From Methylobacterium sp. NMS14P (GTDB lineage: Bacteria; Pseudomonadota; Alphaproteobacteria; Rhizobiales; Beijerinckiaceae), in assembly GCF_028583545.1 (NCBI RefSeq), contig NZ_CP087106.1, positions 2,774,501 through 2,838,500 of the forward strand: a stretch of 64,000 bases of DNA. Reading direction: 5' to 3'. The first letter of the stretch is position 1; the number at the start of each line of letters is the position of its first letter. Below, piece by piece: positions 1 to 64,000 of this stretch. A model generated the notes under the pieces. It did no database searches. It was not told the origin of the DNA and worked only from the letters and a program-made list of their open reading frames with translations. Position numbers and translations under genes: made by a program.

Positions 1-195
1 CCGGGCAGAGCCGTGATCGAGTTCCTGCCGCCCATCCCGCCGGGGCTGCCCCGCCAGGAGTTCCAGGCGCTGGCCCAGGAGCGGCTCGAGACGGCCTCGA
101 ACGCCCTCGTCGAGGGTGGGCTCCAGGGCCTCGCGGCCGAGGGGCACGCCGTGCCTGCCGACGAGGCGCCGGCCGCCGCCGACGCCCGCCGCTGA
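1..195 (+). CDS. plsC: 1-acyl-sn-glycerol-3-phosphate acyltransferase, C-terminal end (partial)
   Basis: The window opens inside an open frame that ends at 195. The visible 64 residues contain IEFLPPIPPGL followed by an amphipathic helix with ALAQERLE and SNALVEGG. This matches the usual C-terminus of PlsC-type acyltransferases, the membrane enzymes that acylate lysophosphatidate to phosphatidate in phospholipid synthesis. The catalytic HX4D motif would lie upstream, outside the window, so the call rests on the tail only. Confidence 0.6.
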   Translation, partial: PGRAVIEFLPPIPPGLPRQEFQALAQERLETASNALVEGGLQGLAAEGHAVPADEAPAAADARR

Positions 196-327
196 GCCGT
201 TCGCGGCGGCCGTTTTCCGCCTCGGATCGTCTCCCGGCGGCTTGTGGATAACGGGCATCATCGCCACATCTCGTCTTAGGAACGTCGCCCTTGACGCCTG
301 TGGATATCGCGCGTTAGGTTAGAACAA

Positions 328-774
328 ATGGCGAACAGAAGAGCTCAGTCCTGGTCGGCCGCGCTCCGCGACCTGAAGGACGATCGCACCCGGAGGCAGG
401 ACGTGCGTGAAGAACGCCTCAAGACGACCGCGGGTCTGCGCGGCTCCCCCGCGCTCCCGCTCTCGGCCTGGCGCGGCCGCTCCGGCCGCCGCTACGTGGT
501 CGGTGTCCATCCGGCCGGCGGCTTCGACCTCGACGAGATGGCGCAGGCCGTGGTGATCGCCGTCCGCCGGGACAATGCCGGCATCGCCGAGATGGTCTCG
601 GTGGCGAGCTCCAGCGAGAGCCCGCGCGACCATCTGCGCCGGACCTGGCTCGACCGTGTCCGCCGCCGGGGTGCCACCGAGATGCACGTGCACCGCCTCG
701 CCGAGAACGAGGCCGAGCGGACGGCGATCGTCGAGGATCTGCAGGTCGACACCGTCGAGCCGGCGCAGGTCTGA
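328..774 (+). CDS. Hypothetical protein, 148 aa
   Basis: A hydrophilic basic protein with no signal peptide or membrane segment. The N-terminal 50 residues are rich in Arg and Lys; a more ordered part follows (YVVGVHPAGGFDLDEMAQAVVIAV, about residues 63-86, here broken only for description). No family is recognised. The ATG at 328 is the first start after an AT-rich leader (gttagaacaa). Coding bias in the third position is typical of the neighbours, which supports this strand over the long antisense frames that cover the same DNA. Confidence 0.6.
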   Translation: MANRRAQSWSAALRDLKDDRTRRQDVREERLKTTAGLRGSPALPLSAWRGRSGRRYVVGVHPAGGFDLDEMAQAVVIAVRRDNAGIAEMVSVASSSESPRDHLRRTWLDRVRRRGATEMHVHRLAENEAERTAIVEDLQVDTVEPAQV

Positions 775-911
775 CCGGAAACGCGCCGCGCGCGGACGGA
801 TCGCGTCCGCGGCGGTCGACCCGGGGCGGCGCTGCCCCAGTTTCGCCCCTTGCATGGCCACAAGCCGGGGCCACGATGTCCCTGAGGGGACGGGCTCGGG
901 GAGCGGAACGC

Positions 912-2021
912 ATGGTGCAGGATCGGACGCGGCTGGAGGGCGCCGCTGAGACAGTCCCGGTACGGGGCAAGCGGCGATCCCGGCTCGGGCTGTTCCTGCC
1001 CTACATCCTGCTCGCCCTCGTGGTCGTGGGCTGGTCGGCCGGCTGGCTGTGGATGCGGGAGCGCGCGGCCGGCGAGATCGACGGCTGGATCGCCCGCGAG
1101 GCTTCGGCCGGGCGCACCTGGACCTGCGCGGACCGGTCCCTCGGAGGCTACCCCTTCCGCCTCGAGCTGCGCTGCAGCGCCGTGACCCTCGAGCGCGCCG
1201 ACGGTCGCTTCCGGCTCGGACCGAGCACCGCCGTGGCGCAGATCTACCAGCCCCGCCTCGTCGTGTTCGAGAGCGCCGGGCCGTTCCACGTCGAGCAGGG
1301 CCCGCTGACCGGCGACGCGTCCTGGACCGCGCTCCAGGGCAGCTTCCACGGCGCCGCGGGGGGCTTCACACGCGCCTCGCTGGTGGTCGACAAGCCCGAC
1401 ATCGCTGTGAAGGGCGCCGAGCCCGGCCCGATCGCCGTGTCGGGGCGGCACCTGGAGCTGCATGCCCGACCGAGCCCCGGCCGCTTCGACTCGGACGGCG
1501 CAGTGGATGTCAGCCTGCGCCTGAACCAGGCGGCGGTGCCGCAGCTCGACGCTCTCACCCGAACGCAGGATCCGGCCGATCTGTCGCTGGACGCGACCCT
1601 GACGCAGGCCACGGTGCTGCGCACCGGGACGGTGGCGCGCGAACTCGAGCGCTGGCGTCAGGCGGGCGGCGCCCTGGACCTGACCGCCCTGTCGCTGGCA
1701 AAGGGCCCGCAGCGCGTCCAGGCGAAAGGCAGTCTCGCCCTCGACTCCGCCCACCGGCCGGCGGGGCAGATCGATCTGCGGGCGGCCGGGGTCGACGCGC
1801 TGGTCGGCAGCATCGTCGGCCAGCGTTTCGGCTCGGACAGGGGCGCCCTGGTGGGCCAGCTGGTCGGCGGACTCCTGGGCTTGGCCCAGCGCCCGAGCCC
1901 GGCGGATGCGCCGGCCGATGCGGCGCCGCTCAAGGCGCTCCCGCCCCTGCGGCTCGTCGACGGGAAGCTCGTCTTCAGCGGCTTCCCGATCCCGAACCTC
2001 TACCTGCCGGCCCTGTACTAG
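912..2021 (+). CDS. DUF2125-type envelope protein
   Basis: A 369-aa protein with a basic N-terminus, one transmembrane helix at about residues 25-47 (LGLFLPYILLALVVVGW) and a large periplasmic beta-rich domain. The segment after the helix (AGEIDGWIAREASAGRTW, then two Cys in CADRSLGGYPF and LRCSAV) is the signature start of alphaproteobacterial DUF2125 proteins. Family function is unknown. An in-frame ATG at 876 would add 12 residues; I chose 912 because GGGGAG lies just before it. It ends about 100 nt before trpF. Confidence 0.8.
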   Translation: MVQDRTRLEGAAETVPVRGKRRSRLGLFLPYILLALVVVGWSAGWLWMRERAAGEIDGWIAREASAGRTWTCADRSLGGYPFRLELRCSAVTLERADGRFRLGPSTAVAQIYQPRLVVFESAGPFHVEQGPLTGDASWTALQGSFHGAAGGFTRASLVVDKPDIAVKGAEPGPIAVSGRHLELHARPSPGRFDSDGAVDVSLRLNQAAVPQLDALTRTQDPADLSLDATLTQATVLRTGTVARELERWRQAGGALDLTALSLAKGPQRVQAKGSLALDSAHRPAGQIDLRAAGVDALVGSIVGQRFGSDRGALVGQLVGGLLGLAQRPSPADAPADAAPLKALPPLRLVDGKLVFSGFPIPNLYLPALY

Positions 2022-2123
2022 GGCATCCGGTGGCGCCGGGCTGCGGTACGGGCGATGTCGGTGAGCGCACCGACCGCGCGCCGCGGGCCTGCTCGGCGGC
2101 GCGCGATCGGCTATAGGAAGCCC

Positions 2124-2783
2124 ATGGCCCCCTCCCCGCCCCCGACCCGCGTCAAGATCTGCGGGCTCAGCACAGAAGCGACCCTGACCGCCGCGCTGGA
2201 ATCCGGGGCGGACTGGATCGGCCTCGTGCACTTCCCCCGCAGTCCCCGGCACGTGGCGCTCGCGCGGGCAGCCGCCCTGTCGGCCCTGGCCCGCGGACGG
2301 GCCGAGCGGGTGGTGCTTCTCGTCGATCCGGACGACGCGCTGCTCGCCGCGTCCGTCGAGGCGGTGGATCCGGATCTCATCCAGCTCCACGGCCACGAGA
2401 GCCCGGAGCGCGTCGCGGCGATCCGCGCCCGGACCGGCCGGCCGGTGATGAAGGCGCTCGGCATCGCCACCGCGGCGGATCTCGCGGCCCTGCCGGCCTA
2501 CGCGACCGTCGCCGACCGGATCCTGCTGGACGCCAAGGCGCCGCCGGACGCGGCCCTGCCGGGCGGCAACGGCCTGCGCTTCGACTGGGAGCTCCTGCGC
2601 GGCGCCGCGCTCCCGCCCGGGACCATGCTGTCGGGCGGGCTCGATGCCGGAAACGTCGCCGACGCCCTCGCCCGCACGGGGATCGGCGCCGTGGACGTGT
2701 CGTCCGGTGTCGAGACGGCGCCCGGCGTCAAGGATCCGGCGAGGATCGCGGCCTTCGTGGCGGCCGCGCGCGGCGGGCGCTGA
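2124..2783 (+). CDS. trpF: Phosphoribosylanthranilate isomerase
   Basis: A TIM-barrel enzyme that converts N-(5-phosphoribosyl)anthranilate to the enol carboxyphenylamino-deoxyribulose phosphate, the third step of tryptophan synthesis, in the cytoplasm. Family motifs are present in order: the catalytic-Cys motif VKICGLS near the N-terminus, LIQLHGHES, a central Asp (ILLDAK), LSGGLDAGNV and VDVSSGVE for phosphate binding. At 219 aa the length is normal. ATG 2124 is preceded by AGGAAG; the frame is open further upstream to 2055 but homology starts here. trpB and trpA commonly follow trpF in alphaproteobacteria but are absent here; the next gene faces it. Confidence 0.95.
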   Translation: MAPSPPPTRVKICGLSTEATLTAALESGADWIGLVHFPRSPRHVALARAAALSALARGRAERVVLLVDPDDALLAASVEAVDPDLIQLHGHESPERVAAIRARTGRPVMKALGIATAADLAALPAYATVADRILLDAKAPPDAALPGGNGLRFDWELLRGAALPPGTMLSGGLDAGNVADALARTGIGAVDVSSGVETAPGVKDPARIAAFVAAARGGR

Positions 2784-2793
2784 GGTCTCCGCC

Positions 2794-3171
2794 TCAGCGG
2801 GGGGCCGGCAGGGCCGTCCGGCCGGTATTCGGGACCGTGTAGGCGCCCGACGTCTCGGCCTCCGGCGCGTAGGCCCGCAGCCGGCTCGCCTCGCGCTCGT
2901 GCCGGACGGCCTCGCGGCGGTGGTAGCGCGCCCGCGCGCGGGTCTTGCCCTGGCCCAGCCACGTGAAGATGCCGCCCACCACGATGCCGAGGGCCACCGC
3001 GCCGAACAGGATCGCGTAGAGCGGGAGATCGACGCTGAAGACCGGCGCGTCCACGTTGAACGGATCGAAGGAGAGCCGCACCGGCGCGCGGTTGGCCACC
3101 GCCAGGAGGATCACCAGGGCGGCGATCGGCAGCAGCACGAGGCTCTTCAGGAAACGGATCATCGCGCTCAC
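2794..3171 (-). CDS. LapA-domain (DUF1049) inner-membrane protein
   Basis: A 125-aa protein with two transmembrane helices, at about residues 11-26 (LVLLPIAALVILLAVANR) and 48-70 (LYAILFGAVALGIVVGG), separated by the PVRLSFDPFN segment typical of LapA/LapB-associated DUF1049 proteins. A basic cytoplasmic tail follows. LapA in E. coli is tied to control of lipopolysaccharide assembly. The gene sits 9 nt after the ihfB stop on the same strand, the usual alphaproteobacterial order, so it is probably cotranscribed with ihfB. Confidence 0.85.
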   Translation of the reverse strand: MSAMIRFLKSLVLLPIAALVILLAVANRAPVRLSFDPFNVDAPVFSVDLPLYAILFGAVALGIVVGGIFTWLGQGKTRARARYHRREAVRHEREASRLRAYAPEAETSGAYTVPNTGRTALPAPR

Positions 3172-3180
3172 AGGTCCTTC

Positions 3181-3492
3181 CTACTCGGCGGCCGAGGCAT
3201 TCTCGCCGATCCCGGCGGCGTTGAGGCGCTGGCGCATCTCCTTGCCGGTCTTGAACACGGGGATCGCCTTCTCGGACACGGCAACGGCGGCACCCGTGCG
3301 CGGGTTGCGTCCCCGGCGCGCCTCGCGGCGCTTGACCGAGAAGGCGCCGAAGCCGCGCAGCTCGACCCGGTCGCCGCGGGCCAGCGCGTCGGAAATGGTG
3401 TCGAGGATCGCGTTGACCAGGATCTCCACGTCGCGCTGGTAGAGATGCGGGTTCTGCTCGGCGATCTTGAGGACGAGCTCCGACTTGATCAT
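3181..3492 (-). CDS. ihfB: Integration host factor subunit beta
   Basis: A 103-aa DNA-bending protein of the HU/IHF family. The N-terminal helices ([20 protein letters not shown]) and the beta-arm tip RNPRTGAAV, with the intercalating proline, are plain. The ending [13 protein letters not shown] is typical of IhfB rather than HU or IhfA. It pairs with IhfA to bend DNA at recombination, replication and promoter sites. ATG 3492 was chosen because homology starts at MIKSEL; the upstream frame is a shadow of sppA. Confidence 0.95.
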
Positions 3493-3542
3493 GGCGTGGG
3501 ATCTTCTCGCGGGATCGGGGCGGGCTGCGCGGCGGCGGCCGT

Positions 3543-4505
3543 TCAGGGTTCCGGGCGCCAGAGGGCGAGCATCCCGCCCCGGGCGGCCTCGGCCTCGAGG
3601 CCGACGGACCGCAGCTGCGCCGCGAGACCTTCCAGGCCGAGGAGGTCGGCGCCGATCCCGGCGGCGGACCACAGCGAGAACCGGGCCTCCGAGGCGGGCT
3701 TCCAGTCCTTGATCGGCAGGTTCGCCTGGACGCCGCGGGCGCTCTCCAGCCACGCCACCGCCTGCCGCTCGCCGCCGAGCTCGTCGACGAGCTTCAGCGG
3801 CACGCTCTGGCGCCCGCTGAACACCCGGCCGTCCGAGACGGTGCTGAGCTGGGCCGGATCCATGCCGCGGCGCTCCGCGACGAGGCCCTTGAACCACGCG
3901 TAGGTGTCGCCGACCACGGAGGCCAGCGCGGCGCGCGCCTCCGGCGAGGTCGGGGTGAAGCCCGACGGCTCGGCCTTGAGCGGCGACGACTTCACCGACT
4001 CGACCTTGACGCCGACCTTGTCCAGCAGACCCGAGAAGTCGGGGTACTGGAACAGCACGCCGATCGAGCCCACCAGGCTGGTCTCGCGGGCGACGATGTG
4101 ATCGGCCGCGATGGCCGTGATGTAGGCGCCGGACGCGGCGGTGCCGTCCACGAAGGCCACGATCGGCTTCTTGGCGGCGAGCGCCCGGAGGTTGCGGAAG
4201 ATCTCTTCCGAGCCCGTGGTGGTGCCGCCGGGCGAGTTGATCGAGACGATCACGCCCTTCACGGCGTCCGAATCGCCGACCCGCTTCATCAGCTTGGCGG
4301 TGGCCTCGCTGCCGGCGATGAAGCCCGAGACGGAGATGCGGGCGATCTGCGGCTGGACCGCGAAGGCGCCGTCCGCGCCCGTCCGCACCCGGTACCCGAG
4401 GGCCCCGACCGCCACGATGAGGCCGCCGACGCCGAGCACGCGCCAGAGGGACAACCTGCGGCGCAGGCGCCGCCGGTCAATCAGCAGTTCGGCATCGGCT
4501 GCCAT
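3543..4505 (-). CDS. sppA: Signal peptide peptidase SppA, short form
   Basis: A 320-aa membrane-anchored serine protease that degrades signal peptides after their release. There is a short cytoplasmic Arg-rich stretch, one transmembrane helix at about residues 22-42, then the ClpP-like S49 domain. The nucleophile motif is GTAASGAY and the strand [12 protein letters not shown] precedes it. The general-base lysine should lie in the [14 protein letters not shown] segment. It belongs to the short, single-domain SppA type common in alphaproteobacteria. Downstream of rpsA on the same strand but separated from it by a terminator. Confidence 0.92.
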
Positions 4506-4629
4506 GCTGTCGCTTCCCCTAAAGCACCCCGACCGGCCCCTCGACGGGGTGCGGGAGCCGTCCCCCCGCGCCGGGCAAGTCCTTGGTTTCCTTCGGCTCA
4601 CTCGGTCCGAGCCGTGCGAGGCCGGTGTT

Positions 4630-4722
4630 CTAGAGCATTTTCCGCGGGCGTGGATACGGGGCGCGTGAAGAAAATGACGGGGCGGCCGATCCCTGTCGCG
4701 TCGAACGGCGCGACAGGGATCG
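4630..4722. repeat. Palindromic intergenic element
   Basis: Two nested symmetric parts lie between rpsA and sppA. CATTTTC (4636-4642) pairs with GAAAATG (4670-4676) around a GTGGATAC core, a layout known from Rhizobiales intergenic mosaic repeats (TAGAGCATTTTCC ... GTGGATACCG ...). Immediately beside it, a perfect 14-bp stem (4687-4700 with 4709-4722, loop of 8) could fold as a strong hairpin. It may stabilise or end transcripts entering sppA; its repeat status elsewhere in the genome is inferred. Confidence 0.55.
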
Positions 4723-4757
4723 CGTCCCGCTCCCGGCAACCTTGGATTGCCGGCGTC

Positions 4758-4796
4758 AAAAGAAAAACCCGCGCGGGACCGGGGTCCCGCGCGGGT
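4758..4796 (-). terminator. Rho-independent terminator of rpsA
   Basis: A perfect 12-bp GC-rich stem (4767-4778 with 4785-4796, loop CCGGGG). In minus-strand reading it is followed by a TTTTTCTTTT tract. It lies about 50 nt after the rpsA stop. Confidence 0.93.
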
Positions 4797-4848
4797 CTCA
4801 ACGCGGCGGATCCGCCGCCCGGACAGGCCGGGCGGCAGGGGCCGTATC

Positions 4849-6561
4849 TCACTCGTCGTCGGAGCGCTTCTTGTTGAAGGCGGCACCGAGGATGTCGCCG
4901 AGGGAGGCACCCGAATCGGCGGAGCCGAACTGGGCCATGGCCTCCTTCTCCTCGGCGACCTCGAGGGCCTTGATCGAGACCTGCACGCGGCGGGCCTTCC
5001 GGTCGAACTGGACGACGCGGGCGTCGAACTTCTCGCCGGTGGCGAAGCGCTCGGGGCGCTGGTCGCCGCGGTCGCGGGCGAGCTCGGCCCGGCGGATGAA
5101 GGTCTGCATGTCGGTGTCGACGATCTTCACCTCGACGCCGGCATCCTTCACCTCGACCACCTCACAGGTGACGATCTGACCCTTCTTGATCTCGCCGGCC
5201 TCGGCGAAGGGGTCACCGCCGAGCTGCTTCACGCCCAGCGAGATCCGCTCCTTCTCGACGTCGACGTCGAGAACCTGGGCGCGGACCATGTCGCCCTTCT
5301 TGAACTCCTCGATGACCTGCTCGCCGGGACGGTTCCAGTCGAGATCCGACAGGTGGACCATGCCGTCGACGTCGCCCTCGAGGCCGATGAACAGCCCGAA
5401 CTCGGTCTTGTTCTTGACCTCGCCCTCGACCTCGGAACCGACCGGGTGCTTCTCGGCGAAGGCCTCCCAGGGGTTCTGCAGGGTCTGCTTGAGGCCCAGG
5501 CTGATGCGGCGCTTGACCGGATCGACCTCCAGGATCTGAACCTCGACCTCCTGGGAGGTGGAGACGATCTTGCCCGGATGGACGTTCTTCTTGGTCCAGC
5601 TCATCTCGGAGACGTGGATCAGGCCCTCGATCCCCGGCTCCAGCTCCACGAAGGCACCGTAGTCGGTGATGTTGGTCACGCGGCCCTTGAGCTTGGCGCC
5701 CTCCGGGTAGCGGGCGGCGATGCCCTCCCACGGATCGGCGAGCAGCTGCTTGATGCCGAGCGAGATGCGGTGCGTCTCGTGGTTGATCTTGATGATCTTG
5801 ACCTTCACGGTCTGACCGATCGTGACCACCTCGGACGGGTGGTTCACGCGGCGCCACGCCATGTCGGTGACGTGCAGCAGGCCGTCGATCCCGCCGAGGT
5901 CGACGAACGCGCCGTACTCGGTGATGTTCTTGACGACGCCGTCGATGACCTGACCTTCCTCAAGGTTGGCCACCAGCTCCGAGCGCTGCTCGGCGCGGCT
6001 CTCCTCAAGGACGGTCCGGCGCGACACGACGATGTTGCCGCGGCGGCGATCCATCTTGAGGATCTGGAACGGCTGCGGGGTGCCCAGCAGCGGGGTGACG
6101 TCGCGGACCGGGCGGATGTCGACCTGCGAGCGCGGCAGGAACGCCACGGCGCCGTCGAGGTCGACCGTGTAGCCGCCCTTGACCTGGTTGAAGATCGTGC
6201 CGGTGACGCGGTCGTTGTTCTCGAACGACTTCTCGAGCTTGACCCAGCTCTCCTCGCGGCGCGCCTTGTCGCGCGAGATGACGGCCTCGCCGAGCGCGTT
6301 CTCGATCCGGTCGACGTAGACCTCGACCTCGTCGCCGACCTTCAGCTCGCCCTCGCGGCCGGGACCGGTGAATTCCTTGAGCGCGACACGGCCTTCCGTC
6401 TTGGCGCCGATGTCGATGACGGCCACGTCCTTCTCGATCGCGACGACGCGACCCTTGACGACGGAGCCTTCGGTGATCTCGTGTTCGAGGAAGCTCTCCT
6501 CGAGGAGGGCTGCGAAATCCTCGCGGCTCGGGCCACGCCCCAGAGCGGTACCTGCGGTCAT
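4849..6561 (-). CDS. rpsA: 30S ribosomal protein S1
   Basis: A 570-aa protein made of six S1 (OB-fold) RNA-binding domains, beginning at roughly residues 32, 118, 205, 290, 377 and 463. The repeats carry typical cores such as ITEYGAFVDLGG, ITDYGAFVELEPG and KTEFGLFIGLEG. S1 binds mRNA leaders on the 30S subunit and drives initiation on structured or weak-Shine-Dalgarno messages. The C-terminal tail (FNKKRSDDE) is alphaproteobacterial. Start ATG 6561 follows AGGAGA. Often cmk and aroA lie just upstream of rpsA; they are not seen here, so rpsA appears to be transcribed from its own promoter. Confidence 0.97.
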   Translation of the reverse strand: MTAGTALGRGPSREDFAALLEESFLEHEITEGSVVKGRVVAIEKDVAVIDIGAKTEGRVALKEFTGPGREGELKVGDEVEVYVDRIENALGEAVISRDKARREESWVKLEKSFENNDRVTGTIFNQVKGGYTVDLDGAVAFLPRSQVDIRPVRDVTPLLGTPQPFQILKMDRRRGNIVVSRRTVLEESRAEQRSELVANLEEGQVIDGVVKNITEYGAFVDLGGIDGLLHVTDMAWRRVNHPSEVVTIGQTVKVKIIKINHETHRISLGIKQLLADPWEGIAARYPEGAKLKGRVTNITDYGAFVELEPGIEGLIHVSEMSWTKKNVHPGKIVSTSQEVEVQILEVDPVKRRISLGLKQTLQNPWEAFAEKHPVGSEVEGEVKNKTEFGLFIGLEGDVDGMVHLSDLDWNRPGEQVIEEFKKGDMVRAQVLDVDVEKERISLGVKQLGGDPFAEAGEIKKGQIVTCEVVEVKDAGVEVKIVDTDMQTFIRRAELARDRGDQRPERFATGEKFDARVVQFDRKARRVQVSIKALEVAEEKEAMAQFGSADSGASLGDILGAAFNKKRSDDE

Positions 6562-6786
6562 TCTGTCTCCTGAACGGCCCCCGGCGGAGGCCCGTTGCGT
6601 CGGCGGCTCGCGTTGCAGGCGCCCCCGTTCGCCGCGGCCTTCCCGGAGTCTTTCGGGAGAGGCGACCGGTCCCGCGGGACCCGGTTTGCCGACGCGTCGA
6701 TACGGATGACGAGGGCGGTCCGTCCGGCGGCCCGGCGGGCGCGCCAGAAGACGAGCGCGCGAGGGCGGATCCGGGAGGACGCGCGT

Positions 6787-6815
6787 CCCTTACAACATCG
6801 CCCTTGCGACTTCAA
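6787..6815 (-). promoter_or_regulatory. Possible sigma-70 promoter of rpsA
   Basis: Minus-strand TTGAAG, a 17-nt spacer and TAAGGG lie 226 nt upstream of the rpsA start. The -10 hexamer is weak. The rest of the gap from 6562 to 7086 holds no convincing reading frame; a long rpsA leader would fit the known autoregulation of S1 but nothing in the sequence proves it. Confidence 0.3.
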
Positions 6816-7086
6816 CCGATTAGGGTTTTAGGCTCGGCGGGCGGTCCGCGGGGATCGGGCGGTCTTGCCGCCGGCCGTGGATCCGGCAAACTGGTCCGCC
6901 ATCGAACAGGTGCGGTCGCGCTCCCGCCGGCCGAGGGGCATCCCCGACCGGCCGAGGTTCGGGCCGGTCCGGCGATGCGAAGCGTCTGGGGGTGAAGCGT
7001 GCGGCGTCCTGATCTCGAGTCTTGGGTGGCGCGCCATCGGCCCGGCGGCGCCGCGCGTTCCGCGCGCTCCGGGGGCTGAGCCCGCG

Positions 7087-7854
7087 ATGCCGAACGGGTA
7101 CAACGCCCCGATGGAGATGCTGGCGCGCAAGCTCGACAGCATCGCGCGCCTGTCCGATGCCGACCGCGCGGCGCTCCTCGATCTGCCGCACACGGTCCGG
7201 AACCTGCCGGCCCGCCACGACATCGTCCGGTTCGGCGACCGGCCGACCAGCAGCTGCCTCGTCCTGCAGGGCTGGGTCTACCGCTACGCCGCCCTCGCCG
7301 AGGGCGGTCGGCAGATCCTGTCGTTCTACATCGCGGGCGACCTGCCGGACCTGCAGAGCCTTCACCTGCACCGGATGGATCACAACCTCGCCACCCTCAC
7401 GCCCTGCGTCGTGGCGCTGATCTCGCACGACGACCTGCGCGCGGTGCTCCTGCGCAATCCGGGGCTCGCCGCCACCCTCTGGCGCGACAGCCTCATCGAC
7501 GCCGCCCATTACCGCGAGCGCATCACCAGCCTCGGGCGGCGGCAGGCGCTCGGTCGCGTGGCCCACCTGTTCTGCGAGCTTTACCTGCGGCAGAAAGCGG
7601 TCGGGCTCGCGCGCGGCCTGAGCTGCCCGCTGGTGCCCAAGCAGTCCGAACTCGCCGACGCGCTCGGCCTGACCAGCGTCCACCTGAACCGAGTCCTGCG
7701 CACCCTGCGCGGCCGGGGGCTCGTCACGCTGAGCGGCGGCGTCCTGACCATCGAGGACTGGGACGCGCTCACGGAGGTCGCGGAGTTCGACCAGACGTTC
7801 CTGCACTTGGCGAACAACCCGGCACCGGCCCGCGAGACCGCCGAGGCGGTCTAG
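7087..7854 (+). CDS. Crp/Fnr-family transcriptional regulator
   Basis: A 255-aa regulator with an N-terminal cyclic-nucleotide-type beta barrel (about residues 35-125: HDIVRFGDRPTSSCLVLQG, LSFYIAGDLPDL) and a C-terminal winged helix (about 160-230). The recognition region reads PKQSELADALGLTSVHLNRVLRTLRGRGL. There is no FNR-type N-terminal cysteine cluster, so it is not an Fe-S oxygen sensor. This is the methylobacterial and rhizobial subgroup with many paralogs and mostly unknown effectors. A second ATG at 7111 is possible. It is a single gene with divergent and convergent neighbours. Confidence 0.9.
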   Translation: MPNGYNAPMEMLARKLDSIARLSDADRAALLDLPHTVRNLPARHDIVRFGDRPTSSCLVLQGWVYRYAALAEGGRQILSFYIAGDLPDLQSLHLHRMDHNLATLTPCVVALISHDDLRAVLLRNPGLAATLWRDSLIDAAHYRERITSLGRRQALGRVAHLFCELYLRQKAVGLARGLSCPLVPKQSELADALGLTSVHLNRVLRTLRGRGLVTLSGGVLTIEDWDALTEVAEFDQTFLHLANNPAPARETAEAV

Positions 7855-7890
7855 CAAGCGGGTCGGCGGGCGGTCCGGCGGGCGCGCCCC

Positions 7891-8739
7891 TCAGGCGGCC
7901 CGGGCCAGGGCATCCGGCGCCTCGGCCACCGCGTCGGTGTGGACGTCGAACCGGACCAGGTGGGCGGCGCCGAAGCTCGTCGTCAGGGCGCAGTCGGTGG
8001 CGTCGCGCCCGCGGGCCATGACGATGCGGCCGATGCGGGGCCGGTTGTGGCGGGCGTCGAACGTGTACCAGCGCGGCCCCTCGGGCCCCGCGAGGAAGAC
8101 CTCGAACCACGCGGAGAAGTCCATCGGCGCCGGGTCCTTCGGCACGCCGATATCGCCCAGGTAGCCGGTGGCGTAGCGCGCCGGGATGTTCATGCACCGG
8201 CACAGCGTGATCGCCAGATGCGCGAAGTCCCGGCACACGCCGACGCGCTGCGTGTAGCCGTCGAAGGCGGTGCGGGTCGCGTCGGCCTGCTGGTAGTCGA
8301 AGCGCAGACGGGTATGGGCGAAATCGACGATCGCCTGCACGCGGGCCCAGCCCTCGGGGGTGGCGCCGAACAGGGACCACGCGGTCTGCGAGAGCTTGTC
8401 GGTGTCGCAGTAGCGGGAGCCGAGCAGGTACGGCATGACGTCGTCGGGCAGGTCCTGCACGGCGATCTGGCGGGCATCTGGGGCCTGGTCGTCCGGCAGC
8501 CCGCTGTCGGCGATCGTGAAATCGGCCGCCATGGTGATCCGGCCGCCCGGCGCGACGATGCGCGTGCAGACATTGCCGAAGGCGTCGACGTGCTGCGCCG
8601 CCGCGACCGGCGGATCGAAGGTGATCACCTCCGGCGTCAGGAGGTCGCCCCGGCGCTCCGGGCGCACGTTCAGGAGCAGGTTCATCGGCGTGGGGCCGAA
8701 CGTGTCGAAGGCGATCGAGAAGCCGGTGCGGATCTGCAT
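7891..8739 (-). CDS. Transglutaminase-like cysteine peptidase family protein
   Basis: A 282-aa protein with an N-terminal beta domain and a transglutaminase core. The catalytic Cys is in GVCRDFAHLA and the Asp in YTFDARHN. The usual HAW motif reads SAW here (MDFSAWFEVF), so the canonical His is replaced by Ser, as I recall for one branch of this COG1305 family; activity is therefore uncertain. No signal peptide is seen. Related genes often sit beside circularly permuted ATP-grasp and alpha-E proteins, which are absent here. The 340-nt gap to serA holds no clear ORF. Confidence 0.85.
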   Translation of the reverse strand: MQIRTGFSIAFDTFGPTPMNLLLNVRPERRGDLLTPEVITFDPPVAAAQHVDAFGNVCTRIVAPGGRITMAADFTIADSGLPDDQAPDARQIAVQDLPDDVMPYLLGSRYCDTDKLSQTAWSLFGATPEGWARVQAIVDFAHTRLRFDYQQADATRTAFDGYTQRVGVCRDFAHLAITLCRCMNIPARYATGYLGDIGVPKDPAPMDFSAWFEVFLAGPEGPRWYTFDARHNRPRIGRIVMARGRDATDCALTTSFGAAHLVRFDVHTDAVAEAPDALARAA

Positions 8740-9078
8740 CGTCGGAGACCGTGAGCAAGGTCGCTGTCCGGCCGGGCCGGCAGACGGGTCGTTACAGTAC
8801 AGGGCCCTACAAGCCGCGAGCCGAGGTCAGGTTCCGCCGCCGAGGTCGGTTCAAGACAGTTTGAACTGCCTGAATATTTCGCAGGGGCCGCGAACCGCGG
8901 TCGCGTCGGAGCTGTGCGGACCGTCATGCGGCAGGCCGAGGGCGGGGCTGCGGTCAAGCGGGGCCGTCCGTCACCGCACCATGTTGCAACGCACACGGCA
9001 GCCTCTTATCCCAGGCCGCTCGATTCCAGGGTCCGCCGGCGCCGCCCGGTGCGGCCTGCTGCCAGACGATCGACGCCC

Positions 9079-10329
9079 ATGACGCCCGACAAGCTTTCCC
9101 TGCCGAAGGACAAGATCCGTGTCCTGCTGCTCGAGGGCATCAACGACAGCGCCGTGGCGCTGATGCGGGCGGCCGGCTACACCAACCTGACCCGACTGCC
9201 GAAGGCGCTGGACCGGGAGGCCCTGCACGAGGCGCTCCAGGGCGTGCACATGGTGGGCATCCGCTCGCGCACGCAGCTCGACGCGGCCGCGTTCGAGTCG
9301 GCGGACCGGCTCCTGGCCGTGGGCTGCTTCTCGGTCGGCACCAACCAGGTCGATCTGGACGCGGCGCGCCACCGGGGCATCCCGGTGTTCAACGCCCCCT
9401 TCTCGAACACCCGGTCGGTGGCGGAGCTGACGATCGGCGAGATCGTGATGCTGCTGCGCCGGATCGTGCCGCGCTCGGTGGGGGCCCACGCGGGCCGCTG
9501 GGACAAGTCGGCGGTGGGCTCGCTGGAGGTGCGCGGCAAGACGCTGGGCATCGTCGGCTACGGCAACATCGGCACGCAGCTCTCGACCCTGGCGGAAGCC
9601 ATGGGCATGCGGGTGCTGTTCTACGACCACACCGACAAGCTGCGCCACGGCAACACCGAGCCGGTCGAGACGCTGCACGCGCTGCTGGCCCAGAGCGACG
9701 TCGTCTCGCTGCACGTGCCGGAGACCGACGCCACCGCCAACATGATCGGCGCGGCCGAGATCCGGGCGATGAAGCCCGGCGCCTTCCTGATCAACAACGC
9801 CCGGGGCACCGTCGTCGATCTCGAGGCGCTGGCCGCGGCCCTGCGCGACGGCCATCTCAAGGGCGCGGCCGTCGACGTCTTTCCGGTGGAGCCGGGCTCG
9901 AACGCCGAATCGTTCGTGAGCCCGCTCCAGGGGCTCGAGAACGTGATCCTCACCCCGCATATCGGCGGCTCCACCGAGGAGGCGCAGGAGCGCATCGGCT
10001 CCGAGGTGGCGCGCAAGCTCGTGGACTATTCCGATATCGGCTCGACGGTCGGCGCCGTGAACTTCCCGCAGGTGCAGCTCCCGGCCCGTCCGACCGGGAC
10101 GCGGTTCATCCACGTCCAGCGCAACCTGCCCGGGATGCTGGGGCGGCTCAACGACGTGTTCTCCCGCGGCCACGTCAACATCGCCGCGCAGTTCTACCAG
10201 ACCGACGGCGAGGTCGGTTACGTGGTGCTGGAGACCGACGCCACCGACGCGGATGCGGAGGCGCTGCTCACCGAGATCCGCGCCATCCCGGGCACGATCC
10301 GCGCCCGCCTCCTCTACGAGCGCCGCTGA
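9079..10329 (+). CDS. serA: D-3-phosphoglycerate dehydrogenase
   Basis: A 416-aa enzyme that oxidises 3-phosphoglycerate with NAD as the first step of serine synthesis; in methylotrophs serine also feeds the serine cycle. The Rossmann motif is GIVGYGNIGTQL, followed by NNARGTVVD, the catalytic Glu region VDVFPVEP and catalytic His in TPHIGGST. A C-terminal ACT domain (about residues 340-416, LPGMLGRLNDVFSRGHVNIAAQ region) suggests serine feedback, as in the E. coli-length enzyme. ATG 9079 is where homology begins; the frame is open upstream to 8914. Confidence 0.95.
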   Translation: MTPDKLSLPKDKIRVLLLEGINDSAVALMRAAGYTNLTRLPKALDREALHEALQGVHMVGIRSRTQLDAAAFESADRLLAVGCFSVGTNQVDLDAARHRGIPVFNAPFSNTRSVAELTIGEIVMLLRRIVPRSVGAHAGRWDKSAVGSLEVRGKTLGIVGYGNIGTQLSTLAEAMGMRVLFYDHTDKLRHGNTEPVETLHALLAQSDVVSLHVPETDATANMIGAAEIRAMKPGAFLINNARGTVVDLEALAAALRDGHLKGAAVDVFPVEPGSNAESFVSPLQGLENVILTPHIGGSTEEAQERIGSEVARKLVDYSDIGSTVGAVNFPQVQLPARPTGTRFIHVQRNLPGMLGRLNDVFSRGHVNIAAQFYQTDGEVGYVVLETDATDADAEALLTEIRAIPGTIRARLLYERR

Positions 10330-10483
10330 CCCCGCGGCGCGCGCGGGAATTTAAGCTGCGCGCGTGAACGCGGCGGGTCTTGCCGCGTTCGTCTTGCGCG
10401 GCCAAGCTGGCCGCTGTTCAAGTCATGGACGGCACCATCGACGGCCTCGGCCGGTCGAGCGCCCGGCCGGCGGAGGAATTGCG

Positions 10484-10963
10484 GTGACGAAGCGTGTAGC
10501 GTGCGCATGGGCCGGCCTCGTGCTCGGCATCGCCGGGTCGGTCTCGGTCGTCTCCGGCGCGTCGGCGGATTGCCTGCGCCGGGTCTACAATCGGTCGAAC
10601 CTCGTCCTCGTCGCCCGCCAGGACGGCGGGCCGCCCGCGACGCTGCTGCCCGGCCAGTCGCTCCCGGTGCGGCTGGCGCGGCCGGGCCAGATCGCCATCG
10701 CGGCCTATTGCGGCGCGCCGGCCGCGGGCGGGACCCCGGTCACCCAGCGGACCTTCGATTACGAGGCGGTGCTCGACCGCTGCTTCGTCCGGTTCGGGGG
10801 CGACCTGTTCGTGCCGCAGCTCGGGCGCGGCTTCATCGGCCTCCAGGAGACGGCCCCGTTCACGGTGAACAACCCGCGCCAGGGCGACATCGTCCTCGGG
10901 CCCGCGGCCGGGGCGTCGTGCCCGCTGCCGGCCGCGGCTCCCGTGCTGAGCCGCCGGGGTTGA
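10484..10963 (+). CDS. Exported protein of unknown function, 159 aa
   Basis: The GTG at 10484 follows a good GGAGGA site, better than the upstream ATG at 10364. A signal peptide (basic start, hydrophobic LVLGIAGSVSVVSG, cleavage after ASA) is followed by a small beta-rich domain with three cysteines (DCLRR, AYCGAP, DRCFVRF) and a fourth near the end. It looks periplasmic. No family is recognised. Confidence 0.7.
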   Translation: MTKRVACAWAGLVLGIAGSVSVVSGASADCLRRVYNRSNLVLVARQDGGPPATLLPGQSLPVRLARPGQIAIAAYCGAPAAGGTPVTQRTFDYEAVLDRCFVRFGGDLFVPQLGRGFIGLQETAPFTVNNPRQGDIVLGPAAGASCPLPAAAPVLSRRG

Positions 10964-10966
10964 GCG

Positions 10967-11119
10967 TCAGAGATAGTGCCGGAAGACGACGCCGGTGTCG
11001 TCGGAGGCGCCCGGTTGCGGGGGCGATACCGGCCCGATGAACGGGCTCGCGAGGCGCAGGGCGACGAGGCCGAGGGCTGCGAGCGCCGGGGCGATCAGGC
11101 GGAACGGGCGAGCGAGCAT
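10967..11119 (-). CDS. Small membrane protein, 50 aa
   Basis: A short frame, MLARPFRLIAPALAALGLVA plus a Pro-rich tail ending VVFRHYL. One N-terminal hydrophobic helix would anchor it. It is convergent with the preceding gene, with 3 nt between stops. Only the hydrophobic start and codon bias support it. Confidence 0.4.
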   Translation of the reverse strand: MLARPFRLIAPALAALGLVALRLASPFIGPVSPPQPGASDDTGVVFRHYL

Positions 11120-11434
11120 GGACGCCTCCGTCGCGCCGCCGATCCCGCCTGCGTCGTGCAGGGCGACAGGGTGCGCATGTGAAGCATCGCACCTTACGGC
11201 AGAGCTGAACGTGCCGAAGCGCACATGGGTAACGTTAAGGTCGCTCCCGGCAGGCCGGATCTCGGCCCGGGCCGGGGACGACGTGACGGTCGGGCGCTTG
11301 CGTCCGCCGCCTCGCTGGCAAGTCCGCCGATGCGCTCCTATGCTGCCCCACATCGGGGGCTGCCTGGGATCGCGCTGCACGGGCCGCGGCGGCGCTTCCC
11401 GGGTAGAACCGACTGCGTGAACGAGGACGCGCGT

Positions 11435-11650
11435 ATGCTGACCCAGACAGGCAACTCGATTCTCCGAGGCGATCTCGGCGTCGAGGAGACCACCGAGTCC
11501 GACAACATCGTCCGCTGGGACGGCGAGCGGCTCTACGTGGAGCAGGACGTCTACCACAACGGGCAACTGGTTCACCGCAAGTACCGTCGCACCGTCACCG
11601 AGCCCGTCGCCCACGCGCTCTGGGCGATCATCAATCGCGCCAAGCAGTGA
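11435..11650 (+). CDS. Conserved small hypothetical protein, 71 aa
   Basis: GAGGA lies 7 nt before ATG 11435. The protein is acidic at the start and basic at the end (WDGERLYVEQDVYHNGQ, VTEPVAHALWAIINRAK), with no membrane segment. It resembles short single-domain proteins common in methylobacteria; function unknown. Confidence 0.65.
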   Translation: MLTQTGNSILRGDLGVEETTESDNIVRWDGERLYVEQDVYHNGQLVHRKYRRTVTEPVAHALWAIINRAKQ

Positions 11651-12455
11651 GCCGCCGGGCGGGCGCGTCGCGGACGCGCCCGCTCGATCCGACGTCCCCC
11701 CTCCCCGGCCGAGCCGGAGAGGAGCGTCGCGGACGTGCCCGGCCGGGTGCCGCGACTCGGAATTCGGGGACGCGGGCGGTGCGGCGGCCGGCGCCGCCTG
11801 TATCGGGTGCGTGACGGGGCGATGAGTCCTGGAAGCCGGACCGTGCGGCCCGAATGCCGTCCGTCCTCGAAGAGGCCGGAGCGGCGCGGTCTTGCTGAGA
11901 TTGACCGGGATCGGTGACCCGCGTCGCGCCCGAGTTCTGCGTTCATGCGCGTTCGGACTGCCGTCCGGTCCATGCCGGTCGCGTCGCTGCTCTGGGGCAC
12001 GGGCATCCGGACCCGCGCGACGATCCACGCGGCCGGTCCCTGATCGAGGGGATGGGCGTCATCCTGGTCGGCTGGGACGCGGTGCCGGAGGTGCGCCACG
12101 GCGCGAGCCGCCTCCTCGGCGGCCGGCCGATCGAGGATCCGGATCACGGGGCGCGATCGACACGCTCTGCCACCCGGGCGGTCTCGCCCTGCTGGTCCTG
12201 GGGCTCGTCGCCGAGATCCTCGTGCGATGCGTCGAGGTGCCGGACCACATCAGCAGCACCGATCGGATCGAGCGGGTGGTCCTGACCGGCGGGGCCGTCT
12301 TCCTCGCCTTCGGCCACGCGACGCTCGCGCGGTTGTCGGCCGGTCTCGCGACGTTCGGCCGGCGCGCGCGGGCGCCGGCGCGGCCCGAGGCGCGCCCGCA
12401 CTGTGACCTCCCGTCCGCGCGGCGCGTTCCCGGCAGAGCCCGAGACCGTGCGCGC
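11651..12455 (+). other. Gap of 800 nt, possibly a decayed membrane-protein gene
   Basis: No intact gene is convincing. From about 12156 to 12400 one plus frame reads as a plausible hydrophobic protein (LALLVLGLVAEILVRCVEVP, then VVLTGGAVFLAFGHATLARL) but has no start codon in frame; the plausible upstream part (GMGVILVGWDAVPEVRHG, near 12055) is in another frame. This could be a frameshifted remnant or chance. Confidence 0.25.
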
Positions 12456-12788
12456 CTAGGCGGCGACGGCCGCGGTCGGCGCGACGAGGGTGAGGTGGGC
12501 CGGCCGCAGCACCTCGAGACGGTCGTGGGCGTTGTCGAACGCGGCCCGGATCGTCGTGCCCGCATCCTCGACGGCGACCAGCACCGCCAGCTTCTGGGCG
12601 GTGGCCCGATCGGCGAGGCCGCGCGCGGCCGAGACGAGCGACTGCTCCAGGCTCAGGAATTCCGTCTCGGCGTCCTTCCCCGCCTCGCGCGCGACCGACG
12701 CGAGGCGGTCCAGCACGGCTTCCAGGGCGTGGCGCAGGACAAGTGTCCGCACGCGCTCCTGCAGGAGCGCCCTCTCGTCGATCTTCAT
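12456..12788 (-). CDS. Hypothetical helical protein, 110 aa
   Basis: Almost wholly alpha-helical by composition: ALLQERVRTLVLRHALEAVL then SLEQSLVSAARGLADRATAQ, ending with a hydrophobic stretch. No known family. ATG 12788. The 350 nt between it and the next gene (12789-13135) show no ORF I can support; they include an AT-richer stretch that may hold its promoter. Confidence 0.6.
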   Translation of the reverse strand: MKIDERALLQERVRTLVLRHALEAVLDRLASVAREAGKDAETEFLSLEQSLVSAARGLADRATAQKLAVLVAVEDAGTTIRAAFDNAHDRLEVLRPAHLTLVAPTAAVAA

Positions 12789-13135
12789 CGGAATCGGTCC
12801 GGGTTCGGGAACACGGCCAAGCTCTCATACTTCGGAGCCGTGTGCAGCCACCTTTTTGCAACAGCGCAATACTGTCTCGCGACCTGGGCGCTCTGCCGGT
12901 TCACCGTTTCGCCCGCGCGATCCGGCTCAGTTGTTCTACAATCGTGCACCGAGTATTTGGGCATTTCGAGAATCGAATGCGCGGTCTCGACAGATTCAGG
13001 GCGCAGAAATGCCCGCGTGAGGGCGCGCTTCGCCGCCCGAATACCTCTGATTCGCTAGGGCCGATGCTGTCGGCCGCCCGGCCTCGCGGGCATCGCCCGA
13101 CGCGAGGCGACGCCGTCCGGAGCGCGCTCCGCGGG

Positions 13136-13714
13136 TCAGTACGGCGTGCCGCGCTGGCGCCGGTCCCGCAGCGCCTCGGCGTGCCATTCCAGCTCGTCGA
13201 GGAAGCGGGCGGCCGCCGACGTGAGCCAGGGCTCGGCGGGGACGCCCTGCGCGTCGATGACCTTCTGGAGCCGCGGGATCGGCAGGAGCGACGGGATGCT
13301 CGACATGCCCATCTCGGCGAGCATGGCCCGCAGCGGCATCGCGGCCCGGACGCCGCCGAACTGGCCGGCCGAGTAGCAGCAGATGGCCGAGGGCCGCCAG
13401 AAATACTCCTCGAGGAAGTGATCGAGGGTGTTGGACAGCGCCGGCGGCACACCGTGGTTGTACTCGGCCGTGACGACCAGGAAGGCGTCGGCGCGGCGGA
13501 AGAGGTCGGCGCAGCGCTGCAGCGGCTCCGGGGCCGTCCCGGCCGGGTATTCCTTGAACATCCGGTCGAGGAGCGGGAGCGCCAGTTCGGCCGGATCGAC
13601 CAGAGGGGCGGCGTGGCCGCGCGCCGCGAGCTGCGCGATCAGGAAGCGCGCGGCGCGGATGCCGATGCGGTCGGTGCGAACGCTGCCGAGGATCACGGGG
13701 ACGGTCAGGGCCAT
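13136..13714 (-). CDS. NAD(P)H-dependent FMN reductase
   Basis: A 192-aa flavodoxin-fold protein. The FMN phosphate loop is LGSVRTDRIG and the isoalloxazine loop is TAEYNHGVPPALSNTLDH, which is diagnostic of the NADPH-dependent FMN reductase (ArsH/SsuE-like) family. Such enzymes supply reduced flavin or reduce quinones and dyes in the cytoplasm. It stands alone on the minus strand, so its partner is unknown. Confidence 0.9.
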   Translation of the reverse strand: MALTVPVILGSVRTDRIGIRAARFLIAQLAARGHAAPLVDPAELALPLLDRMFKEYPAGTAPEPLQRCADLFRRADAFLVVTAEYNHGVPPALSNTLDHFLEEYFWRPSAICCYSAGQFGGVRAAMPLRAMLAEMGMSSIPSLLPIPRLQKVIDAQGVPAEPWLTSAAARFLDELEWHAEALRDRRQRGTPY

Positions 13715-13786
13715 GGCGCTCTCCGGTTCCCCCGATCATGCCAGAGACGGCCGCGCCGCTCCAGCCGCGGGTCGATCCCGGGATCG

Positions 13787-14422
13787 TCAGGCCTTAGTGC
13801 TGCTGGTGAGTGCGGCCGCGATGCCGAGCGGCCCGCCGGCCGCGTAGGCGGTGACCGCCTTCGTCACCTGCTGCAGGAAGGATTGCAGGTCGCTGCCGCT
13901 GTCCGTCGCCTTCTCCGTTCCCGTCGCGGGATCGGGGGCCGCGGTCGTGGACGCGCTCGCGGACGAGGCCGAGGACGCGGACGCATCCGTCGCGGTGCCG
14001 GTCTGGGCGGCCGCCCCGCTCTGCTCGGCATCCGACACCGGCCGATGGCCATGGTGGCCGCGATGGTGCTGGACGGGGGTCGCGCCGGCCGCGGCCTGGC
14101 CGGCTGCCGCGCCGGTGGTCGACGTGTCGTCGGCGTTGGCCGCGGCTTCCGCGGGCGCGGTGACGCCGTTCTGCAGCCCCATCTGGCTGAAGTCGGATTG
14201 CAGCTGGAGGAGCGACGCCATCAGATCGTTCGACAGGGTCGGCGTCGACGCCGTCCCGGTCGACGGGGCGGTGCTGTCCGCGGTCGCCTGCGTGCCGGTC
14301 TCCTGGCCCGCCGTCGCGGCGGAGCCGACGTCGAGGCGGGCGGCGTTCGCCGCGCGCGCCTGCCTCAGGGCGCCGACGAGGTCCCGCTGGAGTGAACTGC
14401 CCGAAACCGTATTCACCGACAT
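13787..14422 (-). CDS. Low-complexity Ala/Ser/Thr-rich protein, 211 aa
   Basis: The first 25 residues (SVNTVSGSSLQRDLVGALRQ) and the last 40 (SGSDLQSFLQQVTKAVTAY) look ordered. The middle is a disordered linker of Ala, Thr, Ser and Gly with a His-rich patch (HHRGHHGHR). A short helix, LSNDLMASLLQLQSDFSQMG, lies near residue 70. The layout recalls small secreted or surface-associated proteins of methylobacteria; there is no signal peptide. Confidence 0.6.
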   Translation of the reverse strand: MSVNTVSGSSLQRDLVGALRQARAANAARLDVGSAATAGQETGTQATADSTAPSTGTASTPTLSNDLMASLLQLQSDFSQMGLQNGVTAPAEAAANADDTSTTGAAAGQAAAGATPVQHHRGHHGHRPVSDAEQSGAAAQTGTATDASASSASSASASTTAAPDPATGTEKATDSGSDLQSFLQQVTKAVTAYAAGGPLGIAAALTSSTKA

Positions 14423-14488
14423 GGTCCGCCTCCGCGACCGCCCTCACCGGGGGTAGGCACGGGCCGTTCCAGAATTTTCCCAATGTTC

Positions 14489-14737
14489 TCAACGGCGGGT
14501 CCGGGCTCTCGGCCGGCAGGATCGACCGGGCGGCAATTTCTGCCGCTCCCGGCCGGCCGAGATGGACCGCGTCGGCACGAGCCCGGTCGTGTGCGTGTTG
14601 CCGAGGACGGCCAGGAGCGCGATCCCGGTCAGCAGCGCGCTCGGGAGGAACAGGGCGCCCGGCCCCTCCGTCACGGCCTCGGCGCGGGTCCCGGCCTCGT
14701 GGACGACGATCCAGCCGAGGGTGAACCGTGATGCCAT
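14489..14737 (-). CDS. Possible small membrane protein, 82 aa
   Basis: The reading frame has one good hydrophobic helix (ALFLPSALLTGIALLAVLG) after MASRFTLGWIVVHEAG. The C-terminal 25 residues are Arg-rich and look non-coding. It overlaps the end of the broken frame upstream. Weak call; it may be part of the same decayed locus. Confidence 0.3.
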   Translation of the reverse strand: MASRFTLGWIVVHEAGTRAEAVTEGPGALFLPSALLTGIALLAVLGNTHTTGLVPTRSISAGRERQKLPPGRSCRPRARTRR

Positions 14738-15182
14738 CCCGAGCGGAGGGCCGAGACCGGACGGCATCGCCGATCACCTTCGATACGGGCCGGCGCGGGC
14801 GGCGACGAGCCGGGTCCGGAGGCGACGGAGCGGCCTGCCCGGTCGATCGGGTCGCGCGTCACGTCCCGGTCGCCCGCGGCGATCAGCAGGAGCTCGCTCA
14901 GGCCCAGGGCCGCGCGCGGGAGCGGGTCCCGCGCCGGCGCGTCGCGCCGCAGGGTGACCGCACCGAGGAAGCCGCGGGCGCCCGCCGCGTCGCAGGCGAC
15001 GTGGGTCCGCATCGACAGGGCGGGGCGAGGCCGCCCTCGTCGCGCGTCGGCACCGCGCAGGTCGCGTGCCAGACCGGTCCGATCCGCGTGATCCTCCGGG
15101 CCGCGGATCCCCGCCGCGACAGCGCGGCGATCAGGGCGGGGACCGCGGAGTCGGCGACGGCGTGCACGCGGGTCGGATTCAT
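14671..15182 (-). pseudogene. Possible frameshifted gene of unknown function
   Basis: Two minus frames look protein-like in series. The first (from ATG 15182) reads VHAVADSAVPALIAALSRRG and TRIGPVWHATCAVPTRDEGG. The next frame continues from near 15020 with MRTHVACDAAGARGFLGAVT and LGLSELLLIAAGDRDVTRDP. A one-base shift near 15010-15030 would join them. The overlap is short and no family is recognised, so this is tentative. Confidence 0.3.
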
Positions 15183-15206
15183 GTCCGGGACGGCCGGATC
15201 AGCCGG

Positions 15207-15521
15207 TCAGGAGGATTTCGGCCCGGTGCGCGCGTCGCCGAGGTGGCGCAGGTTCTCGGGCGGCGTCTCGGCCTCCGTCGCCTCCACGGAGGCGACGCTG
15301 CCGCCGCTCACCGCGTCGACACGGTGCTGACCCGACGCGGTGCGGGCGACCTCGGCCTGCCAGCCCGGATCGGACTGGCGCTCGCGCGTGAGTTCCGCCG
15401 GGCGCGCGAGATCCCGGGCCTCGTCCTGGCCGAGATCCTGGCCGTTGCGGTCGGCCGTCGCGTTGAAGGTGCGCAGGGTCGCGCGGGCGGGTGATTGCGC
15501 ATCGGCCGGGTTCCGGGCCAT
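15207..15521 (-). CDS. Small hydrophilic protein, 104 aa
   Basis: A disordered, charged protein (QSPARATLRTFNATADRNGQ, DLARPAELTRERQSDPGW) without membrane segments. It lies 32 nt after the SDR gene on the same strand and is probably cotranscribed. Its composition resembles the stress-linked small hydrophilic proteins encoded at 16855 and 17109. Confidence 0.6.
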   Translation of the reverse strand: MARNPADAQSPARATLRTFNATADRNGQDLGQDEARDLARPAELTRERQSDPGWQAEVARTASGQHRVDAVSGGSVASVEATEAETPPENLRHLGDARTGPKSS

Positions 15522-15553
15522 GGCGGTTCTCCTGGGCTGTGGACGGGATCGGG

Positions 15554-16414
15554 TCAGAGGATCGGCTTGCCGCCGGTCACCGCCACGGTGGCACCGGAGA
15601 CGTAGCTCGATTCCGGACCGGCCAGCATGACGTAGACGGGGGCGAGTTCGCAGGGCTGGCCGGGACGCTTCATCGGTACCTGCGAGCCGAAGCTGCGGAC
15701 CTTCTCCTCCGGCATGGTGGAGGGGATGAGCGGCGTCCAGACCGGTCCCGGAGCCACGCAGTTCACCCGGATGTCGCGCTCCGCCAGCATCTGGGCGAGG
15801 CCGCCGGTGAAGTTCTGGATCGCGCCCTTGGTGGTGGCGTAGGCCAGCAACTGCGGGCTGGGCGCGTCGGCGTTCACCGAGGTGGTGTTGATGATCGAGC
15901 TGCCGCCCTTCATGTGCGGCAGGGCGGCTTTCACCAGGTAGAACATGGCGTGGATATTGGTCGCGAAGGTGACCTCCCACTCCTCGTCGGAGATCTCCTC
16001 CGGATTCGCGAAGGTCTTCTGGTGCGCGGCGTTGTTGACGAGCACGTCGACCTGCCCGAACGCGGCCACCGCCTTGTCGACGATGGCGCGGCAATGCTTC
16101 GGGTCCTTGATGTCCCCCGGCACCGCCACGGCCGTGCGGCCCGCCGATTCCACGAGGCGGCAGGTCTCGCGGGCATCGTCGTGCTCGTCGTAGTAGCTGA
16201 CCAGCACGTCCGCCCCCTCCCGGGCGAAGGCGAGCGCCACGGCCCGGCCGATGCCGCTGTCCGCGCCGGTGATGATCGTCTTGCGGCCGGACAGCCGCCC
16301 GGAGCCGCGATAATGCGCCTCGCCGTAATCCGGGCGCGGATCCATGTCGGCGTCGCGGGCCGGCGGGGTGAGCTGGCGCTGCCGGTCGAACGGCGGCTTC
16401 GGGAAGTCGGTCAT
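15554..16414 (-). CDS. Short-chain dehydrogenase/reductase, YghA-like
   Basis: A 286-aa classical SDR. A flexible N-terminal extension (PPFDRQRQLTPPARDADMDP) precedes the cofactor motif TGADSGIGRA. VLVNNAAHQ, the Ser region INTTSVNADAPS and catalytic YATTK follow. The Pro-rich extension and the overall pattern match the YghA/YhdF/GsiB-adjacent group of oxidoreductases often induced by general stress. Substrate unknown. ATG 16414 follows AAGGAG; the frame is open further upstream without homology. Confidence 0.88.
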   Translation of the reverse strand: MTDFPKPPFDRQRQLTPPARDADMDPRPDYGEAHYRGSGRLSGRKTIITGADSGIGRAVALAFAREGADVLVSYYDEHDDARETCRLVESAGRTAVAVPGDIKDPKHCRAIVDKAVAAFGQVDVLVNNAAHQKTFANPEEISDEEWEVTFATNIHAMFYLVKAALPHMKGGSSIINTTSVNADAPSPQLLAYATTKGAIQNFTGGLAQMLAERDIRVNCVAPGPVWTPLIPSTMPEEKVRSFGSQVPMKRPGQPCELAPVYVMLAGPESSYVSGATVAVTGGKPIL

Positions 16415-16562
16415 GTGGCGCTCCTTGCGCGGCGGCGAGGCGGTCGCGATGCAGAAATCCCGACGCGGGGCGTGGAACGGGGGCCGCGCTTCGACGTCCG
16501 GATCGATCGCGGACAGGTCCGCACCCGGTTGCCGGACGTCGCGGAGGTCGGGCGGATCCGTG

Positions 16563-16588
16563 ATCGGCGTCTCCGCTGGAACCGTTCC
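16563..16588 (-). promoter_or_regulatory. EcfG-like promoter upstream of the SDR gene
   Basis: Minus strand GGAAC, 17 nt, CGAT. The alphaproteobacterial general-stress sigma factor EcfG prefers GGAAC-N16/17-CGTT, so there is one mismatch in the -10. It lies about 150 nt before the start codon. Confidence 0.35.
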
Positions 16589-16725
16589 CCGTGTCGACAA
16601 CACGACCCGGCGGGCAATGTTTCGCGGAGATTGGCGAACAGCCGCGGTGGAGCGACGTCGTTGCGCGCGTGGCCACAATAGTGAGAGCGATGATGGCGCT
16701 CGATCGCTGCCGTGATTGGGGCGGA

Positions 16726-16751
16726 GGAACGTATAACTCTGCTCAAACGGT
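16726..16751 (+). promoter_or_regulatory. EcfG-like promoter upstream of small stress-type genes
   Basis: GGAAC at 16726-16730, a 17-nt spacer, then CGGT at 16748-16751, one mismatch to the EcfG consensus. It is about 100 nt upstream of the gene at 16855 and diverges from the SDR gene. Confidence 0.4.
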
Positions 16752-16854
16752 GCGGCGGGCGCGGATCAGCTCTCAAGCGTGACAGGAAAAGCCTGGTCCG
16801 GAACGATGCGGACCTTGTCGGGTTGGCTCCGTATTCGGCCAACACGGGGTAACC

Positions 16855-17037
16855 ATGACGACCAAGCCACCGCCTGTTCCGCCGGCCAACCGGTCCGACA
16901 AGGGGCCCGGCAGCGCCACCGAAGCGCCGCTCACGCAGGGCCGTGCCGGATCCCAGACCAAGGATCCGGACAAGGTCGGCCAAGCCGGAAATTCCAAGGT
17001 GAACACCACCAACCAGGGATACCAGCAGGACCGCTGA
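16855..17037 (+). CDS. Small hydrophilic disordered protein, 60 aa
   Basis: A Pro, Gly, Lys and Gln-rich protein (TTKPPPVPPANRSDKGPGS) with no hydrophobic segment, likely intrinsically disordered. It has the look of the small stress proteins that follow EcfG promoters in methylobacteria. Function unknown. Confidence 0.6.
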   Translation: MTTKPPPVPPANRSDKGPGSATEAPLTQGRAGSQTKDPDKVGQAGNSKVNTTNQGYQQDR

Positions 17038-17108
17038 CGGCCCGAACCGCGCGGGCGCCGCGAGCCGCCGTGCCCGACGAGAGTGTTGATCCGCACCGGA
17101 GGATGATC

Positions 17109-17426
17109 ATGGCAAATGCCAGTCGGCACAAGGTCGGCCCAGGCGCCCAGGGCAAGGGAGACGGGACCGGGGCCATGTCGGAGCTGCCCGAAGGCGTGCT
17201 GCCCGAGAACATGGTGCTCAGCAACCGAGACAAGTCCCAGCACAGCGACGAGCGAGGCCTGGACAGCAAGAACGTCCAGACCGAGCAGTATCAGGATCAT
17301 GCCGGCAATCGGCAGGTGGTCGCCGAACTGGACGCCGACGCCGCCGGCAACACGAGCGGCCTGGCGAACCCGAAGACGGACGAGTCCGGAGCGCAGAGCA
17401 GCCTGAAGCGTCAGCAGCACTCGTAG
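17109..17426 (+). CDS. Small hydrophilic protein, 105 aa
   Basis: GGAGG at 17098-17102 places the start at ATG 17109. The protein is acidic and Asn, Gln and Asp-rich (LSNRDKSQHSDERGLDSKNV), soluble and probably disordered. It lies 71 nt after the gene at 16855 on the same strand and is likely cotranscribed with it. No family recognised. Confidence 0.65.
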   Translation: MANASRHKVGPGAQGKGDGTGAMSELPEGVLPENMVLSNRDKSQHSDERGLDSKNVQTEQYQDHAGNRQVVAELDADAAGNTSGLANPKTDESGAQSSLKRQQHS

Positions 17427-17579
17427 CCGCCACGTCCACGACCGGGGAGGCGCGGCGCAGGGTCCGCGCCTCCCGCGGCCGCACCGCGCAGAGCGCCCGT
17501 GAGCCCTCGCCGGTGCGCCGCGTCCGACGCCGGGCAGCAGGCGCAGTGCGCGCCGGCCACGCCGTCCCGGAGAGGCGCG

Positions 17580-17774
17580 ATGTCGCGATTGCAAGTTCTG
17601 GCCGCGCTGCTTCTCGGCTCGGCCGCCGGTCGCGCTCAGGCGCAGGCCGTGAGTTCCGCGCCGGGGACCGAGGCGGCGCAATCCGATGGGCTGCTCGGGA
17701 TGCCGACCCTGCTACTGATCGGCGTCATCATCGCCTTCGCGGTCCTGTACGCGCTGCGTGCTCGCCGGCGCTGA
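17580..17774 (+). CDS. Small exported or membrane protein, 64 aa
   Basis: A signal-peptide-like start (SRLQVLAALLLGSAAGRAQA) is followed by a short linker and a second hydrophobic helix (MPTLLLIGVIIAFAVLYALR) ending in basic residues. ATG 17580 follows GAGAGG; the frame is open upstream to 17499. Function unknown. Confidence 0.6.
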   Translation: MSRLQVLAALLLGSAAGRAQAQAVSSAPGTEAAQSDGLLGMPTLLLIGVIIAFAVLYALRARRR

Positions 17775-18035
17775 GTGACGAGAGGCCTTCTCCAGAGGCC
17801 TACCGTGAGGGTTGCCCCCACCTCATCCGCGAGCACCGCGATGAAGCCGGACGTGGTCACGGGACCGCGCGGTCCGCCGATCTGCGCGTGCATGTCGCCG
17901 AGACGACGCCCCGCGGCGAGGAGACCGTCGACGAAGCCGCGACATCTGAATGGTCGCAGGACAAAAGGAAGCGGGATTGGCCGACTCGGGCACGACGTTC
18001 ATCCAGATAGACGCAACACAGCCTGAGTGGCGACC

Positions 18036-18734
18036 ATGAAGACAACAGTCACAGCGATGGCATCGGCCATGCTCGCCGGCGCGCTTCTCGGAGTGCCGAC
18101 CGGAGCCAGTGCGCAGGCGGGCAGCTTCGCCAACCACGGTTTCGGCAACCACAACTTCGGAGCTGCCGCCGTCGCGGGCGGCGGTGGCTTCGGCAATCAC
18201 GGCTTCGGCGCCGGCGCCGCGGGCGGCGGTTTCGCCAATCGGGGTTTCGGCAACCACGCGTTCGGGCCGGGAGCCGCTGCCGGCGGCTTTGCCAATAACG
18301 GTTTCGGCAACCACAATTTCGGCCGCCCTGCTGTCGGCGGCGGGCTCTCCAATCCGGGGTTCGGGCACGGGCTCGGTGCCCATCGCGGCTACGGTCATCA
18401 TCGCCATTACGGCTACAATCGGGGCTTCTACGGGAGACCCTACGGCTACGGCTACGGCCGGCGCGGATACGCGCTCGGCGGTCTCGGGCTGGGGCTCGCC
18501 GTGGGCGGTCTGTACGGCGGTTACGGTTATCCGGGATACGGCTACGACACCGGGTATTACGGCGGCTACGCGCCCGTCACTTACGGCTACGCGCCCGTCA
18601 CCTACGGCTACGCCGACACCGAAACCGACCGTGTCGTTGACGAGGACCGCGCCTGCGCGCGCCGGTTCCGATCCTATGACCCGCAGAGCGGAACCTATCT
18701 CGGTCGGGACGGGCGTCGCCATCGCTGCCGGTAA
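18036..18734 (+). CDS. Secreted Gly/Tyr/His-rich protein with BA14K-like C-terminus
   Basis: A 232-aa protein. After a signal peptide (cleavage near GASAQA) come about seven copies of an FxNHxFG-type repeat (FANHGFGNHNFG, FGNHGFG, FANRGFGNHAFG) spaced by Ala/Gly linkers, then a Tyr-Gly region (GYGYGRRGY, GYAPVTYGYAPVTYGY). The C-terminus, CARRFRSYDPQSGTYLGRDG ending in HRC, is the BA14K signature with two cysteines. BA14K proteins are alphaproteobacterial surface proteins, described as lectin-like in Brucella. GTG 18027 is an alternative start. Confidence 0.8.
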   Translation: MKTTVTAMASAMLAGALLGVPTGASAQAGSFANHGFGNHNFGAAAVAGGGGFGNHGFGAGAAGGGFANRGFGNHAFGPGAAAGGFANNGFGNHNFGRPAVGGGLSNPGFGHGLGAHRGYGHHRHYGYNRGFYGRPYGYGYGRRGYALGGLGLGLAVGGLYGGYGYPGYGYDTGYYGGYAPVTYGYAPVTYGYADTETDRVVDEDRACARRFRSYDPQSGTYLGRDGRRHRCR

Positions 18735-18875
18735 GCCTCGGTCGTCCTGAGGACGACCGCATCGGACACGGAACGGCCCCGTCACGCCGCGGCGTGGGCG
18801 GGGCTGAGGGCGGGGCTGAGGGCGGGGTTGGCTCGATCCGCCGGAGCAGCCAATCGGGACGACCGATCGCTGGCG

Positions 18876-19118
18876 CTAAGACTCGCCCTCGGTCTCGTCC
18901 TCACCGCCGGTCGCACCGGTTGCAGGCCATGGCCGGTACGCGTCGAGCGTCGCGTAGGCATCCGTGCCGGTGAGCCCGAGCCGTTCCATGTCGGTCAGGA
19001 GCGCCAGGATGTCGGTGTCCACCGGCTCGCCGGCTTCTTTGCGCTCGATCAGAGTGTTGACCAGTTCCAGGTCGCTGATCGACGTCGCGCTGGGTTCGTT
19101 CGGATCGGTGAAGGCCAT
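18876..19118 (-). CDS. Acidic hypothetical protein, 80 aa
   Basis: A soluble, acidic helical protein (SISDLELVNTLIERKEAGEP, ILALLTDMERLGLTGTDAYA). No family recognised. ATG 19118 is preceded by a GAGA-rich stretch. It stands alone. Confidence 0.55.
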   Translation of the reverse strand: MAFTDPNEPSATSISDLELVNTLIERKEAGEPVDTDILALLTDMERLGLTGTDAYATLDAYRPWPATGATGGEDETEGES

Positions 19119-19270
19119 GACCGGTCTCTCGCAGGATGGGTCGGAGATCTAGGTCGCCGCCCCTCGCCCGACCACACGCGACCGCTCCGGACGCCGCGGC
19201 GCGGCGGTGCGGCGGTGCGGCGGCGCCGATGCCGGCCCCTGAGCGTGCTGGCGAGGGGACGCCGCGCGCG

Positions 19271-19507
19271 TCACATCGTCGGATGCGACGCCGGCTCTGT
19301 CTCACCGTGCAAAACCTCGTGCTGCCAAGTGGGGCGGTGCGCGTCCAGTCCGACATGCTGGCCGACATACAGGGTTGCGAGCAGGCCGAGCAGCAGAAGC
19401 AGGCCGAGGGTCACGGCGTCCGGATGCCGGCGCGCGCTGTGAATGCTGAGGCAACCCAGTGTGAAGACGGCCGCGAGGACCAGGGGACCGAGCGTGTCGC
19501 TCGACAT
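19271..19507 (-). CDS. Small inner-membrane protein, 78 aa
   Basis: Two hydrophobic helices (GPLVLAAVFTLGCLSIHS and VTLGLLLLLGLLATLYVGQH) with a short basic loop between them and a polar C-terminus. ATG 19507 follows GGAG. Function unknown. Confidence 0.6.
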   Translation of the reverse strand: MSSDTLGPLVLAAVFTLGCLSIHSARRHPDAVTLGLLLLLGLLATLYVGQHVGLDAHRPTWQHEVLHGETEPASHPTM

Positions 19508-19794
19508 CGGGATCTCCGGGGTGGCCTGTCGCCGTGGCTCAGCGCGCCGCCGCGCATGGGCGAGCGGCGAGGCTGCGCGACATAGACGCTCGAGGATGCG
19601 CGAACCATCCCGACATCCATCGCCACCATCGCGCGTCGGATCCGGCGGCGAGTGTCGAGCAACGAGCCTCGACCGCGCGCCGCCCTGCGGCGGCCGCGCT
19701 GCGGCAGGATCGGCCCGGTCACCGGCATCCCTGCGTCGCACCAGTCGAGCACAGCGCGCCGCGCGTATTGCCGTTTGCCGGAACGGCAATTCGG

Positions 19795-19870
19795 TTCCCG
19801 AACCTCAGAACCCGATGCGGGCACGGGTTCCGAAAGCTGAGTAGGATCAAGATGATGATAAGTGGATGAC
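19795..19870 (+). pseudogene. Integrase 3'-end remnant
   Basis: This stretch aligns with the end of the broken integrase at 25385-25450. Shared blocks include CCTCAG-ACCCG-TGCGG, AA-CTGAG, ATCAAGATG and TAAGTGGATG in the same order. Just after it the tRNA-like sequence found at 25449 is no longer recognisable. It is therefore a scar of a second, related element. The rest of 19508-20008 holds no gene I can support. Confidence 0.55.
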
Positions 19871-20008
19871 TGCCAGAGAAGCTGAGCCATAAACCAAAGG
19901 TGTCAGCGGCTTAGTTCCCTCACTGATGCGGTGCCCTGCTCTTGGCAATAAACGAAGATTTCTGTGCCTCGCTCACCGATCGAAGGACGCGGCGGCAGTT
20001 GATGCCGC

Positions 20009-20266
20009 TCACCCTAAGCACCTGCGGTCGACGCAGGCGAGGTCGCGGTCGTAGATGCCGGCGCCCCCAAGGACGAGCCACTGATCCGCCACAGGAAGGT
20101 GGCGGGCGGGTCCGGTACGAGCCAGCGGGGCAGCTCGAGCGCCTTCGAGGAAGTCGTCGGCGAGCGACGGGAAGCCGGCGCATGGCGCCTGACCGATTAG
20201 CGGCAGCGGCACGCGGACGGCGTCGGGGCTATGAACCAGCAACGCGTTGATCCGGTTGGGGTGCAC
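20009..20266 (-). pseudogene. UmuD-like S24 peptidase fragment
   Basis: It aligns with the umuD at 28029-28481 over its first half. [10 protein letters not shown], the cleavage-site motif [14 protein letters not shown] and [12 protein letters not shown] are all recognisable. The copy has small indels that shift the frame in the middle ([16 protein letters not shown] replaces the expected residues), lacks the SSME nucleophile motif and stops before the catalytic lysine region. It has no LexA box upstream. A dead duplicate. Confidence 0.8.
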
Positions 20267-20486
20267 CTACCGAGCCGACCGCCCATAACGGCCTTGTTGC
20301 GGGTTCGCGTCCTGACGAGGCCAGCAGATCACGGGCGCCACTAGGCCGCTGGCGTCATCTCTCGATCGGCGGCCCCGATGTACGAGCGGCAGGCCGGTGT
20401 GCTGCCCGCACGTGATCGCCGTGCCTATCCCTGAATCTTGCTCGATGCCGACCGTTCCCGGACGACAGCAATCACAGGTTGACTTC

Positions 20487-20787
20487 ATGACGCGCACGAT
20501 CGTCGCGCTGGCAGGAGCCCTGTCTCTGACCCTCGCCGTGCCCACCTCTGCGCAAACGGTGACGGGCGGCGGGGGAAACATTGGAGTCTCAGCCGCCGGC
20601 GACGACCGGAAGCGCGGGCCCAGGGGCTCGGGATCTCGGGCCGAGGCCGATCACCCGTGGGAATGCGGCCAATCCGGGAGTCGCGTCGATCTCAGGCACA
20701 ACGCCGGGCGTCAACGTCGGCGGCACCCCGATCAGTGGGCCGCCCGGCACTGGCGGCCCTTCGGGCGGCCCGTCGCTCGGTCGGTAG
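20487..20787 (+). pseudogene. Frameshifted small secreted protein
   Basis: The ATG at 20487 opens a clear signal peptide (TRTIVALAGALSLTLAVPTS, cleavage after SAQ). After TVTGGGGN the plausible continuation lies in the next frame (SQPPATTGSAGPGARDLGPR, NPGVASISGTTPGVNVGGTP) ending at 20787. The shift falls at or near the G5 run at 20571-20575, so it is either a real one-base change or a sequencing error in a homopolymer. The intact product would be a Gly/Pro-rich exported protein of about 100 aa. Confidence 0.55.
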
Positions 20788-20848
20788 GCCCGCTCGGCAC
20801 CGCCGCCCCGATCTGCTCTCGGGATGGTGCCGAGTGTTGATCGTAATC

Positions 20849-21172
20849 TCAGCCTCGTTCGGCCATCTTCTGCACGAGTTCCAGAAGCCTGCGCCGATCT
20901 CCAGGTTCGCGGACGAGATTGAAGGCGGCCAGCAACTCGGCGCATTCAGCGTCGCTCGCGACCGAGATGGCCGAACTGGTCGCAGCGCACGTGCCCGCAT
21001 CGACGGCGTTCGGTGGCCTGTAGAACGCGGACGGCGGCACCTGCACCGCCCCGGCGATCCGCTTCAGCAGCCGCTCCGTCTTCTCTTGCCGCAGGTTCCA
21101 GACCCCACGCGCTTCATCCCGACGCGACGCCTCCGATGACGGATCGCTCAAGGTGAGTGCCTTGGATCCCAT
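20849..21172 (-). CDS. Hypothetical regulator-like protein, 107 aa
   Basis: The middle (TERLLKRIAGAVQVPPSAFY) resembles the second half of an XRE-type helix-turn-helix, and the end (LLAAFNLVREPGDRRRLLEL) resembles the C-terminal helix common in short methylobacterial HTH proteins. A full HTH is not seen, so DNA binding is uncertain. Confidence 0.5.
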   Translation of the reverse strand: MGSKALTLSDPSSEASRRDEARGVWNLRQEKTERLLKRIAGAVQVPPSAFYRPPNAVDAGTCAATSSAISVASDAECAELLAAFNLVREPGDRRRLLELVQKMAERG

Positions 21173-21342
21173 GTGCCTCCGAGCGGGCGCACGAGGCGCC
21201 TCTTGTCCACGTTCAGATCGGCTCGCATCCTATTGGATTGCGCGCAACGCGCAACGGTTGCGCTAGTGCAAAGCTTGCTCCTCTGGGTTGTGGCGTGCGA
21301 CAGATCACACGCATGTGAGCTAACAGCGAGAGCAGGTACGGC

Positions 21343-21951
21343 GTGCCGAAGCCCCGGGTTCGTGGTGGTCAGACTTGTCCGAAGGCGTTCCAGTCAGCGC
21401 TCGATGCACTCGACGTAATTGGCCGGTGGGAATGGGACGCAGCGACGGACTCCGCACGCTCGGATGCCATCGTGGCGCTGCTCTTCGATGTCGACCCCGA
21501 CCAGGCGGAGGTGGGCGTTCCGCTCACTCACTACGTTGATGCCATACACCCTGAGGATCGGGAGCGGGTTCTCGACCTGATCCGGCGTAGCGCCAGCGAA
21601 GGCAGCACCTTTCTGACCGAGTACCGGGTGATCTCGGTCGACGGTCAGACCCGCTGGGTTCTGGCGCGGGGACGTTTCACCGCCGATCATCAAGGGCGAC
21701 CGGTCGGCGGTGGCGGGATCCTCGTGGACATCACGTCCATGCGGATGAGCGAAGGCACCTTCGGGGACTCCATGCTCTACCCCGGCGAGACCCCACTCGA
21801 CCGGGCCGCCGATCACGCCATCGCCGCACAGGAGGCCATTGCGGAGCTGCGAGATCCGGATTTGAAAGCGCAGGCCGACGCGCTCCTGATATCGCTCGGC
21901 CGAAGACTCGCGCAGCAGGAGGTGCAGGCCCGCCGCCGGAACATGAATTGA
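21343..21951 (+). CDS. PAS-domain protein
   Basis: A 202-aa protein with one PAS_3-type fold at about residues 25-135 (IGRWEWDAATDSARSD, YVDAIHPEDRERVLDLIRRS, EYRVISVDGQTRWVLARG, GILVDITS) and a helical C-terminal region. There is no kinase, cyclase or HTH domain attached, so it may sense a ligand and act through a partner. Start is GTG 21343. Confidence 0.8.
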   Translation: MPKPRVRGGQTCPKAFQSALDALDVIGRWEWDAATDSARSDAIVALLFDVDPDQAEVGVPLTHYVDAIHPEDRERVLDLIRRSASEGSTFLTEYRVISVDGQTRWVLARGRFTADHQGRPVGGGGILVDITSMRMSEGTFGDSMLYPGETPLDRAADHAIAAQEAIAELRDPDLKAQADALLISLGRRLAQQEVQARRRNMN

Positions 21952-22039
21952 CGTGCCAGTCCGTGTTCGGTGAGACGAAAGCAAACCTTAAGCTCAATGG
22001 TCTATAGGCCCGCTATCGTCTCGCGTCTCGGTGTTGACC

Positions 22040-22210
22040 ATGACTCTCGCACTGTTGGCCGCCTTGATCGCCGGCGCGATATGTCTCGGGATGATCTCTG
22101 CCCTTGTGCCGCTTCAGCGGCCGCAGGAGGAGGTCGAGTTGGCAGATCTCAACGAGGACGAGTTCTTCGACATCGGCGGCCCCGTCATCGATCTGCAGGC
22201 GACGCGCTAG
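22040..22210 (+). CDS. Small membrane protein, 56 aa
   Basis: A short frame with one N-terminal hydrophobic helix (TLALLAALIAGAICLGMISA) and an acidic tail (EEVELADLNEDEFFDIGGPV). The sharp amphipathic layout and codon use support it as real. Function unknown. Confidence 0.5.
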   Translation: MTLALLAALIAGAICLGMISALVPLQRPQEEVELADLNEDEFFDIGGPVIDLQATR

Positions 22211-22305
22211 AGGCGCGTCCCGCATTTTCGCAGCTGGTCGGTCGGTTGGTCGGTCATGAACAAGCCCGTGCCGGTGGACCGGCCAGGTCAGAGCGGAGGT
22301 GCGCC

Positions 22306-22497
22306 ATGAACCCTCAACCCGTCACCATCGAGACCGAGGCCGACGCCCAGACGTATCTGGCCGATCTCCTCAAGAACCCGAAGAACCGGTCGATGAGCGA
22401 GATTGCGAGACATTGCGCCCTGCGGGTCCGCGCCCCGAAGATCAAAGCGTTCTTTCTGACCGAAGGCGCCACGATGCTTGCCGAGATGAAAGGGTAG
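22306..22497 (+). CDS. Small hypothetical protein, 63 aa
   Basis: GCGGAGG lies just before ATG 22306. The product is a mixed alpha-helical protein (TEADAQTYLADLLKNPKNRS, EIARHCALRVRAPKIKAFFL) with no membrane segment. No family recognised. Confidence 0.55.
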   Translation: MNPQPVTIETEADAQTYLADLLKNPKNRSMSEIARHCALRVRAPKIKAFFLTEGATMLAEMKG

Positions 22498-22507
22498 AGC
22501 CGAGACA

Positions 22508-22541
22508 AGAAAGCCCGCGACGGCGGTCCGGGCGGGCTTCT
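22508..22541. terminator. Hairpin after the gene at 22306
   Basis: AAGCCCGC and GCGGGCTT pair across a short GC-rich loop, 11 nt after the stop codon. There is no clear T tract on the plus strand. It closely resembles the hairpin at 34068. Confidence 0.45.
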
Positions 22542-22728
22542 CGAGATCCGGACTGTGAGGGGTCTGTAAGGCCGGATCCGAAAGCAGCATACGAAGCCGC
22601 AGTTAACGAGAGAGCCCGCGCGACGGAGCCGGCGTGGCTGAAGGTGATCTCTGCGAGAGAGGCGCCGACATACGCGCACGCTCGCTGGCATGCCACAGCG
22701 CGCATTGCAGAGCTGGTCAGCGCCCGAC

Positions 22729-22762
22729 AAAAAAGACCGCCGCAGTCGGAGCCGGGCGGTTC
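22729..22762 (-). terminator. Rho-independent terminator of the broken prophage module
   Basis: On the minus strand ACCGCC ... GGCGGT with inner CGG/CCG pairing is followed by TTTTTT. The same hairpin and flank occur at 34690 after the intact phage module, so the two modules share a 3' end. The other sequence in 22542-22839 shows no gene. Confidence 0.8.
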
Positions 22763-22839
22763 GAGGTGATCTCGCTGGGGGAGTGTCGAGGCCCGGTCTG
22801 CGCACGGGATGGCGGCGCGGTTCCAGTCGGCGATCCGGC

Positions 22840-23178
22840 TCATCGCCCCGCCAGCCCGATCTTGGCCAGGACGATCCCCTCGAAGGCCAGCAGCGCCGCA
22901 GAGGCCAGCCCCCAGCCGATCCCGCCCAGGTCCCGCACCTGCCCGGCGACCTCGGCCAGCCCCTTGGCGGCCTCCGCCTTCGCGCCGTCGACCGCCTTGT
23001 CGATCCGACGCTCGATCTCGTCCCGCGCCACGAACAGCCCGATGTCGCGCCGGTAGGCCACGCCCTCGAGCTTCTCGTCCATCCGGTCGAGCTTGCCGCC
23101 GAGCGCGTCCATCTGCCGGCCGGTCGCCTCCACGCGCTCGATCAGGCGCCCGATCCATTCGGGCAGGTGGTCGGCCAT
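22840..23178 (-). CDS. Phage coiled-coil membrane protein, 112 aa
   Basis: A helical N-terminal half with coiled-coil character (LIERVEATGRQMDALGGKLD, RMDEKLEGVAYRRDIG) is followed by a C-terminal hydrophobic helix (GLASAALLAFEGIVLAKIGL). ATG 23178 follows GGAGGG; the frame is open to 23262. It lies just downstream of the holin gene in a lysis-like position. Function inferred only from place and layout. Confidence 0.6.
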   Translation of the reverse strand: MADHLPEWIGRLIERVEATGRQMDALGGKLDRMDEKLEGVAYRRDIGLFVARDEIERRIDKAVDGAKAEAAKGLAEVAGQVRDLGGIGWGLASAALLAFEGIVLAKIGLAGR

Positions 23179-23283
23179 CGCATCCCTCCAGCGCGCGACG
23201 CGGCTCGCCGCCCGGACCCGCGGGCGCGTTCCATGAGCCGGGTGTGAGGTACCGTCCGTCATGGCGCCGGTCCCGCCGGGGCC

Positions 23284-23694
23284 TCAACCCCCCGACCCGA
23301 CCATCTGCGGCACGAACTTGTCCACGGAGCGGGCCAGCATGTAGACGCCGATCCCGACGGTGAGCAGCGACCACAGCTCGGCCGGCGCGCCCTTGAGTGC
23401 GCTCACCACCTCCACCTGCAGGCCGACCATGGGCGAGACCACCCCCACCCGGGTGATCATCGCCAGCGCCCACAGCACGGTGATCGGCCGCGCGTTGCGG
23501 GCGAGCGGGCTCTCCGAGCCGGGCTCGGCCTTCATCACCTCGGCCATAGTGTGGCCGAGATCGGCCTGCTGCTCGATCAGGGCCTTCTGCAACTCCGGCC
23601 GCACCTGGAGGCGCCGGCCCGCATCGGGCAGCACCTTCTGCAGGACCGGGCCGAGCGTGTCGAGCAGCGCCGGAAGGAGGGCGAGGAAGCCCAT
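23284..23694 (-). CDS. Holin, 3TM family (gene-transfer-agent type)
   Basis: A 136-aa protein. A first helix (LALLPALLDTLGPVLQKVLP) and a charged middle (EQQADLGHTMAEVMKAEPGS) precede RNARPITVLWALAMITRVGV and WSLLTVGIGVYMLARSVDKF. The NARP-helix and GRSVDK-like ending match the three-helix holins of alphaproteobacterial phages and gene transfer agents. It would make inner-membrane lesions at lysis. The gene is intact although the terminase next to it is broken. Confidence 0.7.
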   Translation of the reverse strand: MGFLALLPALLDTLGPVLQKVLPDAGRRLQVRPELQKALIEQQADLGHTMAEVMKAEPGSESPLARNARPITVLWALAMITRVGVVSPMVGLQVEVVSALKGAPAELWSLLTVGIGVYMLARSVDKFVPQMVGSGG

Positions 23695-23699
23695 GGTCC

Positions 23700-24690
23700 G
23701 GCACCCTGCTGCATGTTGAGGCGGATCGCGGTGCCGGTGGCGTTCCACCGGTCGATCGCCAGCCCCCGGACGTCGAAGATCTCGGCATCGGCCCGCAACT
23801 GGCGCTCGATCGCCGTGTAATCGACCACGTGGCCGTCGGTCGGCAGGAGCGCCCCGTCCCGGGCCCAGAGGTCGTAGGGGACGGGATCACGCCGGGCGCG
23901 CAGCGCGATTGAGGCCGCCGGGCACCAGAGCCGGACACGAGCCGCCAGCGAGCGCCACTGCCCTCCGGCGGGAAGACCCAGACCAGGGCCGTGAGGTCGA
24001 CAACTGAGGAGAGGTCGAGGCTGCCGAAACTGGTGCAGTGTCGTGTAGAGGGCGCCGTCGGGCCACTCGTGCATCTCGTCGCCGACAATTACCAGGGCGG
24101 ACAGGCCGCGCTTGCCCTCTGCCGCGCCGGACGGGACCTCGAAGCGGGCCCAGAGCGCGGCGCAGTACAGGCTCTTCTTGAAGGTCTGGACCCGCTCCAC
24201 GAAGGTCGGCGAGAGCCGGATCGCGGTCTTGGCCTCCTCGAAGACGATGCGCGCCTGATTCTCGTTGCGCGCCATGGCCTAGGCCTGCCCGCCCATCGTC
24301 CGGTCGCAGAGCCAGAACAGCACCGCCAGCGCCGCTAGGAACTCGGTCTTGCCGTTCTTGCAGCCGATCCAGAGGAACAGGCGGCGGAACGGCCGGAACC
24401 TGTCCGCCGCGCGCCAGCTTTCGAGCAACTGGACGATCGCGGCCTGCCAGGGCACTAGGTTGAACGGCTTGCCGGCCCATCGCCCCTCCGTGTGCCGGAT
24501 CCATGTCGGCCGCACCGCCACGCCGGCCGCACCGCCACGGCGGCCTCCGCGAGGGCGGCGTCGAACCACGCACCTGGCTCGGCGGCGGCCCGCGCCCAGT
24601 CGCGGGGGACGAACGCGGAGGCCGGGTCGTCACCGAGCGCCGCGACCCAGACGGGCCGCGCGGCCGCCTCCGCGACCCCGGAGGCGGATC
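23700..24690 (-). pseudogene. Large terminase, multiply broken
   Basis: Fragments of a TerL follow one another in different minus frames. They are DPASAFVPRDWARAAAEPG (near 24600), RHTEGRWAGKPFNLVPWQ with the ATPase motif IGCKNGKTEF (24279-24530), ENQARIVFEEAK to VIVGDEMHEWPDG (24060-24260), DLTALVWVFPPE (about 23970), and DGHVVDYTAIERQL to FDVRGLAIDRWNA (about 23730-23860). There is an in-frame stop between the second and third pieces. The C-terminal third is missing, and the remnant runs straight into the holin gene. Confidence 0.85.
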
Positions 24691-24734
24691 CTGCGTCCAT
24701 CAGTTCGGGCGCGTGCCCGGAGGCGCGGCCGCAC

Positions 24735-25561
24735 GGGGCCGACAACTGGCTGAAGACGATGCCAAGCCTGTTTGCCTTCGCGGTCGAGCGCGAATACCTG
24801 CAGGCCGATTCGACCCGCGGCGTGAAGCTCCTCAACGTGCTGGACGATCGAACCGGCTATCACACCTGGACCGATGACGAGATTGGCCGGTTCGAGGTGT
24901 GCTGGCCGCTCGGCACCCGCGAGCGCCTAGCGCTCGATCTGCGGCTCTACACGGGCCTGCGCCACGGCGACGCCGCCCGCGTCGGCCCTCAACATGCCGC
25001 GACGGTCGGATCTGCATCGCGACGGAGAAGACCGGGCGGGAGGTCACGATCCGGATCCTGCCGCCGGTCGCGAACTCGATCGCGGCGAGCCGGGTCGGCG
25101 CACTGACCTTCAGCGCTGGTGAGCGCGGACGGCCGATGAAGGAGAGCTCCGGCAAATGGTTCAGCGATGCCTCCGCCGAGGCCGGCGTATCGGACCGAGT
25201 CCACGGCCTACGGAAGGCCGGCGCGCTACGGGCAGCCGAGAGCGGCGCGACTGAAGCGGAACTGAACGCGTGGTTCGGATGGGCGGAGGGGTGTCGCGAG
25301 AACGCGACCTACGTGCGCGGCGCCAATCGAACGAAGCTCGCCGAGCGTATTGCCGACCGCTGGAACGGCGACGCTATTCCCGCACCTCAGCACCCGGTGC
25401 GGAAGCCGCAGCAGAAAACTGAGCACAATCAAGATGTTGGTAAGTGGATGGCTCCCCGAGCAGGACTCGAACCTGCGACAAGGCGATTAACAGTCGGGGC
25501 GATCATATTGATTTCACGCGTGGGCGTTACCGGTCGCCGCCCGTTCCCGAGCGGGCAATAG
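24735..25561 (+). pseudogene. Tyrosine integrase, 5'-truncated and frameshifted
   Basis: The core-binding end (NWLKTMPSLFAFAVEREYLQ) and catalytic domain are present. The first active-site Arg (LYTGLRHGDAARVG) lies in one frame; after a one-base shift near 24995 the rest reads RDGRICIATEKTGREV, then VHGLRKAGA (HxxR) and the nucleophile Tyr in ENATYVRGANR. The N-terminus is lost at the junction with the terminase remnant near 24735. The 3' end runs through the tRNA-derived sequence, giving the familiar MAPRAGLEPATRR read-through, and stops at 25561. Confidence 0.88.
25449..25496 (-). other. Attachment-site scar: 3' part of tRNA-Asn
   Basis: On the minus strand this reads GACTGTTAATC (anticodon stem-loop, GUU anticodon), a variable loop, the T-arm GCAGGTTCGAGTCCTGC and CGGGGAGCCA with an encoded CCA. 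The 5' half of the tRNA is missing. It sits at the 3' end of an integrase, which is the usual arrangement when an element has integrated at a tRNA 3' end and duplicated the target. The intact tRNA-Asn is not in the window. Confidence 0.85.
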
Positions 25562-25593
25562 ACCCCCTCCCCTGCCCACGGTAGCCTCGCCTC

Positions 25594-25806
25594 ATGAGCG
25601 ATGGTCACCACCCGATTCGCTGGCATGAGGCCAATCCGATCCAAGAAGCGGTCGAGGCGCTGACCGCCGCGGGCCATTTGGTCGAACCGCTGGGCGACGA
25701 CTTCGCCTTCTGGATCGTGGATGGTCAGGGCTTGAGCGATGGCGATCTTCTCGACATGGCTCAGCGCCTCGGCCTCATGGACCCGACGCCGACCAAGCTG
25801 CAGTAG
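25594..25806 (+). CDS. Hypothetical protein, 70 aa
   Basis: A soluble acidic small protein (NPIQEAVEALTAAGHLVEPL, FWIVDGQGLSDGDLLDMAQR). First of a row of five short same-strand genes (25594-26713) with gaps of 16 nt or less, which suggests one transcript. No family recognised. Confidence 0.6.
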   Translation: MSDGHHPIRWHEANPIQEAVEALTAAGHLVEPLGDDFAFWIVDGQGLSDGDLLDMAQRLGLMDPTPTKLQ

Positions 25807-25821
25807 CACCCGGGGTGCGCG

Positions 25822-26031
25822 ATGCCCGATCCCGCGAACAGCAACGCCGAGCCTGAGACGTTCGACATGCGGCCAGACGACGAGGGCTGGACGGTCTACA
25901 ACGTGCGCACGGACGAGCCGGCCCGGGTCAAAGGCGTGCGGCAGACCGGCCTCGACATGGAGAAGGCGGACGACCTCGTCGACCTGCTGAACCGCTTGGC
26001 GCGGCGGACAGGCGAAAGCTTCTCACTCTGA
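25822..26031 (+). CDS. Hypothetical protein, 69 aa
   Basis: A hydrophilic protein with a beta-like first half (WTVYNVRTDEPARVKGV) and a helical end (MEKADDLVDLLNRLARR). It starts 15 nt after the previous gene in the same small operon. Function unknown. Confidence 0.6.
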   Translation: MPDPANSNAEPETFDMRPDDEGWTVYNVRTDEPARVKGVRQTGLDMEKADDLVDLLNRLARRTGESFSL

Positions 26032-26041
26032 CGGCCCGGAT

Positions 26042-26245
26042 ATGAGCGAGGATCCGGAACGCCTTCGTCAACAAGCCGATATCCAGTTCATGATGCAGAG
26101 GCTGAAGGGGTTCGCGCGCGTGGTCGACCTTGACGAAGCGACGACGCGACGGATCATCAGGCAGGTCGTGGCCGATATGCCAACGCGGTCAATTGAGGCC
26201 TGGATGGTCGAGGCGCGCTCACGCATGATCAAGGCATCGATATAG
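26042..26245 (+). CDS. Hypothetical helical protein, 67 aa (tandem paralog A)
   Basis: The core MMQRLKGFARVVDLDEATTR with RIIRQVVADMP aligns with the next gene (RLMDRLEGFAVGIGLDRDTT, RLVDRVITDMP). The two are tandem duplicates that have diverged. Entirely alpha-helical by composition. Function unknown. Confidence 0.6.
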   Translation: MSEDPERLRQQADIQFMMQRLKGFARVVDLDEATTRRIIRQVVADMPTRSIEAWMVEARSRMIKASI

Positions 26246-26249
26246 CCGC

Positions 26250-26450
26250 ATGATTGAAGACACTGACCCTAACCGTGAGATCGTCATCGAGCGCTTGATG
26301 GATCGGCTCGAAGGATTTGCGGTCGGTATCGGCCTCGATAGAGATACGACGCGGCGCCTTGTGGATCGCGTCATCACGGACATGCCACTCACTCCGGATG
26401 AAGACCGTCTGGCACGGGTCCGTAACTGGATGCTGATTGCGTCGGCATAG
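26250..26450 (+). CDS. Hypothetical helical protein, 66 aa (tandem paralog B)
   Basis: A diverged duplicate of the preceding gene, 4 nt downstream of its stop. Both end with a tryptophan-containing helix (VRNWMLIASA here, AWMVEARSRM there). No membrane segment or known motif. Confidence 0.6.
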   Translation: MIEDTDPNREIVIERLMDRLEGFAVGIGLDRDTTRRLVDRVITDMPLTPDEDRLARVRNWMLIASA

Positions 26451-26452
26451 CG

Positions 26453-26713
26453 GTGGCTGTCCCATCCAAATTCCCATCGCCTAGAGGCGCCCGGCCACGT
26501 CCGGACACCCGCCCGCGCGTACTGGCGGCGCTAACATCCGAGCCGGCAACCGCCGTCGAGATCGCTGAGCGTGCAGGTATCCCCGGCCGGGAGCGCGGTA
26601 TGCACGCCGCTCGGGCCTTGGCGCGCCTGAAGGCCGACGGCCTCGCGGTCAGCGAGCTGCGCCGGAACGTCACCCGGTGGTGGAAAGCCGGCGATGCGCC
26701 CCCTCAGGCGTAG
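26453..26713 (+). CDS. Winged-helix-like small protein, 86 aa
   Basis: A basic N-terminal tail ([16 protein letters not shown]) precedes a likely helix-turn-helix ([34 protein letters not shown]), ending with a wing-like [11 protein letters not shown]. This resembles MarR/ArsR-type mini regulators. The GTG start lies 2 nt after the previous stop. The 3' end overlaps umuC by 10 nt, convergent. Confidence 0.55.
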
Positions 26714-28032
26714 GCGACCGGCAGCTCGCTGACCTGCGTCGTGTAGCGCGGCGTGCGCATCTCGAACTTCGTGGTCCAGTCCCGCCGGCTCACCAGCCCC
26801 GCCCGTGCCGGAACCACCGCGCCCCGGCCCCAGCGCGCGTTGCACGCGTCCATCGCCGCCATCAGCGGGCCCGACCGCTCGCGGTCCAACGCGCCGATCA
26901 GCGCCCGCGGGCTGTGCGACAGCGGCACGAGGTCGTTCGTGACGATCCCGGCCTTCGAGTACCGCCACGGCCGCTCGCCCGGCTCGCGCCAGGTCCGCGC
27001 CACGCCGTGCCGCGCGGCCTTGATCAGCGCCAGCGTGTCCGAGCTGTGCTCCGGCAGCTGCACCGTCGTTGAGACCGAGCGCATCGGCTCGTCCCGGTCG
27101 TGCTCGCTCGTGTGGTAGAAGACCGTCACGTGGTTGGTGCCCAGCCCCTCGCGCCGCAGCTTCTCGCCGAGCCGCGTGGCGTGTGCCGCCACCGCCTCCT
27201 CCAGCACCGCCCGCTCGGTGATCCGGCTCGAGAACGAGCGCGTCACCGCGCAGCCCTTCCGCCGCGCCGGCACCATCTCCAGCGGCAGGCAGGCCGCGCC
27301 ACGCAGCTCGTAGATGATCCGCTCGCCGACCACCGTCAGGCCCTTGCGCACCGGCCGCGGGTCGAGATCGCGCAGGTCCGCTACGCTCTCCACGCCCATC
27401 GCCTGGAGCTTGGCCAGCGACGCCCGCCCGATGCCCCAGACCTCGGCGACGTCGATCCGACACAGCCAGTGCGCGTAGGCCACCGGATCGGTCAGGTCGC
27501 ACACGCCCTCCAGCACCGGCACGGTCTTGGCGATGTGGTTGGCGAGCTTGGCCAGCGTCTTGGTCGGGCCGATGCCGACGCAGGTCGGTATGCCGGTCCA
27601 GGCCCGCACCGTGGCGCGCAGGTCTCGCGCGAGCTCGACCCGCAAGGCTGGCGCCATGTCCGACAGGTTCAGGAAGCTCTCGTCGATGGAGTAGATCTCC
27701 ACCTGCGGGCTGAACTGCCGGTACACTGCGTTGGTCCGCCCCGACATGTCGCCGTAGAGGGTGTAGTTCGACGAGAACACCCGCACCCCCTGCGCGCGGC
27801 ACATCTCGCGGATCTTGAAGTACGGGTCGCCCATCTTGATGCCGAGCGCCTTGGCCTCGCTGGTGCGGGCGATGGCGCAGCCGTCGTTGTTCGAGAGCAC
27901 GATCACCGGCACCGCGGCGAGCTTCGGGTCGAACACGCGCTCGCACGAGCAGTAGAAGCTGTTGCCGTCGATCAGCGCCACGGCGCGGCCGCCGCCGATC
28001 CGGTCGCGCCGGCGGGCCTCGGGCGTGCTCAC
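26704..28032 (-). CDS. umuC: Y-family DNA polymerase, UmuC
   Basis: A 442-aa catalytic subunit of the error-prone polymerase V. Catalytic motifs are intact: [17 protein letters not shown], metal-binding [13 protein letters not shown], and the helix-hairpin-helix [16 protein letters not shown]. The thumb and little-finger domain follows ([12 protein letters not shown]), and the end is family-typical ([15 protein letters not shown]). It inserts opposite DNA lesions at the cost of mutation, working with processed UmuD and RecA. The GTG start overlaps the umuD stop by 4 nt (GTGA), so the two are translationally coupled. Confidence 0.95.
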
Positions 28033-28481
28033 GACAGCTGCCCGCGGGCGACGTGCCAGCGGATCGAGAAGCGGACCACGCCCCAGATTGCGCCTTCGCC
28101 AAACTCGTCGACCGCGAAGGCGGGCAGCTCCGAGTTGCAGAAGGCGAGCCGGGCGACGTTGCCGTCCATCACGAGGCGCTTGCAGCTCATCTGGCCGTCG
28201 ACAGCCGCGACGACGATGCTGCCGTGGCCCGCTTTGAGGCTGCGATCGACGCAGGCGAGGTCGCGGTCGTAGATGCCGGCACCCTCCATGGACGAGCCAC
28301 TGATCCGCCACAGGAAGGTCGCGGGCGGGTTCGGCACGAGCCAGCGGGGCAGCTCGAGCGCGCCTTCCAGGAAGTCGTCGGCGGGCGACGGGAAGCCGGC
28401 GCACAGAGCCTGCCCGATCAGAGGCACGCGGACGGCATCGGGGCTGTGGATCAGCAGTTCGTCGACCCGATTGAGGTGCAC
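28029..28481 (-). CDS. umuD: UmuD, S24 self-cleaving subunit of polymerase V
   Basis: A 150-aa protein. The cleavage motif is [12 protein letters not shown], the nucleophile is in [14 protein letters not shown] and the catalytic lysine in [11 protein letters not shown], all in family order. The ATG at 28541 cannot be right because a LexA operator lies between it and the conserved domain. I therefore chose GTG 28481 ([10 protein letters not shown]), which also gives the normal UmuD length. RecA-stimulated loss of the N-terminal arm activates UmuC. A dead copy of this gene is at 20009. Confidence 0.92.
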
Positions 28482-28500
28482 CCGCGGCTCCGCCGTGTTA

Positions 28501-28515
28501 GAACGAATAAGGAAC
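28501..28515 (-). promoter_or_regulatory. LexA (SOS) box of umuDC
   Basis: GTTC-N7-GTTC on the minus strand (GAAC-N7-GAAC on the plus strand), an exact match to the direct-repeat operator of alphaproteobacterial LexA. It ends 19 nt before the GTG of umuD, as expected for SOS-controlled umuDC. Confidence 0.9.
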
Positions 28516-28678
28516 AAAGCTGATGGGCGGGCCGTGTTCAATCTGCGCGCAGAATGTTTCTTCCGCGCCGGTGGACGAATGTGAACTCGGGTCGAAAACG
28601 TCAGTCACGGCCGAGCGTTACGCGCCTCGCGCGGTCGGCGAACAGCGTTTGGCGTGTCGGAGCGGGCGGGAGACGACG

Positions 28679-28933
28679 ATGACGATGAAGACGGCGTTCG
28701 TGGTGCAACCCTTCGAACTGCATCGGAAGCGACTGCGGCCGGCCCGGCAGGAACCCGCGCAGACCGAGAGCGGCGCGATCAAGAAGGCCGAGAACCTGGC
28801 CAAGCGGATGCCGGGCGCGGCGGCGCTGAAGGTCGTGGCCGACGACGAGACCGGCGAGCTGGAGGGCGTCACGATCCTCGGCCAGTGCGGCGAGATCCCT
28901 GACGACTTCGCTGAGAGCCTGCAGGGCGGGTAG
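28679..28933 (+). CDS. Hypothetical protein, 84 aa
   Basis: A basic first half (FELHRKRLRPARQEPAQ) and a beta-alpha half (AAALKVVADDETGELEGVTI, LGQCGEIPDDFAESL). It resembles small methylobacterial proteins with an AEnLAkrmpGAaAl-type core. GGGAG lies 7 nt before the ATG. Function unknown. Confidence 0.6.
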   Translation: MTMKTAFVVQPFELHRKRLRPARQEPAQTESGAIKKAENLAKRMPGAAALKVVADDETGELEGVTILGQCGEIPDDFAESLQGG

Positions 28934-29004
28934 AGTGACCGATTGGCTATGATCCCGAGCTCGGAAGAGAGGGAACCGCCAGCCTCCATCCAGCTTGGGT
29001 CGGC

Positions 29005-29253
29005 ATGCCTGGAAAAACGTCCGCCAAGAAGAAGCCGGTCAAGGCGAAGGTCGCCGAGAAGTCGCCCCGCAAGCTCGGCCTACCAACGCAGCTTGCGGCG
29101 ATCCAGACGAGGTATCGCGACGCGCTGCTCGACGCAGCCGAGCTGCCCTACACGGAGCAGGGCGATCGCATCCGGTCCGCGTTAGCGACGCTGCTCGCGG
29201 AGAAAGCTGCGCTGGGCGTGAAGGATGGCGAGGAACTCGCCGAAGTAGAATAG
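29005..29253 (+). CDS. Hypothetical protein, 82 aa
   Basis: A Lys-rich N-terminus (GKTSAKKKPVKAKVAEKSPR) precedes a helical hairpin (LAAIQTRYRDALLDAAELPY, IRSALATLLAEKAALG). The basic tail would suit DNA or RNA contact but there is no named domain. Confidence 0.55.
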   Translation: MPGKTSAKKKPVKAKVAEKSPRKLGLPTQLAAIQTRYRDALLDAAELPYTEQGDRIRSALATLLAEKAALGVKDGEELAEVE

Positions 29254-29255
29254 CC

Positions 29256-29647
29256 CTACCGCGCCACTCCACGCGCTGCGAACTCCCAGACGGGCGGCCC
29301 CCAGGTCTGCCCGGGCTTGGTGCGGTAGCCGGAGAATCGATCGAACACGATCCGGTCCTGCTCGACGCCGATCACCGGGCTGTCGTTGACCATCAGCGCG
29401 CCGGCATACTCCACGCGCAGGAAGCCATGCTCCGGATAGCGCCGAAGAGCTGCGGCGCGGTCCAGCCCAGCCGGTGCGCCTCGGTGCCGTGCTGGTCGAT
29501 GAAGGCCAACGCGTTCACGCGCATCGCCGCCCATCGCGTCGGTGTCAGATACCGGCACGGCGAGGCGTGCTCGGACAGGCGCTCGATCTGGTCGCGCCAG
29601 GTGGCGACGGCGGGCGGGAGGTCGGTAGGGACGGGGTTAGCCGACAT
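29256..29647 (-). pseudogene. Frameshifted hypothetical protein
   Basis: The N-terminal frame (from ATG 29647) reads WRDQIERLSEHASPCRYLTP and GTEAHRLGWTAPQLFGA; the C-terminal frame continues YPEHGFLRVEYAGALMVNDS and ends at 29256. Homologous small proteins carry these two parts in one chain, as a C-terminal wHTH-like GWT-LFG motif followed by a beta domain. A one-base loss near 29435 (in GGCGCTAT on the minus strand) breaks it. Confidence 0.65.
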
Positions 29648-29743
29648 AAGAACTGCATAGCGATGTTGAACTGGGAGCAACGGCTACGATAAACACTGGC
29701 GTCGCAAACGCTACGAGCAGAATGTCAAGCATGGATTGCGGTG

Positions 29744-30421
29744 CTATTTGTCGATTGGTTGTGCAGTACCATTCGCGGCGTTGCGTTTCTCTATCTCAGA
29801 TCTGGACCATTGCAGAAGGTCCACCTCTTTGGAGAAATCTTGAGTGCTTACAAATCCAGAAGAAACTGCCTTCAACAAATTCTTAGCCGCTCTATTTGCT
29901 TTAGATCTTGATATTCTTGACGACCTATTGGTCATGACATCGGCATGATTCGGCCTCTTTTCCAGTCCAGTGGCATAAATCGAAAATGCCGTCGCTATCT
30001 CTGTCGGTTTTCCTTTGACTTCAATTTCATGTTCTATTTTTTTGATTGCAGTGACGGGCAGTAGCACAATTCCATACAGCGCCCGCAGTGTACCATCCGA
30101 CGCTGTGGGGCGCTCTTTCAGCATTTCCCTAATCGTTTCATTGTACTCTTCTGCCTCTGCTCTCGCGCGGCGCAAGCATGACGACCCGAACGTCGCTGCA
30201 TCCGAAAACAAGGCGGACGTAACTCTCTTGGACCCATCTTCATCTGCGGTATGAGTAGGGTCCATGACCAATCTTACAAGGACTTCGTCTTTCGCTACCG
30301 GCTCCGAGCAGAAGCGGGAAACTTGCTGCGTCTCACAGGAACATTCCGGTGCGTTTCGGTCTATGAAGTCGGCGCGCGTTTCATCGTCGGGTGCGCTCTC
30401 AAAGATCTGAATGCAACTCAT
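29744..30421 (-). CDS. Unknown protein, third gene of the TIGR04255 operon
   Basis: A 225-aa protein, distinctly AT-richer than its surroundings. The N-terminal third has a Cys cluster (ECSCETQQVSRFC), then DEVLVRLVMDPTHT and a helix (FGSSCLRRARAEAEEYNETI). The middle is LYGIVLLPVTAIKKIE, and RPNHADVM near residue 160 resembles the His-Ala-Asp ending seen in some uncharacterised small proteins. The C-terminus is basic and helical. Its ATG is 3 nt after the stop of the preceding gene (TAAGCTATG), so it is translationally coupled. I do not recognise the family. Confidence 0.7.
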   Translation of the reverse strand: MSCIQIFESAPDDETRADFIDRNAPECSCETQQVSRFCSEPVAKDEVLVRLVMDPTHTADEDGSKRVTSALFSDAATFGSSCLRRARAEAEEYNETIREMLKERPTASDGTLRALYGIVLLPVTAIKKIEHEIEVKGKPTEIATAFSIYATGLEKRPNHADVMTNRSSRISRSKANRAAKNLLKAVSSGFVSTQDFSKEVDLLQWSRSEIEKRNAANGTAQPIDK

Positions 30422-30424
30422 AGC

Positions 30425-30919
30425 TTAAGGGCGAGCGCTAATCCCGAGCTTTTCCGCAATCGAAGCAGGCATGGTGCGTCCGTCGAAATGCTCGACATCC
30501 TCATCCCATTCGTCTTCGCCGATATCAATGTTTGCCGCAATCACCCCGTCGGGGAAGAACTCAAATTGCGCATCAATATTGTCCGACCTGATACCAATAA
30601 CCGCATTCCCGTCGGCAAAAACCTGAGCAGAAAATCTGAAAGATCTACGCGCCCCAGACGCCAGTCCGAGAAACTCTTCCGCCAGCTTGAAGCTGACCGG
30701 ATTGGCATTGTGCGCGTGCCGCCTGAAACGGCGAAGCACCGCCAGAGTTGAATGAACGCTTGGCACCGCGGCAGTTGGAAGGGGAATCACGTTAGAAGTA
30801 AAATCTTCCCCTGCTTTCGGTCGGGAGAAAGCTAATCGGCCAACCTGGCCCGCTGACGAAACGGACGCCGTGCTGAAGCCCTCGCTCGGATCATAGAGGC
30901 CCTTCGGCTGCGCATACAT
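30425..30919 (-). CDS. Unknown protein, second gene of the TIGR04255 operon
   Basis: A 164-aa protein. A Ser/Pro-rich first third (LYDPSEGFSTASVSSAGQVG) precedes an ordered domain. The order there is VHSTLAVLRRFRRHAHNANP, then beta-rich RRSFRFSAQVFADGNAVIGI and IDAQFEFFPDGVIAANIDIG, ending in an acidic stretch (EDEWDEDVEHFDG). ATG 30919 is 10 nt after the TIGR04255 stop; ATG 30982 is possible but would overlap that gene by 53 nt. No family recognised. Confidence 0.65.
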   Translation of the reverse strand: MYAQPKGLYDPSEGFSTASVSSAGQVGRLAFSRPKAGEDFTSNVIPLPTAAVPSVHSTLAVLRRFRRHAHNANPVSFKLAEEFLGLASGARRSFRFSAQVFADGNAVIGIRSDNIDAQFEFFPDGVIAANIDIGEDEWDEDVEHFDGRTMPASIAEKLGISARP

Positions 30920-30929
30920 CCCGAGCGTC

Positions 30930-31778
30930 CTAAAGGCCGATTCTTTCGGCGGCTTCCGGAGTGATAATGCGACGGAGCTCATCCTTCAATGCGGCATGCT
31001 GTTGATTTAGCGCGTCCAGCACCACAGGCACCTCCCAGCCCCGGCCTATCGTTCTCCCATATCCTGGCGCGTTCACCATGTCTTGCGTCATCGTGTATAT
31101 TATAAATGAGCGCGTTTGCCGCCCTTCCTTGCCAGGAAAATCCGCAAAATCAATTTTTGTCTGGTAAAGCCGCCTTATCTTATCGGACAATCGTTCGAAA
31201 TGCCCGGCATGCGAATGCCATGGCTCGATCGAGCTGCTGCCAGCTGAAGCCACCCAGGGGGCCTCTGCGGATATGAGTTTAGTGGCATCCAAGACGCGAG
31301 CCTCAACTAAATCAAACCTATCCCAGTACTCAAGCTGTATGAAAAATGGCGGAGCCTCAAATACATAATATTTATTAATTCTCGACAGGACAGACTCGAT
31401 TCGTCCTATAAATGGTCTCCATCTAACATACTGATTGCTCTGTATTTGAATCGAATCCTTGTTGATGGAAATCCGCTCGGTCACGCGGTCATCAGCGTCT
31501 ACCAAACTGAAATTCAAACCCATAATTTGTTGCGACGAAACGGCAGGGGAATTCAAGGCCACCCCAAGCTGCGTACCGTTGAAATTTACTGCGAGGCCGA
31601 ATGCTGGGCTCGGCTGGCCGATGTCTAGATCTCGGCCTAAGGCCCAGATTGCTGGCCGCATCGCTGCCCACTGGCCTTCGGAGACTGGATGTCCGAATTG
31701 GATCGTAGCCTGGACAGACACAATCGCATGCGCCTCATTGAATGGGGCGAAACCACCCAAAGTTGGCTCAGGCATCAT
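30930..31778 (-). CDS. TIGR04255 family protein
   Basis: A 282-aa protein, close to the family average of about 270. The N-terminal signature FNEAHAIVSVQATIQFGHPV and the helical C-terminus VVLDALNQQHAALKDELRRI leading to a final EAAERIGL fit the sporadically distributed TIGR04255 family. In that family the first strand carries an E-A-x-x-x-I-x-F pattern and the last helix ends with an AF or RR-IIT motif. Function is unknown; members occur in islands and beside defence genes. It heads a three-gene AT-richer operon inside prophage cargo. Codon use is unlike the phage genes around it. Confidence 0.75.
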   Translation of the reverse strand: MMPEPTLGGFAPFNEAHAIVSVQATIQFGHPVSEGQWAAMRPAIWALGRDLDIGQPSPAFGLAVNFNGTQLGVALNSPAVSSQQIMGLNFSLVDADDRVTERISINKDSIQIQSNQYVRWRPFIGRIESVLSRINKYYVFEAPPFFIQLEYWDRFDLVEARVLDATKLISAEAPWVASAGSSSIEPWHSHAGHFERLSDKIRRLYQTKIDFADFPGKEGRQTRSFIIYTMTQDMVNAPGYGRTIGRGWEVPVVLDALNQQHAALKDELRRIITPEAAERIGL

Positions 31779-31949
31779 GCAACCCGTTGTCTCGCTAGGC
31801 GCAGCAGTTAATGGCCAACCTCTCCTAGGCTATCTCGAAAGGCGTTAACAGCACCTCGTAACTGCGGGCTGAGCGAGCTGGCTTATAGGCCCATTCATCC
31901 GCTCGGCCCCGCCCCGATCTGCTCACGGGGCGGGGGAGCAGTTAGCCGA

Positions 31950-32210
31950 TCAAAAGCGGCGCACGTAATCTCCGAGTTCGAGGCCCATCCCTAGTTGAAA
32001 ACCAAAGTGCCATGCCCGGACTTCAGCAGTTGGCATGCCGGCTTTCAGATGCTCCTGCGCCACGATGATTCCGACCTCCTCGAGCCGGCGCACGACGCCC
32101 TGAACGCTGCCTGTCTCCGGGCTCAGCGTCTTGATCATCTCGCTCGCCGCAAGCCGGCCAGCTTTCTCGCCTCGAGCGCTGGGAGCGTTCGGCTCGCTAT
32201 GCGGCGGCAT
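31950..32210 (-). CDS. Hypothetical protein, 86 aa
   Basis: A disordered N-terminus is followed by helices (KAGRLAASEMIKTLSPETGS, VQGVVRRLEEVGIIVAQEHL) and an aromatic end (AWHFGFQLGMGLELGDYVRR). A frame is open to 32267, but ATG 32210 gives the compact protein. No family recognised. Confidence 0.5.
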   Translation of the reverse strand: MPPHSEPNAPSARGEKAGRLAASEMIKTLSPETGSVQGVVRRLEEVGIIVAQEHLKAGMPTAEVRAWHFGFQLGMGLELGDYVRRF

Positions 32211-32234
32211 GGGTCTCGATTGCCTCACCTGTGG

Positions 32235-32292
32235 GAGCCGATACGCAACCCGGCTCGGTGGCAGCATGGCGGACGGCGGTTACCGGGCCGTG
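32235..32292 (+). repeat. 58-bp direct repeat, copy 1
   Basis: GAGCCGATACGCAAC, then ATGGC and GGCGGTTACCGGGCCGTG, the same blocks and total length as copy 2 at 33612-33669. It overlaps the 3' end of the small gene at 32280. Confidence 0.7.
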
Positions 32293-32528
32293 TCTGCGAT
32301 AGGTGGATCGGTATCGCGCACGATGGAAGGAAGCCGCCGAGCCGACCAGATGACGTTGCCGCCATCATCTCGGAGCAATGCGCAACCAGATCGTCCGGCA
32401 AGTAGGAGCTCGAACCTGGTTTCGGCCTCGTCGGCAGCCTGGGCGTCCGTAGACGCCTCGAGCTGCTCAGTGGCGACCGACAGCCCGCTTGCGCAGCGCC
32501 TATAGACGGAGCATTCGAGATGGAACAC
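32280..32528 (-). CDS. Small protein of the EASTDA-VIWSxRR type
   Basis: Contains EQLEASTDAQAADEAETR and GGNVIWSARR, matching the neighbour at 33340 (RELEASTDAEAVQIAQAS, ASERVIWSLRR). Such short proteins are numerous in methylobacteria and have no known role. The start is uncertain: GTG 32528 or an upstream codon to 32567. Confidence 0.5.
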   Translation of the reverse strand: MFHLECSVYRRCASGLSVATEQLEASTDAQAADEAETRFELLLAGRSGCALLRDDGGNVIWSARRLPSIVRDTDPPIADTAR

Positions 32529-32713
32529 AGCTATCTGGCGGCGAAGCAAGAGTCTTGCCAAATCCAATCGCGTCCTTGAGCGCCGCGTTTAGACCCCATT
32601 ACGTCGACGAAAACTGATCTTGCGCTTCGGCAGAAATTTCTCTTCACCGTCCGTAAACACGCCAGGTCGATCATGGAGGTGTGATGCTCTATTAAGAGCG
32701 ATGGATCGGTCAG

Positions 32714-32878
32714 ATGCCCAAACTTCTCCGGCGGTTCGTTCGCGACGAGACTGGCGCCACCGCCATCGAATATGGAATGATCGCCGCCCTGATCGCTGTC
32801 ATCATCATCGCCTCGCTGCGGCTCGTAGGATCGCGGCTCACCTCCAAATTCAGCGCGATATCCGGTAATCTGAACTGA
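32714..32878 (+). CDS. Flp-family type IVb pilin, 54 aa
   Basis: A basic leader (PKLLRRFVRDETG) precedes ATAIEYGMIAALIAVIIIAS, the hallmark of Flp/Fap pilins with Glu at +5 of the processed form and the following Tyr; cleavage by a TadV-type prepilin peptidase is expected near the Gly before ATAIEYG. Flp pilins build Tad pili for surface attachment. No tad assembly genes are nearby, so this is an orphan pilin riding in the prophage cargo. Confidence 0.88.
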   Translation: MPKLLRRFVRDETGATAIEYGMIAALIAVIIIASLRLVGSRLTSKFSAISGNLN

Positions 32879-33093
32879 TCCGCGCTGGTGGATCGTAGTG
32901 AGCCTGTACCGGCGCTTCCGCCTTGCTCTGTCTTGATCTGCTCACGGGGGGCCTGATCTCCCGCTAGCGTCTCGCAATCGGAACGGCCAAAGGCCAGGTC
33001 GCTATTCGGTCGCACCCAGCCCTAGGATCAAAACTCCAGCTCCTGCGTCATTGGCTGGGCGGCTTTGGGCCGCGTTTCTAGCCTGCAGGCTTT

Positions 33094-33336
33094 ATGCGCA
33101 TGTTCCGTTGGATTGGCCGCGTTATCGCTTGGGTCGGCCGTCTTTTCGTCTCGGTTTGTATCGGCGCCGTAGCGCTGTTCGCACGGTCGCTGGACTTCAT
33201 GCTTGGCGTCGTCACTCGCCTCTACGAACGCTTCGACGCCGGCTGGAATCGCCTTAGCAGCGAAGCAAGAGAACGCCATGCGCGAGAAGGTCGCCGAACG
33301 TTAAACCGTGTCGACCTCGACAGCCGGCCGGAGTGA
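33094..33336 (+). CDS. Small membrane-associated protein, 80 aa
   Basis: An N-terminal amphipathic-to-hydrophobic segment (RWIGRVIAWVGRLFVSVCIG) and a basic helical tail (RLSSEARERHAREGRRTL). The minus strand also has a long frame here (33028-33279); the plus frame has the more protein-like order and the same strand as the next gene, 3 nt downstream. Confidence 0.45.
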   Translation: MRMFRWIGRVIAWVGRLFVSVCIGAVALFARSLDFMLGVVTRLYERFDAGWNRLSSEARERHAREGRRTLNRVDLDSRPE

Positions 33337-33339
33337 GAG

Positions 33340-33576
33340 ATGCCCACCTATACTCTGCGGCGATTTCTGCGGCCCGGTGACGGCAGCGATGGGGTGGTCG
33401 ACGAGACACGGGAGCTTGAGGCGTCAACTGATGCAGAGGCCGTCCAAATCGCTCAAGCATCGGTGGCCGAACCAGAGCAGGCTATAGTTGGGCTCGAACT
33501 GGTAAACGCATCCGAGCGAGTAATTTGGAGCCTGCGCCGCGGTAGTACGATCAGCGAGAGACCGAACGGCATGTAG
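33340..33576 (+). CDS. Small protein of the EASTDA-VIWSxRR type, 78 aa
   Basis: Starts PTYTLRRFLRPGDGS, a frequent opening for these proteins, then RELEASTDAEAVQIAQAS and RVIWSLRRG. It is paralogous to 32280 on the other strand. ATG 33340 follows GAGAG. Function unknown. Confidence 0.65.
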   Translation: MPTYTLRRFLRPGDGSDGVVDETRELEASTDAEAVQIAQASVAEPEQAIVGLELVNASERVIWSLRRGSTISERPNGM

Positions 33577-33611
33577 TCGGAAACGCGACCGCTCTCACCA
33601 GCGTGTGAGCT

Positions 33612-33669
33612 GAGCCGATACGCAACTTGGCTCCAGCGTATGATGGCCGGTGGCGGTTACCGGGCCGTG
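33612..33669 (+). repeat. 58-bp direct repeat, copy 2
   Basis: Same length and order of blocks as 32235-32292, with point differences mainly in the middle. It begins 35 nt after the stop of the gene at 33340. Confidence 0.7.
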
Positions 33670-33705
33670 CGGGACCTGCCGCGCGCGCGTTCCGCGCCGG
33701 GATTC

Positions 33706-34029
33706 CTACGGGCAGCAGTTCTGGCCTGCGCCGATCGTGCATCGGACACCACCATGATGTGAGCATGCGCCGCGATCGTGCTGGCTGAAGCTCCAGTCCC
33801 CGTCGGCGCAGCGGTATCTCGCGTCCCGCGGTGGAGGACAGACGGACCCAGGCAGCACCTTGCGACAAGGGACCTCACAGCCGTCGACGTTGCTGTACGT
33901 GCAGCCCTTCATCTCGTCCGGTGTGAAGGCAGGGCACGTCTTGCGCGCCCGAGCATCGCTGGCTGACACCAGCAGCGACGCACCGACCAGCGCGAAGGCG
34001 ACCGAATAGAATTTCACCGCGCACCCCAT
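33706..34029 (-). CDS. DUF3761 secreted Cys-rich protein
   Basis: A 107-aa protein with a signal peptide (KFYSVAFALVGASLLVSASD, cleavage near DARA) and eight or more cysteines. The end, RCADGDWSFSQHDRGACSHH followed by GG, is the DUF3761 signature (C-dG-ySfS-h--G-CSHHGGV). The family is periplasmic or secreted with unknown role. A GTG at 34017 is an alternative start. Confidence 0.8.
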   Translation of the reverse strand: MGCAVKFYSVAFALVGASLLVSASDARARKTCPAFTPDEMKGCTYSNVDGCEVPCRKVLPGSVCPPPRDARYRCADGDWSFSQHDRGACSHHGGVRCTIGAGQNCCP

Positions 34030-34067
34030 TCGACCGAGCTCAACGCTACGGTGAAGCTGATTGCGGG

Positions 34068-34102
34068 CAAAGGAAAGCCCGCGCCGGCGGACCGGGCGGG
34101 CT
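34068..34102 (-). terminator. Hairpin terminator
   Basis: AGCCCGC (34076-34082) pairs with GCGGGCT (34096-34102). On the minus strand it is followed by TTTCCTTT. It resembles 22508-22541. Confidence 0.55.
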
Positions 34103-34167
34103 GAAGGTAAGGGTGCCGCCCCGCCAAGGATCGTGCACCCCGTGAAAATTCTACCAGCGCCACGTCC

Positions 34168-34202
34168 AAAGAAAAGCCCCGCGCGGCGGTGCCGGCGGGG
34201 CT
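34168..34202 (-). terminator. Rho-independent terminator of the gene at 34229
   Basis: AGCCCCGC (34175-34182) pairs with GCGGGGCT (34195-34202), followed on the minus strand by TTTTCTTT. It lies 27 nt after the stop of the 34229 gene. Confidence 0.75.
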
Positions 34203-34228
34203 GAAGCGAAAACGGCGGTCGACTAACG

Positions 34229-34522
34229 CTAAAATGTCCTCGCCAAGGTAGGCATTGAAATCGCCGGCGCACTCGACGCCGTCGCAGTCTGATCATCAGC
34301 CGACTGTGACATTGGATTGGATTTCAAGATTCGAATCATCTTCATGTCGTTCGAGACCAAGATAACTAAATCGCTATCCTTGATCATGGAAGGTTCTATC
34401 TGCGACGCTTTCGCAATCGCGTCGGCTTCGCCTGTCATGCTGAGTTGAATGCGGCCGGTTTCATGAAACATATTGTTATCTGACGCGCTATGTCTGTAGA
34501 GATAGATCGCGTAACTGGACAT
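34229..34522 (-). CDS. Small AT-richer hypothetical protein, 97 aa
   Basis: Opens SSYAIYLYRHSASDNNMFHE, contains GEADAIAKASQIEP and SDLVILVSNDMKMIRIL. This is the same layout as the EASTDA family (short beta start, an acidic helix, a hydrophobic strand) but diverged. It has its own terminator. Its base composition suggests recent transfer. Confidence 0.6.
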   Translation of the reverse strand: MSSYAIYLYRHSASDNNMFHETGRIQLSMTGEADAIAKASQIEPSMIKDSDLVILVSNDMKMIRILKSNPMSQSADDQTATASSAPAISMPTLARTF

Positions 34523-34689
34523 TTAAAATTCTCATAGATTACACGTATTTCGAGGCGAGGCCGCAGCTTGAGCTTCCATTTGTTGAGCGGAGCTACACTA
34601 AATCTTGAGAGTCTCGCCCACGAAACTGCGCGAGCTGTAGTGACAGCCGTTGTGAAGCTGTTCAAGGGGCACTAGCATACAGTCGGAGA

Positions 34690-34722
34690 CAAAAAGACCG
34701 CCGCGGCCGGAGCCGGGCGGTT
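34690..34722 (-). terminator. Rho-independent terminator of the phage late operon
   Basis: ACCGCC/GGCGGT hairpin with inner CGG pairing, followed on the minus strand by TTTTT. It is shared with 22729-22762. It closes the late transcript that runs from about 63 kb. The remaining sequence from 34523 to 34784 shows no gene. Confidence 0.8.
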
Positions 34723-34784
34723 CAAGGTGGTTCGTGCTGAGGACCAGAAGGCCGGTCTACGCGCGGGCGGGCCGGCGGTTCCGG

Positions 34785-35168
34785 TCAGCGTCTGCCTCGA
34801 GGCTGCTGCCGGCCGTGGTCGTCGTCCCACCGGTCCATGACCTCGGTGAACCGGGTGATCGCGGCCGTTATCTGGCTGGTGTGCTGCGCTTCCTCGGAGG
34901 CCGTGTCCGCCACAATGGCCGCGGTCAGGCCGTTGATCGCCTTGGCGAGATCCGCGAGCGCGATGCTGTCGAACACCGCGGCGCCCGGCGCCGCCGCGAC
35001 ATCGCGAGCCACGTCGGGCTTGAGCGCCTCGGCGGCCCGCACCTCCTTCCTGTACCCCCACCACTCTTTCATGAAGCCGGTCAGCGGCACCAGCACCACT
35101 GCGACCGCGCCCAGCAGGGCGATGACGATTCCCGGCCACCCATCAAGCTGCTGTGCTGTTGCCGGCAC
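34785..35168 (-). CDS. Phage membrane protein, 127 aa
   Basis: One hydrophobic helix near the N-terminus (GIVIALLGAVAVVLVPLTG), a basic loop (KEWWGYRKEVRAA) and a long helical soluble part (LADLAKAINGLTAAIVADTA). Last gene of the late operon. Position and layout suggest a spanin-like or lysis accessory role, but no motif proves it. Its start overlaps the previous gene by 26 nt. Confidence 0.6.
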   Translation of the reverse strand: MPATAQQLDGWPGIVIALLGAVAVVLVPLTGFMKEWWGYRKEVRAAEALKPDVARDVAAAPGAAVFDSIALADLAKAINGLTAAIVADTASEEAQHTSQITAAITRFTEVMDRWDDDHGRQQPRGRR

Positions 35169-35709
35169 TGGCCCTTCTCCGTTTCCTGAAGCCGAAGGTG
35201 TCTTCCGCGGCCATGTCGCCGGCCGCCCGGCCGGACGAGTGCAGCTCGGCGATCGCGAAGACGGAGTAGATGCCGGCGCTCAGCGAGAGCGGCGGGAAAG
35301 CCAGGGCGAACCCGAGGGCCATGGCGAGCCAGAACAGGAAGCCGCCCAGGCATCCGAGCGTCCGGACGAACGACGTCTCCCGGCCGCGGCGCCCGTTGAT
35401 GTAGAGGGCGGTGATCCGGGCGGTCCCGACCGCCAGGGCGATCACGCCGGCCGTCGTCTCGCTGACGTAGGAGGTGATGATCCGGTACTGCGGACCGACG
35501 AAGGTCGGCCACGGCATCAGGCACGTGAGCCCCACCACCCACATGATCACCGAGAACCAGATCTCGGCCCATCGGGTCTGTCCGTAGCGGACGGCGCGCC
35601 GGATCCTGGCGTCGATCGCGGGGTCGGGGTCGTACTGTCTCATGGTGAGGATGCGGCACACGACTGGCGCGGACACGAGACGCGCCGCTGTGGGGATCTG
35701 GTAGGCCAT
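35143..35709 (-). CDS. Phage multi-pass membrane protein, 188 aa
   Basis: Four hydrophobic helices (WFSVIMWVVGLTCLMPWP, TTAGVIALAVGTARITALYI, GGFLFWLAMALGFALAFPPL, SLSAGIYSVFAIAELHSSG) with basic ends. GAGGAGA precedes ATG 35709. Function unknown; the location between endolysin and terminator suggests lysis or superinfection immunity. Confidence 0.65.
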   Translation of the reverse strand: MAYQIPTAARLVSAPVVCRILTMRQYDPDPAIDARIRRAVRYGQTRWAEIWFSVIMWVVGLTCLMPWPTFVGPQYRIITSYVSETTAGVIALAVGTARITALYINGRRGRETSFVRTLGCLGGFLFWLAMALGFALAFPPLSLSAGIYSVFAIAELHSSGRAAGDMAAEDTFGFRKRRRASAGNSTAA

Positions 35710-35765
35710 GGGGCTCTCCTCGGGCGTGAGGGCTTCGGGAGAGCCCCGGCGGACGGATGCGGGGA

Positions 35766-36326
35766 TCAGCGCTTCTGAATCATCGCGCTCGTGACCGCGG
35801 CGGTGAACCCGGCGGCCTGCTGGTCCTTCTGCTGCGACGTGCGGGACGAGCCCCACCAGAACTGCACGCCGAGACCGACCGCGAGCCACAGCGCGCCGTA
35901 GGACTGATTCAGCAGGTTGAAGACCCGCTCCGGGATCTCCTGCGAGACGAAGAACAGGCAGAAGGTCAGCGAGATGGCCGCGCCCACCACGATGTAGGTG
36001 AGGATTGCCGGTGTCGTCCCGGTCCAGCTATGGGCTTGGACGAGGGCGACCTGCATCGCGCGAGCGTTGGCCATGTCAGCAAGCTCGTCGGCCTGCCGCT
36101 TGGTCTCCGCCTCGATCTGCGCGAGCTTCACCTGCGCCGCCGCCGGATCCGCCTGGATCGCCGTCGCGACCGCCTGCGGGGTCGGTTCGACGCCGAGCGC
36201 GGCCGCCACGCCCTTGCCGACCAGGCCGCCGATGGTGCTGCCCAGCGGGCCTCCGAACAGGCCGCCCAGTGCAGGGAGCCCGATCTGCGCGAGCTGACCC
36301 GCGATGCTCTGCCATTCCATGATCAT
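35766..36326 (-). CDS. Phage membrane protein, possible holin-like, 186 aa
   Basis: A Gly-rich hydrophobic start (IGLPALGGLFGGPLGSTIGG), a long helical middle (DPAAAQVKLAQIEAETKRQA) and two C-terminal helices (ILTYIVVGAAISLTFCLFFV, LWLAVGLGVQFWWGSS). The order helix - Gln/Glu-rich stretch - two helices is that of 3TM-type holins. ATG 36326 overlaps the previous stop (ATGA). Confidence 0.6.
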   Translation of the reverse strand: MIMEWQSIAGQLAQIGLPALGGLFGGPLGSTIGGLVGKGVAAALGVEPTPQAVATAIQADPAAAQVKLAQIEAETKRQADELADMANARAMQVALVQAHSWTGTTPAILTYIVVGAAISLTFCLFFVSQEIPERVFNLLNQSYGALWLAVGLGVQFWWGSSRTSQQKDQQAAGFTAAVTSAMIQKR

Positions 36327-36691
36327 GCCTCGTCGCTGGTGAGGGAGACGGTCTGCCCGGCGAGGGCGTGGGTGCAGTCGCCGAGGAACTGGATCTGGCC
36401 GCTGGTCACGAAGGAGTGGCAGACGCCGCAGCAGGCGGGGTTGCCGTCCTCGGGATCGTCGCAGCCGTACTGACAGTGAGCACCCGGTCCGCGTCTGCCG
36501 GCGCCAGGGACGTGGTGGCCCCAGCGCACCAGCACCGACGGCGTGAAGGTCGGCCGCTCGTAATCGCCGTTAAAGCCCCAGGATGGGCTCGTGGCGGGGT
36601 TCACGTTCACGACGTGCATGCTGTCGCAGCCCGGGCACTGGAAGCCGAGCCGGCCGCCTTCGAGCGCCCGAAGGATCCCGACGCGGGCCAC
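36323..36691 (-). CDS. DUF6527 family phage protein
   Basis: A 122-aa protein with Cys pairs (FQCPGCDSMH, HCQYGCDD, ACCGVCHSF) that probably bind zinc. GFNGDYERPTFTPSVLVR and GQIQFLGDCTHALAGQTV are the family signature. DUF6527 proteins sit next to endolysins in many phages; role unknown. The GTG start follows the endolysin stop by 1 nt. Confidence 0.82.
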   Translation of the reverse strand: MARVGILRALEGGRLGFQCPGCDSMHVVNVNPATSPSWGFNGDYERPTFTPSVLVRWGHHVPGAGRRGPGAHCQYGCDDPEDGNPACCGVCHSFVTSGQIQFLGDCTHALAGQTVSLTSDEA

Positions 36692-36692
36692 C

Positions 36693-37514
36693 TCAGGCGG
36701 CCTTCTTCGAGAACAGGGACTTGAGCCACGCGCCGACGCCGCCGGTCTGGACGGTCGGTCCCGTGACGCCGCCTGTGTCGGGCGGGGCCGGGTCGGCGGT
36801 GCGGCGCGGCGCGGGCGGCACCAGCGGCGGGACGGGCGCGGCCGTCACCGGCGGGACCGGGATCTTCGTCACGGCGGCGCCGGGCGCGTAGCCAGCCTTC
36901 TTCAGCGCGGCGGCGAAGGCCTGCGCGTGGAGCGCGATCTCGGCGGCCCGGTCCTGGCCGTTGATGATGCGGCGGGCCCCCTTCCAGTCGGCCTTCCCGC
37001 CGCCCAGGTAGTCCGACAGCTTCTTGCCGGTGAACCACCCCTCGCGGGTGCCGATGAATAGGACGGGCGCGGCCACGTCCGGGTGCATGGCGAGGTCCGG
37101 GTTCGTCTCCAGATCCTGCCCGGCGACCAGCAGGCCTAGCGCGCGGAGGCGCAGGGTCGCCTTCCGGTAATTCGCCCGCCCGGTGAGCTGCACCAGCCCG
37201 CGGCCGCAGAAGGCGATGCCGTCGCCCGGATTCAGGTTGCCGAGCTCGCGAGCCTTCTCTGGCCGGTCGCCGCGGATGTCGTACATCCTGGCGAAGTACG
37301 CGGCGCCGCCCTTCTCCTTGATCGGTAGCATGGTCCAGCCCGTCTCGATCGGACAGGTGCCGAGACCGTAGGCCAGATGCTCCAGGGGCGTGTCGACCGG
37401 GCAGGCGTCCAGGATCGCCTCCATGCCCGATACCTGCGACGGCGTGAGGTGGCCCGGGAAGGGGCTCAGACGCACAGCATTGAAGAACGCCTGCCGGTCG
37501 AGAGCAGCGGTCAT
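36693..37514 (-). CDS. Phage endolysin, GH19 chitinase/lysozyme type
   Basis: A 273-aa protein. The catalytic glutamate region CPIETGWTMLPIKEKG, the aromatic AYFARMYDI, and GIAFCGRGLVQLTGRANYRK form the GH19 core (about residues 25-200). The last 70 residues are a Pro/Ala linker and a short basic tail (AWLKSLFSKKAA) that may bind membrane or peptidoglycan. No signal peptide, so it would need a holin to reach the wall. First gene of the lysis cassette. Confidence 0.85.
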   Translation of the reverse strand: MTAALDRQAFFNAVRLSPFPGHLTPSQVSGMEAILDACPVDTPLEHLAYGLGTCPIETGWTMLPIKEKGGAAYFARMYDIRGDRPEKARELGNLNPGDGIAFCGRGLVQLTGRANYRKATLRLRALGLLVAGQDLETNPDLAMHPDVAAPVLFIGTREGWFTGKKLSDYLGGGKADWKGARRIINGQDRAAEIALHAQAFAAALKKAGYAPGAAVTKIPVPPVTAAPVPPLVPPAPRRTADPAPPDTGGVTGPTVQTGGVGAWLKSLFSKKAA

Positions 37515-37543
37515 GTCGGGTCCTCGGTCGGTGGTGCGAAAAG

Positions 37544-37732
37544 TCAGCGCCGCGCGCGGGCCGGCGCGCAGATGCGGATCGGACCTGCGCCTTCGGCGAT
37601 TACCGGGGCGCAGAACACGCGGTGGTGGCGGCGCGGGCCGGCGACGACCGGTCCGCAGGCCACGGCGATCATGATCCCGGCCACAGCCAGGATGCGCGCA
37701 GCCGTTCGCGCCGCGGCGGGGGCTACGGTCAT
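37544..37732 (-). CDS. Small exported or lipoprotein-like protein, 62 aa
   Basis: A hydrophobic start ending in a cysteine (ILAVAGIMIAVACGPVVAGP), then basic residues and two more cysteines. The IAVAC could be a lipobox, which would suit an outer-membrane spanin subunit, but the chain is short and the match is loose. Confidence 0.4.
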   Translation of the reverse strand: MTVAPAAARTAARILAVAGIMIAVACGPVVAGPRRHHRVFCAPVIAEGAGPIRICAPARARR

Positions 37733-37811
37733 GGTCAAGTCCTGATCGTTGTGACGGGCGTGGGGGCGGGGCGCCGTGCTACGCTGCGGCAGCCAGCCAG
37801 GGAGATCGCAG

Positions 37812-38054
37812 ATGCCCCGCTACGCCATGTTCGAGAGCGTCGAACTCGATGGGGGCGCACACGGCGCGATCGTCGAGATCCACGGAGGAGCCAACCCGCC
37901 GGCCTACGAGGTTGAGGTGTTCAACGTACCCGGTTCGATGGGCGATGGCGTTGTTACCATGCGAGAGAACGGTGACCGCCTGGTGCCGATCGATCCCGCA
38001 GGCCTCGCCGAGATCTTCAGGCAGAAGCCGAACCTTGCGCCTTTCGAAGCCTGA
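37812..38054 (+). CDS. DUF4926-like protein, 80 aa
   Basis: The only plus-strand gene inside the late region. The order FESVELDGGAHGAIVEIHGG then PAYEVEVFN and a short acidic end resembles DUF4926 (L-ap-h-G-Gtvv-vy---aYEVEF). Such single genes inserted against transcription are usually morons expressed from the prophage. GGAGA precedes the ATG. Confidence 0.6.
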   Translation: MPRYAMFESVELDGGAHGAIVEIHGGANPPAYEVEVFNVPGSMGDGVVTMRENGDRLVPIDPAGLAEIFRQKPNLAPFEA

Positions 38055-38060
38055 GGCTGA

Positions 38061-38564
38061 TCAGACCTCGATGCCGAGCGCCTCGGCTGCGGCGAGCGTC
38101 TGCGTGCGGAGGGCTTCAACCGCGGCGTCGAGCTTCTCGGGCGTGTCGATCTGCTCGGATAGCAGGCCTTCGGCGCCGCGGCGCAGGCGGACCGCGGCGA
38201 CAGCGATCTGCCGGTAGGCGTCGGCCTTCTCGATCACGCTCCGGGCGTAGTCCGCGAGGCTGACCCCCTTGTCCTCGGCCAGCGGCGGCAACAGCGCGTG
38301 CTCAATCAGGGCGCCGCCCGCCAGCACGGTTCGCGCCTCCGCCTCCTGTGCCGTCCAAGACTGCACCTCGACATCGGCATAGGTGCTGGTCACCTTCGCG
38401 GTGATGCCGTTGCCGTAAGCCATGGCGGAAGCGAATGCTGAAAGTCGAAGCGTCGGCATATCAACCGGCGGTGGTGCGCCGTCCAACTTCCGCTGTTCGA
38501 TTTCCTCATGCGTAAGCGGCACGAGCCTGCCGGTAACATCTAGGCGAACGAGATCTTCAATCAT
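38061..38564 (-). CDS. Tail fibre accessory protein, 167 aa
   Basis: A short N-terminal part (DVTGRLVPLTHEEIEQRKLD) and a helical C-terminus with regular charged helices (LADYARSVIEKADAYRQIAV, LDAAVEALRTQTLAAAEALG). It overlaps the tail fibre gene by 4 nt (ATGA), the usual place of a fibre assembly chaperone. No firm domain match. Confidence 0.6.
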   Translation of the reverse strand: MIEDLVRLDVTGRLVPLTHEEIEQRKLDGAPPPVDMPTLRLSAFASAMAYGNGITAKVTSTYADVEVQSWTAQEAEARTVLAGGALIEHALLPPLAEDKGVSLADYARSVIEKADAYRQIAVAAVRLRRGAEGLLSEQIDTPEKLDAAVEALRTQTLAAAEALGIEV

Positions 38565-39997
38565 GTTGCGGGTGTTCCTCTGATGACGATTGATCCAGCT
38601 GTTGCCTTGCCCGTCGTTGTCATAAATCTAATAGCGTTCATGAGGGCGTTGCTGCCGCCGTTGTAAACCTGAGCATAATTGCTCACACGGAACAGTCCGG
38701 ATGACCAAGGCGCCGCTGAGTTGAATAGCATCATGGCTTGGGTGGCAGCATCACCAGGATAGATAGTCCCACGAGCAGAGAGCGGCGTGGTCGTTCCGGT
38801 CGAGACGGCGTTTGCGATTTCAAGGTAGTTTGCGCCAAAATAATACACTGCGGGCGTATTAGAATTATTGTTCCCGTAGACGTACATACCATAGTAATCG
38901 TTTGTTCCAGCCTTGAAATTTGACCCACCATCAGAGGATAAACGTGCGCCGAAACTTGCGCCCTGCGTGTCGACCTTCAAGCCGTCGACCGCAAACTCGA
39001 ATTTATCATAACCAGCCGGCAGCAATAGATCGACAGAAGTGACGGCGGTTGTGATAAGCGCACTGGACACGATCGGGGACCGATCTACCCATCCGACGTG
39101 CCACCCGTCAGTATCGAGATAGACGTAGGCTCGTTGCTTGGGCAGAAGCTTGAATGAACCGCCGCTGATGCCCTCGAATGGATCGGTTCCGTTGGCCGCA
39201 ATTATCAGAATACCAGTCGAGTTGTTCTCGATAACGTCGGTCGCCCAGCCCGTGAACACGCTGGAAATGGCCGGCAGCGTTCGAGTGTAGCCGCCCGCTC
39301 CCGACGCGCGATACTTGAGCCCGATTCCGGTGGCTGGGATGCTGCCGGAGGCGGTCACCGCCACAGGGGCACCCAGATAGGCACCTCGCACGGGCGAGCC
39401 GTCGGCCCGCTGGTAGTGCCGCACACGCCAGTTACCGCTTGCGTCCGAGGTCGCTAGCGCCGTATCGCCGGCTGCCGTGACGATGTTCGTGCCGGTCGGC
39501 AGGACCAAGCTCGTGGCATTGTGGGTGAGAGTGCAAGCTCCCGTGAATCGCAGCAGCTTCTCGCCATGGGCGAAGGTGCCGAAGCTGGTGATCGCCGCCG
39601 TGCCGCTGATCGCTACCTTGCGACTGTTCTGTGCGCCGAGATCTACGGTCGCGGCTGAGGCCACGGTCGCCTCCGAGATCGCGAAGTCGGATAGGCGATT
39701 TGCCAGGACAGCCGGGAAGTCGACGAACACTTCCTTGGTGCCGGCCGTGAACGGGACCAGCGCATCAGCGTTTGAGCTTGCCAGAACCGTCGTCCGCTGC
39801 AGCGTGGTAGCGGCGGTCAGGGTGCCGAGCCCGACCTCCCACTGCACGCCCAGCATGATGGCGTAGAAGGTGATATCGCCAGTGCTCAGCCTCGACGAGA
39901 ACGAGGAGAACCCGTTCACTGCGCCAGCGAGTGCGATGTCACCGGTCCCCTCGGTAACAGTCGTTTCCTTGACACGGTCCGCCAGTTTGAGGGCCAT
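38561..39997 (-). CDS. Tail fibre or receptor-binding protein, 478 aa
   Basis: The N-terminal 80 residues (LADRVKETTVTEGTGDIALA, FYAIMLGVQWEVGLGTL) are the conserved attachment domain of many siphophage fibres. A Ser/Thr-rich beta region follows. The C-terminal 250 residues are noticeably richer in AT and aromatic residues (DYYGMYVYGNNNSNTPAVYY). That contrast suggests the receptor-binding tip was swapped in. Start ATG overlaps the upstream stop (TGATG). Confidence 0.8.
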   Translation of the reverse strand: MALKLADRVKETTVTEGTGDIALAGAVNGFSSFSSRLSTGDITFYAIMLGVQWEVGLGTLTAATTLQRTTVLASSNADALVPFTAGTKEVFVDFPAVLANRLSDFAISEATVASAATVDLGAQNSRKVAISGTAAITSFGTFAHGEKLLRFTGACTLTHNATSLVLPTGTNIVTAAGDTALATSDASGNWRVRHYQRADGSPVRGAYLGAPVAVTASGSIPATGIGLKYRASGAGGYTRTLPAISSVFTGWATDVIENNSTGILIIAANGTDPFEGISGGSFKLLPKQRAYVYLDTDGWHVGWVDRSPIVSSALITTAVTSVDLLLPAGYDKFEFAVDGLKVDTQGASFGARLSSDGGSNFKAGTNDYYGMYVYGNNNSNTPAVYYFGANYLEIANAVSTGTTTPLSARGTIYPGDAATQAMMLFNSAAPWSSGLFRVSNYAQVYNGGSNALMNAIRFMTTTGKATAGSIVIRGTPAT

Positions 39998-40794
39998 CAC
40001 AGTCGCTCCGAGATCTTGTAGGCTTTGGCGTAGGCCGGCATTCCGGAGACCCAGACGGCCGGCTGCGTGATCGGATCGAGGTCGTCGAGCAGGCCCCAGA
40101 TCGAATCTCGTCCGAGGTTCTCACTCGACGGATTGGTGATCAGCAGGATGTCGAGGCGTTGGCCGTTGAGGCGCTCGACCTCGTCGACGAAGCCCAGGCG
40201 CTGCGCCTCGGTGATCACCTCGAACGAGAGACTCGCAGTGCGATAGACGACGTTCGGGTCGACATAGGTCTGGCCGCCGCGGCTCTTGGTGCGCGTGGAC
40301 AGGTCGACGTAGCCGCGCCCCCAGCCGAAGCTGAAGTTGTAGGCGAACTGCCAGCGCCGCCCGATGAAGACGCGGCCGGCCTCGATGTAGGTGGCGCCGG
40401 GCTGCTCCAGGTCGATCCGGACGTAGCGCGCCTGGACCACCTCCGGCAGCAGGTGAATCAGCATGCCGTACCGCGGGTCGACCGCGCCCGTGATCGGGCC
40501 GCTGTCGTAGGCCTCCGCCATGAGCCCCGAGGTGTCGATGGCCGAGGCGCGCACTCGGATCGTGCCGGCGGTGTTCAGGGTCAGCCCCATCACCGCGACC
40601 GTGTCGACGTCGTGCGCGTCGCCGAGGTCGACGGTCAGGTACTCCGAGGGGTTGTTGTCGCCGCGCCATTTCCGAGCGACGTGCGGGTTCTGCACCCGGG
40701 CCGGCGGCGTGAGCTGCCCCGAGCTCGAGGCGCGCACCGTCCCGCCGTCGGCGAGGTTCGCGTAGGCGATGGCAGCATTCCAGGGGTTGGGCAT
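39997..40794 (-). CDS. Phage tail-tip protein with discoidin-like fold
   Basis: A 265-aa protein. WRGDNNPSEYLTVDLGDAHD followed by TVAVMGLTL and YVRIDLEQPG is the pattern of F5/8-type (discoidin-like) carbohydrate-binding domains. A C-terminal beta part follows (LSFEVITEAQRLGFVDEVER). In phages it lies in the tail tip between hub and fibre. It may bind surface sugar. Confidence 0.7.
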   Translation of the reverse strand: MPNPWNAAIAYANLADGGTVRASSSGQLTPPARVQNPHVARKWRGDNNPSEYLTVDLGDAHDVDTVAVMGLTLNTAGTIRVRASAIDTSGLMAEAYDSGPITGAVDPRYGMLIHLLPEVVQARYVRIDLEQPGATYIEAGRVFIGRRWQFAYNFSFGWGRGYVDLSTRTKSRGGQTYVDPNVVYRTASLSFEVITEAQRLGFVDEVERLNGQRLDILLITNPSSENLGRDSIWGLLDDLDPITQPAVWVSGMPAYAKAYKISERL

Positions 40795-42647
40795 CAACCG
40801 AATCCGATGATCTCGACGGTCTCGGCGTCCGTGTCGTCGGTCAGCGAGACGATGCGCAGGAGGCGGCCCGCCTTCAGGTCCCACCGCGGGAAGGTCACGA
40901 AGATGCACTCGCCGATCTCGTGGGCGAACGGGTGGATCTTCACCGTCATACGGTAGAGCGACTGCGTCGGGCCGAAGAGGTTCAGCAGCCGGTCCGATTC
41001 CGCCTGCGCGTCCGCCTGATCGCGGAAGTAGGCCTGGATCGGGTCGGGATCCTGCGCGAGCGGGTGGTTGCGCTGGACGCGCTGTCCGGTCGCCGCATCC
41101 GAGGTGACCAGGCTGTAGCTCTCCTTGAGCCGGGCGACCCGATCGTCCGTGACACCGGACTGGCCTGCCACGTCGGTCTGGACAGTCCAGTTTCGGCCCC
41201 AGGCGACGCGGAAGCGGTAGGGCGGCGGCGAGAGCTGATCGGGCAGCTTCTGCCGGTCGATGTCGACGATGTCGACGCGGTCGTAGGCGGCCGCGGGCTG
41301 ACCGCTCGGCGCCGTGAAGATCGACACCTCGAGCCGACCGTTCCGGCGCATCCCGGCCCAGCCGCCGACCGCGCCCATGAGGTCGGCCACCGCGTCGATC
41401 ACCTTCGTGTCGGCCGAGCCGTCGAGCCAGTAGCCGATCACCGCCGGCTGCATCCGCTCGACCTCGTCGAAGGTCGGCACCGAGAGGCCAGACGGATCCG
41501 GGACCTGCGAGCCGATCGCGAGGAGCCGGCGGACCACGCTGGCTGTGGTGTTCACGTAGACGCCGCCGGTCTTGTCGCCCTTCACGTCGCAGGTGACGGT
41601 GCCGGCCGGGGACCCGCCGAGCCGGATGAGGCCACCCGCGAGGCAGGTCCCGTATTCGCCAGCCTCGATATCCGCGTTGCTGCCCTGGCCACCGGTGGTT
41701 GCGGCGAGCAGGGCCGCGGGGGTCGCGAAGTCCCGGGCGAAGGTGAGCACCACGGCCCGGTCGTAGACGGCGGGGATGGCCTCCACCGTCCCGCCGTTGA
41801 CCTGATAGATCAGCAGGGTCGGGATCACCGTCACAGGGGTGATGTTCGAGCACTCGCCCAGCGCCAATGGCTTGCGCTTGCCCTTCAGGTCCTCGGTGCC
41901 GTCGAGGTCGCCCGTGCCGCCATAAAGCGCGGGCTGCGCCGGCATCTCCATCTGGTAGGCGTTATCCCGGACCTGAACCCGGAGCAGCGCCTCCTCGACC
42001 TGCCAGTCGGCCGCCGTGCCGTCGAACAGGGTCTGGTAGTTCGCGTAGGGCGAGTCCTTGATCCCGACCTTCACCGTGATGCGGCGGCCATCGACGGAGT
42101 AGCGGGAGATCAGATCGTCATAGTCGCCCTCGGCGTTGATGAGGTCCATCTCGCCCCAGCCGGCGGTCACCTGCCCGATCCGGCCGCCGTTAATGATGGA
42201 CCGGTCGAACCGGATCACCTTCTGCAGCGTGCCGAGGAAGGGCGTGCTGGCCGGCGTGTCCCCGGGCTGAGTGATGAACTCGTCCGTCGCGGCGTAGATG
42301 CGGACGTTTGGATCCAGCACCGCGGTGCCGGTGCCGATGATAATCGCGCCGCCATGCGCCGTGTATCGGCCGGCGCCGATCAGCGTGGCGCTCAACGTGA
42401 TCCGGGCCGAACCGCCGATCCGCATGCGAGCGGCCAGCGAACTTGTCGACGAGCCCTGCAAGTCGGCAGAACCATGCCGTAACCGTCGCCCGGCCGCCGA
42501 GGTGGTGGCCTGAGCCGCGAGGCTGGCGCGCCCCTGGATCAGCCGCCCACCGCGCCCGACGAATGTCGCCGACGCTGCGAAGATCGCACCGGGGCTACTA
42601 CCAGCCGAAGAGATCGGTTGAGAGCTGAGAGGTCCGAAGCCCATCAT
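40794..42647 (-). CDS. Tail hub / baseplate protein with N-terminal repeat arm
   Basis: A 617-aa protein. The first 110 residues are Ala/Ser/Gly repeats (GRLIQGRASLAAQATTSAAG, RMRIGGSARITLSATLIGAG) that share the start MGFGPLSSQPISS with the next gene upstream. From residue 110 there is a conserved tail protein (DPNVRIYAATDEFITQPGDT, DGTAADWQVEEALLRVQVRD, IGYWLDGSADTKVIDAVADL) ending in TFPRWDLKAGRLLRI. It resembles the tail-tip/hub proteins of alphaproteobacterial siphophages. Confidence 0.75.
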   Translation of the reverse strand: MMGFGPLSSQPISSAGSSPGAIFAASATFVGRGGRLIQGRASLAAQATTSAAGRRLRHGSADLQGSSTSSLAARMRIGGSARITLSATLIGAGRYTAHGGAIIIGTGTAVLDPNVRIYAATDEFITQPGDTPASTPFLGTLQKVIRFDRSIINGGRIGQVTAGWGEMDLINAEGDYDDLISRYSVDGRRITVKVGIKDSPYANYQTLFDGTAADWQVEEALLRVQVRDNAYQMEMPAQPALYGGTGDLDGTEDLKGKRKPLALGECSNITPVTVIPTLLIYQVNGGTVEAIPAVYDRAVVLTFARDFATPAALLAATTGGQGSNADIEAGEYGTCLAGGLIRLGGSPAGTVTCDVKGDKTGGVYVNTTASVVRRLLAIGSQVPDPSGLSVPTFDEVERMQPAVIGYWLDGSADTKVIDAVADLMGAVGGWAGMRRNGRLEVSIFTAPSGQPAAAYDRVDIVDIDRQKLPDQLSPPPYRFRVAWGRNWTVQTDVAGQSGVTDDRVARLKESYSLVTSDAATGQRVQRNHPLAQDPDPIQAYFRDQADAQAESDRLLNLFGPTQSLYRMTVKIHPFAHEIGECIFVTFPRWDLKAGRLLRIVSLTDDTDAETVEIIGFG

Positions 42648-43576
42648 GCCGCGTTACGATCCGACATGGGGTAGGCCGAGATCTCCACGGCGTAGACGAG
42701 GCGCACGCGTGGATCGAGGAACAGATCCTGGAAGCCCCCGGTGCCGACCATTCGGGCCGACGCCGTACCCACGAAGCTGCCGCCCTCGTACCGGATGCGG
42801 AGCGGCTGCAGGCTCGTGCTTGCGGCGGCCGTGGCGGCGGCGGCGCCGTACTTCAGGATCCGCCCCTCGGCGAACAGCGAGACGCTGGCGCTGGCCGAGC
42901 CGCGGAACTGGATGATGCGACCGCCGCGCCCGACCATCGAGGCGTCGATCGCGAATGCCGCTGAGCCGGGCCGGATCCGAAGCACAGCCATCTGCGCGGC
43001 GGCGGCACCGGCCAGGGATGCTGCCCCATAGCGCCTGCGCACCGAATCCGCCGACATCGCCGCGGCGGCGAGGAAGGCAGCCGGGGAGTTGCGGATGCGG
43101 GTCGGCTTCGCGGACGCGGTAGCAGCCGCCGAGACGCTGCTCACGCCCTGGATGATCCGGCCCGGCAGCAGGCTCGTGGCCGCGAGGCTGGTGAAGCTCG
43201 CCGTGCCGTAACGGACGCGCACGCTGGCGGCCGACAGAGATGCGGCCGCGGTGATGCTGGCGGCGCCATAAGCGAGGCGCCGGCCCGCCGCGCTCGCGGT
43301 GGCCGCCCCCGTGAAGCTCGCGCCGGCCTGCCGGATCCTCCGTCCGTTCGCCAGCAAGGACGTCGCCGCTAGGAACGAGCCTGAGGCGACGGTGATGACG
43401 CTGCCGCGCTGCGCCGCCGTTGCTGCCCCTTGCAAGCTGGCCGCGCCGCGGCGCACCAGCACCGCGGCAGCCGAAGCCGTCGCGGTGGCCGTGAACGAGG
43501 CAGCACCCGTCTGGACCCGCCCAGCGTTCGGCTGGGCGGAGATCGGGGTCTGCGATAGGGGCGAGAAGCCAAGCAC
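42644..43576 (-). CDS. Repeat-built phage tail protein, 310 aa
   Basis: Nearly the whole chain is eight or so repeats of about 30-35 residues, each with an Arg-rich turn then an AAS-ATA segment (VLVRRGAASLQGAATAAQRG, RIRQAGASFTGAATASAAGR, VRYGTASFTSLAATSLLPGR). The C-terminus reads FLDPRVRLVYAVEISAYPMS. The start (LGFSPLSQTPIS) equals that of the next gene, and the C-terminal LDPRVRLVYA matches its LDPNVRIYAA. GTG start. Function unknown; probably a tail-tip spacer or fibre. Confidence 0.7.
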   Translation of the reverse strand: MLGFSPLSQTPISAQPNAGRVQTGAASFTATATASAAAVLVRRGAASLQGAATAAQRGSVITVASGSFLAATSLLANGRRIRQAGASFTGAATASAAGRRLAYGAASITAAASLSAASVRVRYGTASFTSLAATSLLPGRIIQGVSSVSAAATASAKPTRIRNSPAAFLAAAAMSADSVRRRYGAASLAGAAAAQMAVLRIRPGSAAFAIDASMVGRGGRIIQFRGSASASVSLFAEGRILKYGAAAATAAASTSLQPLRIRYEGGSFVGTASARMVGTGGFQDLFLDPRVRLVYAVEISAYPMSDRNAA

Positions 43577-43593
43577 GGTGGTGCGTCAGCCGA

Positions 43594-44007
43594 TCAATCG
43601 AAGGCGGCGGAGAGCTGACCGGCCGAGACCACGTACTGATCTCCGGCGAGGATCTGTCGGGTCGTGGTGGTCTGCGCCTTGAGCAGCATGTTGCCGCCGG
43701 TGGCCGCATCGAAGATGCCGAAGTAGGCGATGTTGCCCCAGTCGGCGCCGGCCACCGGGAAGGTGATCGCACCGCTGTTAGAGCTGCTGCCGGCGGTCGG
43801 GTCGGCGGCCGTCATGGTCGCGGTGATCGCCTGCCGAGCGTACTGCGTTCCGCCTGTGGTCGGGATCTCACTCGTGGCCGAGCCGGTGTCGGTCGGATCC
43901 GCGGTCAGGAGGCCGAGGAACACGCCAGCCGGCATCGTAAAGGCGGCCTTGCCGAGGGTGTGGTCGAGGAGCTTCTTCTCCAGATAGTCGGTCATTGCAC
44001 CGGGCAT
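43594..44007 (-). CDS. Phage tail fibre-type structural protein, 137 aa
   Basis: DYLEKKLLDHTLGKAAFTMP then GVFLGLLTADPTDTGSATSE is the family signature of a small siphophage tail protein. The rest is beta-rich (ADWGNIAYFGIFDAATGGNM). Two starts are possible (44007, 43995); AAGGA precedes 44007. Lies directly after the tape measure. Confidence 0.8.
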   Translation of the reverse strand: MPGAMTDYLEKKLLDHTLGKAAFTMPAGVFLGLLTADPTDTGSATSEIPTTGGTQYARQAITATMTAADPTAGSSSNSGAITFPVAGADWGNIAYFGIFDAATGGNMLLKAQTTTTRQILAGDQYVVSAGQLSAAFD

Positions 44008-44065
44008 GGGTCAGCGTCCTTTCGGTGAGGCTGGGTCGGCTTCGGGGTGAAGGTCGTGGCCGCGG

Positions 44066-47000
44066 TCAGGCGGCCTTGGTGCCCGCGGTGCGGGGTCGAC
44101 TGGCGTCCTGCCGCCGATCGGTGTTGCCCTTGCGGGTCTCGGCCCGGTGCTCGTCCACGCCGTCTCGAACATGGCGGGCGCCTGCGGCGATGGTGGCCTG
44201 CTCGCGCTGGCTGTCCTCGCGGTTCTCGCTGCGCAGCGCGGCCACCTCAGCTCGGAGCGCGCGAAGCTCGGAGAGCAGCGCGTCGCTGTTCCCCATGCCA
44301 CCGGCGACCGGGACGGGCATCGCCACCGCCGGCATGGCGAAGGCGCCAGCATTGTCGTTCATGGCCTCCAACAGGGGGCCGTAGATGCGAGCGGACGCGG
44401 CATTGACCACGAACTCGCCGTTCGACAGGCGGGCAGCAATGCTGTCCGAGGTCCCGGTGCCGGGCCCGGAGACCCAGCCGCCGGTTGCGTAGACCGGCGC
44501 ACCGTTCTTGGCGTTGGCCGAGCGCAGGTTGTTCAGGATCTGCCCCTGCAGCAGGTATGTGTCGCCCTGATACCTTGCCTGCTGCTGAAGGGCGTCGTTC
44601 GTGTAGGCCGTGTTCGCCTGGATGAACGAGTTCTGCGAAGAAATGCTGCTGTTCAGGCTGACCAACTGCTGCTGCAGTCCGACCTGAGAGTTGGTCAGGC
44701 CGTTGATGCTATCGAGCACCTGCTTCTGCTGGGCCATCAGCGTGTTCTGGCCATTCAGGATCGCGGCCTGATTGGTCAGAAGGTTGTTGTTGGTCCCGAC
44801 GCCCGAGTTGGTTCCGGACGTGAACTGCTCGACCCGGAACGAACTCGCATTCGCGATCTCCATCTTGCTGAGCTGACCGTCGCCGTTGGCGTCAATCGCG
44901 TTGAAGACGGCGCGAGCCGCCTGCTGCTCCGCAGTAGTGGCCAGCGGGCTCACGCCGGAGAGGAACTCGTTGTAGTCCAGCAGGCCGTTCACCGAGGTGT
45001 CGAGCCGGGCGAAGTTGGCGTTCAGCGCCGCGGCCACCAGCGCCGGGCTGTTCGCGATGATGCCGGCATAGAGCTGCTGCTTCATCGCCTCGGTGGCGTC
45101 GACCAGCGCCGTCTTGCTGTCGGTGATGGCGTTCACGATGAACTGCTCAGCCGAGACCTGCGTGGGGAGCGCGGCGAGCGTCTTCTGCACCTGATCGAAC
45201 GTCGCCTGATAGGCGCTGTTGGAGGCGTTGTAGGCCCGGCTCGCATCCAGCAGCGCCGAGGCGTACTGCGTGATGTTGTCGAGCGCCGTGCGGTCGCCGC
45301 CCTGCGCGAGCTTGAGTTGCGCGTCGTACTGCGCCTGCGCCTCGGCCAGCCGGTCCTTCGGGGCCAGCGGCGAGTTGGTGCCAGTCTTCAGCCCGTCGAG
45401 GAACGTGTTGATGTTCTTAGCGAAGTTGTCGAACGCGGTCTGGGCTGCATCCATCGTCTGCTTGATCGCGTCGGCCGCCTGCTTGCCATAGTCGGCGATG
45501 ATCTTGGCGCGCTCCGCCTCCTGCGTCATCGTCAGTTCGGCGATGGCCTCGCCGCCGGCCTTGATCTCGTCCTGCCGCTCCTGGAGCGCCTGCCGGTCGT
45601 AGGCGTTGAGCTGCCCGGCCAGGGTGCTCGAATCGTTGGTCGCGGCGAAGTACCGGTCAGAGTACCCCTTCAGGCGGCTGTTGAGCGCCTCGGTGGCCGC
45701 CTTCGCGAAGTCGGTGATGATCTTGAGCCGCTCCGCGCCCTGCGCCTGCTCGAGCTCGTTGATCGCCTGATTGCCCTTGGCGCCCTCCTGCCAGCGCTCC
45801 CACTCGGCGGCCCGGTCGAACGCGAGCAGCTTGCCCTGGAGGCTGTCGGTCTCGAACGTCGCGGCGACGTACCGGTCCTCATACCCGCGCATCCGGTCCT
45901 GGATGGCGGAGAGCGCCTCCTGCGCGGCTTTGGCCGCCTGATCCGCGCTCATGGAGGCGGTCGCAGAGTACTCCCGCACCCGGCCGGCCAACTCCGGGAA
46001 CTTGGCGATCAGCTCGTCGAAGGCACCGCCGGCGAGTTGGCTGCCGTCCACGATCTTCTGCGCGGCCGCGGTGAAGTACGTGTCAACCTGCCCGAGGTCG
46101 CCGCCGATCGCCGACGCATCCTCCTGGAGGCTCGCCACCTCCTTCACAAGGTCGGCCGCGTCGTTGAGATAGCCCTTGTTCAGCGCGTCGTTGATCTTGC
46201 GGCCGAGGTCGTCGCTGAATTTCGTCCGCAGCTGATCGAGCGCCTTGTTGGTGCCCTCCTTGATCGCGGTGGCGGCCTGGTCCGCGGACATGCCGAGATC
46301 CTTCAGGATCTGCGTCAAGCCGGCGGCCGTGCCGTTGATCCGGGCGAGCTCGGTCTGCGTCGCGGAGAGGTTCGGCGTCGGCTGGAGCGCGGCGAGAGCG
46401 CCCTTCACGGCGGCCGTCTGCGCGGCGGCGGTGGCGGCCGGGCTGATCCGGCCGGCGTCTGCGACGAAGCCCTTGATCGCCTCGCCGAGCTGCTGCACCG
46501 AGGCCATGGCCTGCGAGAACGGCCCGCTGGTGCCAAAGCCCGCCTGCACCTCCGCCAGCACCCCGTTGAAGCCATCCGCGAAGGTGGCCGTCATCCGGGC
46601 GACGTAGGTCTGATAGTCCTTCATCAGCTTGTCGGCGAGCGCCTGATCGCCGCCGTCGCTGGCCGTCTTGATCGCCTGCTTCGCCTGGGTCAGCGCGTCC
46701 GAGATCTGCTTCCCGACGTTGCCGATCGAGCCGCCCTGGAAGCTCAGGGACAGCTGCTCGATCTGCGGCCGCGCCTGGTCGAGGGCCTCGCGCCGGGCCT
46801 GGATCTCCTGCTGGAGCTGCTTCTTGGCCTGCTTCTTCGCCTCGCTCTGACCGAACAGGCCGCCGAGGAGGCCCGCGCCGGCACCCGCCACGGCGAGGAG
46901 CGGGTTGCCGCTGGCCAACCCGGCGAGGCCGCCACCGAGCGCGCCCATCAGCGGGCTCTGGCTGCTGTAGCCGATGGCCGCGCCCGCGCCGACGGAGGCG

Positions 47001-49411
47001 ATGGCGCCGCCCAGCGGCGACGACAGGATGCCGCCGTTGCCCTTCGGCTTGAGCGCGTTCGACAGTGCGCTGCCGATGCCGCTCTCCGCGCCGAGGCCGA
47101 GCGCCTTGGTGATCTTGTCGCCGTCGAACAGGCCGCCGAATAGGCTGCTGCTCGGAAGGGACGGGCCCTGCGCGCCGGGCAGCGGCGAGCCGGCCTCGCT
47201 CGACGACCCACCGCCGAACAGGCTTCCGAGGCTGATCTTGCCGCCGAGCAGGCCGCCGAGGTCGCCGCTCTTCTCGCCCGCCGTCCCGAACAGCCCTGCG
47301 AGCCCGCCCTGGCCAGTGAGCAGCGCCTTCAGAGAGCTGGAGGCGAGCGTCTTGGCGAGGTTCGAGAAGGCCTCGCTCATCTTCTGACCGCCGAGGATCA
47401 CGTCCTCCGCGAAGGTGCCGAAGGTGTCGCCGAGCTCGCGCTGCGCCTCCCGGGTCAGCTCCAGCTGCCGCTTCGCGTTGGCGAGGTGCTCGGTCGAGGC
47501 GGCGAGGCTAGTGCCGAGGCGGTCGGTTTCGTCCCGCATCTGCTGGGTGACGGTGATCCCGTCCTTCTTGGCGGCCCGCTCCATGTCGTGGGCGAGCTTC
47601 AGCTTGATCACCGCCTCGGACGACTGGCCGACCGACTTGGTCTCAAGGTCGAGCTCCTCGATCCGGTCCTTCGTCCGCTGGATCAGGTTGTCGTAGGAGC
47701 TGACGGCCTCCTGGGCCGCCTGCTTGGACTGCTTCGCCGCTGCGGCTGCAGCCTTGGGCGCCTCCGGGCCAAACACGTACGGGAACTGCCGCGCCGTGAT
47801 CGTCGGCTGCTGCGGGCCATAGCTGCCGTCGATCTTCGGCGTCTCGGTGGACGCGGCCTTCTGCTGCGCGGACAGGACGCCCATCTGCGTCAACAGGCCG
47901 GTGACCTTGTTGCTGACCGCGTCGAAGGCGCCCCCGATCCCAGAGGCCACCGCGGACGCGAAGTTGCCGACGGCGCCGATCGCGCTGTTGATCGCCTCGA
48001 CGACCCACTGCACGGCCTGGAGGATCTTCAACCATGCCTCGTTCAGCAACAGCGCCGCGCCCGAGAAGTCGACCGTGACCGCCCAGGCCTCGCTGATGGC
48101 CTGCTTCGTGTCGGCGATCTGCCGGTTCAGCGCGAGGGCGCGGTCGACCTGCTCCTGCTTCAGCACCTCCTTCTCGGCGGCGGCCTGGAGCGCGGCGGAC
48201 AGCTGCTCGGCGGAGGTGTTGCTGATCCGCAGGCGCTCGACGAACTCGGGTCCGAACACCTTCTCGCCGACCTGGATGCTGGCGAGGTGCAGCCCGAGGT
48301 CGTCGAGCTCCTTCATGCCGGCGAGCGCCGCGCGGATGCGGTCCTGGATCGTGGTCGCGGTGTCCGAGAGCGCGGTCGCCTGCAGGCCGTTGGCGCCGGC
48401 CACGCCCGTCGAGCTGATGTCGTTGAACAGCTTGGACAGGCCGTTGCCGGATCCCCAGGAATCCTTGAGGAACGAGGAGGCCTTGCCGAGGGCGGCGTCG
48501 ATCTGGTCCTTGGTCGCCTGGATCTTCGGGGCGATCGCCTCGAAGCTCTTCAGGAACGGCGCGCCGACGTCGAGGCTCTGTGCCTTCTCGCCGAGCTGCA
48601 CGAGCTGATTCAGGTCCGCGTAGGCCTTCTTGATCGCGGACGAGGCCACCTCGAAAACCGCGAAGGCCACGGCGATCGGCAGGAAGTAGCCCGGCACGAC
48701 CGACAGCGCGCGCGACAGCAGGCTGGTGGTGGTGGTGAGGCCGGCCGCCTTCGTGGCGAAGGTCTCCAGGCCTACCGCTGCCGCCGCCGCACCCGTGGAC
48801 AGGCCGGAGAGCCCGCGCGATGCCAGTGCAGCGCCGGCGGCGGTTGCCGCGCCCATCTCGGTCGCGGTCGCGGCATACCGCGCCGTCACGGCGGACGCCG
48901 CCGCCAGGGACCCGGCCGCCGAGGCAGCGAGGCCCGACAACGCCCGGGCCGCCGCGACGCTGGCCGCCGCCACGATGATCGGGTGCTCCAGCGCGAACTT
49001 GCCCGCGGCCTTGAACGCCTCGCCCTGGCGCTCGAGCGCGCCGACGTTGTCGTTGGCCGCGCCCTGCATGGCGGAAGCCGACCGGGCGGCCTGAGCCTGC
49101 GCGTCGGCAAAGCGCTCGGTCGCTGCCGTCAGTGCGTCCTGCTGCGACTGAGCCATGCCGAGGATCTGCGCCTCGGCCTGCATCTGCCGCTGGAATCGGT
49201 CCTGCACGGCGGCGAGTTTCGCCCGGGCCTGGGCAGCCTTGTCCGACGACGACGCGGCCTTGCCCTCGGCGTCGGTGGCCTTCCCGGAGGCCGCCGTCAC
49301 CTTGTCGAGCGAGGACGCGACCTGCTCGTTCTGCGAGCGAACGCGATCGACCCCCTCCGTCGTGTAGACGAAGCGGGTCTCGTTCACCGCGATCTGGTTG
49401 ACGGCGACCAT
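44066..49411 (-). CDS. Tail tape measure protein, 1781 aa
   Basis: A long, mostly alpha-helical chain. The N-terminal coiled coil (SSSDKAAQARAKLAAVQDRF) is followed by Ala-rich hydrophobic segments (IVAAASVAAARALSGLAASA), several Gln/Ala-rich coiled coils, and a Gly-rich region near residue 850 (GAAIGYSSQSPLMGALGGGL). A pair of EF-hand-like motifs lies near residues 1470-1505 (LDTSVNGLLDYNEF, FNAIDANGDGQLSKMEI). The tail GPGTGTSDSIAARLSNGEFV is the usual C-terminal end. The length should set tail length near 250-270 nm if the usual 1.5 angstrom per residue applies. Confidence 0.92.
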   Translation of the reverse strand: MVAVNQIAVNETRFVYTTEGVDRVRSQNEQVASSLDKVTAASGKATDAEGKAASSSDKAAQARAKLAAVQDRFQRQMQAEAQILGMAQSQQDALTAATERFADAQAQAARSASAMQGAANDNVGALERQGEAFKAAGKFALEHPIIVAAASVAAARALSGLAASAAGSLAAASAVTARYAATATEMGAATAAGAALASRGLSGLSTGAAAAAVGLETFATKAAGLTTTTSLLSRALSVVPGYFLPIAVAFAVFEVASSAIKKAYADLNQLVQLGEKAQSLDVGAPFLKSFEAIAPKIQATKDQIDAALGKASSFLKDSWGSGNGLSKLFNDISSTGVAGANGLQATALSDTATTIQDRIRAALAGMKELDDLGLHLASIQVGEKVFGPEFVERLRISNTSAEQLSAALQAAAEKEVLKQEQVDRALALNRQIADTKQAISEAWAVTVDFSGAALLLNEAWLKILQAVQWVVEAINSAIGAVGNFASAVASGIGGAFDAVSNKVTGLLTQMGVLSAQQKAASTETPKIDGSYGPQQPTITARQFPYVFGPEAPKAAAAAAKQSKQAAQEAVSSYDNLIQRTKDRIEELDLETKSVGQSSEAVIKLKLAHDMERAAKKDGITVTQQMRDETDRLGTSLAASTEHLANAKRQLELTREAQRELGDTFGTFAEDVILGGQKMSEAFSNLAKTLASSSLKALLTGQGGLAGLFGTAGEKSGDLGGLLGGKISLGSLFGGGSSSEAGSPLPGAQGPSLPSSSLFGGLFDGDKITKALGLGAESGIGSALSNALKPKGNGGILSSPLGGAIASVGAGAAIGYSSQSPLMGALGGGLAGLASGNPLLAVAGAGAGLLGGLFGQSEAKKQAKKQLQQEIQARREALDQARPQIEQLSLSFQGGSIGNVGKQISDALTQAKQAIKTASDGGDQALADKLMKDYQTYVARMTATFADGFNGVLAEVQAGFGTSGPFSQAMASVQQLGEAIKGFVADAGRISPAATAAAQTAAVKGALAALQPTPNLSATQTELARINGTAAGLTQILKDLGMSADQAATAIKEGTNKALDQLRTKFSDDLGRKINDALNKGYLNDAADLVKEVASLQEDASAIGGDLGQVDTYFTAAAQKIVDGSQLAGGAFDELIAKFPELAGRVREYSATASMSADQAAKAAQEALSAIQDRMRGYEDRYVAATFETDSLQGKLLAFDRAAEWERWQEGAKGNQAINELEQAQGAERLKIITDFAKAATEALNSRLKGYSDRYFAATNDSSTLAGQLNAYDRQALQERQDEIKAGGEAIAELTMTQEAERAKIIADYGKQAADAIKQTMDAAQTAFDNFAKNINTFLDGLKTGTNSPLAPKDRLAEAQAQYDAQLKLAQGGDRTALDNITQYASALLDASRAYNASNSAYQATFDQVQKTLAALPTQVSAEQFIVNAITDSKTALVDATEAMKQQLYAGIIANSPALVAAALNANFARLDTSVNGLLDYNEFLSGVSPLATTAEQQAARAVFNAIDANGDGQLSKMEIANASSFRVEQFTSGTNSGVGTNNNLLTNQAAILNGQNTLMAQQKQVLDSINGLTNSQVGLQQQLVSLNSSISSQNSFIQANTAYTNDALQQQARYQGDTYLLQGQILNNLRSANAKNGAPVYATGGWVSGPGTGTSDSIAARLSNGEFVVNAASARIYGPLLEAMNDNAGAFAMPAVAMPVPVAGGMGNSDALLSELRALRAEVAALRSENREDSQREQATIAAGARHVRDGVDEHRAETRKGNTDRRQDASRPRTAGTKAA

Positions 49412-49486
49412 GCGGTCTCCAGGCGAACAGAAGCGCCGCGCGAAGGCGGCGACAACGTCAGGCTTGGGGGCTGGGCCGCCGAACGG

Positions 49487-49795
49487 TTATCGGCGGGCGC
49501 AGATGTCGGATTGGGCCTGGAGGTCTTCCAGGGTTGCCGTGTAGGCGCTCAGAGCGAGTGTCAGGCGATCTCGGGCGGCGTCGACCTTCTCGGCCGCGGA
49601 GCGGATGCCCGGCGGGGCCGTACGCGTCGCGGTGGCGACCCGCTGCTGCTCGAAGGTCAAGCGGAGCTTGTCGAGTTCTGCGATGCTCCTGCCGATCGAA
49701 CCGGACAGCGCCTTGCACTGCGACGCGCTGAACTGTGCGGCGCACGGCGTTGAGGAAAGGGCGGCGGCGAACACGAAGAGCGGAAGGGCGCGCAT
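49487..49795 (-). CDS. Exported small protein, 102 aa
   Basis: A signal peptide (RALPLFVFAAALSSTPCAAQ) and a helical soluble part with two cysteines (FSASQCKALSGSIGRSIAEL, LEDLQAQSDICARR). It sits between the tail chaperones and the tape measure, an unusual place for an exported protein, and may be a moron. Confidence 0.6.
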   Translation of the reverse strand: MRALPLFVFAAALSSTPCAAQFSASQCKALSGSIGRSIAELDKLRLTFEQQRVATATRTAPPGIRSAAEKVDAARDRLTLALSAYTATLEDLQAQSDICARR

Positions 49796-49839
49796 GGGCG
49801 TGAGGTAGAGTTGCGCATGCGAGCGGCGAGGCCGAGCCC

Positions 49840-50609
49840 TCATTTGCTCTTCCCGCCGCTGCCCTTCTTCTGCTTCTCGGCCATGTCGGCGAGGTAGACC
49901 CGATCCTGCGCGCGGATGAGGCGGGCGAACCGCTCGAACTCGTCCAGGTCCGCGATGTCGAGGCGCCGGGCGTAGAGCTCGATCGACGACCATGGAATCG
50001 GGCCGCACCCGCCCAACGCCCCCAACCGGCGATCCGAAGATAGCTCGGTGAACGCGTTGCTGATGTAGGCGAGGTGCGGCCAGAGGTCGGGACGGGTGCG
50101 AAGCGCTGGCGGGTCAAAGGTCGGGTCAGCCTCGACCTCGGCCTCCAACCACGCGAGCTGATCGCTCCACCTGAGCGACCAGGTCAGGTGCCCGACGAGT
50201 TTCCCTCGTCGTCCTTGGCCGCCGCGGCGTCGGCCTCGCCGACCACGGTGGCCGCGTAGATCACGGCCTCGCGGAACTGCCGGTATTCCGGCTTGGTCAG
50301 CAGCTCGGTCGCCATCTCCTTCGAGTAGGGGATGGCCGCGCCGCCTTCGTCCTCGAGGCCGGACCAGTCCAGCAGCACGGTCGAGCCGAGGCAGGTCGAG
50401 GTGATCTTGTCCATCTCGTCCGGGTCGACGCGGCCGCCGCGGCGCTTGTCCCGGGGCACGGCGTCGATCAGGCGCTGCTGCAGCCGCCGGAACTGGGCGT
50501 TCTGGTAGCCGCGGACTTTGAGGCGCAGGTCGCCCGAGCCCGGGATGTCGCCGACCCATTCGCCGGTCTCGATCGCCGCGGCGTCGACCTTGAGAGCTGA
50601 GAGCTTCAC
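49840..50609 (-). CDS. Tail assembly chaperone, -1 frameshift product (G-T type)
   Basis: Translation that slips back one base at the slippery site 50199-50205 joins the 136-residue N-terminal part to the downstream frame (LVGHLTWSLRWSDQLAWLEA) ending at 49840. The extension has helices (WPHLAYISNAFTELSSDRRL, DIADLDEFERFARLIRAQDR) and a basic tail (KQKKGSGGKSK). This is the gpG/gpGT architecture known from lambda and most siphophages, in which the T part binds the tape measure. The downstream frame has no good start codon of its own. Confidence 0.85.
50184..50609 (-). CDS. Tail assembly chaperone, short (G type)
   Basis: A 141-aa product of normal termination (TGA at 50184). Contains VDAAAIETGEWVGDIPGSGD and FREAVIYAATVVGEADAAAA. 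It is probably made in excess over the frameshifted form and coats the tape measure during tail assembly. The ATG overlaps the upstream stop (ATGA). Confidence 0.8.
   Translation of the reverse strand: MKLSALKVDAAAIETGEWVGDIPGSGDLRLKVRGYQNAQFRRLQQRLIDAVPRDKRRGGRVDPDEMDKITSTCLGSTVLLDWSGLEDEGGAAIPYSKEMATELLTKPEYRQFREAVIYAATVVGEADAAAAKDDEGNSSGT
50199..50205 (-). promoter_or_regulatory. Programmed -1 frameshift slippery heptamer
   Basis: GGGAAAC in the frame G-GGA-AAC, an exact X-XXY-YYZ match. It lies 5 codons before the zero-frame stop, just where the -1 frame becomes the long open one. Confidence 0.88.
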
Positions 50610-50818
50610 GCGTCCTGGTCCTTCTTCTCGCCGGCCTCGGCCGGATCCGCCTTCGACTCGGCCCGGCTGGCGGCGGTCTCGCGCGCCAGCCCCTTGCCGA
50701 TGATGAGGTCCCCGGACACCTCGACCTCCTGACCCTCGACGTAGGACACCTTGCGGGCGCCTTCTTTGGCGCCCTGCGGGTATCCGTCGAAGGATTCCTT
50801 GATGACGACGGTCTTCAT
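50606..50818 (-). CDS. Small phage structural protein, 70 aa
   Basis: A beta-like start (VVIKESFDGYPQGAKEGARK, VSYVEGQEVEVSGDLIIGKG) with a disordered charged tail (SRAESKADPAEAGEKKD). It lies between tail tube and tail chaperone. Probably a tail or neck accessory; no family recognised. Confidence 0.65.
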   Translation of the reverse strand: MKTVVIKESFDGYPQGAKEGARKVSYVEGQEVEVSGDLIIGKGLARETAASRAESKADPAEAGEKKDQDA

Positions 50819-50828
50819 CCGGGCCTCC

Positions 50829-51758
50829 TCAGGTCACGTTGCGGGTGATCTTGAGGGTGCACGCCTCGGTCGGGTCGTAGAGGGCTCGGAACGGGATGTT
50901 CACCATCACGTCGTCGGTGTTGCCGCCGACCGCGCGCTCGCCGTCGCCGAAGCGGATCTTCGGGAACAAGAAGGTGTAGCGCTTGCCGCTCTCCACCCCG
51001 AGGGTGAAGGACAGGGCGGCCGAGCCATGGTCGAGCACGGCCTGGTAGAGGGCGTTGCTCTCGAAGTAGGCGTTCAGCGTGCCGGTGATGTTGCACCGGT
51101 CCGCGCCGAACTGGTTGCTGTAGAGGGAGCCGACCTCGGGCCGCTCACGCAGGCCGTTGTTGATCTCCATCGTCAGCGTCTTCACCCGGGGAGCCGGGTT
51201 GATGGTGCCGACCGTCAGCGCCGCCACGTTGTTCGAGGCGTTGGCGATCGGGTCGACGCTGGGCGCCGTGTAGGTTGCGCCGGTGATGATGCTCGTGGCG
51301 AGCACCTCCTTCTGGCACATGAAGGCGACCGAGCCCGTGATCTTCTCCCGGGCGCCGATGCTCAGCGACAGAGTGTTGACCGTCGATCCAGGGAAGCGGC
51401 TGAAGGAATCGGTCGCGCCGAGCTCCAGGGTCTCCTCGATCGTCAGCGTGGGCGCGAGCACGCCGTTCTTCAGCACGTCCGTTGCCCAGGCGCCGCGCAG
51501 CGCGTTGGCCAGCAGCATCTCGATGAAGTCGCCGGACGAGAACTCGAAATTGTAGGAGCCGCCCGCGGCGAGGCCGGTCAGGATCTCATCGCGAACGTTC
51601 CGGTCGGCCTGGCGCTCGTCGGACGTGACCGTGGTCTTGTTGGTGCGCAGGCCGCCGCTGGTGACCCGCGCGGTCTTGAAGGCCGGGGTCGCCGGGGTGA
51701 CGCCGAAGTCGGTCTCGGGGACATACGCGACGCGAACGCCGCTGCCGTCAGCGAACAT
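50829..51758 (-). CDS. Major tail (tube) protein, 309 aa
   Basis: A beta-rich protein with YVPETDFGVTPATPAFKTAR, TSDERQADRNVRDEILTGLA and NFEFSSGDFIEMLLANALRG, the common opening of siphophage tail tube proteins of this class. Its position before the chaperone pair and tape measure is the canonical one. Confidence 0.85.
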   Translation of the reverse strand: MFADGSGVRVAYVPETDFGVTPATPAFKTARVTSGGLRTNKTTVTSDERQADRNVRDEILTGLAAGGSYNFEFSSGDFIEMLLANALRGAWATDVLKNGVLAPTLTIEETLELGATDSFSRFPGSTVNTLSLSIGAREKITGSVAFMCQKEVLATSIITGATYTAPSVDPIANASNNVAALTVGTINPAPRVKTLTMEINNGLRERPEVGSLYSNQFGADRCNITGTLNAYFESNALYQAVLDHGSAALSFTLGVESGKRYTFLFPKIRFGDGERAVGGNTDDVMVNIPFRALYDPTEACTLKITRNVT

Positions 51759-51792
51759 GGTGCTCTCCTGGATTGTGACGGGGGACGGCCGT

Positions 51793-52203
51793 TCAGCCGA
51801 GGTAGTCGTGCTCGAACGGCACCGCGGTCGTGAGGAGGAAGTACCCGTCCTCGTCGTTGCGGTCGTCGATCACCGAGGGGGACGGGGCGAAGGTCCGCAC
51901 ACCGTCGAAGGTCTTGCCGCGGAACAGCGCGGACAGCTCGTCGATCCACTTCAGGCCTTCGGCGATGCCGTCGCCGCGCCGGATGTTCAGCACGAGACGG
52001 AAGGCGCCCTCGTCCCGGTAGATGTTGTTGCCGGGCGAGCCGAAGCTGATGCGCTCAGAGCGGACCACCGGGTACTGCACGACGAGGAAGGCATCGCCAC
52101 CGATCGGCGTGCCGGTGTCGCCGTTCAGGCCGCGCACCTCGCACTTGTCCCAGGACGCGGCCAGGAGATCTTCGACGGCCTTGGCTACGACGGACAGGCC
52201 CAT
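51793..52203 (-). CDS. Tail terminator protein, 136 aa
   Basis: An alpha-beta protein (AKAVEDLLAASWDKCEVRGL, FLVVQYPVVRSERISFGSPG, FRLVLNIRRGDGIAEGLKWI) ending LTTAVPFEHDYLG. It occupies the tail-terminator slot between the head-tail and tube genes (DUF4128 or gpU-like). It would cap the tail tube at the neck. Confidence 0.75.
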   Translation of the reverse strand: MGLSVVAKAVEDLLAASWDKCEVRGLNGDTGTPIGGDAFLVVQYPVVRSERISFGSPGNNIYRDEGAFRLVLNIRRGDGIAEGLKWIDELSALFRGKTFDGVRTFAPSPSVIDDRNDEDGYFLLTTAVPFEHDYLG

Positions 52204-52207
52204 CGGA

Positions 52208-52876
52208 TCAGTCCAGGGTCACGGTGATGACCGGCACGCGCGTGGCGCGCTCCAGCTTCATGCCGGCCACGCGCGTCGGCTGCTGACGGAGCCGGGCCCG
52301 GGCGCCGCGGCCGGCCTCGCCCGCCACGTAGCCGAGCAGCGGGGACTCGTAGCCGAAGCCGACGTGCACGCTGTTGCCGAAGCGGCGGCCCGCCATGGCA
52401 GCCACGGCCTGATAGACGCCGCCGGGCGCCTGCGAGGACTCGCCCTCCTCGATCTTCTTGCCGTAGGCGGTCAGGTTCATGAACACGTAGCGGCTGGCCG
52501 GCGGTGCGTTCGCGGGGTCCACCTGCTGATCGTCGGCGAGCAGGACGTGCGCGCCCTTGTACCCGCCGCTCAGCACGGGGGAGTGCTGCACGATCTGCTC
52601 ATAGATCCAGGCCAGCGCTTCGTTGGCGCGCCCGAAGCGGAACGCTACCTCGCCCTGGTCTGGATCGAGCTGGTCGAGGCTGGCGCCAGACTGGCCTTCG
52701 ATCACCACGTCCGTCGCCGGCAGCCGGCCGAACTCTTGGCGGTATGCCGCTTCGGCGCGGGCCTGCGCCTCGCGAGCTGCCGCGGTGACGACGAGACGGC
52801 GGCGCTCCGGCGAGAGAGCAGCCGCCACCGCGGCGCGGACGTTCTCGGGCGTGCCGCCGGTCTGCGTGATGGCCAT
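52208..52876 (-). CDS. HK97 gp10-like head-tail protein, 222 aa
   Basis: Helical first part (ENVRAAVAAALSPERRRLVV) and a later beta domain (VDPANAPPASRYVFMNLTAY, FGYESPLLGYVAGEAGRGAR). The stop-start overlap with its neighbour (TGATG at 52876) and its place before the terminator fit a gp10/minor-tail protein. Confidence 0.65.
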   Translation of the reverse strand: MAITQTGGTPENVRAAVAAALSPERRRLVVTAAAREAQARAEAAYRQEFGRLPATDVVIEGQSGASLDQLDPDQGEVAFRFGRANEALAWIYEQIVQHSPVLSGGYKGAHVLLADDQQVDPANAPPASRYVFMNLTAYGKKIEEGESSQAPGGVYQAVAAMAGRRFGNSVHVGFGYESPLLGYVAGEAGRGARARLRQQPTRVAGMKLERATRVPVITVTLD

Positions 52877-53532
52877 CAGCCCCTCACCGTGCAGTCGTAG
52901 GCGAGCAGCGCGCCCGCCACACGGTGGCTGTTGTCGTCGACCATCCGGAAAGTGCGCTGCCGGCCGCCGATCACCACGCTGTCGAGGCCGCCCGTCTGGA
53001 TCGGCAGCGGGAATCCGCCAGCGACCAAATCCGCAGCCAACAGGATCACCCGGCTATCGCCCTGCGTGATACCGCCCACGAGCTCGGACGGCGCGTAGCC
53101 AGTGACGATGGCGCGGACGTCGATCTGCGGCTCGTAGGCAACCGGGTTGCTGTTCGCCCTCCGGCGCTGAAGCTTGATCACCTCGCCGCGGCGGTCGATC
53201 TCCTCGGCGTAGAGGGCCGGGGTCGGCGCGGACTCGATCTCCAGATGCACGTCGTCCAGATCGACCTCGGGCGCCTTCCGGATGGTGATCGTGAACACGT
53301 CGCCGTCCAACTCGCACCGATCGCCGACCTTCAGCCCCCGGGTCAGGTCGCAGGCCCGCACCGTAAGCTTGCCGCCGCGCCCCTGGAGCGTGACACCGAC
53401 CACGTTGACGGTGAGCGCCCGCTCGAACTCCAAGCGCCCCCACTGCACCGGCCCGATCGCGGCGAAGCCGCCGGCGCCGCGGCGCAGGAACTGGATGCGC
53501 TGGTTGAGCGTGCCCGCGGCAGCGATCGGCAT
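52876..53532 (-). CDS. Head closure / head-tail joining protein, 218 aa
   Basis: Opens TLNQRIQFLRRGAGGFAAIG, the typical start of head-closure (SPP1 gp16-like) proteins, followed by beta strands (GPVQWGRLEFERALTVNVVG, GDRCELDGDVFTITIRKAPE). The ATG overlaps the upstream stop. Confidence 0.75.
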   Translation of the reverse strand: MPIAAAGTLNQRIQFLRRGAGGFAAIGPVQWGRLEFERALTVNVVGVTLQGRGGKLTVRACDLTRGLKVGDRCELDGDVFTITIRKAPEVDLDDVHLEIESAPTPALYAEEIDRRGEVIKLQRRRANSNPVAYEPQIDVRAIVTGYAPSELVGGITQGDSRVILLAADLVAGGFPLPIQTGGLDSVVIGGRQRTFRMVDDNSHRVAGALLAYDCTVRG

Positions 53533-54158
53533 CAGGAGTGATCCGGGCTGACGCGGTGACGGCCGGCGAGCGCGCGCAGGCCGTATTCGACCTCGCGGGA
53601 CAGGGCGCCGCCCCGGCCCGCAGGCTCCGCGACCTCGCGGCTGGCGTAGAAGTGCGCCGCCAGCATCTTGATCGCCTGCTTCAGCGTGCTCGGCACATGA
53701 GCGGCGTCGCTCCAGCCGGCGGCGAAGCGGATCCGGTATCGGCGCGGGTCGACCAGGCCGGGCTGTGCCGCGAATCCGTTGGTCGTGAGCCGCGCCAGAG
53801 TGGCGAACTCGTCGACCAGCGCGATCATGAAGTCGCCGGCCGCAATGGCGGCGTAGGCGCCGCGCGCCTCCCGCCCTTCGAACGAGACGAGCGTGTCGTC
53901 GACCACCGGGCGCACGGGCAACTCGACCACCGTGTCGACGCGGTCGACGAAGAACTCGAAGCTCTCCTCCAGGATGCAGTAGCCGTTGAGCCACCCGTCC
54001 GGACCGTGGAGGAAGTCGAATGCCGCCGCGACGTACCCCTTGATCAGGTCGTCCTCATCCGTGTGGCGGACGCGCGCCTGCGCCTTCGCTTCGTCGAGCG
54101 TGACGACAGCGAGCTTCTGCTCGAGCGTCAGCGGGTCGGAGATCCGGCGCAGGTCCAC
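53532..54158 (-). CDS. Head-tail connector protein, HK97 gp6-like
   Basis: A 208-aa protein. LDEAKAQARVRHTDEDDLIK followed by GYVAAAFDFLHGPDGWLNGY is the hallmark of gp6-like adaptors, which form a ring under the portal. The C-terminal helix LKQAIKMLAAHFYASREVAE is also typical. Confidence 0.85.
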   Translation of the reverse strand: MDLRRISDPLTLEQKLAVVTLDEAKAQARVRHTDEDDLIKGYVAAAFDFLHGPDGWLNGYCILEESFEFFVDRVDTVVELPVRPVVDDTLVSFEGREARGAYAAIAAGDFMIALVDEFATLARLTTNGFAAQPGLVDPRRYRIRFAAGWSDAAHVPSTLKQAIKMLAAHFYASREVAEPAGRGGALSREVEYGLRALAGRHRVSPDHS

Positions 54159-54167
54159 GCGTCCGCC

Positions 54168-54347
54168 TCACTTCGTCTCGTAGGCGCGCACCGTGCCGGG
54201 CCGCGCCATCTTGTCGGCGGGCGGCTTGGCGTCGGCGGTCGCGCGGCCCCGCTCGCCGCGGTAGCGCGCGACGTCGGCGTCCGAGGAGCGGGGACGGCTC
54301 TCGGCCGCCCCCTCGCCTTCGCGCCGCTGCTCCTGATCGCCGGCCAT
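54168..54347 (-). CDS. Small phage protein, 59 aa
   Basis: A charged, disordered protein (MAGDQEQRREGEGAAESRPR, ADVARYRGERGRATADAKPP) ending GTVRAYETK. ATG 54347 overlaps the upstream stop (TGATG) and the stop is 10 nt before the connector start, so it is part of the coupled operon. Function unknown. Confidence 0.6.
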   Translation of the reverse strand: MAGDQEQRREGEGAAESRPRSSDADVARYRGERGRATADAKPPADKMARPGTVRAYETK

Positions 54348-54862
54348 CAGGCGGCCGGCAGCCGGAGCGCGTCGGAGGTGACGGCACCCCCGGCGCGCTG
54401 CTGCACTTCGCCACGGCGGGCGATCTCGGCGCGAATGATCTCGTCGGCCTCGTCGGCCTTCGAGACGTCGCGGCCGGCGATCTGGGCGGCGAGCTTGATG
54501 CGCTGGAGGTGGTGCCGCTCCAGCGGATCGTCGCCGAGATCGACCTGCGAGCGGCGCAGCTCGTCGTCGGTCTCCGGCACAACCCGGGACGCATCCCGGC
54601 GCTCGGCCACGGATCCGCGCTCGTAGACGCTGCCGTGGGGCACCGCGATGCCGCGGTCGTGCAGCTGCTTGGCGTCGGCGGGCTTGTAGCCGGCCACGTC
54701 GCCGACCGCGTGCGGCATGGCCGCCTCGATGAACTCCATCGGCACCAACCCGCGGTGGTTGCCCTTGGCCATGTCGTGGAAGTGGGAGAGGTCGAGCCTC
54801 CCGCGCGGCATACCCATCGTCGTCACGTCCCGCTGTTCGGATTGCGCGGGCCGCCGGCTCAT
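54347..54862 (-). CDS. Phage protein of unknown function, 171 aa
   Basis: Starts with a disordered part, then LDLSHFHDMAKGNHRGLVPM, GYKPADAKQLHDRGIAVPHG and helices (LERHHLQRIKLAAQIAGRDV, EADEIIRAEIARRGEVQQR). It lies between major capsid and connector. It could be a decoration or scaffold protein. ATG 54817 is an alternative start. Confidence 0.6.
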   Translation of the reverse strand: MSRRPAQSEQRDVTTMGMPRGRLDLSHFHDMAKGNHRGLVPMEFIEAAMPHAVGDVAGYKPADAKQLHDRGIAVPHGSVYERGSVAERRDASRVVPETDDELRRSQVDLGDDPLERHHLQRIKLAAQIAGRDVSKADEADEIIRAEIARRGEVQQRAGGAVTSDALRLPAA

Positions 54863-54891
54863 TCCGGCGGCCCTGTTTCAGGCCGGCCGGC

Positions 54892-56316
54892 TCAGGAGGC
54901 CGAGAGCGAGCCCCAGCGGGCGTGCTCCAGCACCGACACCGCGGCGTCGCGCTGGAGCGCGATGTCGTGGCGCATCTCCATGAGGACGGCCATCATGTTC
55001 TGCTGGAAGAGCAGGACGGGCGTGCCGGTGCCGACGTCGATCGAGGCCTCGGTGGAGGTCTTGACCGTCAGTCCCTCGTCCTCGCCGTAGAGGACGTTGC
55101 CCCAGTCGATCAGGGCCAGGGTGGACTCGTCGGTCGTGGTGCCGCCGTTCGACGGGAACTGCGTGGTCACCAGAACCTTGAAGCCCTTCCAGATCGGCTG
55201 CGCCTGGTTCAGCTCCGGGTAGATGTACTGCCCGTTGGCGCCCCGCGCGTCGGCGAGGTAGCGCATCAGGTGGTAGTTCATCGTCCAGGCGAAGCGATCG
55301 GTGGCCGGGATGTTCGCGTCCGTGATCGCCAGGATCATCAGGGTGGCGACCCGGTCGAGCTCGGCGACGGTCGGCGCCTTCGGATTGGCGAAGTACGCCC
55401 CCGCGCCGGTGGCCGCCGCGTTGAAGCGGTTGATGCCGCTTCGCTTCAGCAGGCCGTTCGGGGTCGTGTCGCTGCCGACGCTGAAGTAGCAGGCGAGGTC
55501 CATGTTCTGCGCCAGCGTGGAACGCAGGTCGTCCTCCAGGTAGGCCCGCAGGTCGGCCAGCGACCAGGCGAGCGCCTCCATGGTCACCATCACGATGCCG
55601 GCGAGCTTCTTCGACCGCATCGAGATGTTGTTGAAGGTCGGCGATCCGACCGGCTTCTTGGCCGCCTCGCCGACGTACCCGGCCGTCGATCCGGTCGCGC
55701 CGCGCGGCTGGTTGAACTGGCCGCTCACCAGCGGGACCCGCTTGGGACCGCCCTGGAGGAAGGTGTTCTCCGGTCGCAGGAAACCGATGATGGTGGAGGA
55801 CTGCGGCGTCGGCATCAGGATGCCGCCGTCGGCCGGGGTCAGGGTGGAGTTGAACTTCTGGCCGCGCACCGCCGCCTTCTGCATGGCGCGCTGCTTGAGG
55901 GTGTCGACGAAGCGCTCGTACCCCTCCTCCGCCATGATCTCCAGCGGCGACTTGAAGGTGCCGTTGCCGGCGAAGACGCGGCTCTTGGCGGCGGCCGCGC
56001 CGAGGAGCGCCACCTCCTGGATGCCGGTCATCTTCTCCTCGGGCCGGGCGTACACGCGCCCGTCGCCGCCCTCGTTGCGCTGCTGCAGATCGAGGCCGCC
56101 CGCGGCGCCACCGGCCGCGCCGGCGGTGGCCGCCTCCAGCGCTTCGTCGCGCTCGGCGTCCTTGACCAGGGACAGCGCCTGCTCGGCGGCGGTCAGCGCG
56201 TCCTTGTAGGCGGTGCGGTCGGCCTCGGTGGCGGCGTCGGCGGTGGCCTTCGCGCGCGCGGCCTTCGCGGCCTCGTGGGCAGCCTTCAGCTTCGCCCGAA
56301 GTTCGGCGAGGGTCAT
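54892..56316 (-). CDS. Major capsid protein, HK97 fold
   Basis: A 474-aa protein. The first ~100 residues are a charged coiled coil (LRAKLKAAHEAAKAARAKAT, EALEAATAGAAGGAAGGLDL) acting as delta-domain scaffold, expected to be removed by the protease upstream. The HK97 domain follows: ADGGILMPTPQSSTIIGFLR, LAGIVMVTMEALAWSLADLR, AYLEDDLRSTLAQNMDLACY, and GFKVLVTTQFPSNGG with the final VLMEMRHDIALQRDAAVSVL. Confidence 0.92.
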   Translation of the reverse strand: MTLAELRAKLKAAHEAAKAARAKATADAATEADRTAYKDALTAAEQALSLVKDAERDEALEAATAGAAGGAAGGLDLQQRNEGGDGRVYARPEEKMTGIQEVALLGAAAAKSRVFAGNGTFKSPLEIMAEEGYERFVDTLKQRAMQKAAVRGQKFNSTLTPADGGILMPTPQSSTIIGFLRPENTFLQGGPKRVPLVSGQFNQPRGATGSTAGYVGEAAKKPVGSPTFNNISMRSKKLAGIVMVTMEALAWSLADLRAYLEDDLRSTLAQNMDLACYFSVGSDTTPNGLLKRSGINRFNAAATGAGAYFANPKAPTVAELDRVATLMILAITDANIPATDRFAWTMNYHLMRYLADARGANGQYIYPELNQAQPIWKGFKVLVTTQFPSNGGTTTDESTLALIDWGNVLYGEDEGLTVKTSTEASIDVGTGTPVLLFQQNMMAVLMEMRHDIALQRDAAVSVLEHARWGSLSAS

Positions 56317-56392
56317 GTCACTTCTCCATGCAGAAGGTGGCAGCGCCCGCACTCGGGATGGCCACCGGGTGAAACCGCCGTGTGCGGGCGGG

Positions 56393-57454
56393 TCAGGCGG
56401 GGGCGTGCTGCCCCATCTCGGAATCGAGGCCGGCCAGACGGGCGTCGGCGTCGAGGATCTCGTGCTTCGCGGTCAGCGCCGGCAGGTCGGCGGCGAACTG
56501 GTCGCGCAGCTTCTGCTCCGGGGTCGGCTCGGGCGCGGGCTTCGTGCCGCCCTCGCCCGGCTTCGGGTCGGCCGCGTCGGTCCGCCCCTTGAACCCGAGC
56601 GCCTTGGCCAGCCGGTTGAGCAAGCCCTCGTCGGTCTCCAGCGCGTCGATCACGCGCTCGGCCTTCGACGGCTTCACCGGCACCAGCGCCGGGGCGCCGC
56701 CCTCGCCGGCCTCGACCGCGAAGGTCTTGCCCTGGAAGGTCACCGTGGTGCGCTCGCCGGTGGCCTGCCGGTGGCTGGCCTCGAACGCCTTGCGCGGGAC
56801 CAGCAGCCCCTTCTCGATCGACCAGGTGTCGAGCACCTCCTCAATGAGCTCCCGGGCCAGGACGTCGCCCGCAGCAGCCGCCTTCGCCAGCGCGGCGGGG
56901 TTCGCTGGCACGCAGCAGGGCGAGCACTCGTACAGATCGGCCTCGTGGATCATGTAGCCGGGGTAGAAGTAGCTGCCCTGCTGGTCCTCCGGCACCTCGC
57001 GGCGCTCGATCGACAGCGGCATGAAGCCGATGGAGCAGGCCCGGATCGAGCCGGCCTCGAAATGCACGTCCAGGCGGTCGGCCATGACGTCGCCCTTCAC
57101 GAGGGTCAGCGTGCCCTCGGTGCGCTTCGGCCGGCCGCCGAGGGACTTCTCCAGCTCGGACCACGTGCCCACCGGCGGGTCACCGGCGCGATGCGACCAC
57201 GGCGCGACCGGGTTCTTCTCGAACTCGGTGGTGTTCAGCCCGGCCTGGACGACGATGTCGCGATCGCGGTCCTCGATCTCCGCCGACATGACGAAGCGCA
57301 TGGTGCGCGCCACCTTGTCGTAGCCCGCCTTGCTGAGACCGGACGGGGCGGCCTTGATGATGACGCCCGAATCCCGGGCAAAGTGCTTGCGCTCCACGCC
57401 GCCGTAGCCACGCGAGCCGAGGTATTCGTCGATCGAGACGCGCTTCGAGGCCAT
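56393..57454 (-). CDS. Prohead protease, HK97 U35 family
   Basis: A 353-aa protein. RTMRFVMSAEIEDRDRDIVV, FEKNPVAPWSHRAGDPPVGT and the active region LDVHFEAGSIRACSIGFMPL are typical of the prohead serine protease, with the His near residue 130 and the Ser in CSIGF. The C-terminal 120 residues are a charged extension that may act as scaffold. It trims the capsid N-terminus during maturation. Confidence 0.88.
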   Translation of the reverse strand: MASKRVSIDEYLGSRGYGGVERKHFARDSGVIIKAAPSGLSKAGYDKVARTMRFVMSAEIEDRDRDIVVQAGLNTTEFEKNPVAPWSHRAGDPPVGTWSELEKSLGGRPKRTEGTLTLVKGDVMADRLDVHFEAGSIRACSIGFMPLSIERREVPEDQQGSYFYPGYMIHEADLYECSPCCVPANPAALAKAAAAGDVLARELIEEVLDTWSIEKGLLVPRKAFEASHRQATGERTTVTFQGKTFAVEAGEGGAPALVPVKPSKAERVIDALETDEGLLNRLAKALGFKGRTDAADPKPGEGGTKPAPEPTPEQKLRDQFAADLPALTAKHEILDADARLAGLDSEMGQHAPA

Positions 57455-58878
57455 CAGGCTGCTCCTGCGGAATGGACGAGCCGCGGGCCCGCCTTGCCAG
57501 CGTTGTTGTCCGGGCTCTCGCCCTCACCCGCGCCCGGGTTGGTCGGCTTCTGGCCGGTGCCGGCGTGGATCACCTGCCCATCCGGGCCGATCAGGCTCAT
57601 GTTGACCGGCACCATGCGCTGGTCGCCGCCGGCCGGGAGCGGGTTGAGGCGGAACGGCAGGACCTCGCGACCCTCGTCGAAGGTCATCAGGCCGTCCTTC
57701 ATGCCCATGTCGACGAGCTTCGACAGGGCTTCCAGATCGGTCGCCATCAGCGCGACCTGATCGAACTGGGGCCCGAAGATCGGCCACTCCTTTCGGGTGA
57801 ACAGGGAGAGGCGGAAGTTCTCCTGGATGCCGTGGGCCAGCGGGTGCAGGCAGTCGCTGTAATACTGCCGGTTCATCGCCGACATGTTGTTGTAAGCGAC
57901 GGCCTCCAGCGCGAAGATCTTGTGCGGCGGGCAGTTCATGAGCCCGCAGACGCGCATGATCTGCTGGTTGAAGCTGTCCTTGCTCTCGGCCTGCACCGCA
58001 TTGATGGCGATGCTTTTGGCTTCGAGGCCGGCTTCCAGCAGGATCGGATCGCCATTCGCGACCGCCCGACGGGTCCGCTCGGTGAGCTGCTGCTTCAGCC
58101 GGCGGAACGCCGCGTCGCTCTCGTCCTTGTTCCCGAAGATCTGGCTCGTCTGGTAGACGATCGGCTGCTTGCCATCGTTGCCGAAGATGTTCCGCTGAAA
58201 TTCGGCGATGGCGGAGACGAGGTCGAAGATCGGGCCGCCCAGCGCGAAGTTCGACAGGCCGTACAGACCGTCCCATAGCCGTCCGCGCAGGTGGATGATG
58301 CGGTCCGCCGGCACGACCATGTACGAGTCGCCGAGCTGCGCCTCCTCGAACAGGTTGCCCGCGTAGATCTCGTAGAACAGCTTGCCGGAAGTCGAGACCC
58401 GCGCCCGGCACCGCGCCGGCTGGATCGGGATGAGCGCCTCGACCGTGCCGTCGACCGTGATGTCCTTGTAGAGGTAGGCGTTCTGCGCGAGCTCGATGTG
58501 CAGCCCGACCATGCGCCACAGCTCGGGCCACGTGTGCCACGGGTTCGGCCGGGTCATCAGCAACTCGGCGATCGGGTGCTGATCCGCCTCGACCATGGTC
58601 CAGCCGCGGCCGCGGCGGCGCCACAGCAGCATCTCGGCCTTGGACAGGTCGCGCGCCTTCACGTCCGCACACATGATCGCCAGGGCGACGCCGACGGCAT
58701 GCTGCCCGTAGAACGACCGGCCACCGCGGCCGCCCATCCCGAGCAGGTCGCCGACGTCGTGCCAGCCGATGTCGTCCCACCCCTCAGCGCTGTCCGTGCG
58801 CAGCGGGCCCGGCACGGTGGCGAGGTCCTGGGCGGTCAGCCCGGACCGCTGCCACATCTCGGACTCGGTTTCGCTCAT
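57454..58878 (-). CDS. Portal protein, HK97 type
   Basis: A 474-aa protein. IMCADVKARDLSKAEMLLWR, HPIAELLMTRPNPWHTWPEL, the conserved GLIPIQP-like EALIPIQPARCRARV, SNFALGGPIFDLVSAIAEFQ and the stem region LMNCPPHKIFALEAVAYNNM show the portal fold. It forms the dodecameric ring through which DNA is packed. The start overlaps the terminase stop by 4 nt (ATGA). Confidence 0.92.
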   Translation of the reverse strand: MSETESEMWQRSGLTAQDLATVPGPLRTDSAEGWDDIGWHDVGDLLGMGGRGGRSFYGQHAVGVALAIMCADVKARDLSKAEMLLWRRRGRGWTMVEADQHPIAELLMTRPNPWHTWPELWRMVGLHIELAQNAYLYKDITVDGTVEALIPIQPARCRARVSTSGKLFYEIYAGNLFEEAQLGDSYMVVPADRIIHLRGRLWDGLYGLSNFALGGPIFDLVSAIAEFQRNIFGNDGKQPIVYQTSQIFGNKDESDAAFRRLKQQLTERTRRAVANGDPILLEAGLEAKSIAINAVQAESKDSFNQQIMRVCGLMNCPPHKIFALEAVAYNNMSAMNRQYYSDCLHPLAHGIQENFRLSLFTRKEWPIFGPQFDQVALMATDLEALSKLVDMGMKDGLMTFDEGREVLPFRLNPLPAGGDQRMVPVNMSLIGPDGQVIHAGTGQKPTNPGAGEGESPDNNAGKAGPRLVHSAGAA

Positions 58879-60608
58879 GCAGCGCCTGCCAGCCCACGTG
58901 TGAGGTACGGGTTTGCGCGCGTGACGCGCCCGCCCGTGTCGGGGGTCCCGGCCTCGTTCGCGAGGCGGGCCGCATTCGCGTTGATCGCCGCGTCGAAGCC
59001 GTCGATGGAGGCCTTCGACCCGGGCTTGGCCTTCTTGGGCAGGACGTTATCGTTCGCGTCCCAGTGCCCAACGACGTTGCCGGCCATCCACGAGGTGACC
59101 GGATTGGCGTCGTGCTGGAGCCGGGCCGGGTCCTTGTGCCGGGTCACCAGGTCGTCGGTCGACCGGGTTATGTGCGAGGCGGTCTTCGAGACCGAGTAGA
59201 CGGTGTGCCCGCGCTCCTCGATCGCGCCGGCCAGGAAGTCGGCCTGGAAGCGGTCGACGCCGAACGCCCGCACGTTGTGCCCCTCGATCATGCCCAGCAC
59301 GTCCCCGAGGATGGTCGGGTGATGGACGTGGCTGCCGCGCGTCGTGGTGAGGTGCTTGGCCTGCTCCCACGCCGTGAACTGGCCCGCGTACCGATCGTCC
59401 TTGAACCGCGGCGAGCGCTCCGGCAGCCAGTACCGGAACACCGCATAGAGCACGTCGCCCACCTCGATGATGAAGCAGGCCGCGTTCAGATCCGAGGCGC
59501 TGGCGAGGTCGACCCCGACGTACATCGGGAAGCCCTTCAGCGCCGCGAGCGTGAGCCTCGCATCTCCGCAGGCGTCCCAGGCCTCCACCGAGAACAGGTT
59601 GCCGGCGGCCCGGGACCAGAGGTTCAGCCGGGTCCGCTTGTACTCCTGGAGCTTCGCCTCGCTCTTGCGGGCCTCGCGCTCCTCGGTCTCCAGAGAGGTC
59701 GGGTTCAGCGACACCCCGTAGAGCGGGTTGAGCTTCTCGACGATGGCCGGGTCGAACCGGCGCTCCTCGTCCTCCTTGTCGCCCGCGTACATGGCGACGA
59801 ACACGCGGTCCGCCCGGAGCTTGCCCTCGAGCACCTGCTGATCCGACCGCCAACCGTCGTAGGCCGGGCCCGCCGCGTCGCGGCCCGCGGTCGAGATCCC
59901 CAGCCACAACGGCTGCTGCCGGGCGCCCTGAGCGCTCTTCAGCACGCCAATGACGTCCTGATTCTGCGCGTGGACCTCCTCGGCCAGCACCACGTGCGGG
60001 TTGAGGCCGTCGAGGTTGGGCGCCTTGCCCGCCAGGAGCTTCAGTTCCGCGCCGGTGCGCCGGAACCGGATGCTCTCCGTCGTGTCCTTAGCCTGAAGCC
60101 AGTCCTTGAGCTCCCGCTCCTTGTCCAGCGTCTGCCGGATAGCGAGGTACGGGATGTCTGCCTGCTTCTCCGAGCCCGCGGCCACGCACCCCTCGGCGCC
60201 CGGCTCGTCCTCGTAGTTCAGGCAGTAGAGCACGATCCCGACCGAGAGCGCCGTCTTGGCGTTCTTCCGCGGGACCCAGAACGCCACCTCCCGAACCCAG
60301 CGACGGCCGGTGTCCCGCTCCCGGAATCCGAACGTCGCCGCGATCCACCAGCACTGCACCGGCTCCAGCACGATCGTGCCGGCGAACCCCTTGATGTGCG
60401 GTAGCGTCTCGATGAACGCGCAGGGGTCGTTGGCCCGGTCCGCGTCGAAGATGAAGTCGCTGCTCGGCCGCTTCGCCTCGTGCAGCATGTCAAGGAAGCG
60501 CTGGCAGCCGAGCCGCTCCCAGCGGCAGGCCACCACCGCGCCCTGTACGACGGCCTGGGCGTACCATTCGGCCATCCCGGCATAATCCGGGATCTCCCTC
60601 CCCTTCAC
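58875..60608 (-). CDS. terL: Terminase large subunit
   Basis: A 577-aa packaging motor. The ATPase P-loop-like motif VPRKNAKTALSVGI lies at about residue 110, the acidic Walker B in HVVLAEEVHAQNQDVIG, and the nuclease Asp in YVGVDLASASDLNAACFI with a later acidic cluster (GVDRFQADFLAG). It resembles HK97 and lambda-like siphophage TerL. Start chosen at GTG 60608 because the frame upstream lies inside terS; ATG 60575 is another option. Confidence 0.9.
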   Translation of the reverse strand: MKGREIPDYAGMAEWYAQAVVQGAVVACRWERLGCQRFLDMLHEAKRPSSDFIFDADRANDPCAFIETLPHIKGFAGTIVLEPVQCWWIAATFGFRERDTGRRWVREVAFWVPRKNAKTALSVGIVLYCLNYEDEPGAEGCVAAGSEKQADIPYLAIRQTLDKERELKDWLQAKDTTESIRFRRTGAELKLLAGKAPNLDGLNPHVVLAEEVHAQNQDVIGVLKSAQGARQQPLWLGISTAGRDAAGPAYDGWRSDQQVLEGKLRADRVFVAMYAGDKEDEERRFDPAIVEKLNPLYGVSLNPTSLETEEREARKSEAKLQEYKRTRLNLWSRAAGNLFSVEAWDACGDARLTLAALKGFPMYVGVDLASASDLNAACFIIEVGDVLYAVFRYWLPERSPRFKDDRYAGQFTAWEQAKHLTTTRGSHVHHPTILGDVLGMIEGHNVRAFGVDRFQADFLAGAIEERGHTVYSVSKTASHITRSTDDLVTRHKDPARLQHDANPVTSWMAGNVVGHWDANDNVLPKKAKPGSKASIDGFDAAINANAARLANEAGTPDTGGRVTRANPYLTRGLAGAA

Positions 60609-60630
60609 CTCGACGAGCGCGAACCGCTCG

Positions 60631-61011
60631 TCAGCGACGCTGCGGGAAACCGAACCACGCGAACCGGTTGATGGGCGCTTCCTTCGGCGCGCTGATCGGC
60701 TTGTCGAGATCATCGAGCTTCAGCCGGGCCTGCGCCTTCTGGAGGTTCGTGAACCAAGACGCCCGCGGGGTCAGGCCCTCGGTGGAGATGCGCTGGATTT
60801 GGTCGAAGCAGCTCGCGTAGGCCGAGAGCGCGATGTGCATGTCCTTCGACAGGCGGCCCGCATTCCAGATCAGCCGTCCGGTGCTCTCGTATTCCGCCCG
60901 GGCCGCATCGGTGCGGAGCGGGAAACTGCACGGCGGGAATGCGCGATAGCCGGGATGCGCCAGAACCGTCGGGTCGCCCTGGCCTACTTGCGCGAGCGAG
61001 GGCTTCGGCAT
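60631..61011 (-). CDS. terS: Terminase small subunit, P27 family
   Basis: A 126-aa protein that recognises the packaging site. AEYESTGRLIWNAGRLSKDM, HIALSAYASCFDQIQRISTE and the C-terminal LDKPISAPKEAPINRFAWFG fit the P27 family. It ends 23 nt before the terL start. Confidence 0.82.
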   Translation of the reverse strand: MPKPSLAQVGQGDPTVLAHPGYRAFPPCSFPLRTDAARAEYESTGRLIWNAGRLSKDMHIALSAYASCFDQIQRISTEGLTPRASWFTNLQKAQARLKLDDLDKPISAPKEAPINRFAWFGFPQRR

Positions 61012-61015
61012 CGCA

Positions 61016-61297
61016 TCAGCCGGCGAAGCCCGGCGAGCCCGTGCCGATCCGCGGCGTGCCGGTTGGCCCCTGGTCTGGCGCCATGTCGGCGAGCACGCGC
61101 TGGCTGTGCTCCTGGTGCCGGATGGCCTGGCCGAGGAGCGCGATGATCTCGCGGTTGTTGTGCAGCACCGTCTGCGCCTGCGGGCGGGCGTCGGCGGCGA
61201 TCTTGGCGCACTTCGCCTCCATCTCGCCGACGAGCGCGCGGAGATGCTCCTCGAGCTTCGCGCCACCCGGGTTCTCATACGACATCAGGATGGGCAT
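61016..61297 (-). CDS. Phage coiled-coil protein, 93 aa
   Basis: A helical protein (KLEEHLRALVGEMEAKCAKI, NREIIALLGQAIRHQEHSQR) with a Gly/Pro tail. It starts 19 nt after a charged gap and ends 5 nt before terS. Function unknown. Confidence 0.6.
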   Translation of the reverse strand: MPILMSYENPGGAKLEEHLRALVGEMEAKCAKIAADARPQAQTVLHNNREIIALLGQAIRHQEHSQRVLADMAPDQGPTGTPRIGTGSPGFAG

Positions 61298-61359
61298 CGC
61301 TCGGTCTCCGTCTCGTTGGGCGCGCGCCGGCGGACCGACGCGCGTCTGCGCCTTCGAAA

Positions 61360-61845
61360 TCAGGCCGCCGAACCCTGCTCGGCCGCCTCGCCCGCGCCGG
61401 CCTGCTTCTGCTGGTCGGCCGGCGCCTCGGAGGCCTGCACGTTGTCGAGCGGCCCCGAGCCGGTGCCGCCGTTCGCCGGATGCGCGTCGACCACCGCGGC
61501 GCTCTCCGGCAGCGGGCCGGACGAGGCCGCGCCTTGGGCGAGGCTCACTCCGGTGCCCTCGGACACGGCCCGGGCCAGGTCGGACCGCGAGGACTGCAGG
61601 TCGGCGATGATGGCGTCGAGCTCGCTCTTGTCGTCGCTGGCGGCCACGGCCTTCAGGCGGTCGGCCAGCCCGCTGATCAGCGCGATCGCGGAGGCGGTCA
61701 CGGTACGCTCGGCCGCAACCTCGGCGCGCAGGGCATCGAACTTCTCGGACATGGCTCTCTCCATCAGCGCGACCTCCGCGCGAAGGGCTTGCAGAACGCG
61801 CATCGTCTCGGCGTGGTGCTGAGCGGCGCGGCGGAACAGGAACAT
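61360..61845 (-). CDS. Phage protein with coiled coil, 161 aa
   Basis: The N-terminal half is a regular coiled coil (RVLQALRAEVALMERAMSEK, FDALRAEVAAERTVTASAIA), the C-terminal half a disordered Ala/Gly/Ser tail. A layout often seen in small structural or assembly helpers. No family recognised. Confidence 0.6.
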   Translation of the reverse strand: MFLFRRAAQHHAETMRVLQALRAEVALMERAMSEKFDALRAEVAAERTVTASAIALISGLADRLKAVAASDDKSELDAIIADLQSSRSDLARAVSEGTGVSLAQGAASSGPLPESAAVVDAHPANGGTGSGPLDNVQASEAPADQQKQAGAGEAAEQGSAA

Positions 61846-61852
61846 CGTGGAC

Positions 61853-62224
61853 CTACCGGAAGCGCGCCGGCCGGGCGGCGGGGTCGTCACACCAGAGGGG
61901 GAGCTTCTCCACCTCGCCGATCTGGCGGGCGAAGCGCTCCATCTCCGCCTTCACCCCGTGGTGCATGAGGCAGAGGCCCCACCGATTGTCCGAATCGAAC
62001 ATCGCGCCGCCGTCCACGATCGGGTGCTTGTGGTCGACGAGCTTCGCGAAGGTCAGCTGGCCGTTCTGATCGCACCATGCGCAGAACGGGTGCCGGCGCC
62101 GATGCTCTGCCGAGACCTTGCGCCAGCGGTGATCGTAGCCCCGCTCCGTCGCCGAGGTGCGCTCGTAGCGCTTCGAGAGGATCCTGGCCGGGCGAGAACC
62201 GCGACCGCGCAGAGGCTGGGGCAC
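61853..62224 (-). CDS. HNH endonuclease
   Basis: A 123-aa protein. The zinc and catalytic core is FCAWCDQNGQLT, LVDHKHPIVDGG and DNRWGLCLMHHGVK, a standard HNH (CxxC ... DH ... N ... H) pattern. In HK97-like phages an HNH gene sits directly before terS/terL and the nuclease is needed for cos cleavage. The position here matches. Confidence 0.88.
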   Translation of the reverse strand: MPQPLRGRGSRPARILSKRYERTSATERGYDHRWRKVSAEHRRRHPFCAWCDQNGQLTFAKLVDHKHPIVDGGAMFDSDNRWGLCLMHHGVKAEMERFARQIGEVEKLPLWCDDPAARPARFR

Positions 62225-62524
62225 CCCGAATTTCGCCGTTCAGCCGATTTTTTTCGCTGCGGCTCTCGGAAAAAGGCTCCCCATTCGGTTGCTGCTCCCC
62301 TGCCTCGGATCCTTAATCGACCCCCCATACCCCTTGGGCGGTGAGGTCTGTTGCTGCTGGGCAGAGTCGTAGCAAAGAGGGGGTCCGAAACCTCCCTCCG
62401 GGCCGCTCTGCTCGTTCTCAACCCTGTTCGGGGAGTACAAGGGGCGGTCGGGCCGGCACCGAGTTGGTGCGCCCCTTGTGAATCAGGCCCGATTCCGCGC
62501 GTCAATCCGGCCCTGTGGAAAACG
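62225..62524 (-). other. Intergenic region likely to hold the packaging (cos) site
   Basis: 300 nt between the NusG-like gene and HNH. It contains a T7 run, a purine-rich GGGGG motif followed by TCGATTAAGGATCCGAGGCA (minus strand), and short inverted repeats. A short minus frame (62240-62440) is present but looks accidental. This is where HK97-like phages carry cos. Confidence 0.4.
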
Positions 62525-63385
62525 TTACTGCCGCTCGATCTGTCGCAGCTCAAGCTCGACTGGCGTGGCTCGACCGAAGATCGAGACCTCGACCTTCACC
62601 ATGCCGCGGCTCGCATCGAACTCCTCGACCACGCCCGAGAAGCTGGCGAAGGGGCCGTCGGCAACGCGCACCGTCTCGCCAATGCTGAACGCCTCGTCGA
62701 CGTCGAACAGGGGCACTGAGCCGATGAGGGTCTCGGCGAAGTCGCGCATCTGCTTGTCGGGGATGACCGCGGGCAGGATGACTGCATCGTCGCGCCGGCC
62801 GCCCTGATCGTCCAGCAGCGATACCTGCCGCTCGACGTGCTCGACGTCCCAGGCGAAGGCGCGATCGCGGCGCAGGCTCGGCATGTCGCCGTAGACGCGC
62901 CGCTCCATCAGCCAGGGATGCTCGGCAGCGAGCTCCTCGAGTTGGCCCCGATCCTTCAGCCCGACGAACACCGTGCGGTCGAACAGCGGCACCTGCATCT
63001 TCCGGATGCGGCCCGAGCTCATGACCTGCTCAACCTCGTCGCGGGGCCGGAAGTGCGGGATCTTGGCGATCCGCAGCTTCTCGCACAGCTCGCCGGTATG
63101 GCCGACGCAGGCCTCGACCATCGCCCACAGCTTGCCCTCGGGCAGGTCATACTCCGCCCGGCGCGCCGCGATCCGCTCGGCCTCGCGCTGCTGCCGCTCA
63201 CGCTGGAGCTTCTCGCGCGGGCTTTCGGCGGGCCCGGCCTCTGCCTGCTCGGCGGCTGGCTCGTCGCCTTCGGCCTCGGCGTTCATCTCGGGCAGTACCT
63301 CGCCCCGCCGCATGAACGCCTTGTGTGCTCGCTCTCGCTGAAGCTTCCGGCGTTGCCGTTGCTTCTGGGTCAGCCTGCGCCTCAC
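62525..63385 (-). CDS. Phage-encoded NusG-like transcription factor, 286 aa
   Basis: A basic N-terminal extension ([20 protein letters not shown]) and acidic linker precede an NGN-like domain ([40 protein letters not shown]). A C-terminal KOW domain reads [20 protein letters not shown] and [20 protein letters not shown], the exact NusG/RfaH ending. NusG binds RNA polymerase and suppresses pausing or links it to ribosomes. Here it heads the late operon, which suggests a phage antiterminator. GTG 63385 follows GGAG. Confidence 0.85.
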
Positions 63386-63386
63386 G

Positions 63387-63635
63387 CTACGCTCCAGTCG
63401 CGCCCAACCCCGTCCGTGCGACCCGCACGTCCGGCCCCGTCCCAAACTGCTGATCTTGTTCCGATATCGGCATACCGAGGACGGATCCGGCCCTGCCCTC
63501 ACCCGCATCGGAACGGGTCGCCGAGATGCGGCCCGGCACCTGCGCCGCCAGGGCCCGTGTCGCCTCACGGTGCCGGCGGTCCCACAGCAGGACCGAGCCG
63601 GACGGCGGGCCGCGTCGGGGCGCGGGTCGGCCCAT
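63387..63635 (-). CDS. Small phage protein, 82 aa
   Basis: Arg-rich and mostly disordered ([40 protein letters not shown]). The ATG overlaps the upstream stop (TGATG) and its stop is 1 nt before the NusG-like start, so it is coupled to both. Function unknown. Confidence 0.5.
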
Positions 63636-63910
63636 CACGCGGCCTCCTCGTCGACCTCGAGCCGTACCGGGCCTTCGTGGTCGCGGATCGTCGCGACCCC
63701 GGCGAGGCCGAGGAACATCCGCTGCATGTCGACGACATAGGCGGCGCCGTCCCGCTCCCGCTGGAGCTTGAGCTTCACCACCATCAGACCGCCCTCGCGG
63801 GTCAGCCGCTCGGCGAAGGCTGTGAGGCTCGCATCGGGGACGCCGATCGGGAACTGGAGCGGCAGGCCGGACGGGCGGTCGATGGTGGTCTGGACCTGGA
63901 GGACCAGCAT
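63635..63910 (-). CDS. Phage protein of unknown function, 91 aa
   Basis: An alpha-beta protein (LVLQVQTTIDRPSGLPLQFP, ERLTREGGLMVVKLKLQRER, VVDMQRMFLGLAGVATI). Start at ATG 63910, overlapping the stop of the gene above (TGATG). No family recognised. Confidence 0.6.
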   Translation of the reverse strand: MLVLQVQTTIDRPSGLPLQFPIGVPDASLTAFAERLTREGGLMVVKLKLQRERDGAAYVVDMQRMFLGLAGVATIRDHEGPVRLEVDEEAA

Positions 63911-64000
63911 CACGCGGCCTCACCGATCAGCAGGCGGGACGGGATCTTGCAGCCGGGCTGGCCGGGCGCCGGGCCCCACAGGTGGTCGACCCATCCGCCC
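63910..64000 (-). CDS. Phage gene, C-terminal end (partial)
   Basis: Only the last 29 residues are inside the window (WVDHLWGPAPGQPGCKIPSR, then LLIGEAA). It continues past the right edge. Too short to identify. Confidence 0.6.
   Translation of the reverse strand, partial: GGWVDHLWGPAPGQPGCKIPSRLLIGEAA

Follow-up and report, generated by a model that had tools for sequence, protein, structure and literature searches.

The three minus-strand genes that lie together near the middle of the window (the whole stretch of DNA that was analysed, 64 kb) form a real, conserved and undescribed three-gene module and not a chance cluster. The module recurs in other genomes with the same gene order, its three proteins diverge together, and its second and third proteins show a remote kinship to PDC-M32, a phage-defence candidate. 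The second and third genes are moreover found behind different first genes or first parts, and we suggest below that the trio may be a defence cartridge.

A conserved three-gene operon

Gene 1 (30930..31778, minus strand, 282 aa) belongs to the TIGR04255 family, gene 2 (30425..30919, minus strand, 164 aa) to a family that we call WDG-domain, and gene 3 (29744..30421, minus strand, 225 aa) to a family named S-x-x-R / H-A after its conserved residues. The strand, the three lengths and the junctions of 10 nt and 3 nt are as an earlier note on this DNA had reported them. The longest frame of gene 2 (30425-30982, 185 aa) overlaps gene 1; the start at an inner ATG, giving 164 aa, is the likely one because close relatives start with MYA. 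One database entry for gene 3 (P0004) has a late start and 173 aa, and the longer form given here is backed by most relatives. Conserved stretches in gene 1 are EYWDRF and WHSH-x-G-x-F. Hydrophobic N-terminal stretches (19-residue mean > 1.6) were seen in 5 of 21 gene-2 proteins. Promoter and terminator scans gave no signal above shuffles.

The assignment of gene 1 to TIGR04255 held, marginally: it scored 30.6 bits by hmmscan against a curated cut-off of 30, and as a match in the genome search it fell below that value with 26.3 bits. For genes 2 and 3, neither Pfam nor NCBIfam nor PADLOC has a family that matches above chance, and Pfam gave no match for either partner family in the members scanned. 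TIGR04255 was matched by 16 of the 49 module proteins scanned, a set that included 16 gene-1 proteins. Several faint matches were judged to be due to chance, namely gene 3 to VAPB_antitox (E 0.13), the gene 3 profile to residues 533-591 of Retron Ec67 (E 0.63), the gene 2 profile to flagellin (E 0.024) and to a thioredoxin-like protein (E 0.033), and the PHROG matches (E 0.018 and above). PDB sequence searches with the profiles returned nothing usable, the gene 3 profile giving nothing above chance. Plasmids and phages contained no match for P0001 or for the gene 1 of L007, plasmids none for P0003, and phages none for the gene 1 of L148.

Relatives are few: among about 5.8 billion proteins we counted 6 for gene 3, 5 for gene 2 and 10 for gene 1, the window's own included. 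Within 297 genomes sampled from the order, gene 3 is present in 7 and gene 1 in 11, the 7 all being among the 11; in all 7, genes 1 and 3 lie within about 2.1 kb of each other on the same strand. At the loci read, a same-strand gene 2 stands between them, its frame opening no more than 42 nt away from where gene 1 ends, and gene 3 follows close behind gene 2 (L010 aside, where gene 1 is broken by a frameshift and was therefore excluded from the gene-1 alignment). A further locus (L088) holds a truncated gene 1 only.

Genes 2 and 3 had entered the alignments by their position, and their membership was therefore checked with leave-one-out HMMs searched among 3,454 ORFs (22 rows for gene 3, of which 3 untestable, and 21 for gene 2, of which 2 untestable). 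All 19 testable gene 3 proteins were recognised (E <= 2.9e-9), as were all 19 testable gene 2 proteins (E <= 9.3e-5), the window proteins themselves being recovered at E 1.5e-37 (gene 2) and 1.1e-64 (gene 3). A broader gene 3 profile run on 329 genomes of the phylum gave 9 matches, which comprise the window's own, 7 that adjoin a WDG match and one broken copy (G697), discarded for its internal stop codons.

At the level of the class, TIGR04255 is present in 17 of 240 genomes, and a gene of the gene-2 family, as detected by an iterated profile, follows it at 13 of the 20 places outside the window's genome. The seed gene-2 profile alone finds 8 of these 13 at E <= 1e-3, the remaining 5 lying between 0.0018 and 7.3. 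The third genes at such places are more diverged. A set of 13, drawn from class and phylum loci with TIGR04255 and WDG genes, aligns as a whole with the gene 3 profile (hhalign probability 97.9, E 6e-13) and scores 76.8, where 60 shuffles gave no more than 14.3.

Over 18 loci the three proteins co-diverge, with Mantel r of 0.68, 0.73 and 0.73 and none of 5000 permutations as high. In five gene comparisons with close relatives, non-synonymous differences amount to 0.21-0.31 per site against 0.73-0.85 for synonymous ones, the latter near or at saturation. The claim of the earlier note that the genes make up a compact module retained for a function of its own is thus backed by co-occurrence, by the leave-one-out recognition and by the ratio of the two kinds of differences. 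The same note had named what would tell against it, that is, genes 2 and 3 never sitting beside TIGR04255 genes or an absence of conservation; this was searched for and the trio survived. An accidental grouping of AT-rich foreign genes without joint function is ruled out by the co-occurrence, the fixed order and the co-divergence, and we hold its probability to be practically nil.

AT-rich cargo in a prophage

The window contains a prophage, as previously proposed: search matches identify a terminase large subunit (58875..60713, minus strand) and a portal protein (57454..58878, minus strand). Closer to the trio, a Y-family polymerase of the UmuC/Pol IV type (26704..28404, minus strand; search match, frame probably over-long at its start) belongs to a left flank common to other genomes of the genus. 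We take the frame at 28029-28541 to be UmuD and the 54-aa product of 32714-32878 to be a Flp-like pilin, both having been named from sequence alone with no search. The gene that adjoins the trio (29393..29680, minus strand) is small, has no assigned function and is part of the shared left flank; DNA matches to its region were found in L183 and L184 (29280-29623 and 29387-29623). Upstream of the trio, a stretch at 31897..32299 recurs in other genomes of the genus, L185 among them. The left flank and short stretches on both sides recur in the genus, and no match listed from another genome extends over the trio, most of these matches being to the polymerase gene. The trio was absent from all 5 of the same-genus flank loci fetched.

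In one of these genomes (L183), the left flank runs through the small neighbour gene and then meets two AT-rich genes that form an operon and encode P-loop proteins, possibly a different cargo carried at one hotspot. The right flank of the trio was not found in L183, so that the two genomes share a left edge and not a full empty site. The L183 operon (L183:4504-7340, genome G861, same genus) encodes a 449-aa ParA-like ATPase of the KGGVGRST type and a further P-loop protein of 496 aa, for which there was no PDB sequence match.

Base composition, said in the earlier note to be unlike that of the surroundings, indeed sets the trio apart, with a GC of 0.519 where the remainder of the window has 0.692; a value as low occurs in none of the 231 segments of equal length (step 250) of the 64 kb. 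At 24 of 24 loci examined the trio has a lower GC than the DNA around it, by 11 points on average, and it has the lowest GC of the equal-length windows at 22 of the 24 (L006 and L093, where the trio reaches the contig edge, were left out). We infer that the module may be mobile in the strict sense. The repeats around the trio are one inverted pair and one 33-nt direct pair. The members of the latter (31898-31930 and 32917-32949) are 76% identical with the last 15 nt exact, and they flank two small genes upstream of the trio.

The neighbours of 25 loci were compared with family models, using 147 of the 167 called proteins (18 small ones and 2 of L143 were left out). The matches comprise integrase, tail, methyltransferase and a few restriction-type families (among the best 25 of 186 families and the best 25 of 156), and the other copies sit amid mixed phage, methylase and unannotated genes. 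These counts, made without a control set, show an island or prophage setting and not an enrichment in defence genes.

Such a setting would also suit a cluster of cargo genes that benefits the prophage by means other than defence, either by altering the physiology, stress response or surface of the lysogen or by blocking host immunity. This moron hypothesis accords with the position of the trio in prophage cargo adjoining an SOS polymerase gene and with the integrases and tail genes beside other copies; the second and third genes also occur away from prophages, namely in restriction loci and on plasmids, where a benefit to the phage only fits poorly, and we judge the hypothesis unlikely.

Kinship with PDC-M32 and the variable first part

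The PADLOC models of PDC-M32A match the C-terminal half of relatives of gene 2 (best E 2.4e-9 and 9.6e-9); they do not match genes 1 and 2 of the window, nor do the PDC-M32B models match its gene 3 (0 PADLOC families up to E 5 in both cases). Conversely, an HMM built from trio gene-2 proteins alone matches four of the five plasmid-encoded PDC-M32A-like proteins (E 7e-10 to 3e-7), the plasmid matches being from Rhodococcus and Rhizobium together with a short Streptomyces protein. The same HMM gives E 0.17 to 16 for 7 of 8 PDC-M32A-type proteins of L105-L111 and L114, and those encoded in restriction loci join the gene-2 family only after iteration. On these profile matches, gene 2 and the C-terminal region of PDC-M32A-like proteins have a domain in common, here termed WDG, a homology new here that we consider real but remote; the clade to which the window's gene 2 belongs no longer has the GWDG motif as such. 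The part of PDC-M32A that precedes the WDG domain has no detectable kinship with gene 1 (hhalign E 0.27).

The comparison of gene 3 with PDC-M32B leads to a similar picture. A first hhalign run on narrower alignments gave a weak match (probability 9.6, E 0.0034), and single PDC-M32B-like proteins are hit by the gene 3 HMM with E no better than 0.027; once both alignments are broadened, the probability is 95.4 and E 1.7e-8, and the score of 51.4 compares with a maximum of 17.7 over 60 column shuffles. By this profile-profile comparison gene 3 is homologous to PDC-M32B, a link which is also new here and which we again consider real but remote.

Within gene 3, the most conserved positions are Ser81 and Arg84 of the Ser81-Cys82-Leu83-Arg84 stretch (codons at 30170..30181, minus strand; S81 in 27 of 29 relatives, R84 in 29 of 29), His159 (codon at 29945..29947, minus strand; 29 of 29) and E46 (27 of 29). 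The Ser and the His, though not the Arg, are also invariant in the PDC-M32B-like proteins compared (11/11). The near-invariant Ser, Arg and His fit a putative active or ligand-binding site, and gene 3 may accordingly be an enzyme, but they could also be structural. The earlier note had singled out two other features of this protein. Its Cys cluster is not a conserved metal site, Cys27 and Cys29 being kept in 19 and 18 of 29 relatives; of its HAD motif the His stands, as position 159, and the motif as such does not, D161 being kept in only 13 of 29.

Full-length PDC-M32A genes of the phylum were read in their context. PDC-M32A is followed by a small gene at L105, L106 and L107, the pair lying after an hsdM-like and before an hsdS-like gene (hsd names given by reading), with one extra gene between the pair and the hsdS-like gene at L105. 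At L114, where the contig breaks off upstream, PDC-M32A has an hsdS-like gene downstream, and at L108 no small gene was seen with PDC-M32A. The small genes tested at PDC-M32A loci are PDC-M32B (E 1e-49 to 1e-55). On plasmids L158, L160 and L162, PDC-M32A-like pairs lie outside restriction loci, and the window trio has no placement in a restriction locus, its neighbours being prophage genes. The pairs enclosed between hsdM- and hsdS-like genes, and the fact that methyltransferases are the commonest PADLOC matches among the neighbours (best 25 of 186 families), would be expected if the two genes were an accessory to DNA modification or restriction, that is, if they regulated or repaired restriction-modification, the TIGR04255 form doing so in trans. 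We hold this to be quite improbable, since no restriction genes lie beside the window trio and most trio loci and plasmid pairs are outside restriction operons.

The gene or domain in front of the WDG and gene-3 pair is not always the same. At L112 (L112:3853-6311) an AbiLi-like ATPase, which matches 43 PADLOC families with AbiLi as the best (E 3.1e-77), is followed after 3 nt by a WDG protein and a gene-3-like protein. At L111 (5467-7151 and downstream) the WDG domain ends a repeat protein, TPR-like by reading, and PDC-M32B comes next; a repeat protein with WDG, together with PDC-M32B, was noticed at L109 too. At L144 and L145 a WDG and gene-3 pair stands without a recognised first gene, amid housekeeping genes. 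In view of these arrangements, genes 2 and 3 are read as the core and gene 1 as the variable part. The arrangement at L112 might be a variant of AbiL, the L144 pair (L144:1208-2237) lies between genes reading like folP and glmM, and genes reading like an MNT/HEPN pair are found downstream at L109 and L111 (names by reading).

Similarly, TIGR04255 has other companions. No WDG gene stands beside it at 7 of the 20 class places, where other neighbours are found, and none of the 3 plasmid TIGR04255 loci has a WDG partner (0/3); with other neighbours at these 7 places and 3 plasmid genes, TIGR04255 is not bound to one partner set. At L070, L071 and L073, by reading, the gene after TIGR04255 encodes a protein that contains an HTH-like stretch, a further conserved-looking gene comes next, and there is no WDG gene. 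On a Vibrio plasmid (CP063527.1; L156:158-2105) it is followed by a hypothetical gene and a gene of the zeta toxin family.

Candidate function and comparison with known systems

We consider that the trio is most likely a sensor-adaptor-effector defence cartridge with interchangeable first parts, a reading to which we give about an even chance. The constant core would be the WDG gene 2 and the S-x-x-R/H-A gene 3, and the swappable first part could be TIGR04255 in trans, a fusion partner of WDG (a repeat array or the N-terminal part of PDC-M32A), or an AbiLi-like ATPase in trans. In this proposed division of roles, the first protein (here gene 1) would sense a signal of infection, the WDG protein would couple this sensor to the effector, and the gene 3 protein would act on a target of the host or of the phage and thereby stop phage growth or the infected cell. 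The prophage would carry the trio to protect its host from competing phages. Anti-phage defence had been put forward in the earlier note; it is a possible function that now has better grounds in the homology to PDC-M32, the AbiLi-like partner and the cargo of L183.

The same two small, tightly coupled genes, able to stand alone at L144 and L145, could on the other hand work like a toxin-antitoxin pair, gene 3 inhibiting growth, gene 2 neutralising it and the first part acting as a regulator, in which case the module would be kept by addiction and not for defence. Plasmid and prophage settings are compatible with this, as are the pairs on plasmids L157 and L158 that have VapBC or RelE-type genes in their vicinity, the MNT/HEPN-like genes of L109 and L111 (named from reading) and the zeta toxin family gene after one TIGR04255 locus; neither gene, however, is homologous above chance to a known toxin or antitoxin (the best match being the VAPB_antitox one), and the fusion of WDG to large first parts would be unusual for an antitoxin. 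We regard this explanation as rather unlikely.

The defence reading can be extended beyond the trio. More tentatively, we propose as a possibility, with the odds against it, that the WDG and S-x-x-R/H-A pair is a general adaptor-effector cartridge of immunity mounted on interchangeable sensors, of which TIGR04255 would be a large class. Should the core pair indeed operate behind a range of unrelated first parts, it would add a new example to the shared effector units of bacterial immunity. TIGR04255 gains two defined partner families tied to a published defence candidate, which makes a testable system, and the three-gene signature would let genome scans detect the module.

The names of the PDC families reportedly go back to a preprint in which Payne and co-workers deal with defences embedded in immune systems. 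In PADLOC, PDC-M32 counts as a phage-defence candidate, and only a candidate. The one paper naming PDC-M32 in the literature searched (PMC12429752) lists PDC-M32A and PDC-M32B, by PADLOC, for a Sinorhizobium meliloti prophage and describes the two as parts of a hypothetical defence system. TIGR04255 was not named in any paper of the literature searched, and the portion of the DefensePredictor main text consulted (PMC13092281) does not mention it.

Three known systems are close enough for comparison. The AbiL type, through its ATPase AbiLi, provides a different first part before the WDG and gene-3 pair, at one locus only (L112); the partner there is an ATPase, whereas the window has none. PDC-M32 has the same gene order as the trio, with a WDG part and then a small protein, but consists of two genes where the trio has three. 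Finally, TIGR04255, an NCBIfam family described as 'sporadic' whose cut-off gene 1 passes narrowly, is otherwise only a single named family, and appears here with WDG partners at 13 of 20 class places.
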